The position numbers were made by a program, and so were the translations under genes. Shown here one piece after another: positions 1 to 32,287 of a DNA stretch of 32,287 nucleotides (the stretch's first letter is position 1; each line of letters begins with the position of its first letter). Below the pieces are notes generated by a model, which was not told the DNA's origin, made no database searches, and worked only from the letters and a program-made list of their open reading frames with translations. Location: the IMG/VR virus record IMGVR_UViG_3300032288_003512, positions 1-32,287 of that record; one strand, written 5' to 3'. The DNA is from a virus.

Positions 1-82
1 CAACAAACACATCTGTCATTCGTTGAAGTTCCATTACACTTACATTTACACCTTTTGATCTGGCAAGGTCAAAGGCCATTTT
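1..82. repeat. 82-bp exact repeat shared by both ends (copy at 31970-32051)
   Basis: Bases 1-82 are identical to 31970-32051 in the same orientation. The match continues with a few differences to about 131 (32100). It is coding sequence of the two paralogous minus-strand genes. The window starts inside the identical stretch, which is typical of a contig broken at a repeat. Confidence 0.85.
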
Positions 83-139
83 CTGTTGGGATTGTCTTAA
101 GATGTTAATTTCTTTTGAGTAAAATTCCATTTGTGCCAT
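1..139 (-). CDS. Partial small protein, paralogue of the gene at 31845-32120 (cut by window edge)
   Basis: Read on the minus strand from an ATG at 139, 46 codons are open and then run off the left edge, so the C-terminal half is missing. From the Met at codon 4 the protein matches the minus-strand protein at 31845-32120 almost residue for residue (both contain MEFYSKEINILRQSQQKMAF). The first 82 bases of the window are identical to 31970-32051. The start at 139 is preceded by an A-rich leader and a promoter-like box; codon 4 (130) is an alternative start. I do not recognise the family: it looks soluble, polar and mostly helical. The near identity points to a recent duplication or gene conversion, or to an assembly break inside a repeat. 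Confidence 0.7.
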   Translation of the reverse strand, partial: MAQMEFYSKEINILRQSQQKMAFDLARSKGVNVSVMELQRMTDVFV

Positions 140-163
140 TTTATTTGTTATTTGATTCTTTAA

Positions 164-171
164 TAAATATA
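164..171 (-). promoter_or_regulatory. Candidate -7 box for the left-edge minus-strand gene
   Basis: The minus strand reads TATATTTA here, close to the Bacteroidota -7 consensus TAnnTTTG and the same octamer found ahead of several plus-strand genes in this window. Transcription would begin near 157, leaving an A-rich leader of about 18 nt before the ATG at 139. No clear TTTG -33 box is seen at the usual distance, so this is only a candidate. Confidence 0.3.
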
Positions 172-349
172 TATATAAATTTTCAAGAAAAAAAATTTGT
201 TGGGAAATATTTTTATCGTTTTGAAATTTTAAAAAATTTGGATATATTTAATATTAATGGTGGAGTAGGAACCATTTCAAATAAACTACCAAACTTCAGG
301 TAATCACTCCTGTTGGATCGTGTACATATTTTTTTGTCCAGTTTTTACC

Positions 350-488
350 CAGCACCAGAGCACCAGCATTACTACACCGATAGTTGAACAAATAAAAAAA
401 AGGTCAACAAGTTGAACAAACATCCAGAGCACCAGTAACACTAGATAAAATTTTTGAAAAACTTGGTGAAATGATTTTTATTAATTAA
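350..488 (+). pseudogene. Possible decayed gene remnant related to the gene at 515-1006
   Basis: Two short open stretches in different frames, each interrupted by stops, encode similar peptide pieces: one contains TPIVEQIKK (371-397) and the other QQVEQTSRAPVTLDKIFEKL (405-464), ending at a TAA at 486-488. The neighbouring intact gene contains QQVEQ in the segment EIPQQVEQIDTGTS. The 16 bases at 405-420 are identical to 758-773 inside that gene. I infer a broken partial copy of that gene or a relative. A chance match in low-complexity AT-rich DNA remains possible. No start codon is available for either piece. Confidence 0.3.
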
Positions 489-493
489 ATTTG
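462..493 (+). promoter_or_regulatory. Bacteroidota-type promoter for the gene at 515
   Basis: TAAATTTG at 486-493 is an exact match to the Bacteroidota -7 consensus TAnnTTTG. It lies 20 nt downstream of CTTG at 462-465, close to the -33 box TTTG. Transcription would start near 500, giving a short A-rich leader up to the ATG at 515. Confidence 0.55.
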
Positions 494-514
494 TTCAAAC
501 AAAACAAATATAAA

Positions 515-1006
515 ATGAAAAAAATCATTAGAACTAGACAAGTTAGTCGCACAGGTACTCCAAAAGAAATTAATTTGAAGAATTTCTATCAACTATCTAA
601 TCAACAAAGAGATGCACATATAGACGCACTTAAACAATTACCATTTGACCAGTTATCTGAAACTGATTTGGGTGTAGTATTTTTTTATTTCCAAAATTGG
701 TTGATAGAAGATTGGCCAGGTAAAAAGACGAACTTCTTTGAAATAAAAGAAATACCTCAACAAGTTGAACAAATAGATACTGGTACCAGCATACTGGAAG
801 AAACTGATAAATTAATTGAAGAAATACCAACTTATACAAAAAAATATTTGTTAGACTATTTGAACGATTTATTTGAAGATTATCCAAATTGGATAAATGA
901 TTTAAAATTTTCTACTAATGTAGAAAAATTTATTGAAGCAACAAATAATATTTATAATTTTATCAATTACGAAAAAGAAATTATTCGCGAATATTCAAAA
1001 AGGTAA
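515..1006 (+). CDS. Hypothetical protein, 163 aa
   Basis: I do not recognise this protein. I chose the ATG at 515 over an upstream TTG at 491 because the TTG lies inside the promoter's -7 box and the ATG follows an A-rich leader typical of Bacteroidota genes. The N-terminus is basic (MKKIIRTRQVSRTGTPKE). The rest is acidic and helical, with aromatic-rich stretches (VVFFYFQNWLIEDWPG near residues 54-69 and LLDYLNDLFEDYPNWIND near 110-127). No signal peptide or membrane segment is evident. A 16-nt piece of the gene recurs in the upstream non-coding region. Its position as first gene behind a strong promoter suggests an early or accessory role, which is inference. Confidence 0.75.
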   Translation: MKKIIRTRQVSRTGTPKEINLKNFYQLSNQQRDAHIDALKQLPFDQLSETDLGVVFFYFQNWLIEDWPGKKTNFFEIKEIPQQVEQIDTGTSILEETDKLIEEIPTYTKKYLLDYLNDLFEDYPNWINDLKFSTNVEKFIEATNNIYNFINYEKEIIREYSKR

Positions 1007-1012
1007 AAATAA

Positions 1013-1042
1013 TTTGGCGCCTTTTGAAAACTTTTATATTTA
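1013..1042 (+). promoter_or_regulatory. Promoter of the gene at 1048 (TTTG-N18-TATATTTA)
   Basis: TTTG at 1013-1016 is followed after 18 nt by TATATTTA at 1035-1042, matching the Bacteroidota pattern TTTG-N17-23-TAnnTTTG except for the last base. The ATG at 1048 lies only 5 nt beyond the box, so the message would be leaderless or nearly so. The same octamer in the same context recurs at 7902, 24131 and 28412. Confidence 0.5.
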
Positions 1043-1047
1043 TTAGT

Positions 1048-1482
1048 ATGGCAGCACCTTTAAACGAATTAAAATTCTGGAAAGAAATGACCGAGGATAA
1101 GTTGGTCAAGTTGATGAAGAACTACTACAAAGATTTAGTTAACCTCAACGAAGAAAACAAGTTCTCTGAACTAGATTGGTATATACCATCAATTAATACC
1201 TTTATCGAGTATAAGGCGAGAAACGATGACTACGCCGGTTATTACATAGAGAAACCAAAATGGGAGGCATTAATCCAAAAGGAGAATGGTTGGTTTATGA
1301 ATAGTACTCCAACAGAAAAATTAATCTATTGGAACATTTCCAAACTAGATTGGGAACCAGTATGGATTCAAAGATTACTACCGGAGACAACAGAGTTTGG
1401 TGAACCAATAAAAGTATTAAAGACCATTACGACATTATATCCATACCAAGGTGAACAATTCCATTATCATTTACTTTACTAG
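1048..1482 (+). CDS. Hypothetical protein with a possible PD-(D/E)XK-like core, 144 aa
   Basis: The ATG at 1048 was preferred to an upstream TTG at 1024, which lies inside the promoter. The centre of the protein reads LDWYIPSINTFIEYKARNDD, with D43 and then E54-Y-K56. A beta-strand carrying E-x-K after an upstream acid is typical of PD-(D/E)XK nuclease-like folds. A later segment (residues 91-125) runs WFMNSTPTEKLIYWNISKL and then RLLPETTEFGEP; phage proteins of this nuclease-like sort often end in a similar way, as far as I recall. The catalytic assignment is inference from the short motif only, and the protein may be an inactive or unrelated fold. It sits alone between a promoter and a terminator, so it is probably expressed on its own. 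Confidence 0.7.
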   Translation: MAAPLNELKFWKEMTEDKLVKLMKNYYKDLVNLNEENKFSELDWYIPSINTFIEYKARNDDYAGYYIEKPKWEALIQKENGWFMNSTPTEKLIYWNISKLDWEPVWIQRLLPETTEFGEPIKVLKTITTLYPYQGEQFHYHLLY

Positions 1483-1526
1483 TTTTTTTGTGTAATATTT
1501 ATTAATGATTTTCAGTCATTTGATTT

Positions 1527-1568
1527 AATCCCGCCAAGGTTACTCCCTATTACCTAGCGGGATTTTTT
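1527..1568 (+). terminator. Rho-independent terminator after the gene at 1048
   Basis: AATCCCGC at 1527-1534 pairs with GCGGGATT at 1557-1564. Inside it AGGT (1537-1540) pairs with ACCT (1552-1555). The hairpin is followed by a run of six T (1563-1568). It closes the transcript of the gene ending at 1482, 45 nt upstream. Confidence 0.8.
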
Positions 1569-1585
1569 AATTAACGGTGATATTT

Positions 1586-2305
1586 ATGAGTATATGCACT
1601 AAATGTGGTATAGATAAACCTGATTACGAATTTTCCTCTTACTGGCATTCAAGTCAAAAGAGAAGAAGAACGAGAAGGTATTGTAAGACTTGTTTTAAGG
1701 AACAACAATCAGTTTACAAGGAAAGTATCAGAAATAAAAAGATAACTCAACCAGTGTCACCGGAACCCCCTACAATTGATAATTCAAACAATCCCAACTA
1801 TTATAATTGTATTGATTGTGAAGAATGGAAACTTTTAACTGATTTTTATCTACATAAAACAGGTAAACCAATTACCAAAAGGTGTAAGTTATGTCAAAAG
1901 AAACTAGATCAAAGAGAGGCAGATGAAAAAAGGAGAGATAATGGTGGAAGTATGATGGTTCCTAAAATACCAAATACTTACTTTGACCATTATCAAAAGA
2001 GTAACACATTTGAACTTATGCAATTGTTGGGATATTTATTTGATGAGGAGACCGGTATTTGGTGGAAAGAAGGTGTTAAACATATAGTGAATGGTCAACC
2101 GGTGTTTATAAACATAAAAAAAAGAAAAAGAAAAAACCAAAAATTGACTGAAGAAGATTGTAGGTTAATTCATAAGTTATATAATGATGGTCACAACTAT
2201 AAAGAAATTGCAAAAATGACTAGTAGAAACCCATCAACAGTGTACAAAAGATTAGTTGAATATGAACCAAACTATAAAAAACCATATAAAACTAGCAAAC
2301 CTTGA
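1586..2305 (+). CDS. Zinc-ribbon and helix-turn-helix DNA-binding protein, 239 aa
   Basis: Two Cys4 zinc-ribbon modules are visible: C4/C7 with C33/C36, and C75/C78 with C100/C103. Each is followed by Lys/Arg-rich sequence. The C-terminal part (about residues 192-235) is very basic and then reads LTEEDCRLIHKLYNDG...YKEIAKMTSRNPSTVYKRL, a resolvase-like helix-turn-helix. This suggests a sequence-specific DNA-binding regulator or recruiter; no catalytic residues are visible. The start at ATG 1586 was chosen over a GTG at 1577. The gene follows a terminator directly and I found no clear promoter ahead of it, so its transcription may depend on read-through. Its 3' end overlaps the next gene by 44 nt. 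Confidence 0.75.
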   Translation: MSICTKCGIDKPDYEFSSYWHSSQKRRRTRRYCKTCFKEQQSVYKESIRNKKITQPVSPEPPTIDNSNNPNYYNCIDCEEWKLLTDFYLHKTGKPITKRCKLCQKKLDQREADEKRRDNGGSMMVPKIPNTYFDHYQKSNTFELMQLLGYLFDEETGIWWKEGVKHIVNGQPVFINIKKRKRKNQKLTEEDCRLIHKLYNDGHNYKEIAKMTSRNPSTVYKRLVEYEPNYKKPYKTSKP

Positions 2306-2540
2306 GATACCTAAAGACATTTGGTCTTTAAGTGATGAAGAAAGGAAGCGTATCGTTACACAAGTAAAAACCTTTATGGAAAGGTTATTATTCAAGGAAT
2401 TGGGTGTAAGAGTAAACAGGGATGAATTTCTCAAGAAACTAATTGAAAGTACCATAATCGTCAACGAGGCAGAGGAACAGTACGAAATATGTCAGGTGAT
2501 GAAAGAAATTAAAGAAATGATTAATGAACCGATTAGTTGA
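2262..2540 (+). CDS. Hypothetical helical protein, 92 aa
   Basis: The family is not recognised. The protein is charged and predicted by eye to be mostly helical (for example SDEERKRIVTQVKTFMERLL, residues 24-43), with no membrane segment or cysteine pair. The first available ATG, at 2262, overlaps the end of the zinc-ribbon gene by 44 nt; no later in-frame Met occurs before residue 38. It overlaps the following sigma-like gene by 17 nt, so translation of the three genes is probably coupled. Small proteins of this type are common just ahead of terminase genes in Bacteroidota phages, but no role can be given. Confidence 0.7.
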   Translation: MNQTIKNHIKLANLEIPKDIWSLSDEERKRIVTQVKTFMERLLFKELGVRVNRDEFLKKLIESTIIVNEAEEQYEICQVMKEIKEMINEPIS

Positions 2541-3051
2541 ACAATACATTACAAAAAACTATTATAAACTCCTTCACATCTCAAAAAGAATAACCAAGAA
2601 CCACGAGTTATCACAAGATTTATTACACGAGATTATCCTTCAACTATATAACAAAAAAGAAATAGTATTAGAAAACTACGAGGATGACACCATCAAATAC
2701 TACATCACCAGTATCTTAAGAATCAATTGGAATAGTAAGACAAGTCCCTTCTTCTATAAGATAAGGAAGGAACCCTTGAACTATCAACCAATAACTGATA
2801 TATTTGAATATGAGGATGACCAATTAAAATGGGAAAGAGAAATATTATTACAATCATTAGAGGTTAGTTACGCGGAGTTAGACTTTTGGAGAAAAGGAAT
2901 GATTGAGTTATATTTAGTATTAGGTAGTGTAAACAAAGTATCCAAGTTCACCGGTATCCCAAAGTCATCAATCATAAAGTATGTTAAACAAAGTAAGGAA
3001 CAACTACAAACAAATACACTCAAAAGGATAAAAGAATATGGAGAAGATTAA
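2524..3051 (+). CDS. Sigma-factor-like DNA-binding protein, 175 aa
   Basis: The N-terminal half (residues 1-75) has the shape of a sigma-70 region 2 fragment: helical segments around ITKNHELSQDLLHEIILQLY, then an aromatic and basic stretch ending near residue 80. The C-terminal part (about 125-165) reads LYLVLGSVNKVSKFTGIPKS and continues SSIIKYVKQSKEQL, a region-4-like helix-turn-helix. The arrangement resembles small ECF-type sigma factors (usually 170-200 aa) and the sigma-like proteins often found next to terminase genes in Bacteroidota phages. It could direct host RNA polymerase to the A/T-rich promoter element repeated in this window, which is inference. Overlaps with both neighbours (17 and 14 nt) place it in one operon with the small terminase. 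Confidence 0.6.
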   Translation: MNRLVEQYITKNYYKLLHISKRITKNHELSQDLLHEIILQLYNKKEIVLENYEDDTIKYYITSILRINWNSKTSPFFYKIRKEPLNYQPITDIFEYEDDQLKWEREILLQSLEVSYAELDFWRKGMIELYLVLGSVNKVSKFTGIPKSSIIKYVKQSKEQLQTNTLKRIKEYGED

Positions 3052-3358
3052 ACTTGAAACAAAGGGTAAATCAAAGAAGTGTAAAACTTGCAAGGAGAAA
3101 CAAGTAGAACTACCACCAATAGAAGAAGTATTAGTAGAAGAACCATTAATCGTATTTGACGAGGAAGATATTGTCAAAGCATACTATGAAGTAGTAAGGA
3201 GAGAAGGAATAAGAGAAGAATCCAAAGTATTTATAAATGATGTGTATAAACAACTGTTCAACGAGGAATTTATATTTGATAAATGTATCAGTTGTAAAAA
3301 CAATCAATATCATAAACTAAGAAATTATATTTTATATAAACTAAAAATAACAATCTAA
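3038..3358 (+). CDS. Small protein with two CxxC pairs, 106 aa
   Basis: Cysteine pairs at C15/C18 (KKCKTCKEK) and C83/C86 (DKCISCKNN) probably bind one zinc ion between them or form two separate sites. Between them lie an acidic linker rich in Glu, Pro and Val (residues 24-45) and a helical segment. The N-terminus is very basic. No known family is recognised. The gene overlaps the sigma-like gene by 14 nt, and its stop codon overlaps the start of the small terminase gene (TAATG). A nucleic-acid or protein-binding role in regulation or packaging is plausible but unproven. Confidence 0.7.
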   Translation: MEKIKLETKGKSKKCKTCKEKQVELPPIEEVLVEEPLIVFDEEDIVKAYYEVVRREGIREESKVFINDVYKQLFNEEFIFDKCISCKNNQYHKLRNYILYKLKITI

Positions 3359-3750
3359 TGAGAGGAAGAAAAACAAATACGGTCACTCAAGAAGAACAAC
3401 TCAAAATTGCGTTTGAGATGATTGTATATAAAAGACTTTCATATGTTGAATTTAAGGAGGTTTATTCCAAAGATATGGGTATATCCCAAAGACAAGCGGA
3501 GAATGTATGGTCAAAGGTAAAAGAGACCTTAAAAGAGAGATACAAGGACGAGAGGGATGAGATATTGGAATCACAACTAACAAGATATTATGACCTATTG
3601 GAAAGAGCAAGAGAGAGTGGAAACAGAAGAATTGAAAGGGAAGTATTATCAGACTTAAATAAACTATATGGAATTGAATCACCACAGAAGGTAGATTTAA
3701 CAAGCAAAGGGGAACCTATTGCAATCAACATAGTGTTGAATAAAGATTAA
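3358..3750 (+). CDS. terS: Terminase small subunit, 130 aa
   Basis: The small terminase subunit recognises phage DNA and presents it to the large subunit for packaging. The N-terminal half (residues 10-55) is a helix-turn-helix region including MGISQRQAENVWSKV. A helical oligomerisation segment follows (about 60-108). The C-terminal tail SPQKVDLTSKGEPIAINIVL is the classic ending of many small terminase proteins, thought to contact the large subunit. The length fits the family. The large subunit lies 2 kb downstream; the usual direct adjacency is broken by an inserted methyltransferase/glycosyltransferase cassette. The start is fixed by the TAATG overlap with the previous gene. Confidence 0.8.
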   Translation: MRGRKTNTVTQEEQLKIAFEMIVYKRLSYVEFKEVYSKDMGISQRQAENVWSKVKETLKERYKDERDEILESQLTRYYDLLERARESGNRRIEREVLSDLNKLYGIESPQKVDLTSKGEPIAINIVLNKD

Positions 3751-3793
3751 AATTTTTTTTAATATAAACGCCAGTAAAATTTCGTTTTTAGGT

Positions 3794-3961
3794 ATGTGTA
3801 ACTGTAAGAAGAACAAACAACAAGAAGAACCGGTGGTACCACAGACACCTGAACAACTCCACGCAATTGAAATAACAGAGTGGGCCGGTGGAATGAATGT
3901 AGAAATTAAAAACCCAAATACAGATGAGAAAAGTAATAATGAGGGACCTGAGACAAACTGA
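3794..3961 (+). CDS. Tiny Cys-x-Cys protein, 55 aa
   Basis: A short open frame starts at ATG 3794 and ends at TGA 3959-3961. It begins MCNCKKNKQQEEP, then has a Pro/Gln/Glu-rich stretch and the segment EITEWAGGMNVEIKNPNTDE. Its 3' end overlaps the methyltransferase gene by 38 nt in another frame, as expected for translational coupling. The two cysteines at residues 2 and 4 could bind metal or, if the N-terminus is processed, be modified. Codon use matches the neighbours. No function can be assigned. Confidence 0.6.
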   Translation: MCNCKKNKQQEEPVVPQTPEQLHAIEITEWAGGMNVEIKNPNTDEKSNNEGPETN

Positions 3962-4460
3962 AGGTCTACAAGATTTAATTAAAGAGTTAGGAGATGTATC
4001 CGATAAGACTATGATTGAGATTGGTTCTTTTATCGGAGAATCAACCATAATGTTTGCAGAACATTTTAAACAAGTTATTGCGATTGACCCGTTCTTACCG
4101 AACTACGATCCTAAAGACCCAACAAGTAATTTTAACTTTGATGAAGTATTTCAAGAATTTAAAAATACAATCGAGGAGAAGAAAGATAAGGTAATCATTC
4201 ACAGAATGAAAAGTGATGACGCCGTTAAAGTATTAAAAGACAAATATGATTTTGTTTATATTGATGGACTACACACATATGAAGGTGTTAAAGAAGACAT
4301 TAAGAACTATCTACCACTGGTTAAGGAAGGTGGTGTAATTGGTGGTCACGACTACGGTACACAAGCCGAACATTTATTAGGTGTAACCAAGGCCGTAGAT
4401 GAGATGATTGGAAAACCTGATAAGGTGTTCAAAGATAATTCTTGGATAAAATATATATGA
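3924..4460 (+). CDS. Class I SAM-dependent methyltransferase, 178 aa
   Basis: This is predicted to transfer a methyl group from S-adenosylmethionine. Motif I is MIEIGSFIGEST (E32, G34, G38) and the following strand ends in AIDP (D55), which would hold the ribose. The second half has YDFVYIDGLHTYEGVKEDI (D114, H117, Y119) and GGVIGGHDY (H142, D143, Y144). This layout is typical of the Methyltransf_24 group, whose members often act on sugars or small molecules. Two glycosyltransferase genes follow directly (ATGA overlap), so a methylated glycan is the likely product. The start at 3924 gives a 38-nt overlap with the tiny gene upstream; an in-frame ATG at 3939 is an alternative. Confidence 0.8.
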   Translation: MRKVIMRDLRQTEGLQDLIKELGDVSDKTMIEIGSFIGESTIMFAEHFKQVIAIDPFLPNYDPKDPTSNFNFDEVFQEFKNTIEEKKDKVIIHRMKSDDAVKVLKDKYDFVYIDGLHTYEGVKEDIKNYLPLVKEGGVIGGHDYGTQAEHLLGVTKAVDEMIGKPDKVFKDNSWIKYI

Positions 4461-5185
4461 GAGTAGCGTTAGTTTGTATTGCAAAGAATGAAGACCCTTA
4501 TATTCAGGAATGGGTAGATTATCATCTCAAGTTAGGATTTGATAATATATTCATATATATGAATGATTGGAGAACAGATATTAATGACCCACAAGTTACC
4601 AAAATAGAATTTGATGGAATTAATCAACAGAGAAACGCATATACAAACTGGTTAGAAACAAATAGACAACACTTTGACTTTGCTGCATTCTTTGATGTGG
4701 ATGAGTTTCTTGTATTAAAGAAACATAACACAGTTCAAGAATTTGTATCAGGTTATGTTAATCACGCAGGTATCGGAATCAATTGGTACCTGTTTGGTAA
4801 TAACGGACACACAGAGATTGTTGATGGTGAGTACTCACAGATAAAAAGATTTACGATGAGACAATCTCAAATGAATGAACACATAAAGACAATACTCAAT
4901 TGTAGTTCAGGTTGTATGATGGATGTTCATAATCCTTATAATGGGAGAGTATCATCACCAAATGGTATAGTATTTAATGGTCCATTCAATAAACAAACTG
5001 ATGATTCAATTGCACAAATCAATCACTACTATTGTAAAACAAAAGGTGAATATATCAAGAAATGTGAAAGAGGTAGGGCGGATTCACCGGTATATACGAA
5101 CACATACGAAATAAACTATCATCCATATAACCATAATGATGTGGAGGATTTACACGCTTACAATTTTATGTATGGACAAAATTGA
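4457..5185 (+). CDS. Glycosyltransferase, GT92/GT2-like, 242 aa
   Basis: The N-terminus MRVALVCIAKNEDPYIQEWV matches the start of GT-A fold transferases of the GT92 (DUF23) and GT2 type, in which the Asn-Glu segment lies near the nucleotide-sugar site. A D-V-D motif (residues 80-82, in AAFFDVDEFL) would bind the metal. The late segment INHYYCKTKGEYIKKCERG (about 192-210) is characteristic of the GT92-like group. The sugar and acceptor cannot be read from sequence. The start at 4457 overlaps the methyltransferase stop (ATGA); an upstream TTG at 4442 is less likely. The protein is soluble, with no membrane anchor. Confidence 0.8.
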   Translation: MRVALVCIAKNEDPYIQEWVDYHLKLGFDNIFIYMNDWRTDINDPQVTKIEFDGINQQRNAYTNWLETNRQHFDFAAFFDVDEFLVLKKHNTVQEFVSGYVNHAGIGINWYLFGNNGHTEIVDGEYSQIKRFTMRQSQMNEHIKTILNCSSGCMMDVHNPYNGRVSSPNGIVFNGPFNKQTDDSIAQINHYYCKTKGEYIKKCERGRADSPVYTNTYEINYHPYNHNDVEDLHAYNFMYGQN

Positions 5186-5756
5186 ATTTATAATTCCAAC
5201 TTATAGTAGAATATCACATTTGGTAACACTACTTGGTTCTCTACAATCTCAGTCAAATCCCAATTGGACGGCACACATAGTTGCAGACTTTCCACCTGAA
5301 CAAACTCAAGAGGAAATAAAAAAGATTATTACTTTCTTTAACGACCCAAGATTTAGATTAACAATTCTTGCACAGAGATACCAAGATTGGGGACACACTC
5401 CAAGACAATATGGATTGGATAACGCAACAGAGACTTGGGTATGTATGAGTGGAGAAGACAATTACTATGTACCACATTTTGTTGATAGGATGTTGGAAGA
5501 AGGAAAGAACCATCACTTTGTTTATTGTGATATGGTTCATAATTGGACCGACAGACAATACATTCCAATTAAATCAGAACTACATTATGGTTTGATTGAT
5601 ATTGGAAACTTTATATGTAAGACCAATATGGCACAAAAAATAAGATTAAAAACAGAGTTTGAACACGCGGATTGGTTATTTATTGAAGAATTTAAAAAGA
5701 AGTTTGAACGCGCAAAAGTTAAAAAAGTATCCGGAGTATTATATGTCCACAATTGA
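5172..5756 (+). CDS. Glycosyltransferase family 2-like, 194 aa
   Basis: The N-terminus MDKIEFIIPTYSRISHLVTL is the usual first strand of GT2 GT-A folds (IPTYxR), followed by SLQSQSNPNWTAHIVAD. The expected DXD site appears as G94-E-D96-N in MSGEDNYYVPHF. The protein is shorter than many GT2 enzymes (usually 230 aa or more), but the catalytic N-terminal part is complete. The ATG at 5172 overlaps the previous gene by 14 nt; an extended frame with an ATG at 5136 would overlap by 50 nt and adds unlike sequence. The 3' end overlaps the large terminase gene by 14 nt, so the cassette is co-transcribed with terminase. Confidence 0.75.
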   Translation: MDKIEFIIPTYSRISHLVTLLGSLQSQSNPNWTAHIVADFPPEQTQEEIKKIITFFNDPRFRLTILAQRYQDWGHTPRQYGLDNATETWVCMSGEDNYYVPHFVDRMLEEGKNHHFVYCDMVHNWTDRQYIPIKSELHYGLIDIGNFICKTNMAQKIRLKTEFEHADWLFIEEFKKKFERAKVKKVSGVLYVHN

Positions 5757-7074
5757 TATAAATCCAACAAAGAGACAGAGTGAAGCGTGGAAATATCTCA
5801 CAGATGATAGAACCAATATTATTTTATTTGGTGGGTCAGCTGGTGGTGGTAAGTCTTGGTTGGGATGTTTATGGATTGTAACGATGTGTCTTCAATATGG
5901 AAACACAAGATACCTAATTGGTCGTACAGTATTAACTCAATTAAGATTAACAACACTCAATACACTATTTGACCTATTGAACTTTATGGGTCTAAAATCT
6001 GGTCAACACTTTACCTATAATGGTCAAAGTAATGTATTAACATTTTATAACAAGTCAGAAATTATATTCAAAGATTTACAATACAACCCATCAGATCCTA
6101 ACTATGATTCATTAGGTTCGTTGGAGATAACAGGTGCCTTTGTAGATGAGGCCAGTCAAATTTCAAGTCTTGCGTTTAGTATTATCAAATCCCGTATCAG
6201 ATATAAACTAAATGAGTATGGTCTAATACCAAAAGTATTATTAACCTGTAACCCATCACAGAATTGGTTGAAGAAAGATTTTTATATTCCACACATACAA
6301 AATAAATTAGAATATAACAAAGTTTTTATTCCAAGTTTACCATTAGACAACCCACACTTACCACCATCTTATATTGAGATGTTAAAGGAATTACCTCCAC
6401 AACAAAGAAGAAGATTATTGGAAGGTGATTGGGATTACTTAGATGAATCAGATAGTCTATTCAAGTTTGATGAAATATCAAATTGTATATATAAATATAT
6501 ACCTGATAATAATGACAAGAAATATATGACAGTCGATGTAGCAAGGTTTGGTGATGATAGGTCTGTGGTAATGATTTGGGTGGGACTGGTGGTCATATCT
6601 TGTCACATCTATACCAAACTATCAACCACAGAATTATCGTCTGAAATACGAGACCTAATAAGGTCACACGGAATCCACCCACAGAACATCATAGTGGATA
6701 GTGATGGTGTGGGTGGAGGAGTGGCCGATCAAATTAAGGGAACAAACTTTGTAAACAACTCAAGACCATTACACGAACAGAACTTCTCCAACCTTAAATC
6801 ACAGTGTTATGTAAAACTATCTGAACTATTTAAGGAAGGTAAAATAAGTTTAAACATATTGGAACCATCAATTGTGGAAGACTTGACACAAGAACTTCTT
6901 GCAGTTAAATTAAAAGACATAGATAAAGACAATAAGGTATCAGTTCAATCAAAAGATGAAATGAAAAAGGTATTAGGTAAATCACCTGACCTTTCAGATT
7001 GTTTGATGATGAGAATGTTACCGGAAATAAAAACCCAAAAAACTACTGGTAGATACAGTATTGCGATGTTATGA
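5743..7074 (+). CDS. terL: Terminase large subunit, 443 aa
   Basis: This is the ATP-driven DNA packaging motor with a nuclease that cuts the concatemer. The ATPase domain shows Walker A GGSAGGGKS (residues 30-38), Walker B ITGAFVDEA (D135, E136) and coupling motif LLTCNP (168-171). The RNase H-like nuclease domain has its acidic residues in MTVDVARFGDD (D265), IIVDSDGVGGG (D319) and LSDCLMM (D419). The length fits the family. The start at ATG 5743, giving MSTIDINPTKRQSEAW, is supported by the typical Q-motif-like N-terminus; further upstream the frame runs within the glycosyltransferase gene. It overlaps the next gene as ATGA. Confidence 0.95.
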   Translation: MSTIDINPTKRQSEAWKYLTDDRTNIILFGGSAGGGKSWLGCLWIVTMCLQYGNTRYLIGRTVLTQLRLTTLNTLFDLLNFMGLKSGQHFTYNGQSNVLTFYNKSEIIFKDLQYNPSDPNYDSLGSLEITGAFVDEASQISSLAFSIIKSRIRYKLNEYGLIPKVLLTCNPSQNWLKKDFYIPHIQNKLEYNKVFIPSLPLDNPHLPPSYIEMLKELPPQQRRRLLEGDWDYLDESDSLFKFDEISNCIYKYIPDNNDKKYMTVDVARFGDDRSVVMIWVGLVVISCHIYTKLSTTELSSEIRDLIRSHGIHPQNIIVDSDGVGGGVADQIKGTNFVNNSRPLHEQNFSNLKSQCYVKLSELFKEGKISLNILEPSIVEDLTQELLAVKLKDIDKDNKVSVQSKDEMKKVLGKSPDLSDCLMMRMLPEIKTQKTTGRYSIAML

Positions 7075-7888
7075 TAAAATTTAAATTAAACGATATAGAA
7101 TATAAAATACCAGAGTTTATATCTATTGAGAACTATTCTAAAATCTATAAAGTAAAAGATTTATTCAGTGATGATTACTTTGCGGCAAAGATTATTAACA
7201 TCATCACAGACGCACCATTAGAAGAACTATTGGAAGCAGACTATGAGGAAGTACAATACTTGGCCGGTTACATTATGTCACAAATACCACTTGAGAAACC
7301 TAAGTTCATAGATAGGTTTGAATTGGATGGTGTTCATTATGGTTTCTTTCCTAATTGGAAGGAGTTATCATTTGCGGAGTTTGTAGATATGGATACCATC
7401 TCAACGAAAAAACCTGATGAGTTACTTAGTATGTTACACATCCTTGCGGCCGTAATGTATAGACCAATCGTAGAAGAAAAATCTGAACACGATTATAGAA
7501 TAGAAAAATATAATGTGGAAACGATGAAGGAACGGTCCGAACTGTTCAAAAAGAAATTAGATGTTAAGTACATATTAGGTGCGCAATTTTTTTTTATCAA
7601 CTTCGCAAACAGATATTTAAATTATTCCCATCTGTCTTCGATCCCGACACTCTCGATATGGATGAAAATCAAACTGATGTGGGTGATGAGGAAATGGATA
7701 TTCGCAGCAATTTTCAAAAGACCTATGGATGGTTCGTTATCGTCAACAAAGTTACTGGAAACGATTTTACAAAACACGAACTTGTCTACCAAAAAAAGTT
7801 AATTGAAGTTCTCAATCAGTTGTCATATTTATTAGATTACGACCGAGAACAAGTTAAATTACAAAAAAAACAAACTAAACAGATTTAA
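7071..7888 (+). CDS. Tail-assembly-chaperone-like protein, read through a -1 frameshift
   Basis: In frame 0 from ATG 7071, the first 175 codons look like a conserved phage protein (for example HYGFFPNWKELSFAEFVDMD and LHILAAVMYRPIVEE). I recall this type as a tail-assembly-chaperone-like family in Bacteroidota phages. At nine T (7587-7595) the meaningful frame changes. Frame 0 runs on to 7802 with peptide that looks like shadow sequence, while the -1 frame gives FFFYQLRKQIFKLFPSVFDPDTL and then a coherent C-terminus to TAA at 7888. Joining 7071-7595 and 7595-7888 gives 272 aa. In siphophages, tail chaperones are often made in short and -1 frameshifted long forms. A lost T in a ten-T run, by mutation or sequencing error, is the alternative. 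Confidence 0.65.
7587..7635 (+). promoter_or_regulatory. Candidate -1 frameshift site (T9 run plus small hairpin)
   Basis: The nine T at 7587-7595 are read TTT TTT TTT in frame 0 and contain the slippery form T TTT TTT, which allows both tRNAs to re-pair after slipping back. ACAGAT at 7609-7614 can pair with ATCTGT at 7630-7635, leaving a 15-nt loop. The hairpin begins 13 nt after the run but is weak. The site marks where two coherent coding frames meet. Confidence 0.45.
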
Positions 7889-7895
7889 AACCTAC

Positions 7896-7917
7896 AATAT
7901 TTATATTTAGTAATATA
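7896..7917 (+). promoter_or_regulatory. Promoter element (TATATTTA box) ahead of the tail operon
   Basis: The stretch AATATTTATATTTAG followed by TAATATA is repeated base for base at 28406-28427. Its core TATATTTA (7902-7909) fits the Bacteroidota -7 box except for the last base. No TTTG was found at the -33 distance. The start codon at 7917 follows at once, so the transcript would be leaderless or nearly so. Confidence 0.45.
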
Positions 7918-8930
7918 TGGTTAATTATAAACAAATTATTCAAGACCTAAGTGGTATCGCGTACTATCACAACCAAATAAAATCGTTTGGTTATGGTGAT
8001 TTGACACAGGTTACTATGGATATTGAGACCAAACAGGAACCTGTATATACAAAAATGTATGTAGTTCCTGGTGCAGTAACACTTGCACAGAATAGAATCC
8101 TATATAATTTTTCTATTATATTAATGGACAGAATTAATGAGGATAGGTCCAATCAGGAAGATGTGATGAGTGATACCTTGGAAATTTGTAAGGATGTATT
8201 TACCATACTATACCTATCATATACATCAGAATGGGGAGGGTTTTCTGTGGATTATACACCACTTTGGGACCCTAATGTTACACCATTCTTGGAAAGATTT
8301 GAGACAATCTTGGGTGGATGGACGATGAATTTGACGATTGAACAACCATTTGATTACAACCAGTGTGTTCTTCCGTTCTTATCCGGTGTAACTCTACCTT
8401 CACCAACACAAGTACAATATGTAAACTTCAAACAATTATTGGGAGATTTACAGAATCTAGCAGACAATCATCCACAAATCAAGTCATATAATTTTGGTGA
8501 TGTTGATGAGTTTACAGATAATCCAACAACAAAACAATCACCACTATATACAAGAATGTATGTGGTACCAAACGACACAGTTTTATCTCAGAATGAATTA
8601 TTGTATAATCTACAGATAATTATTGCAGATAGAATTAATTCAGATTATTCCAATCAAAGAGATGTTATGAACGATACCTTGGAGATTGTAAAAGATATAT
8701 TCACAAAGTTTTATCTAAGTCAATATCAAGCAGAATGGAGTCCAACTGTTGAACCTTTCCTTGAGAGATTTGAAGACATTCTTGGTGGATGGACAATAAC
8801 ATTAACACTAACACAACCTTTTGATTATAACAGATGTATCGTACCTGAAAGACCGTTCACACCGGGTAAAAAATGGTTTGAACTAGCAGAATTGTGGAAC
8901 GAAATATCAAAAGATTGGAAAAATATATAA
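7917..8930 (+). CDS. Tail or neck protein with tandem duplicated domain, 337 aa
   Basis: The protein consists of two related domains. Domain 1 (about residues 2-163) and domain 2 (about 166-305) align along their length: VNYKQIIQDLSGIAYYHNQI with VNFKQLLGDLQNLADNHPQI, MYVVPGAVTLAQNRILYN with MYVVPNDTVLSQNELLYN, and FLERFETILGGWTMNLTIEQ with FLERFEDILGGWTITLTLTQ. A short tail follows. The size and mixed alpha/beta look of each unit recall neck or tail-completion proteins, but I do not recognise the family with confidence. Placement directly after the chaperone-like gene and before the fibre gene supports a structural tail role. Its own promoter lies directly upstream. Confidence 0.75.
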   Translation: MVNYKQIIQDLSGIAYYHNQIKSFGYGDLTQVTMDIETKQEPVYTKMYVVPGAVTLAQNRILYNFSIILMDRINEDRSNQEDVMSDTLEICKDVFTILYLSYTSEWGGFSVDYTPLWDPNVTPFLERFETILGGWTMNLTIEQPFDYNQCVLPFLSGVTLPSPTQVQYVNFKQLLGDLQNLADNHPQIKSYNFGDVDEFTDNPTTKQSPLYTRMYVVPNDTVLSQNELLYNLQIIIADRINSDYSNQRDVMNDTLEIVKDIFTKFYLSQYQAEWSPTVEPFLERFEDILGGWTITLTLTQPFDYNRCIVPERPFTPGKKWFELAELWNEISKDWKNI

Positions 8931-8948
8931 AACACTAATAACATTATT

Positions 8949-11900
8949 ATGGGTCAATTAACTAATCAGTATGTTTCACAATCGTATCAAGGATTATTAA
9001 ATCTTGAGAACGCAAATACGGGTGTTACATCAACATTACAATATGTAACCGATGGTATCGGTAATAGGATACCTATGTTGGCATCAACATCATCTGTTGT
9101 CATTACCGGTTCATTCAGAGGTGATGGTAGCGGATTAACAGGTATTACAGCAAATATTCCTGCAGGTACTGTATCAGGTTCACAACAAATTGTAAACTTA
9201 GGATTTGCAACAACTTCATCATTAAACACATTATCTGGTTCTATTGCGGTGACTGATTTGGGTCAAGACAATAGATTAACATCATTAGAACAATTCACAG
9301 GTTCAATTAATACAGGATATGTAAGTGAAGCAGAGTTTGGTACATATACCTCATCGATGAATAACTTTACAACCTCAATTGATAGTAGAGTTGACGCATT
9401 AGAAATTGAGACCGGTAGTTTACAAAATCAAATCAATCAAAAATTAAATACAAGTTCATTCAATTCTTATACAAGTAGTAATGACGCAAAGGTTAATGAT
9501 TTAATTTCAAAGACAGGTAGTTACGCAACTACTGGTTCAAATATATTCAACGGAACACAAACAATTACAGGATCAGTTAATATAACAGGAAATATCAGTG
9601 CAACATCGGCATCATTCCAATATGTAAATACAATATATGAAACCGCTTCAGTAATATACTCAAGTGGTTCAAACCAATTTGGTGACGCATCAAACGATAC
9701 ACAAACATTATGGGGTACAGTTAATTTACCAACAGGACCATTAGTTATCACAGGTAGTGTAACTGCATCAGCAGGATTTGTTGGTAACTTAACAGGTACG
9801 GCAAGTTATGCAACACAAGCGTTATCAGCATCATATGCACCTGATACAACTAACACAGGAAGTTTAGTTTCAGATGTTACATTAGGAATAGTTAGTTCTT
9901 CTATTGTTGTTACAAAGGGTAATGGTTCAACAACTTCATTTTCAATTGATAATGTTCAATCATCATCATTTGCAACCAACGCTTTATCATCATCACACGC
10001 AATCAACGCAACAAGTGCAAGTTATTCTAATAACTCAACTTCATCCTCATTTGCACAAGATGCGGTTAGTTCAAGTTTTGCACAGAACGCAGTAAGTAGT
10101 TCATATTCTGTAAACTCAGATACTTCTATTTCGTCAAGTTTTGCACAAAATGCAACTTCAGCTAGCTTTGCACAAACTTCAATAAGTTCATCATTCGCAG
10201 ACAATGCTGGTTTATTAAATGGTACAGGTTCAGGTGTATTTGCAACAACAGGTTCCAATACATTTGTTGGTGACCAAACAATTACTGGTTCATTAGTAGT
10301 GTCAGGTTCTCAAAATATTATAAGAGGTAATGTTGATGTTACAGGTTCATTAAATGTTAGAAGTGGTAGTCTTGAGGTTATATCAAATAATACCACAATA
10401 AATCCTGATTTATATTTAACAAGTTCACAACCAGGTCAATCAAATATTATTTTAGGATGGAGTGAAAACCCATCTGCGGCTGGTTTGGCATCAAATCAAG
10501 CAAACTATACAGGTTCTTATAGAATTACAGGTTCAAACAATATTGTAACATTACCGATTCTTAGACCAACATCTATTGATTTTAATACTACAGCAACAGC
10601 ATATATATCAGGTTCAGGTAACATTATTACTAGTAATGGTTCAGGAATATTATTAAATGGAGGTTCACTATTATTCCCTAAAACACAAGGTAATTTTCTT
10701 AGTCACAATTCAAATATATATTTGAATTTAATTACTTCTTCAATAGCGGGTGGTCATCCTGTGATACAAAATAATTTATTATTTGGAGGAACTTTAGATA
10801 TAAATCATACATCAGGAACATTTACCGCAAATGGAAATGCCGTACTTAACGGTACTGTAACATCAACACAAACATTTGTTACAAATGTAAGACCAACTAT
10901 TGTTGGTAATAATATTATAGGTAGTGTTAATTTAAATGACATTAGTAGTTCAATCTTATATCAACAAAACTACAATAACTCAGCACTTACAATTAATAAT
11001 CATTTAAGTTCTTCAGGAATTGCAAATAACTCATTGTCATTTTTTAATAATGCAGTATTTGGTGGTTCGGCAAATACGCCATTAAATATTTGGGTATCTG
11101 GTTCACAGTCATCAAATGTAAGTAGACTTATTAGTGATAACTTAATTGGTGGTAGAAATATTATTATTTCATCATCATTTGTAAGTTCATCTAACGCAAA
11201 TACAGTTGCAACAGTCATATATGGTAACGCATTATCAGTATCAGGTTCACATACAACAGGTACAAATGGTGGTTCTGCATTCTTTGGTAGATTTAACGCA
11301 ACCGGTTCACTTCAAGAAAGTACACAAGATACAATCTTTGTTGTAGGTTCAGGTACCGCAGTTGGTGCAAGAAGAAACGCAATTAGAATTGATAATAATA
11401 GTAATACAACAATAACAGGTTCTCTTGGTGTAACTGGTTCAGTAAATATTAATGGTAATACTTTAATTACCGGTTCACTCACACTTAGTGGTTCAATAAA
11501 CCCTGAGTTAATTGTAATTGGTGATACTGTAATGACAGGTTCTTTAAGAGTTACTGGTTCATTAATATCAACAGGTTCTATAGAGATAGCAAGTAGTTCA
11601 GGTGACTTTTATATATACGGTCATAAGATGTTCAACACCGCGGAGTTTTGGTCTACACAAACTCAGAGTGGAAGTGCTGGTGTAAGTGGTTCAATTAACT
11701 TTAATAATTCAGGAAGTTTACACGGTGTTAGTTTAGTGAATGGAACAGATATAACGGTTGCAAATGCTGGTACATATAATATTCAATTCTCAGCACAAAT
11801 TGAAACATCAGCAGGTGCGGATACTGCATATGTGTGGTATAAAAAGAACGGAACAAATATTGCTGATAGTGCAACAAAAGTTTCGTTAGCAAATAATACA

Positions 11901-12065
11901 GCACAAGTAATGACTGTGAATATTATTGACGAAGCATCAGCAAATGATTATTATAATTTAGGTTATCAATTCACAAATGGTAATGCAACAATATTAGCAG
12001 AAACCGCAAGTGGAAATATACCTGTAATACCATCAGTAATTGCAACAGTAACACAAGTTAGATAA
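8949..12065 (+). CDS. Repeat-rich tail fibre with C1q-like C-terminal domain, 1038 aa
   Basis: This is a long Ser/Thr/Gly/Asn-rich fibre protein, probably a trimer that contacts the host. The N-terminus (1-60) carries TSTLQYVTDGIGNRIPMLAS, likely the attachment end. Then come repeated short strands of the type ITGSLxVSG and TGSVNITG, typical of beta-rich fibre shafts, and an octapeptide array of the SSSFAQNA type (about residues 337-420). The segment NLTGTASYATQALSASYA is common in fibres of environmental Bacteroidota phages. The C-terminal 140 residues (GTYNIQFSAQIETSAGADTA, then VWYKKNGTNIADS, ending PSVIATVTQVR) resemble a C1q/TNF-like jelly roll that trimerises fibres and binds receptors. 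Function is inferred from composition and fold. Confidence 0.8.
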   Translation: MGQLTNQYVSQSYQGLLNLENANTGVTSTLQYVTDGIGNRIPMLASTSSVVITGSFRGDGSGLTGITANIPAGTVSGSQQIVNLGFATTSSLNTLSGSIAVTDLGQDNRLTSLEQFTGSINTGYVSEAEFGTYTSSMNNFTTSIDSRVDALEIETGSLQNQINQKLNTSSFNSYTSSNDAKVNDLISKTGSYATTGSNIFNGTQTITGSVNITGNISATSASFQYVNTIYETASVIYSSGSNQFGDASNDTQTLWGTVNLPTGPLVITGSVTASAGFVGNLTGTASYATQALSASYAPDTTNTGSLVSDVTLGIVSSSIVVTKGNGSTTSFSIDNVQSSSFATNALSSSHAINATSASYSNNSTSSSFAQDAVSSSFAQNAVSSSYSVNSDTSISSSFAQNATSASFAQTSISSSFADNAGLLNGTGSGVFATTGSNTFVGDQTITGSLVVSGSQNIIRGNVDVTGSLNVRSGSLEVISNNTTINPDLYLTSSQPGQSNIILGWSENPSAAGLASNQANYTGSYRITGSNNIVTLPILRPTSIDFNTTATAYISGSGNIITSNGSGILLNGGSLLFPKTQGNFLSHNSNIYLNLITSSIAGGHPVIQNNLLFGGTLDINHTSGTFTANGNAVLNGTVTSTQTFVTNVRPTIVGNNIIGSVNLNDISSSILYQQNYNNSALTINNHLSSSGIANNSLSFFNNAVFGGSANTPLNIWVSGSQSSNVSRLISDNLIGGRNIIISSSFVSSSNANTVATVIYGNALSVSGSHTTGTNGGSAFFGRFNATGSLQESTQDTIFVVGSGTAVGARRNAIRIDNNSNTTITGSLGVTGSVNINGNTLITGSLTLSGSINPELIVIGDTVMTGSLRVTGSLISTGSIEIASSSGDFYIYGHKMFNTAEFWSTQTQSGSAGVSGSINFNNSGSLHGVSLVNGTDITVANAGTYNIQFSAQIETSAGADTAYVWYKKNGTNIADSATKVSLANNTAQVMTVNIIDEASANDYYNLGYQFTNGNATILAETASGNIPVIPSVIATVTQVR
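9958..10206 (+). repeat. Octapeptide-coding repeat array in the fibre gene
   Basis: About ten degenerate 24-bp units encode variants of SSSFAQNA (SSFATNAL, SSSHAINA, SASYSNNS, SSSFAQDA, SSSFAQNA, SSSYSVNS, SASFAQTS, SSSFADNA). Units differ at both the DNA and the protein level. The regular eight-residue period suggests a repetitive shaft structure. Such arrays can gain or lose units by slippage or recombination. Confidence 0.7.
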
Positions 12066-12066
12066 T

Positions 12067-12552
12067 ATGGACTATACTATTATTGCACCCATTATAAAAG
12101 ATACCATTCAGGATGTACTTTCACAAAGAGTATATCCTTTTGGATTTTCCAAAGTCAGAGGACTTGGTAATAAGGTTGCAAGTGGTAGATTAAAAAATAG
12201 TGTGAGAGTAGATGTGGTCCCAAGTGAAGATAGACCTATTATCAGGATATTTATGGAAGACTATTGGCAGTGGGTACAATCGGGAAGAATGCCAGGAAAG
12301 AAAAGTGTACCACTTGATGCGATAGAAGAATGGATTAGGTCAAGAGGGTTGACAGGTAGAGATAAAAAAGGTAGATTTATAAAAAGAAGAAGTTTTGCTT
12401 TTGCAATACAAACAAACATAAAAAAGTTCGGAATAAGACCAGCAAATTTCTTGGACAAGACATTCAATCTTTTGGAAACAGACCAAAGAATTGTAGATGC
12501 ATTAGGACAAGAGGCCTTTGAAGAATTAGTAAACAGATTAGAAGGAATTTAA
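12067..12552 (+). CDS. HK97 gp10-like head-tail or tail completion protein, 161 aa
   Basis: The pattern matches the HK97 gp10-like group: an N-terminal helix, a basic segment RLKNSVRVDVVPSEDRP, then YWQWVQSGRMPGKKSVPLDA, IEEWIRSRGL, a basic RFIKRRSFAFAIQTNIKKFG, and the ending GIRPANFLDKTF. The central motif (Y-x-x-x-V-x-x-G-R-x-P-G-K) followed by the 'GI-x-P-x-x-F' ending is characteristic. These proteins sit at the head-tail joint or tail end and are needed to finish the tail. It is 1 nt downstream of the fibre gene and 1 nt upstream of the next, so it belongs to the same operon. The family usually lies among head-tail genes, so its place just after a fibre gene is unusual. Confidence 0.7.
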   Translation: MDYTIIAPIIKDTIQDVLSQRVYPFGFSKVRGLGNKVASGRLKNSVRVDVVPSEDRPIIRIFMEDYWQWVQSGRMPGKKSVPLDAIEEWIRSRGLTGRDKKGRFIKRRSFAFAIQTNIKKFGIRPANFLDKTFNLLETDQRIVDALGQEAFEELVNRLEGI

Positions 12553-12553
12553 T

Positions 12554-14137
12554 ATGAGTTTCGGATACCCACAATTATACGCAAATGGACTAAATTCTAA
12601 TACCCAAATTAGAAGATCAACCGATATGATTTATCAAAGAGGTGGAACTTATGAAGTGGTATTAACAGGTAGTACTTATCAATCATCTATGCAGTTAGAA
12701 GTAGATTTATATTCTGACGATAATAAGGTTGGAAGTATGTCCCTTGTTCCATACGATGTAACACAATCAGGTTCAACATACACATATCGTTTTAACATAA
12801 GACCATATGATTATTTATCAAACTTTGTTGAGTCAGAACATTATCAGTACTATTGGTTAAACGATTGGTACACAACCAATCAGGATATAAATGTTAATAA
12901 TGATTATCCAAATAAAATCAAGGTTAACTTTAAGTATGGTTACAAGTATTATTCAGGTGCAACACAAGTCACTGAATATGTAACATCACCAACAAACAAT
13001 TTTAATCACTATACTGATATTCCATTTTGTGCAACAAGTACAGGATTTACAGCAAGTGGTTTTACAAATACAGGAAACTATTTTGACTATGTTGGTGGTA
13101 GTTTCCAAATGGGTAGAGATAAATATTATCTTCCAAACTTTGACCAAGAATTAGGTACGGTAATAGGTACAGGTCTTACAATTAATACCACAGATGTTAA
13201 TAGAAAGTTATCACCTATGTCTCAATATATTATGGATGGACCAAGTGTTCCTGAAATGAGTGAGACCGGTAGATTTTTAACTGACGCACCAAGGATTCAG
13301 ACTATACAAGAACACGAGAATTATGTATTATATTTCTTAAATGGTCAAACCGGTGACAGACAGATAAGTGAGGCAGACTTTGCAGTATTTGAATTTTATG
13401 ATGAAAATAATAATCAGGTTGCATATTTTGAAGAACAAATAAATTTTAGTGGAACAACATATCAATCACCAACTGGTTATACAGATACATTAAGAATATT
13501 CAGTTTACCTTGTGGTCCAAAAGATATTACAAACATATTCGCAACTATTAACTGGTCACAAGTGGCATACTATAGAGTACAATTGTTTTATGCTTGGCCA
13601 ACAAATGTTGCAAATAACATTTTAATTGGACCTACAGGACCATCATCAGAAGGTTTTTATTTTTATCTATACGATAATTGTGGACCTGAAGATACTAGAT
13701 TATCTTTTATGAATGCAAGAGGTGGATATGATTATTTTACATTCACCAAGTTTAGACAAGATACTAAGAAAATATCAAGACAAACATATAATAACAGATA
13801 CTACGCAACCAATTTATCGTCAGCCGATAGAAATGTTGGTAGAACAGTTAAGACTTTTGATACAAATGTGGAAAGAGAATTTGTATTGGAGAGTGACTTT
13901 TTAAGTGAGGCGTATGGTGATTGGTTGGAACAATTATTTTATTCTCCTATTGTCTATGAAATGAAAGATGATTATATTTCTCCATTAGATAGACAGGATA
14001 AAGTATATAAAGACTTAAGACCTATTCAAATCTTATCAACAGAAGTTGAAACGATTAACGCAAAACATAAAAAACTAAATAAATACAGAATCACTTGTAA
14101 ATACGCAGATGGTTTCTTCGTAAATAAAGGTTTCTAA
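12554..14137 (+). CDS. Tail or baseplate structural protein, 527 aa
   Basis: This is an aromatic-rich, beta-rich protein with no signal peptide or membrane segment. The N-terminal part (1-130) contains YEVVLTGSTYQSSMQLEVDL and RPYDYLSNFVESEHYQYYW. The C-terminal third has YLYDNCGPEDTRLSFMNARG, then KFRQDTKKISRQTYN and FLSEAYGDWLEQLFYSPIVY, and ends KYRITCKYADGFFVNKGF. I recall this C-terminal pattern from distal-tail or baseplate-type proteins of Bacteroidota phages, though no exact family name can be assigned. It lies immediately before the hub protein, which fits a role at the tail tip. Translation starts at an ATG 2 nt after the previous stop. Confidence 0.65.
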   Translation: MSFGYPQLYANGLNSNTQIRRSTDMIYQRGGTYEVVLTGSTYQSSMQLEVDLYSDDNKVGSMSLVPYDVTQSGSTYTYRFNIRPYDYLSNFVESEHYQYYWLNDWYTTNQDINVNNDYPNKIKVNFKYGYKYYSGATQVTEYVTSPTNNFNHYTDIPFCATSTGFTASGFTNTGNYFDYVGGSFQMGRDKYYLPNFDQELGTVIGTGLTINTTDVNRKLSPMSQYIMDGPSVPEMSETGRFLTDAPRIQTIQEHENYVLYFLNGQTGDRQISEADFAVFEFYDENNNQVAYFEEQINFSGTTYQSPTGYTDTLRIFSLPCGPKDITNIFATINWSQVAYYRVQLFYAWPTNVANNILIGPTGPSSEGFYFYLYDNCGPEDTRLSFMNARGGYDYFTFTKFRQDTKKISRQTYNNRYYATNLSSADRNVGRTVKTFDTNVEREFVLESDFLSEAYGDWLEQLFYSPIVYEMKDDYISPLDRQDKVYKDLRPIQILSTEVETINAKHKKLNKYRITCKYADGFFVNKGF

Positions 14138-14140
14138 TAT

Positions 14141-17100
14141 ATGTCGCAACAACAACAAACCGTACTTAGGGTTAAAACAAATAAACCAAGTGATTTAGTC
14201 GTTACAGGTACAACAACAATATCTTTAACAGGAAATACAACTGGTTTTACATATTCAGGTGGAACTGGTACTCCAAGTTCACCTTATCAAGGTACATACC
14301 CAACAGTTCCATCATTTTTAACAGTAAATGTGACAGGAAATGGTACATTATATTTTGATTTAAAATTATATAGTGTTTCTGTTGGAGGAAATTACCTACA
14401 GATTTTTATTCAACACGCTGGTGAGAACTTTTCAAGAAAGGTTTTAACCACTTATCCATTAAGTGCTACCAATTATGTTGACTATTTTAAGGTACAAAGT
14501 GGTGATATTGTTACCTTCAAACAAGGTGGTTCACCAGTTACAGGTTCAAATTATTCAATATATGTTGTTCCTGATGTAGAATATACAAGACAAACAGTAG
14601 ATACATACGATACATTAGACTTATATGATGATATTCCAATCAAAATAAATCGTTCTTTTGCGGAATTACAGGATATTTCCAAGAAAAATTCTGACTATTC
14701 TGTGGGTTTAAAACTACCTGGTAGTAAAAAGAACAACAGATTCTTTGAGAATTTCTATGATGTAGATAATGTTTCTCTATATTTTGATGTTACAAAGAAG
14801 GTTCAGTGTGATGTTTTGATTAATGATGAGAGTTTTTTCACAGGTTATTTAAGATTAAATAACATAAGTGTACTTAATTCAAAGGTTGAGTATGATATAA
14901 CTCTATATTCTACTGTTGCAGATTTATATGGTCAGATTGGTAACAAGTTAATGAAGGATTTAAACTTCAGAGAACCTGATTATTTCTATAATCATATTTT
15001 TACTAGAGATAATACATTATATGGTTGGAGATATGAAAGTTTAAAATCGGGTAACCCAATTCCATCTACATATTTCTATCCTGTTGCACATAACGGATAT
15101 GTTTATGTTAATACAGGAAATACTTTAACAGTACAAACAGGTACCACAACAGGTACTTCAATATATACAACAACCAAGTTAGGATCTTGGTCAACGGCAG
15201 CCGCAGCATATACTGCAGGTTCACAAAGAGGACATATTAATTCGGTTGAGGATGGTATTAGAGATAATCAATTAAAACCGGCATTGAATGTTTATGGTTT
15301 ATTACAATTAATATTCAAGGAAAGTGGTTATACAATCAAATCAGATTTTTTAAACACACCTTGGATGAAACTATTGTATATGTATGGATATTTTTCGGAC
15401 AATAGTCCAAAATTATCTTTTACCGCACCACCACTATCTACATTTGGTCCGTCAGGTCTTGATGTGACTTATACACAAACAGGTTCTACCAATATTACTA
15501 TGTATGTAGTTAAAGCGGGAACAGGTACACCGGCAATATGTGATACAGATATTACGGGAACTTTAACTGTTAGGAATATTTATTTCAACTTTTTAATTCC
15601 TGTTAATTTCACAATTAAGGCCGGTAAACCTGATTATGGAATCAACTGGAGTGCAGGATATGCATTATACAATCTTACCACATCTGTAGGTGTCATAAAT
15701 AAACCTATGAACTATCTACCATCTCAATCAGGTACAACGGTGGATATGATTGATGGTGAATATTTGGATATGAGTTTGGCAATAAATCCTGACATTAAAC
15801 AAATTGATTTTCTTTCATCTATTGCAAAGAAATTTAATTTAGTTTTCATACCAAGTAAGGATAATCCAAAAGAGATTATTATTGAACCATACGAATATTA
15901 TGTAGGTAAGGGAAATGTCTACGATTGGACAGATAAATTAAGTTGGGATAAAGGATTTACCGTACAACCGGCACAGAACTTTGTTGAGAGTGAGTTATTC
16001 TTATCGGATAAAGAGGATGGTGATTCAGGTAATAAGGAATTTAAAGATACCAACAATAGAATATACGGTAGGAATATTGTTTATAACCCAACAGAGTTTA
16101 AATCCTCACAGAAAAAGATTGAAACGATATTCTCACCACAACTGATAAGAAAGTGGAACCCATCCACTCTAACAGGGGTTACAAACGATGTTGGTATCCC
16201 ACTAATGATTAACTATGCTGAAGCATCACAAGAAAATGATAATGTGGTAGATTGGACTTATACCGGTGTTAAAACTAACCCAAGACTTATATATAATATG
16301 GGTAACTTTTCACCATTCTTAGATAGACCAAGAGAGATATTAACTTTTACAGGTGTTACATCAACATATTTCAAAATTGAAAAGAATGATGGTACCGATC
16401 CTCAAGGTAGTTTGGTAAATCCTATGGTTTCACATACAATGCCGTTAGGAAACCCTGATAGTAATAAAATAAATAATGATTCAATATCAATTTTATTTAA
16501 TTGTGAACCACAGATAGATATACAAGGTAAATCTGTTCAGTTATTAGGTAGTGGTTCAACACTAAACATATATACAGAAAATAATGTATATAATAGATTC
16601 TATTTTAATAGAGTAGAAAACGCATACAACAAAAATACAAGAATGTTATCGGGTTATTTTCAATTGGATATAAACGATATACATAATTTGGAAGCGGATG
16701 ATTTGATTAAAGTAAATGACCAATATTTTACTTGGAATAAGATTGAAGAATATAATCTAACCAATCCTGAATTAACTAAAGTTGAATTAGTTCAATATAA
16801 TAATAGGTCATTAAATTATCCAACAAGATATTTTAATTACAAATATTGTTCAGGTGATACTAGAACTTTCAGATTTAAAACTGACTTTACTGACTCTCAA
16901 AGTATCTATGGTACTTACTATTATTGGTCAATATTCTATGACTATATGGTAGGTGCGTTAGGTGGTAATGTGAGTGGATTTACATCCTCGGTTCCATATA
17001 CAGGTAACACATATCTTCCATATTCAATATGGGAAGTTGATGAAGCCTCTTATAATATAAGTGGTACAACACATATTGCTGACCCTGTAAACAATTATTT

Positions 17101-17479
17101 TATTGATTCTGTAGAGGAGGCACCTGAAGGAAATATATATAACCAAAGGAGTCCTATATTCCTATTAAGTTCGGGACAAACAAGGGCGACACTAAATGTT
17201 TTCACAGGATGTACGGACTTTAATACACAAGCGGCATCAATTGGTGCCAAAGTACTTAGTTCACCATCAACATCACCATACACAACTGGTATTACCATAA
17301 ATGTTACAGACACAGGTTGGATTAAATATACAACTGCGTCAGGTCAACAATATCAATATATAAGTACATTAGGAAACTATGATATTCCTGCTTGTGCGTT
17401 ATGTTCATCTGTAATTGTGGGTATCCCATACGCAGATGTTGCATCATTTACTATTGTTGATTGTGGTAACACTTGTTAA
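14141..17479 (+). CDS. Tail hub / tail-tip protein, 1112 aa
   Basis: This is a large beta-rich tail-tip protein. Residues 1-160 (MSQQQQTVLRVKTNKPSDLV and Gly/Thr-rich strands) look like a separate beta-sandwich. From about 160 it reads DIPIKINRSFAELQDISKKN, SDYSVGLKLPGSKKNNRFFE, then CDVLINDESFFTGYLRLNN and VEYDITLYSTVADLYGQIGN. This is the typical start of a hub or tail-associated protein in Bacteroidota phages. Around 540-590 it has IKQIDFLSSIAKKFNLVF and then EIIIEPYEYY, as in T4 gp27-like or phage tail hub folds. The last 180 residues contain Cys-bearing beta repeats and may be an exposed domain. Assignment to the hub is inferred from this pattern and from position between the tip protein and propeller genes. 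Confidence 0.65.
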   Translation: MSQQQQTVLRVKTNKPSDLVVTGTTTISLTGNTTGFTYSGGTGTPSSPYQGTYPTVPSFLTVNVTGNGTLYFDLKLYSVSVGGNYLQIFIQHAGENFSRKVLTTYPLSATNYVDYFKVQSGDIVTFKQGGSPVTGSNYSIYVVPDVEYTRQTVDTYDTLDLYDDIPIKINRSFAELQDISKKNSDYSVGLKLPGSKKNNRFFENFYDVDNVSLYFDVTKKVQCDVLINDESFFTGYLRLNNISVLNSKVEYDITLYSTVADLYGQIGNKLMKDLNFREPDYFYNHIFTRDNTLYGWRYESLKSGNPIPSTYFYPVAHNGYVYVNTGNTLTVQTGTTTGTSIYTTTKLGSWSTAAAAYTAGSQRGHINSVEDGIRDNQLKPALNVYGLLQLIFKESGYTIKSDFLNTPWMKLLYMYGYFSDNSPKLSFTAPPLSTFGPSGLDVTYTQTGSTNITMYVVKAGTGTPAICDTDITGTLTVRNIYFNFLIPVNFTIKAGKPDYGINWSAGYALYNLTTSVGVINKPMNYLPSQSGTTVDMIDGEYLDMSLAINPDIKQIDFLSSIAKKFNLVFIPSKDNPKEIIIEPYEYYVGKGNVYDWTDKLSWDKGFTVQPAQNFVESELFLSDKEDGDSGNKEFKDTNNRIYGRNIVYNPTEFKSSQKKIETIFSPQLIRKWNPSTLTGVTNDVGIPLMINYAEASQENDNVVDWTYTGVKTNPRLIYNMGNFSPFLDRPREILTFTGVTSTYFKIEKNDGTDPQGSLVNPMVSHTMPLGNPDSNKINNDSISILFNCEPQIDIQGKSVQLLGSGSTLNIYTENNVYNRFYFNRVENAYNKNTRMLSGYFQLDINDIHNLEADDLIKVNDQYFTWNKIEEYNLTNPELTKVELVQYNNRSLNYPTRYFNYKYCSGDTRTFRFKTDFTDSQSIYGTYYYWSIFYDYMVGALGGNVSGFTSSVPYTGNTYLPYSIWEVDEASYNISGTTHIADPVNNYFIDSVEEAPEGNIYNQRSPIFLLSSGQTRATLNVFTGCTDFNTQAASIGAKVLSSPSTSPYTTGITINVTDTGWIKYTTASGQQYQYISTLGNYDIPACALCSSVIVGIPYADVASFTIVDCGNTC

Positions 17480-17494
17480 AACTATTTATAAATT

Positions 17495-20257
17495 ATGACA
17501 GGAAGTATTTTAGTTACATTTGATGAAGATATTAATGCAAGAGGTGTTGATGAGGTTCAAGTTTCATTAATACCTAATAATAATATTGCTTTACTTACAT
17601 TACAAAAAAGAATATTTACAGATATTACCAATTTATATTCTTCACCTATAGATAATAACGATGGGTTTCGTATCACTGTAAATAGATTATTTGCAAACAG
17701 AAATAGTTACTTAAATGTTACACATATTCAATATACAACAGATGATGAAGGTGGTGATAGAGGTATTAAAGAAACAACATTATCACCAATATCAGTAACA
17801 GTTAGTCAATTTGCAGATACATATACTTTTACTGGTATTACTCAATTATCAAATACATATGATTTTGAATATAGAATAGATTGTTCTACTGATGTATGTT
17901 ATTTGAGTCAAAGTGGTTTTACTGGTGGTGTCGGACCTGAAATAACCGATATTGATATTTTAAGTACAGGTAATCTAATAGTTAGTGGTGAATATACATC
18001 ATATAGTGGTGTATCGGCCAATAGAATTATACAATTAGACCCAACAGGTAATAGATTAACATTATTTCAATATGGTACAGGATTTAGTCCTGATACAACA
18101 AATGATGTTGTTGAATTATCAGATGGTAAATTAGTTATTGCTGGTCAATTCACAAGTTATAGTGGTGTTACTGCAAGTGGTGTGATTGGGTTAAATTCAA
18201 ATGGTACTGTAAATACAGGATTTACATATGGTACGGGATTTAATCTTGGACCTGCTGTTATAGAAAAACAATCAGATGATAAGGTTATTATTGGTGGTGC
18301 ATTTTGGACTTATAGTGGTCAAACATCACCAAAAATTATAAGATTAAATTCAAATGGTACAATAGATAATTCATTTGTTGTTGGTTCTGGATTTACTTTT
18401 GGTGGAACATATACTAATACAAATAGTTATGTAACCTCATTAGCAATACAATCTGATGGAAAGATTTTAGTTGGCGGTGTATTTGACGCTTATAATGGAA
18501 CAAGTATTACAGGTATTAGTTCATCAAAAATTACAAGATTAAATTCTGATGGTACTCTTGATAATACTTTTAATGCGGGTTCAAATGTTGATGGTGATGT
18601 AATTGGAATTGCAGTACAATCAGATGGTAAAATAATATTAGTTGGATACTTTGATTATTATAATGGAGTATTGGTAAATTCAATAGTTAGATTAAATTCT
18701 GATGGAACAAGAGATACTTCATTTAATATGGGAACAGGATTTAGTGATATTACTTTAGCAGTAGAATTACAACCTGATGGAAAGATTTTAGTCGGTGGTC
18801 AGTTTACAAGTTTTAATGGTGTAACAAGAAATAGATTGTGTCGTTTAAATTCAAACGGTAGTTTGGATACGACATTTAATGCAAGTCTTGATAGTAGTGT
18901 ACAAGCACTTGCAGTTACATCAAGAGGTATAATATATGCCGGTGGTATTTTTACAAATTCTAATGGTAAAAGTGTAGAAAGATTTGTTAGTTTATATTCT
19001 GATGGTTCAAATAATTATTGTGATTATTTACCAACACCAACTCCTACTCCAACAGTTACCATAACACCAGATCCAACACCAACACCTACACCAACACCTA
19101 CTCCAACAATAACAATAACTCCAACTGTAACTATTACACCTAATCCTGTAGATGTTCAATTTAATTTTTATGCAAATACAAATAGATATGTAAATGAGAT
19201 TAATATTGATGAAGGAACGGGAAATGTGATGACTGCAAATAATACTGGTCCTGCATATGATGCAGCTAAGTTATTTAATTCTTCAGGAACAGATATTGCA
19301 AGTGTTGGTGACGATTTAAAACACGCAATACCTAACACTTGTAACACAATTGAAAAGTTATCGGGTACTACATATCTTATGGGTGGAGGCTATACAGAAT
19401 GGGTTAGTTTATCACCACCTCCTTTTGGAACTAGTATATTAGATGTTAACTATAATAATACACTTAATGGAAGTTTCTATTTAGATACAATTAACTATTT
19501 GAACTATGGTTCTTCAACTGATAACAGAACACAAAAGATAAGAAATAGAAAAACTTTATCAGGTTTCATATCTGCTAACAATAGGAATATTTATTATTTT
19601 GATTCATACCCAAGTAGTGTAAATATATCTACTAATGGAACCGTATATGACTTTGTTGAACAATCAGATAATAAAATAATTTTTGTTGGTGAATTTACAA
19701 CTGCCAGTGGTACAAGTTATAATAGAATTTTTAGAACAAATTCAGGAATGACTAGTATAGATACAAGTTTTACATCAGGAACAGGTTTTGATGGACCGGT
19801 ATTTGGTATTGCAGTTCAATCAGATAATAAATTAGTTTGTGTTGGTAACTTCTCAAGTTATTCAGGATATTCTTCTTCAAGAATTATAAGACTTAATTCA
19901 AATGGTACTGTTGATACAACATTCAATGTTGGAACAGGAATTTCAACCGCATCCTCTACAAATAGATTAAAAGTAAAAATTGATAGTACTGATAGAGTTT
20001 ATGTAATTGGTGATACACTGTCAAATTATAATGGAACAACAGTAAATGGATTAATAAGACTTAGTTCCACAGGTGTTTTAGATACTACATTTAATTCTTT
20101 ATTGGGAACAGGTTTTTATAGTTCGCGTGTTGCAAATAAAGGTGTTTATAGTATAGACATTCAATCAGACGATAAAATTATTGTTGGAGGATATTTTAAT
20201 ACATTTAATGGTAGTGCATCATCCGCATTAATTAGGTTCAATACAAATATTTATTAA
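17495..20257 (+). CDS. Tail protein with two beta-propellers joined by a Pro-Thr linker, 920 aa
   Basis: Residues 1-145 form an N-terminal domain of unknown type, probably the attachment end. Residues about 148-505 hold seven repeats of the Delta-60/DUF5122 type, each with a core like QSDGKILVGGVF followed by RLNSNGTVDT: the cores begin at DILSTGNLIVSG, ELSDGKLVIAG, KQSDDKVIIGG, IQSDGKILVGG, VQSDGKIILVG, LQPDGKILVGG and TSRGIIYAGG. Seven repeats fit a seven-bladed propeller. A Pro-Thr linker (512-552) follows. The second part (555-920) has four clear repeats (EQSDNKIIFVG, VQSDNKLVCVG, IDSTDRVYVIG, IQSDDKIIVGG) after about three divergent ones. Binding of a host glycan or receptor is inferred. 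Confidence 0.75.
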   Translation: MTGSILVTFDEDINARGVDEVQVSLIPNNNIALLTLQKRIFTDITNLYSSPIDNNDGFRITVNRLFANRNSYLNVTHIQYTTDDEGGDRGIKETTLSPISVTVSQFADTYTFTGITQLSNTYDFEYRIDCSTDVCYLSQSGFTGGVGPEITDIDILSTGNLIVSGEYTSYSGVSANRIIQLDPTGNRLTLFQYGTGFSPDTTNDVVELSDGKLVIAGQFTSYSGVTASGVIGLNSNGTVNTGFTYGTGFNLGPAVIEKQSDDKVIIGGAFWTYSGQTSPKIIRLNSNGTIDNSFVVGSGFTFGGTYTNTNSYVTSLAIQSDGKILVGGVFDAYNGTSITGISSSKITRLNSDGTLDNTFNAGSNVDGDVIGIAVQSDGKIILVGYFDYYNGVLVNSIVRLNSDGTRDTSFNMGTGFSDITLAVELQPDGKILVGGQFTSFNGVTRNRLCRLNSNGSLDTTFNASLDSSVQALAVTSRGIIYAGGIFTNSNGKSVERFVSLYSDGSNNYCDYLPTPTPTPTVTITPDPTPTPTPTPTPTITITPTVTITPNPVDVQFNFYANTNRYVNEINIDEGTGNVMTANNTGPAYDAAKLFNSSGTDIASVGDDLKHAIPNTCNTIEKLSGTTYLMGGGYTEWVSLSPPPFGTSILDVNYNNTLNGSFYLDTINYLNYGSSTDNRTQKIRNRKTLSGFISANNRNIYYFDSYPSSVNISTNGTVYDFVEQSDNKIIFVGEFTTASGTSYNRIFRTNSGMTSIDTSFTSGTGFDGPVFGIAVQSDNKLVCVGNFSSYSGYSSSRIIRLNSNGTVDTTFNVGTGISTASSTNRLKVKIDSTDRVYVIGDTLSNYNGTTVNGLIRLSSTGVLDTTFNSLLGTGFYSSRVANKGVYSIDIQSDDKIIVGGYFNTFNGSASSALIRFNTNIY
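19030..19150 (+). repeat. Pro-Thr linker repeat in the double propeller gene
   Basis: CCA/CCT and ACA/ACT codons alternate to encode PTPTPTPT with interspersed TITIT and VTIT. The linker would be stiff and extended and would separate the two propellers. The next gene carries a similar array at 20728-20839. Confidence 0.8.
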
Positions 20258-20261
20258 TATT

Positions 20262-21086
20262 ATGAGTAGAAAATATATAAAACAAGAAATTTTACAGGAT
20301 TTTGTTTATCCTAATAATGAAGTATCACAATATGATGTTGATAATATTGTTCAGGATATTAATAACAATTCTGTTAATGGTGTTGTAACAAGTTTTAGTG
20401 CGACAACCGTATCAAGTACATCAATAACAATAAGTTATAGTCAAACTTGGAATTTAAATAACGCAGAACCTTGGATTAGAAATTCAAATGTTTTGAGTAT
20501 TATTTCTGTTCATATGTTGGCGCCGGGTCAAGATTATTATAAACCTTGGAGAGTTGTACATAGTAGAGGTTCTTTTACAATTACAGCCACAACTTTTACT
20601 GAAACATCAACTTTTACCGTAACAGCATCTTCAGTAGGATTAACAACATTCCCAAGTGGTACATATTACTTTGAAGTAAGATTCATAGGTCATAAAAGTT
20701 TTTATCCTGTTTGTGTTAATTTGAATATAACACCACCAACCCCAACTCCTACACCTACTCCTACACCAACATCAACACCTACTCCTACACCAACAGGACC
20801 TGGTCCAACACCTACACCTACACCAACTCCTACATCATTAAATGAGTTTAGTTTCTGTGGTAGAGGTAATAGTGTTTCTGAGTCTTGTAACGATGCGGCA
20901 TTATATTCAAGAACATTCTATTCAGATTGTAACGCACCATCATTTGGTGTTGGATGTTTTGTTTATACAGATAGTGGTGGTACAACACCATTAACAGGTT
21001 ATACTAACATATTTATGAATGGTGCCAATTGGGACATAAACTCATCAACTGGTCAAGTAACAGCATACTCATCAGTACAGTGTTAA
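20262..21086 (+). CDS. Tail-associated adhesin-like protein with Pro-Thr linker, 274 aa
   Basis: It has three parts. Residues 1-155 form a beta-rich domain (VVTSFSATTVSSTSITISYS, and YYFEVRFIGHKSFYPVCVNL). Residues 156-193 are a PTPTPT linker interrupted by TSTP and GPGP. Residues 195-274 are a small Cys-containing domain (FCGRGNSVSESCNDA, then DCNAPSFGVGCFVYTD, and GANWDINSSTGQVTAYSS with a final Cys). The last domain resembles small exposed modules on tail proteins of Bacteroidota phages. The linker matches the one in the preceding gene, so both probably sit at the tail tip. The gene starts 4 nt after the propeller gene. Host contact is inferred from the layout. Confidence 0.7.
   Translation: MSRKYIKQEILQDFVYPNNEVSQYDVDNIVQDINNNSVNGVVTSFSATTVSSTSITISYSQTWNLNNAEPWIRNSNVLSIISVHMLAPGQDYYKPWRVVHSRGSFTITATTFTETSTFTVTASSVGLTTFPSGTYYFEVRFIGHKSFYPVCVNLNITPPTPTPTPTPTPTSTPTPTPTGPGPTPTPTPTPTSLNEFSFCGRGNSVSESCNDAALYSRTFYSDCNAPSFGVGCFVYTDSGGTTPLTGYTNIFMNGANWDINSSTGQVTAYSSVQC
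20728..20839 (+). repeat. Pro-Thr linker repeat in the adhesin-like gene
   Basis: Repeats of CCTACACCTACTCC-type sequence encode PTPTPT units. The array is alike in DNA to 19030-19150 in the gene upstream, about 1.6 kb away in the same orientation, and could support recombination between the two genes. Confidence 0.75.
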
Positions 21087-21095
21087 AAATTATAT

Positions 21096-21293
21096 ATGAA
21101 TATATACATTTCAATAGATAAAGACCATTTAAATGAGATTGTGGTTAGAAACCATAAAGAAAGTTTATTAAAGAATAGAGAACTATTTGAAAAACATCAA
21201 TTAGACTTTAGTTCAATTAATAAACTAAAAGGAGATAAGAATATTTTGAACAGGGCGTTCTTAGAGGAATTATCTTCACATATAACAGACTAA
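21096..21293 (+). CDS. Hypothetical protein, 65 aa
   Basis: A short charged protein with no recognised motif (MNIYISIDKDHLNEIVVRNH, then KESLLKNRELFEKHQLDF). It starts at an ATG 9 nt after the adhesin-like gene and ends 12 nt before the tape measure gene, in the same strand and with the same A/T-rich start context. It looks soluble and helical. In many siphophages a small chaperone gene lies just before the tape measure gene, and this position would suit such a role. Nothing in the sequence itself proves it. Confidence 0.65.
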   Translation: MNIYISIDKDHLNEIVVRNHKESLLKNRELFEKHQLDFSSINKLKGDKNILNRAFLEELSSHITD

Positions 21294-21305
21294 TTATTAT
21301 AAATT

Positions 21306-23981
21306 ATGGCCGGTAAAAAGATTTTTATTGAGTATGACATAGACAGTAGTGATTTAAAGATTGCTAATGGTGAAACCCTATCCCTTACTCAACAACTTAG
21401 AATATTAAAGAAAGAACTACAAAGAGGTGATTTAAAACCCGAACAATTTGATATTCTTCGTAAAAAGATTGGTGACACAGAAGACCAAATTGCAAAGACA
21501 ACCGTAAAGTCTAAGGACTTTTTTGGTGTTTTGGCAAGTCTACCTGGTCCTGTAGGTCAGTTTGGTAGTTCATTATTAGGGGTAGTTGATACTCTTAAAG
21601 TGTTTAGTTCATTTACATTCAAGGATATTAAAAACTCTTTGGGTGATATTGGAGACGATGTTGTTGAGATTACAGAGAATTTTACAGGATTAAATAAGGC
21701 CACAAAAGACCAAACTGAATCTAATAAAGATTTATCAAACTCATCAAATGAAAGTAGTAAATCTTTAGGTGATCAAGCAACTGCCGCAGGTACTACCGCA
21801 GCGGCAATACAAAATCAAAAGAAAGAAACTCAATTATTAACAATTGAAACTGATAAGAATGGTCAAGCGATGATTAAGGCGGTAAAACCTTATAGTCAAA
21901 TGACCGAGGCAGAACGAGAATTGTTTAAAGAACAAAGAAATAGGGCGGTACATACAGGTGAGTTGACTAAAGCCACAAATGCACAATCTGCGGCAAGTAA
22001 AACGGCAACTGTATCTACTGTAACACAAACAGTTGCAACTAACACATTAACTCTCGCACAAAGGGCGGCAACATTTGCAACAAATGCGTTAAAGATTGCA
22101 CTTGCATCTTTGGGTATTGGTCTTGTTATTATTGCTGTTAGTGCATTAGTTGAGTTATTAGCAGAATTTTTCACAGGTACTAAGGCCGCAGAAAGGGCAC
22201 AAAAGGACTTTAATGATGAGTTAGAAAGAACTAATACATTATTAGATTTAGACCTAAAAGCGGCAAAAAGAAGACAAGATTTAAGAGTTGCAGAACTTAA
22301 GGCACAAGGTGCAACAGAAGAAGAAGTTCAACAACAATCTCTTAAAGGACTAAAAGAAAATCTTGCGTTAAAACAAAAGGCGTTAGAAGATTCAAGAGTA
22401 TTATATAATAAAACTCTAAAAAGAACTGATGAACAAGCGTTAGAGGATTTAAAGAAAATTGGTGACCAAGAACTTAAGTTAGACCAAGAAGTAAAAGACC
22501 TAAAAAACGATATTAGAATTGCTGAACTTCAAGATGATATTAAGGCAGCAGAAAAAAGAAAAGAACAACAAAAACAAGCAGGAGATAAACTTCTTCAACA
22601 ACAAAAGGAATTAGAACAAAAGAGATTAAACGATACCAAGACAGCAGAGGAACAACTTGCTGAATTGATTAGAGGTAATTCTGAATTAAGGATTAGAGAC
22701 GAAAGAGAGAGACAATTCCAAGAATTAAAGAATCAAAAACAAGTTGAGGAAGAAAAGATTAAGGCGTTATTAATTTCAGAAGAATTAAGAGGTAAACTTC
22801 TTGAACAAGTTAGATTAAAGTATGGTTACAAACTTCTTAATATGAACCAAAAGTTTGTAGAAGAAGATTTAAAACAATTAAAAGAGTTTCAAAGAAAGAG
22901 AGAGGATATTGAAATTGCAGCAATTGAAGATGTTAGAAAGAGAGAAGATAGAGAAAGGGCGACAAAATTACAAAGAGACCTTGAAGATCTTGAAGAAGAT
23001 AAGGAATTTGCTAAGTTATCTGAAGAAGCAAAGGAAAAGATTAGACAAGATATTCGTAGAAAATATGCGAATGAGGCAAGAGAAGAACAAAAATCAAGAG
23101 ACAAGGAAGACCAAGACGATAGACTTAAGAAACTTGATGATGAGTTAAGATTCTTACAAATCCGTCAGGAAGCAATTAGGGCCGGTACTAAGGCATTCTT
23201 TGATAGTCAAAGAGAGATTCTTGCAGTTGCAGAAAGGAGAGAAATTGAACTTGCTGAGGGTAAGGAAAAAGAACTTACTGCAATTAAAGAGAAGTATGCG
23301 AAGTTAAGAAAGGATATTGACCAACAAGAAAAACTTGCAACACTATCTGCCATCGGTGAGACTATTGGTGCAATCAGTAACTTAACCGCTGCAATTGCAT
23401 CATCTTATGATGAGGAGGCTAAGACAAGTAAAGAGGCGTTTGAAAAGAGAAAGAAACTTCAAATTGCAACCGCAACTATGTCAGCGGCGTCAGGTATTAT
23501 CCAAATACTTGCACAACCTTCAACACTTCCATCACCATTTGATTGGATTGTAAAAGGTATCAACGCGGCCGCACTTGCTATTAGTACTGCGGTACAAATT
23601 AAAAATATTAAGAACACACAATTTGAAGGTGGTGGTGGTCAAAGACAAGCCGGAACTGTAAGGGGTATGGCGAATGGTGGTATTGTAAGAGGACCTGGTG
23701 GACCTAAATCCGACAGTGTTCCAACTATGTTATCAAATGGAGAGGCTGTAATGACCTCTGGTGCTGTGACTATGTTCGCACCATTACTATCTATGATGAA
23801 TCAAATGGGTGGTGGTGCGTCATTCAGTTCAGACCTGAGTGTTGCAAGTCCTGATAACCCAATTAGAAACAATCCGGCACAAGAACAAACACCAATAATA
23901 ATGAAAACCTATGTTGTTGAGAGGGAATTAACAACATCACAGGAGAAACAAGCAAGATTAAAAGATTTAAGTACATTATAA
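21306..23981 (+). CDS. Tape measure protein, 891 aa
   Basis: It sets tail length by extending through the growing tube. The N-terminal part has helical segments (LRILKKELQRGDLKPEQFDI) and a Gly-rich LASLPGPVGQFGSSLLGVVD. Residues about 262-288 form a hydrophobic segment (LASLGIGLVIIAVSALVELL). A long charged coiled coil follows (about 290-680, rich in Lys, Glu, Gln and Arg). The C-terminal region has a second hydrophobic zone (about 717-770) and ends with the tape-measure signature GGIVRGPGGPKSDSVPTMLS and NGEAVMTSGAVTMF. By the usual rule of about 1.5 angstroms per residue the tail would be roughly 130 nm long. The gene sits between tail-tip genes and head genes, which is an unusual place. 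Confidence 0.88.
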   Translation: MAGKKIFIEYDIDSSDLKIANGETLSLTQQLRILKKELQRGDLKPEQFDILRKKIGDTEDQIAKTTVKSKDFFGVLASLPGPVGQFGSSLLGVVDTLKVFSSFTFKDIKNSLGDIGDDVVEITENFTGLNKATKDQTESNKDLSNSSNESSKSLGDQATAAGTTAAAIQNQKKETQLLTIETDKNGQAMIKAVKPYSQMTEAERELFKEQRNRAVHTGELTKATNAQSAASKTATVSTVTQTVATNTLTLAQRAATFATNALKIALASLGIGLVIIAVSALVELLAEFFTGTKAAERAQKDFNDELERTNTLLDLDLKAAKRRQDLRVAELKAQGATEEEVQQQSLKGLKENLALKQKALEDSRVLYNKTLKRTDEQALEDLKKIGDQELKLDQEVKDLKNDIRIAELQDDIKAAEKRKEQQKQAGDKLLQQQKELEQKRLNDTKTAEEQLAELIRGNSELRIRDERERQFQELKNQKQVEEEKIKALLISEELRGKLLEQVRLKYGYKLLNMNQKFVEEDLKQLKEFQRKREDIEIAAIEDVRKREDRERATKLQRDLEDLEEDKEFAKLSEEAKEKIRQDIRRKYANEAREEQKSRDKEDQDDRLKKLDDELRFLQIRQEAIRAGTKAFFDSQREILAVAERREIELAEGKEKELTAIKEKYAKLRKDIDQQEKLATLSAIGETIGAISNLTAAIASSYDEEAKTSKEAFEKRKKLQIATATMSAASGIIQILAQPSTLPSPFDWIVKGINAAALAISTAVQIKNIKNTQFEGGGGQRQAGTVRGMANGGIVRGPGGPKSDSVPTMLSNGEAVMTSGAVTMFAPLLSMMNQMGGGASFSSDLSVASPDNPIRNNPAQEQTPIIMKTYVVERELTTSQEKQARLKDLSTL

Positions 23982-23982
23982 T

Positions 23983-24114
23983 ATGGCAAAGAGTAAATCA
24001 TCAGGAAATTCACATAAGGTATCCTTCGGAAAGAGAAGGTCACAACCAACAGGAAAAAAATCCTATGGACCTAAATCCCAAAGACCAAAAAAGTACAGAG
24101 GACAAGGTAGATAG
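23983..24114 (+). CDS. Very basic small protein, 43 aa
   Basis: The ATG at 23983 is followed by 43 codons to TAG at 24112. The protein is rich in Lys, Arg, Ser and Gly (MAKSKSSGNSHKVSFGKRRS, ending KSQRPKKYRGQGR) and has almost no acidic residues. It starts 1 nt after the tape measure gene and ends just before a promoter element, so it closes the tail operon. Its size and charge suggest it binds DNA or RNA. The composition loosely recalls small basic ribosomal proteins such as THX, but I see no firm match. Confidence 0.6.
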   Translation: MAKSKSSGNSHKVSFGKRRSQPTGKKSYGPKSQRPKKYRGQGR

Positions 24115-24123
24115 TATAAACCA

Positions 24124-24146
24124 AAATATTTATATTTTAATATATG
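24124..24146 (+). promoter_or_regulatory. Promoter element ahead of the head operon
   Basis: AAATATTTATATTTT followed by AATATATG is a variant of the element at 7896 and 28406, lacking two bases in the middle. The -7-like octamer TATATTTT is at 24131-24138. The ATG of the protease gene (24144) overlaps the end of the element. No TTTG is seen at the -33 distance. Confidence 0.4.
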
Positions 24147-26036
24147 AAGAAAGATAAAATATACGAACTAAGAATTGATGAGGATGATGAAATATCAGGT
24201 ATTGATTCAATTTCTTTAGTTTCAGAACCAGCCATAGAAATTTCTTGGGTGGCATTTAATAAAGTTAAGTCTGAAGATTTTCATATTCCCGATGGTGAAG
24301 ATGAAAAATACATTCAAAAACTACTTGCAACAGCACAAGACGAACAAGAACTATTTGACGAAGGTTGGGTGGTTGATAGTATTGAGTTATTGGATGGTAA
24401 GGAAGGATTTATTTCAACTAACCCTAATGGACCTTCAATAGAAGATGAACAAGAATATAATGTTAGATACAAGTATATTCTAAACCCAAGAATTACAGGT
24501 CAGGGTGCAATTATCCCTACAACAAGAGACTTTTGTAAGACTCTTATCAATCGTAATTATGTTTGGAGAGTAGAGGATATGGATAATACACAGAATGACT
24601 TTGGTCAGTCTGCTATGGTATGGAGAGGTGGTTACAATTGTCGTCATACTTGGTCTCGTATCAAATATAGAAAAGACGCAACCATTACAAATAAGGCGTC
24701 AGTTAATAAAGGTAAAGTTGAAGTTAATGGTTTTCCAAATGACTTAGTTCCTGATACAAGAGTATTAGGATATTCTGAACCTGATACGGTAACAAATAAA
24801 ACTCTTGCAAACCCTTCACCAAGTACAATTAAAAACTTGGGATTGTCAAAAGAGAAATTTAATGGTGTGGATGTATTTGGTTTTAAAACAAGATATTTCC
24901 ATATGTGTCCTGGCGCAACCAAATTGTTTGAACATCTTGTATCTATGCCAGTGGATGACGATACTAAAGGAATGATTAGAAGTGCAGCACAAGTCGCGGA
25001 TAATGTTTTTAGATTGGAAGAAGAAGTTATTAACTCAAATATGGCCACACCTGACCAATTGGAACAAGCAACAATAATGGTTGATGATTTTAAAGATATA
25101 ATTGGTGAAGTAGATAAAATTACAGGAATGAAACACGATGTTTCATTTATGGATGGTCATATAGAAAAAATTAAAGAATATCTTGAAGAAGATTTAGGAT
25201 ATGTAAACGATTTACCACCATTTGTGGATGAAGGTATTAGAAAGAAAAAGAAGAAGAAACAAGAGGATTTTGAAACATATAATGACTATCCTGAATCGGC
25301 AGTAAACAACGCAAAGCGTGCATTAAAATATGCTGAAGAAAATGGATGGGGTTCTTGTGGCACACCTGTGGGAAAACAGCGTGCAAACCAACTCGCAAAC
25401 AAAGAGAACATTTCGGAAGAAACGATTGCCAGAATGGCTTCATTTGAAAGACATAGACAAAACAAAGATGTTCCTTATGATGAAGGATGTGGTGGACTTA
25501 TGTGGGACGCTTGGGGTGGAACAGAAGGAATTGAATGGGCACAAAGAAAGTTGGAACAAATTGAAAAACAAAAAATGTCAAAACAAAAATTCCAAACCGA
25601 TGATGAGAAAAGAATTGTGATTGGACCTGCTATGATTCCTGATCTTAAGATATTCCGTAAAGATAAAAATGGTGACCCATACTATGTGACATTTACTGCT
25701 GAGACAATCAAGATGATTGCTGAGAAGTATATGAGAAACAAATATATTGATAATAACGATACCGAACATAATGGTAAGGCTGCACAAGATGTTTATGTGA
25801 TTGAGTCTTGGATTAAAGAAGACGAACAAGATAAGTCAAATAAATACGGAGATGAAGATTTACCAATTGGAACTTGGTTTGTTTCTATGAAGGTTAAAAA
25901 TGATTTAGTTTGGGAAGCAATTAAAAATAAGGAATTGAACGGATTCAGTGTATCAGGATACTTTGAGGAGATAGAACAATTCTACAGAGAACAAGAATTT
26001 TTAAGAGAAGTAGCTAAAATTTTAAAAGATTTATAG
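24144..26036 (+). CDS. XkdF-like prohead protease fused to N-terminal head domains, 630 aa
   Basis: The C-terminal part (about 480-615) matches the XkdF-like putative prohead serine protease family: KRIVIGPAMIPDLKIFRKD, YYVTFTAETIKMIAEKYM, and WFVSMKVKNDLVWEAIKN followed by GFSVSGYFEE. It would cleave scaffold and capsid proteins during maturation. The middle (about 380-470) is a conserved phage module, YPESAVNNAKRALKYAEENG, then CGTPVGKQRANQLANKENIS and CGGLMWDAWGGTEGIEWAQR. The N-terminal third (ISLVSEPAIEISWVAF, RRG-type RGGYNCRHTW) loosely resembles a minor head protein (MuF-like), which is uncertain. An in-frame ATG at 25575 (residue 478), preceded by an A-rich stretch, lies exactly at the protease boundary and might give a separate protease product. 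Confidence 0.8.
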   Translation: MKKDKIYELRIDEDDEISGIDSISLVSEPAIEISWVAFNKVKSEDFHIPDGEDEKYIQKLLATAQDEQELFDEGWVVDSIELLDGKEGFISTNPNGPSIEDEQEYNVRYKYILNPRITGQGAIIPTTRDFCKTLINRNYVWRVEDMDNTQNDFGQSAMVWRGGYNCRHTWSRIKYRKDATITNKASVNKGKVEVNGFPNDLVPDTRVLGYSEPDTVTNKTLANPSPSTIKNLGLSKEKFNGVDVFGFKTRYFHMCPGATKLFEHLVSMPVDDDTKGMIRSAAQVADNVFRLEEEVINSNMATPDQLEQATIMVDDFKDIIGEVDKITGMKHDVSFMDGHIEKIKEYLEEDLGYVNDLPPFVDEGIRKKKKKKQEDFETYNDYPESAVNNAKRALKYAEENGWGSCGTPVGKQRANQLANKENISEETIARMASFERHRQNKDVPYDEGCGGLMWDAWGGTEGIEWAQRKLEQIEKQKMSKQKFQTDDEKRIVIGPAMIPDLKIFRKDKNGDPYYVTFTAETIKMIAEKYMRNKYIDNNDTEHNGKAAQDVYVIESWIKEDEQDKSNKYGDEDLPIGTWFVSMKVKNDLVWEAIKNKELNGFSVSGYFEEIEQFYREQEFLREVAKILKDL

Positions 26037-26060
26037 TCTACTGATAATATATTATATTTC
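26030..26060 (+). promoter_or_regulatory. Candidate promoter for scaffold and capsid genes
   Basis: TATATTTC at 26053-26060 matches the Bacteroidota -7 box TAnnTTTG except for the final base. TTTA at 26030-26033 lies exactly 19 nt upstream, as a near match to the -33 TTTG. A start near 26067 would leave an A-rich leader of about 24 nt before ATG 26091, a pattern that favours strong translation in Bacteroidota. Confidence 0.45.
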
Positions 26061-26090
26061 TATATATAAACATAATAAAAACAAAAAAGT

Positions 26091-26675
26091 ATGTCAAATC
26101 CAAAAACAGCAATTCAAGAGATTAAAAACTTGATGGTTAAATTTGGTTTTATGTCAGCTGAAGAAGACAAAGTAGAAGAAACTCCAACAGAAGAAGTTGA
26201 AGTTAAATTTGCTGAGGCTAAATTAGTTGATGGTACAGTTGTAAAAGTTGAAGGAGATTTAGTTGAAGGTGCTGCTGTTAAAGTAGTTACAGAAGACGCT
26301 GAAATTCCTGCACCAGATGGTGTTCACGAACTTGAAGATGGTACTAAAGTAGAAACCAAAGATGGCGTGATAGTAAAAGTCGAAAAGGCTGAGGTTGAAG
26401 AACCTGAAGCTGAAGTTGAAATTGAGGTTAAGAAGGAAGGAATGGAAGACGAAATGTACTCTTTACTTAAAGAACTTATGGAGAAAATCTCTGATAAGAT
26501 GAAAAAGATGGAGGACAAAATGTCTGAAATTCAATCTGACTTTAACTCGTTCAAAAAAGAACCTGCCGCTAAAAAAATCAACAGCGGAAAAACAGATTTT
26601 AATAAACAAGAAAATGAAAACTCAGAAGATGCAAGAATCGCAACTATTATGAGTTTCAGAAAAAACAGAAAATAA
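26091..26675 (+). CDS. Probable capsid scaffold protein, 194 aa
   Basis: A highly acidic protein directly upstream of the major capsid gene, as is usual for scaffolds. Residues 33-100 are rich in Glu and Val, with a beta-rich repeat DGTVVKVEGDLVEGAAVKVV and HELEDGTKVETKDGVIVKVE, which resembles a small barrel-like unit. Residues about 115-152 form a coiled coil (MYSLLKELMEKISDKMKKME). The basic C-terminus (ATIMSFRKNRK) may contact the capsid protein. No cleavage site can be proved, but the XkdF-like protease gene just upstream probably acts on it. The role is inferred from position and composition. Confidence 0.7.
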   Translation: MSNPKTAIQEIKNLMVKFGFMSAEEDKVEETPTEEVEVKFAEAKLVDGTVVKVEGDLVEGAAVKVVTEDAEIPAPDGVHELEDGTKVETKDGVIVKVEKAEVEEPEAEVEIEVKKEGMEDEMYSLLKELMEKISDKMKKMEDKMSEIQSDFNSFKKEPAAKKINSGKTDFNKQENENSEDARIATIMSFRKNRK

Positions 26676-26698
26676 ACAAAAACAAAAAAAATAGAAAA

Positions 26699-27676
26699 AT
26701 GAAAAATTATTCAAAAGAAGATTTTGCATATGTGGTTTCAACTATTACTGGTTTTACTGACCAAACATCAACTGAGTTGATGATGAAAGCGTTAGTAGGT
26801 GGTACAACCGCTAAGGTTTCTAATGTGAAACTTGGTATCAAAGGAACACAGCAAATACAAATTTTAGATTCTACACCAGCATTCCAATCAGGTGCTTGTG
26901 GATGGTCTGCAAGTGGTGACACCACTTTCTCTCAAATCTCTCTAACAGTATGTCCTGAGAGAATCAACGAAAGTCTTTGCCCTGACGCGTTGTACAGTAC
27001 TTATCAGTCATTACTTTTACAAAAAGGTGAAACTGAAGAAAGTGTTCCATTTGAAATGGAAATTGCAAATTTAAAAGTAAAACAAATTCAACAAAGAATT
27101 GAACAAAAATTATGGCAAGCAACTACCGCAGGTGGTGATTGTTTCCAAGGTTTCAAAGCGTTGTTAGTATCAGGTGCAACAGGTACAGCAGTTTCTGCTA
27201 ACCCAACTGCATTCTCTGCAACTGTGAATTATGGAACTGATGGTAACCCAATCACTGAAGTTGATAAATTAATCAACGCACTTGATGCAAACGCACAAGC
27301 GTTAGAAAACTTGGTAGTGTTTATGTCATATCCTAACTACAGATTGTATGTACAAGCATTAACTAAGGCTAACTTCTTCCAAAATTACATCGGAAGTTCA
27401 GTAGTTATCGGTGGTGAGGCTAACTCATTCGCGGTACATCCAAACTCAACTGTAAAGGTATATCCAACAATTGGTTTATCTGGTTCAGGTAGAGTTGTAA
27501 TCGGTCCAGCTGATTATTTCGTAGTAGGTTTTGATGCCTTAAGTGATCACGAAAAATTAGACATTTGGTGGTCTCGTGATAACGATGAAATTCGTATCAG
27601 AGGTAACTACAACTATGGTGCGGCTCTAGTTCGTTTCGCAGGAGTTAACTACTTCGCAACAAACAACATCGCTTAA
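26699..27676 (+). CDS. Major capsid protein, HK97-fold type, 325 aa
   Basis: It forms the head shell. The sequence has the mixed alpha/beta make-up and length expected of an HK97-fold capsid protein, with an N-terminal helical arm (KNYSKEDFAYVVSTITGF), a central region with CPERINESLCPDALYSTYQS and a helical spine (MEIANLKVKQIQQRIEQKLW). The C-terminal part is typical of Bacteroidota phage capsid proteins (VVFMSYPNYRLYVQAL, IWWSRDNDEIRIRGNYNYGA, ALVRFAGVNYFATN). The position after protease and scaffold supports the call. The start follows a long A-rich leader (26676-26698), consistent with very high translation. A hairpin lies 22 nt after the stop. Confidence 0.88.
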   Translation: MKNYSKEDFAYVVSTITGFTDQTSTELMMKALVGGTTAKVSNVKLGIKGTQQIQILDSTPAFQSGACGWSASGDTTFSQISLTVCPERINESLCPDALYSTYQSLLLQKGETEESVPFEMEIANLKVKQIQQRIEQKLWQATTAGGDCFQGFKALLVSGATGTAVSANPTAFSATVNYGTDGNPITEVDKLINALDANAQALENLVVFMSYPNYRLYVQALTKANFFQNYIGSSVVIGGEANSFAVHPNSTVKVYPTIGLSGSGRVVIGPADYFVVGFDALSDHEKLDIWWSRDNDEIRIRGNYNYGAALVRFAGVNYFATNNIA

Positions 27677-27697
27677 TCGTTTGTCAATATAAAAAAC

Positions 27698-27724
27698 AGG
27701 GAGGTGAAAGTCCTCCCAATTTTA
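27698..27724 (+). terminator. Hairpin after the capsid gene, weak terminator
   Basis: GGGAGG at 27698-27703 pairs with CCTCCC at 27711-27716 around a 7-nt loop, followed by AATTTT. The U-tract is short, so read-through into the tail tube gene is likely. It may limit downstream expression or stabilise the capsid message. Confidence 0.6.
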
Positions 27725-27755
27725 AAATAAACGAAAAAAATTAATAATATAAAAT

Positions 27756-28307
27756 ATGAGTTGCTATATTTCAGAAGGTGTAAGTTTAAACCAGTGTTCT
27801 GATAGTATTGGTGGTATCCAGAAAGTTTATATCGCTGGTGGAACAGGTACAACCGTAGGTGGTGTTACAGGTTTCACATATAATGGTGATGATTCTATCA
27901 CAGGTGCTACTGCTGCTGCAGGAACAATATTCTATGGTTTTGAACTTAAAAGAGGTACTTCACAACTTACTCAAAATATCCAAAAGTCATTTGAAAACGG
28001 TACGGTGTTCTTTGAACAAGTATTGGAAATGGTGTTGTTTAAATACGATGCTGACAAGAGATTGATTATTGAAAACTTATCTCAAAAAGATAATTTACAA
28101 GTAATCGCTATTGACCAAAATGGTACACAGTATATGTTGGGTCAAGTAAGAGGTATGTATGTATCTGCAGGTGCTTTAACTTCAGGTTTGGCATTAGGAG
28201 ACAGAAATGGTATGAATTTCACACTAACAGGTCAGGAACCAGTTCCTGCGAGAGTTATCAGTGGAACATTATCATCTGTGTTCTCAGGTGCTACTTTTAA
28301 TGGCTAA
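27756..28307 (+). CDS. Probable major tail tube protein, 183 aa
   Basis: The protein is beta-rich with one short helix, as in tail tube proteins: FYGFELKRGTSQLTQNIQKS, FENGTVFFEQVLEMVLFKYD, LIIENLSQKDNLQVIAIDQN, then GQVRGMYVSAGALTSGLALG and GMNFTLTGQEPVPARVISGT. The 'FE-x-GT-x-FFEQ' segment, 'DQNGTQYMLGQ' and the ending 'LTGQEPxPA' match tube proteins I recall from Bacteroidota phages. The N-terminus carries two cysteines (C3, C14). Its place between the capsid and portal genes, far from the tape measure gene, is unusual. A start at ATG 27756 follows an A-rich leader. Confidence 0.7.
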   Translation: MSCYISEGVSLNQCSDSIGGIQKVYIAGGTGTTVGGVTGFTYNGDDSITGATAAAGTIFYGFELKRGTSQLTQNIQKSFENGTVFFEQVLEMVLFKYDADKRLIIENLSQKDNLQVIAIDQNGTQYMLGQVRGMYVSAGALTSGLALGDRNGMNFTLTGQEPVPARVISGTLSSVFSGATFNG

Positions 28308-28350
28308 TCGTAGATAAGGGTTGTACCTTTTCGATTATCTATATATCCAC

Positions 28351-28384
28351 AAAAGGAGTGCGGGTACCCGCCTCCTTTTTTTTT
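28351..28384 (+). terminator. Strong terminator after the tail tube gene
   Basis: AAAAGGAG (28351-28358) pairs with CTCCTTTT (28372-28379), with a bulged T at 28359. Inside lies the palindrome GCGGGTACCCGC (28360-28371). A run of nine T ends at 28384. A second small hairpin (TAGATAA 28311-28317 with TTATCTA 28335-28341) lies just upstream. This should stop most transcripts of the capsid-tube unit. Confidence 0.85.
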
Positions 28385-28388
28385 ACTA

Positions 28389-28430
28389 TTTCGTTCCAAA
28401 ATGAAAATATTTATATTTAGTAATATACGG
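28389..28430 (+). promoter_or_regulatory. Promoter of the portal operon
   Basis: The element AATATTTATATTTAG plus TAATATA at 28406-28427 is identical to 7896-7917. The -7-like TATATTTA is at 28412-28419, with TTTC at 28389-28392 exactly 19 nt upstream as a near -33 box. It stands between a strong terminator and the gene at 28439, as expected for a fresh start of transcription. Confidence 0.55.
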
Positions 28431-28438
28431 TTATCTAA

Positions 28439-28813
28439 ATGATTATATTAAATAAAGGTCAACAAAACGAATTGGTATTAAATATCAATAACAACTCAAG
28501 GTCAAACTTTACTGGTTATACTTTGACATTTGTTCACGCCTTATCACAAGAATCAAAGTCATATACAATCAATAAATCAAATCCCGCACAATATGCGGAG
28601 AATGATAGATATTGTGAAATTGTATTAAACTTACAAAATGCAGGCCAAGACCTTAACTATGAAGGTCAGTATCAACTTCAAATATTTGGGGATGGTACAT
28701 CTTTGGTTTATACCATTTTGTGTGATGTGGTTGATACAAATCCAAATGATACATTTGTTTCATATCAATCAGATAATGAAGATAATAGTAACTACATCTA
28801 TATACAAGATTAA
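28439..28813 (+). CDS. Hypothetical beta-rich structural protein, 124 aa
   Basis: The family is not recognised. The sequence suggests a single beta-sandwich: LNKGQQNELVLNINNNSRSN, then YTLTFVHALSQESKSYTINK and YEGQYQLQIFGDGTSLVYTI, with alternating hydrophobic residues. No membrane segment is present. The N-terminal pattern (I-I-L-N-K-G-x-x-N-x-L-V) is the kind seen in small accessory domains on phage tails and in head decoration proteins. It is the first gene behind a promoter and lies 2 nt ahead of the portal gene, so a virion role is likely, but this is inference. Confidence 0.7.
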   Translation: MIILNKGQQNELVLNINNNSRSNFTGYTLTFVHALSQESKSYTINKSNPAQYAENDRYCEIVLNLQNAGQDLNYEGQYQLQIFGDGTSLVYTILCDVVDTNPNDTFVSYQSDNEDNSNYIYIQD

Positions 28814-28815
28814 TT

Positions 28816-29979
28816 ATGAGTGAAGAAATTAAAAAATATGAATTGAGTACGATGAGGTTTACTCAAGCACCAATTCTACCAAGATTTACAGAAGTTTTCC
28901 AAAGAGTACCCTTTGTGTACTATGGTGAAGACAATATGATGCCCAATTATCTTATTACAAGATTTAACAATAGTGCAATTCACAAAGCAATTGTTTTATC
29001 TAAGGTAAATCAAATTATGGGGGATGGTGTTGTATCCATAAATAATCCTATGGCCAGTGTTAATTTGGTAAACAAGAAAGAGAATGTTTCTGAAGTAATG
29101 AAGAAATGTGCATTAGACCTTGTATTATTCGGTGGATACGCAATTAATGTAATTTGGTCAAGAGATAGAAAGAGTGTTGCAGAGATTTATCATATTGATT
29201 TTTCTAAAGTAAGATGTGGTAAAGTTAATCCTGATTCTGACGAGATTGAAAAGTATTATCATTCTTTGGATTGGTCAAACATCAAAAAATTCCCTGTGGA
29301 AGAATATGATGCGTTCAATCAAGAAGATGGTGAACCAAGTCAAATTTTATATTATAAGGCCTATCAACCTAACAATTCATATTATCCGGTACCTGATTAT
29401 TCGGGTGCATTAGCCGCAATTGAGATTGATGTTAATATCAAAGAATTTCATAGTAACAATCTTAGAAATGGAATGTTACCGTCACTTTTCATTAATTTCA
29501 ATAACGGTATCCCTGATGAAGATCAAAAGAGAATTATTACAAGGGCGTTGGAAGAACAATATTCTTCTGTAAATAACGCAGGTAGACCTGTTATTTCATT
29601 CAACGAGAGTAAGGAATTATCACCTGAAATTGTACAAATACCGGCAAGTTCTAACGATGGTTATTATCAAGCAATCTACGATGACATTATTAGAACCATT
29701 CTATCAGGTCATAGGATTAGTTCTGGTGAGTTATTTGTTATTAGTACAAGTGGTAAGTTAGGAACGAGAAATGAGATTGTAGACCACTCAGAATATGTTA
29801 GAAAGATGGTTATTATGCCGTATCAAAATGAACTATTACCAACATTCAATAAGTTGGTATCACTTAAATCACAAACACCAACAACATTTGAAATTAAACC
29901 ATTATCTATCTATGAGGTAGGTGATGTTGTTGAACAACCTGTTGTGGAAAATAAACCTGAACAACCAATTCAACAATAA
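28816..29979 (+). CDS. Portal protein, 387 aa
   Basis: This forms the ring at one head vertex through which DNA enters and leaves. The N-terminal half shows YGEDNMMPNYLITRFNNSAI, then HKAIVLSKVNQIMGDGV, and a conserved ALDLVLFGGYAINVIWSRDR. The middle has KEFHSNNLRNGMLPSLFINF, and the later part contains EEQYSSVNNAGRPVISFNES and DDIIRTILSGHRISSGELFV, a clip and stem pattern typical of portals in Bacteroidota phages. The length is at the low end for HK97-like portals. The C-terminal 20 residues are Pro/Gln/Glu-rich and probably flexible. It precedes the connector gene by 3 nt. In standard phages the portal follows terminase; here it lies 21 kb away. Confidence 0.8.
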   Translation: MSEEIKKYELSTMRFTQAPILPRFTEVFQRVPFVYYGEDNMMPNYLITRFNNSAIHKAIVLSKVNQIMGDGVVSINNPMASVNLVNKKENVSEVMKKCALDLVLFGGYAINVIWSRDRKSVAEIYHIDFSKVRCGKVNPDSDEIEKYYHSLDWSNIKKFPVEEYDAFNQEDGEPSQILYYKAYQPNNSYYPVPDYSGALAAIEIDVNIKEFHSNNLRNGMLPSLFINFNNGIPDEDQKRIITRALEEQYSSVNNAGRPVISFNESKELSPEIVQIPASSNDGYYQAIYDDIIRTILSGHRISSGELFVISTSGKLGTRNEIVDHSEYVRKMVIMPYQNELLPTFNKLVSLKSQTPTTFEIKPLSIYEVGDVVEQPVVENKPEQPIQQ

Positions 29980-29982
29980 CAT

Positions 29983-30618
29983 ATGGCAAATGTATTATTA
30001 GTATCTGAAGGTAAGTTAAAGGCCTTCACAAATGTAAATAAGAATGTAGATATTGATGCAATTAGGGCAGAATTATCTGTAGCACAAGATTTACATCTCC
30101 AACCATTATTGGGTACCAAGTTCTACAAACATTTGTTATCACAAGTATCTGCAACAGGTAATACTTTTAATAGTGATGAGTTAGAATTGGTTAACGAATA
30201 TATTAGTCCATTCTTAATTAATGTTAGTTATTTTGAGATGATACCTCATTTACATTACAGAACGATGAACAGAGGTATTGTTGAGGGTCAAATGGAATCT
30301 GCAACAAGTGTTGATACAGAAACGATGAAATACCTTAGAGGTATCCAAAAACAAAGGTCAGACTTTTATAAACAAAGATTACAAGATTACTTAATCACCG
30401 GTGAAGGACAAAACAAATTCCCTGATTATCTATCTTATTCTACATTAGATGGTATGATACCTGATAAAAGTTCTAAATACAATTCACCGATTGTATTGAA
30501 CCATACCACAAGATATGGATATTCCAAGAGAGGTTATCCTGGTAGAGGTGGTTTTGGTAATATGCCGTCATACAGTGAGATAGAATCTTCTAATCCCGAT
30601 TGTTACGATTGTTATTAA
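29983..30618 (+). CDS. Head-tail connector / head completion protein (DUF6712-like), 211 aa
   Basis: A helical adaptor that likely binds beneath the portal. The N-terminal part reads IDAIRAELSVAQDLHLQPLL followed by GTKFYKHLLSQ, a pattern typical of the DUF6712-like connector group (LQ-x-x-LG-x-x-LY). A helical core follows (LVNEYISPFLINVSYFEMIP) with a conserved NRGIVEGQMESA segment. The C-terminus is Gly/Arg/Tyr-rich and ends in CYDCY, probably disordered or disulphide-linked. Its place directly after the portal gene supports the role. The family name is from memory of the pattern, so I put it as likely only. Confidence 0.75.
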   Translation: MANVLLVSEGKLKAFTNVNKNVDIDAIRAELSVAQDLHLQPLLGTKFYKHLLSQVSATGNTFNSDELELVNEYISPFLINVSYFEMIPHLHYRTMNRGIVEGQMESATSVDTETMKYLRGIQKQRSDFYKQRLQDYLITGEGQNKFPDYLSYSTLDGMIPDKSSKYNSPIVLNHTTRYGYSKRGYPGRGGFGNMPSYSEIESSNPDCYDCY

Positions 30619-30620
30619 TT

Positions 30621-30656
30621 GACAATTACGGAAGTAAAATAAAGACAATTACGGAA
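30621..30656 (+). repeat. Tandem 13-bp direct repeat before a membrane protein gene
   Basis: GACAATTACGGAA occurs at 30621-30633 and 30644-30656, a 23-bp period, filling the 38-nt gap between the connector stop and the ATG at 30657. The second copy ends directly at the start codon. It could be a regulator site, a translational element or a small duplication. Confidence 0.7.
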
Positions 30657-30917
30657 ATGAGTACAGAAATATTATTAATTATATCTAATGCACTGACTGG
30701 TTTTGCCGGTTGGTTCGTAGGTAGAAAAAGACAACAAGCAGACACAGATAACCAAGTATTAAGAAACCTTGAGTTATCTGTAAACATATATGTTAAAATT
30801 ATTGAAGATCTTAAACAAGAAATTCACGAGTTAAACAATAAAGTTCAAGACCTTGAGAAAAGGGTGGAAGAACTTATGGCTGAAAATCGGAAACTTAAAA
30901 AGAAAACAGGATTATGA
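30657..30917 (+). CDS. Membrane-anchored coiled-coil protein, 86 aa
   Basis: I chose ATG 30657 over an upstream TTG because the direct repeat ends at this ATG. Residues 5-21 form one hydrophobic segment (ILLIISNALTGFAGWFVG), followed by basic RKRQQ and a long coiled coil (about 30-83, for example EIHELNNKVQDLEKRVEELM). One N-terminal membrane segment plus a periplasmic or cytoplasmic coil is the layout of inner-membrane spanins and of some phage membrane-anchored accessory proteins. No second spanin or endolysin is nearby, so a lysis role remains a guess. The stop overlaps the next start (ATGA). Confidence 0.7.
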   Translation: MSTEILLIISNALTGFAGWFVGRKRQQADTDNQVLRNLELSVNIYVKIIEDLKQEIHELNNKVQDLEKRVEELMAENRKLKKKTGL

Positions 30918-31114
30918 CAAACGAAATAACTTTACCTGAACCAAATGCAGAAGAATTAAAACCTTATAACAAGGCGTTATATTTTAATAGACTTATGACA
31001 CAAATGGATTTGTCTAGTGTATTAAAAGTTAATCATATGATTCTTGCAAGTTGGATAAGTGATAATTACGATAGTGTATATCTATACGATAAAGAACTAA
31101 AATTTAAACGATGA
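30914..31114 (+). CDS. Hypothetical protein, 66 aa
   Basis: A small soluble protein of unknown family (MTNEITLPEPNAEELKPYNK, and LMTQMDLSSVLKVNHMILAS). No cysteines, membrane segment or known motif. The middle (LSSVLKVNHMILASWISDNY) has helix-turn-helix-like spacing, but the length and missing turn residue make this weak. It overlaps both neighbours as ATGA, so the three small genes at 30657-31440 are translated as a coupled set. Confidence 0.65.
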   Translation: MTNEITLPEPNAEELKPYNKALYFNRLMTQMDLSSVLKVNHMILASWISDNYDSVYLYDKELKFKR

Positions 31115-31440
31115 ATAAGAACGAAAAATTTAATATTATCAGAAGAATCAAATTGAATTTGTCTGATGTGAAAACAATTAAGATGGAAGAAAAAGAAATG
31201 GATAATCCCTGCTGGAGCGGATACGAACCTTATGGTACCAAAGTATTGGAAGATGGAAGGGAAGTACCTAATTGTGTTCCGGTGGAAGCCAAGAAAGTAA
31301 AACAAGGGTTTCCGATACCTTCTCCTGAAGGTGGGGAAGATGAGAACACATTTATCAGCAGATGTATGGAAGAAATTGGTGGTGAGTATGACCAAGACCA
31401 AGCACTTGCAATTTGTTATGGTAAGTTAAGAGGAGAATAA
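31111..31440 (+). CDS. Cys-rich two-module phage protein, 109 aa
   Basis: Two short modules are visible after a basic N-terminus (1-30). The first reads MDNPCWSGYEPYGTKVLEDG and REVPNCVPVEAKK, with Cys in the NPCW and PNCVP motifs. The second reads TFISRCMEEIGGEYDQDQAL followed by AICYGKLRGE. Both modules recur in diverse phages as small proteins or as parts of head protein fusions, as far as I recall; their function is unknown. Possible metal or disulphide bonding by four cysteines would suit a virion component. The gene is the last of the rightward unit, 31 nt before a bidirectional terminator. Confidence 0.75.
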   Translation: MNKNEKFNIIRRIKLNLSDVKTIKMEEKEMDNPCWSGYEPYGTKVLEDGREVPNCVPVEAKKVKQGFPIPSPEGGEDENTFISRCMEEIGGEYDQDQALAICYGKLRGE

Positions 31441-31471
31441 GGACAAAATAAATAAACACTAAACAAATTAA

Positions 31472-31504
31472 AAAACCCCGGCTCAAATAGAGTACCGGGG
31501 TTTT
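31472..31504. terminator. Bidirectional terminator between convergent units
   Basis: AAAACCCCGG (31472-31481) pairs with CCGGGGTTTT (31495-31504) around a 13-nt loop. The plus strand ends in TTTT and the minus strand ends in six T, so it can stop transcripts from both sides: the rightward operon ending at 31440 and the leftward gene ending at 31528. Confidence 0.85.
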
Positions 31505-31527
31505 AGATATATTGATAATAGACTTAT

Positions 31528-31662
31528 TTAAAATATAAGGGAAAAAAACGATTTAATCAAGGCCCATCCAAACATCATTACAAAATAAATTAAGAAAATT
31601 CCAACACACATTCCGATTAAGGTTATTAAAACCTCCACAAATTCTATTAGGAATTTTTTCAT
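31528..31662 (-). CDS. Small membrane protein, 44 aa
   Basis: The minus-strand frame from ATG 31662 encodes MKKFLIEFVEVLITLIGMCV, followed by GIFLIYFVMMFGWALIKSFF and SLIF. Almost the whole protein is hydrophobic, with one or two membrane spans and two Lys at the N-terminus. A longer frame from an ATG at 31806 crosses two terminator-like hairpins and is unlikely. The gene is followed by the bidirectional terminator at 31472-31504. Holin, immunity or membrane-stress roles are possible, but none can be supported. Confidence 0.5.
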   Translation of the reverse strand: MKKFLIEFVEVLITLIGMCVGIFLIYFVMMFGWALIKSFFSLIF

Positions 31663-31670
31663 ATAAAAAA

Positions 31671-31736
31671 GAGGACCGGGAAAGAAAAAATCAAAATGGC
31701 AGTTTAGATGAATATATAGGAACCAACCCGATCCTC
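31671..31736 (-). promoter_or_regulatory. Long hairpin with T-tract just before the small membrane gene
   Basis: On the minus strand GAGGATCGGG (31736-31727) pairs with CCCGGTCCTC (31680-31671) over ten positions, including one G-U pair that would be a mismatch in plus-strand RNA. Six T follow directly and the ATG at 31662 comes 3 nt later. It looks like a terminator or attenuator that controls the small membrane gene. The loop is long (46 nt), so an alternative fold is possible. Confidence 0.45.
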
Positions 31737-31752
31737 CAATAATAAATATAAC

Positions 31753-31770
31753 AAACTTTTTAAAAAGTTT
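31753..31770. repeat. Perfect 18-bp AT-rich palindrome
   Basis: AAACTTTTTAAAAAGTTT is a perfect palindrome lying between the minus-strand terminator (31782-31818) and the hairpin at 31671-31736. It may be an operator or a further hairpin. AT-rich palindromes also arise by chance, so the role is open. Confidence 0.6.
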
Positions 31771-31781
31771 CAAGTAAGTAT

Positions 31782-31818
31782 AAAAAAAAAGCCGAAGGTA
31801 CACCAAACCTCCGACCTT
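31782..31818 (-). terminator. Rho-independent terminator of the gene at 31845-32120
   Basis: On the minus strand AAGGTCGGAGGT (31818-31807) pairs over 12 positions with ACCTTCGGCTTT (31799-31788), using three G-U pairs, around a 7-nt loop. A run of nine T follows (31790-31782). The G-U pairs fit only the minus strand. It lies 26 nt after the stop of the gene at 31845. Confidence 0.8.
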
Positions 31819-31844
31819 ATATCTATAAAGATATTATTTTGATA

Positions 31845-32120
31845 TTATTTGATTAAAATTCCATCCATTTCAATTTGTTCAATAGATATTTGGGATTTTT
31901 CTTCCAACCATTTGTCCAATTTAATTACCCTATCCTTTAAATTCTTGTCCATAGGACGAAGACAACATTCAACAAACACATCTGTCATTCGTTGAAGTTC
32001 CATTACACTTACATTTACACCTTTTGATCTGGCAAGGTCAAAGGCCATTTTTTGTTGAGATTGTCTAAGAATGTTAATTTCTTTTGAGTAAAATTCCATT
32101 TTGTTTATTATTTGGTTCAT
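31845..32120 (-). CDS. Hypothetical protein, paralogue of the left-edge gene, 91 aa
   Basis: This is a complete copy of the gene that is cut at 1-139. It has helical segments (MEFYSKEINILRQSQQKMAF and VMELQRMTDVFVECCLRPMD), two adjacent cysteines at residues 52-53, and a C-terminal EIEMDGILIK-like end. No known family is recognised. The ATG at 32120 gives 91 aa. Codon 8 (32099) is an alternative start: it follows an A-rich leader, and a -7-like box TAAATTTA at 32124-32131 would place the message start near 32117. It is followed by a terminator at 31782-31818 and points away from the rightward head operon. Confidence 0.7.
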   Translation of the reverse strand: MNQIINKMEFYSKEINILRQSQQKMAFDLARSKGVNVSVMELQRMTDVFVECCLRPMDKNLKDRVIKLDKWLEEKSQISIEQIEMDGILIK

Positions 32121-32287
32121 TTATAAATTTACCAAAAAAACCTTAAATAAAAAAACTTTCATAAAAATTTTTAAATAAACAGAAAAAGACATATATTTAT
32201 AAAAGAGTCCGTTCTCACATTATAGGACATTAAAGATTTTAAGGGTTGCCAAAGAAAACTGATGTGAGAACCAGTGAGTATTTGGTG
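32121..32287. other. Non-coding right end with inverted repeat 32211-32271
   Basis: GTTCTCACAT (32211-32220) and ATGTGAGAAC (32262-32271) form a perfect 10-bp inverted repeat 41 nt apart. GTCC at 32207-32210 and GGAC at 32225-32228 can form an inner alternative stem. The AT-rich ATATATTTATAAAAG at 32191-32205 lies just upstream on the plus strand. No gene is seen in these 167 bases; a structured RNA, leader or operator is possible. The window ends before its limits can be seen. Confidence 0.5.

Follow-up and report, generated by a model that had tools for sequence, protein, structure and literature searches.

The gene at positions 7071 to 7888 (plus strand) of the window is very probably expressed by programmed -1 ribosomal frameshifting. 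The window is the whole stretch of DNA analyzed here, i.e., the IMG/VR virus contig IMGVR_UViG_3300032288_003512 (32,287 bases; 33% G+C; no tRNA genes found). Comparative analysis of relatives shows that the slip site, the -1 frame, and both alternative C-terminal tails are conserved. We consider it likely that the explanation holds as a whole, namely, that one mRNA gives two predicted proteins by a -1 slip, that both tails are selected, and that the products form a chaperone pair like G/GT of phage lambda.

The frameshift open reading frame (ORF) begins with an ATG at 7071, which overlaps the stop codon (7072 to 7074) of the ORF of the terminase large subunit (TerL). Its first 175 codons (7071 to 7595, plus strand, frame 0) encode the N-terminal half common to both products and end in a run of nine T's (T9; 7587 to 7595, plus strand), of which the last seven (7589 to 7595, plus strand) form the slippery heptamer T_TTT_TTT in register with frame 0. 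Frame 0 continues for 68 codons and a TAA stop at 7800 to 7802 (7596 to 7802, plus strand), predicting a short form of 243 amino acids (aa) (175 aa shared plus a 68-aa tail). Read from 7595, frame -1 is open for 97 codons before a TAA stop at 7886 to 7888 (7595 to 7888, plus strand), so a fused long form would comprise 175 plus 97 residues, i.e., 272 aa. The earlier note had described two coherent frames meeting at T9 and products of 243 and 272 aa; the coordinates of the run proved exact, and the ORF reading bore out both lengths. Both parts of the long form are well conserved, the N-terminal half with a mean column identity of 74% and 24 invariant residues (45 relatives) and the -1 tail with 65% (46 relatives), in the latter case from the slip site onward.

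According to the proposed mechanism, unshifted ribosomes would stay in frame 0 and produce the 243-aa protein. A fraction of ribosomes would slip back one base on T_TTT_TTT, with the Phe-tRNAs in the P site and the A site both re-pairing, and would produce the 272-aa protein, which would have the same 175 aa followed by the 97-aa tail.

Two scans of viral contigs, one for each half of the gene, yielded 127 loci, some of which were on the same contig. With the window included, the C-terminal half was in frame -1 relative to the N-terminal half at 128 of 128 loci containing both halves (some on the same contig), and T TTT TTT stood in register directly before the frame switch at all 128 (again with some on the same contig). 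Protein conservation therefore changes frame at the site, as is expected of programmed -1 frameshift genes. In a recount over all loci, the heptamer, which has the canonical X_XXY_YYZ form of such genes, was present in every one of the 164 distinct gene sequences from the window's clade and likewise at all 134 analyzable loci from a distant clade (described below). No in-frame (frame 0) fusion of the two halves was found among the 164 distinct sequences or the 134 distant-clade loci. The codon preceding the two slip codons was TTT, ACT, CTT, CAT, AGT, TCT, or CGT, its last base always being T, and the T runs occurred in the contexts ACT TTT TTT, CTT TTT TTT T, and NTT TTT TTT T; several relatives had only seven T's (CAA ACT TTT TTT ACC). 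The run thus varies in length and position while the core heptamer is fixed, indicating that the heptamer is conserved rather than the length of the T run. At the two slip positions, Phe was encoded by TTT without exception, and 26% of the Phe codons in the N-terminal half were TTC.

The distant clade was reached by a Foldseek search against predicted viral structures (BFVD), in which 37 proteins matched at an E value of ≤0.001, including one of Nonlabens phage P12024S. None of these 37 proteins had a known function, all being uncharacterized or unnamed phage proteins. In the sister record of this phage, P12024L, gene 40 lies directly after the terminase gene and matches the profile of the N-terminal half (hhalign E value, 2.9e-7; 26% identity). 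Gene 40 carries T9 with T_TTT_TTT; its frame-0 tail contains YHLGNDLGIYTQ, its -1 continuation reads FFLSFRERLRDLYPEL...KWGWYHTF, and the -1 stretch spanning the slip is FFLSFRER. In the record, the -1 part is annotated as a gene in its own right (gene 41, with an ATG start inside the -1 frame); at 24473 to 24640 of P12024L (L200), this gene corresponds to the downstream portion of gene 40's -1 frame. By Hmmscan, the gene 41 stretch matched phrog_38404 and distant-clade members matched phrog_32199, each described as "unknown function"; the two families each appear to represent one half of a single frameshifted protein.

Scans seeded with P12024L and one of its relatives gave the 134 analyzable loci of the distant clade, which is about 26% identical to the window's clade. 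All 134 had T_TTT_TTT followed by a -1 tail of 80 to 92 codons, and the two clades have homologous -1 tails (hhalign E value, 7e-6). In the distant clade, the T run is displaced against the codons by one base (NTT TTT TTT T rather than TTT TTT TTT), and the same seven T's are kept. A scan of bacterial genomes with the profile of the N-terminal half detected no relatives, and hence no prophage or host was found. A further structural relative in BFVD is R9VW65 of Flavobacterium phage 6H (L199; KC959568), whose gene (10352 to 10927) lies within the stretch 10046 to 10927 (minus strand); it has a similar-looking C-terminal continuation in another frame, with no T_TTT_TTT and an overlap of only 7 nt.

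These comparisons bear on three other explanations of the frame switch. The earlier note had weighed programmed slippage on T TTT TTT against the loss of a T and had proposed a comparison of homologues, which we carried out: the frame break and the heptamer were conserved in the homologues, no single-frame relative was found, and programmed slippage was strongly supported by the heptamer counts in both clades. Homopolymer runs are prone to error, and a single gene could have been split by a mistake in assembly or sequencing or by the recent disappearance of one T; however, every distinct relative and the cultured phage have the same frame relation, and none is fused in frame 0. The relatives thus refute the lost T and the assembly error alike, leaving them next to no probability. 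Two separate genes, the -1 part being translated from its own start codon, would match the annotation of P12024L, where gene 41 has an internal ATG. Against this, no ATG occurs before codon +15 in 46 of 46 clusters, nor is there a -1 ATG up to codon +40 in 34 of 38 from the distant clade. Given the absence of start codons and the onset of conservation at the slip site, an independent start of the -1 part is very unlikely, and we rejected an internal start for lack of an early ATG. Transcriptional slippage, in which RNA polymerase would add or drop U residues on the T run and a mixed mRNA population would encode the two products, is favored by the T9 run, which is long enough for polymerase slippage, and by the fact that no RNA stimulator was found. 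Folding compared with shuffled sequences revealed no downstream stimulatory hairpin (mean z, -0.5 to 0.0, versus -0.2 to -0.7 in control windows) in a search confined to hairpins; a stimulatory downstream structure is usual, although not obligatory, in programmed -1 frameshift genes. However, several relatives have just seven T's, and the invariant part is a heptamer registered to the codons. Polymerase slippage is the less likely process, given the T7 versions and the retained codon register, and we regard it as distinctly improbable. We infer that the slip takes place on the ribosome and not during transcription.

The frame-0 continuation after the slip site had been taken in the earlier note for a shadow peptide, which the comparative data contradict. 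Both C termini are, on the evidence of substitution patterns, under purifying selection, with 204 nt coding in two frames. Frame 0 was open for 62 to 72 codons (most often 68) and ended at a conserved stop in 83 of 83 complete nonredundant relatives, while the +1 frame in the same relatives closed after 0 to 33 codons. One further sequence (L042) was aberrant, with a frame 0 of 85 codons and a shortened -1 frame. When the -1 codons were redrawn synonymously, frame 0 was equally long in a mean of 0.7% of draws. We also counted frame-0 stops at the sites where a stop could be made (i.e., Leu, Ile, and Val codons before A or G and Met codons before A): there were 0 at 321 sites in the overlap, 619 at 1,246 sites in the N-terminal half, and 137 at 197 sites past the frame-0 stop. 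The 321 sites do not include 77 Met codons before G, which cannot make a stop. The distant clade had 0 stops at 203 such sites in the overlap versus 696 at 1,078 in the N-terminal half.

Synonymous change was likewise reduced. Among distant pairs, 65% of fourfold-degenerate third positions were identical in the overlap, compared with 45 to 47% in the N-terminal half and about 30% beyond the overlap. Frame-0 residue identity in the overlap was 0.45 versus 0.33 in redraws (excess, 0.12), and the controls were 0.38 versus 0.33 in the N-terminal half (excess, 0.05) and 0.28 versus 0.27 past the overlap (excess, 0.01). The corresponding values for the distant clade were 0.36 versus 0.27 in the overlap (excess, about 0.08) and 0.27 versus 0.26 in the N-terminal half (excess, 0.01), with an excess of 0.06 in a small stretch beyond. 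Relative to single-coding controls, the overlap therefore combines stop avoidance with reduced synonymous change, as is expected of dual-coding DNA. The clearest single position is the frame-0 TGG codon for Trp 204 (7680 to 7682, plus strand), which is invariant; the -1 residue at this position varies among Met, Leu, and Val, always written xTG, and the next base is always G.

The two tails differ in character within the window's clade: reading frame 0 gives a strongly basic tail (mean net charge, +10; pI 10.8), and the same DNA read in frame -1 is acidic (pI 4.8). The frame-0 tail was neutral to acidic in six members of the distant clade that were checked, so the basic charge is not a general property. 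Nor is the long frame-0 tail universal: in the Inhavirus branch (P12024L and relatives), it has 16 to 25 codons, which is within chance (P = 0.12 to 0.22). As read from the alignments, both tails are kept in all examined relatives except this one small group. There is, in our judgment, an even chance that in a widespread group of phages the slip site selects between two overlapping C-terminal domains that are both fully functional, as opposed to producing a truncated and an extended chaperone, and that the frame-0 tail equips the short form for a task distinct from that of the long form.

The genomic position of the gene is unusual and conserved. TerL (5659 to 7074, plus strand) lies immediately upstream and is 44% identical to the TerL of Flavobacterium phage 11b; the TTG start of its ORF is probably placed too far upstream. 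The frameshift gene directly followed the terminase gene in 16 of 16 larger relatives checked. The next gene (7917 to 8930, plus strand) matches phrog_30964 in two stretches and has its counterpart as a neighbor in P12024L; its 337-aa ORF looks like a tandem duplication of a domain that is single (138 aa) in P12024L. A gene with matches to the PHROG tail length tape measure (21306 to 23981, plus strand) lies 13.4 kb downstream of the frameshift gene, and the distance of about 14 kb given in the earlier note was right. A tape-measure homologue was present in 16 of 16 relatives, in most of them about 12 to 17 kb downstream if the contigs are circularly permuted, and this trait is thus conserved in the group. 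The gene order common to P12024L and the window is TerL, the frameshift gene, phrog_30964, phrog_29822, tape measure, protease, capsid, and phrog_19091.

Several other features of these genomes were seen along the way. A methyltransferase-like ORF and two glycosyltransferase-like ORFs, as read from the sequence, occupy 3924 to 5756 of the window between the putative small and large terminase genes. A long ORF at 24144 to 26036 has a C-terminal Peptidase_S78_2 (XkdF-like protease) domain preceded by about 450 residues, some of which gave a weak match to a portal protein profile; the protease protein of P12024L is shorter (349 aa). The stretches 8949 to 12065, 17495 to 20257, and 20262 to 21086 are of low complexity and tail fiber-like, with SSFAQNAVSSS-type repeats and PTPTPTPT stretches. 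The 45155-base record G006 (behind L105) has two tape measure-like matches (3 to 1859 and 32892 to 35261) and is perhaps an overlong circular assembly or a chimera.

Regarding function, our best guess is a lambda G/GT-like tail chaperone, judging from the recoding and from the neck and tail genes in the neighborhood. In such a pair, the shared half would bind the tape-measure protein, the -1 tail would recruit the tail tube protein, and the frame-0 tail would provide the short form with an additional module, one absent from lambda gpG. Judged by its sequence, the gene shows the G/GT pattern of two forms, one short and one lengthened by frameshifting, that have an N-terminal domain in common, and it lies elsewhere than between the tail tube and tape-measure genes. 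Sequence searches of Pfam, NCBIfam, and the PDB gave no convincing family, comparison with the lambda G sequence found nothing, and no sequence or Foldseek match to any characterized tail chaperone was obtained. In the AF2 models, the short form (mean pLDDT, 77) shows a beta hairpin and, after it, helices, and the -1 tail, folded apart from the short form, is all helical (pLDDT, 68). A Foldseek search against the PDB gave no matches at an E value of ≤0.001. In a second look (VIA), the HK97 tail chaperone 2ob9 ranked first (Z, 3.7; rmsd, 4.2; 72 aligned), a model-based match that is within the chance range and is suggestive at most. Of the designation "tail-chaperone-like" in the earlier note, the pairing of a short and a long form around a shared N-terminal domain stood; the designation gained no sequence match, the structural hint was weak, and the position is unusual. 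Because the gene lies outside the usual position and its homology is at most tentative, we describe the gene as chaperone-like and do not file it as a member of the family.

Two alternative views of what the products do need to be considered. Frame 0 might be open merely to carry unshifted ribosomes toward the next gene (i.e., for translational coupling or mRNA protection) and not for its peptide, a view that gains from part of the distant clade, in which frame 0 ends near the -1 stop (79 to 84 of 92 codons). Nonetheless, frame-0 identity exceeds that of the redraws in both clades, which argues for selection at the level of residues; moreover, Trp 204 is invariant and the frame-0 stop holds its position inside the overlap. 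We thus consider mere ribosome passage rather unlikely. The programmed -1 frameshift gene may instead have another structural role, e.g., as a head-completion, neck, or packaging partner, because it adjoins the terminase gene and is far from the tape-measure gene. The TerL adjacency in the 16 relatives and in cultured P12024L, together with the absence of recognized chaperone homology, favors this role. On the other hand, a short and long pair with a common N-terminal domain is a hallmark of G/GT chaperones, no other chaperone candidate was noticed before the tape-measure gene in the window (in a reading short of an all-frame search), and the HK97 chaperone tops the structural matches, if weakly. 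We regard another structural role as possible but doubtful, and a tail chaperone remains the reading that we prefer.

With respect to annotation, what could have been a sequencing flaw turns out to be a recoding site with good support, seen in one cultured genus and in two large uncultured phage groups, and two public families of "unknown" proteins are recognized as the apparent two parts of a single frameshifted protein. A selected tail can also belong to the unshifted product, encoded in the overlap, a region that is often dismissed as a remnant during annotation. A search for tail chaperones by adjacency to the tape-measure gene would miss the present phage group.

Among known systems, genes 40 and 41 of P12024L are true relatives of the window gene: they share its place after TerL, T9 with T_TTT_TTT, the -1 continuation, and the same neighbor families (including tape measure, protease, and capsid). 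They differ in that the frame-0 tail has just 25 codons, the tape-measure gene is about 6.4 kb away, and the annotation is of two hypothetical proteins. The alphavirus 6K/TF trans-frame proteins also arise by a -1 slip that yields an alternative C terminus from codons used in frame 0 as well; however, frame 0 there runs on into a longer polyprotein, and the proteins and viruses are unrelated to those described here. For the phage systems, the literature drawn on comprised portions of PMC5009743, PMC6316719, and PMC10274946. According to PMC5009743, frameshifting of this kind in long-tailed phages usually occurs in tail chaperone genes, and lambda gpG/gpGT resembles the present case in its -1 programmed frameshift and its short and long forms with a common N-terminal part, the long form being minor (30:1). 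The lambda gene differs in adjoining the major tail and tape-measure genes and has no sequence similarity to the window gene. The frame-0 tail after the slip also differs, having 5 codons in lambda and 8 in TP901-1 versus 68 in the window gene. The predicted tail chaperone pair of Bacillus phage SPP1, gp17.5 and gp17.5*, is described in the portion of PMC6316719 used as arising by a -1 shift on a T-rich heptamer (UUUUUUC), again with a common N-terminal part and two different tails, and its gene pair, unlike ours, sits directly before the tape-measure gene. There, gp17.5 has 173 aa, of which 112 aa are shared with gp17.5* (297 aa), so the frame-0 and -1 tails have 61 and 185 aa, respectively. 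A long overlap therefore has a precedent and is not unique to the present gene; that portion of PMC6316719 contained no report of selection on the SPP1 frame-0 tail. What the present gene adds to these precedents is evidence for selection on both tails in two deep clades, together with its odd genomic position.
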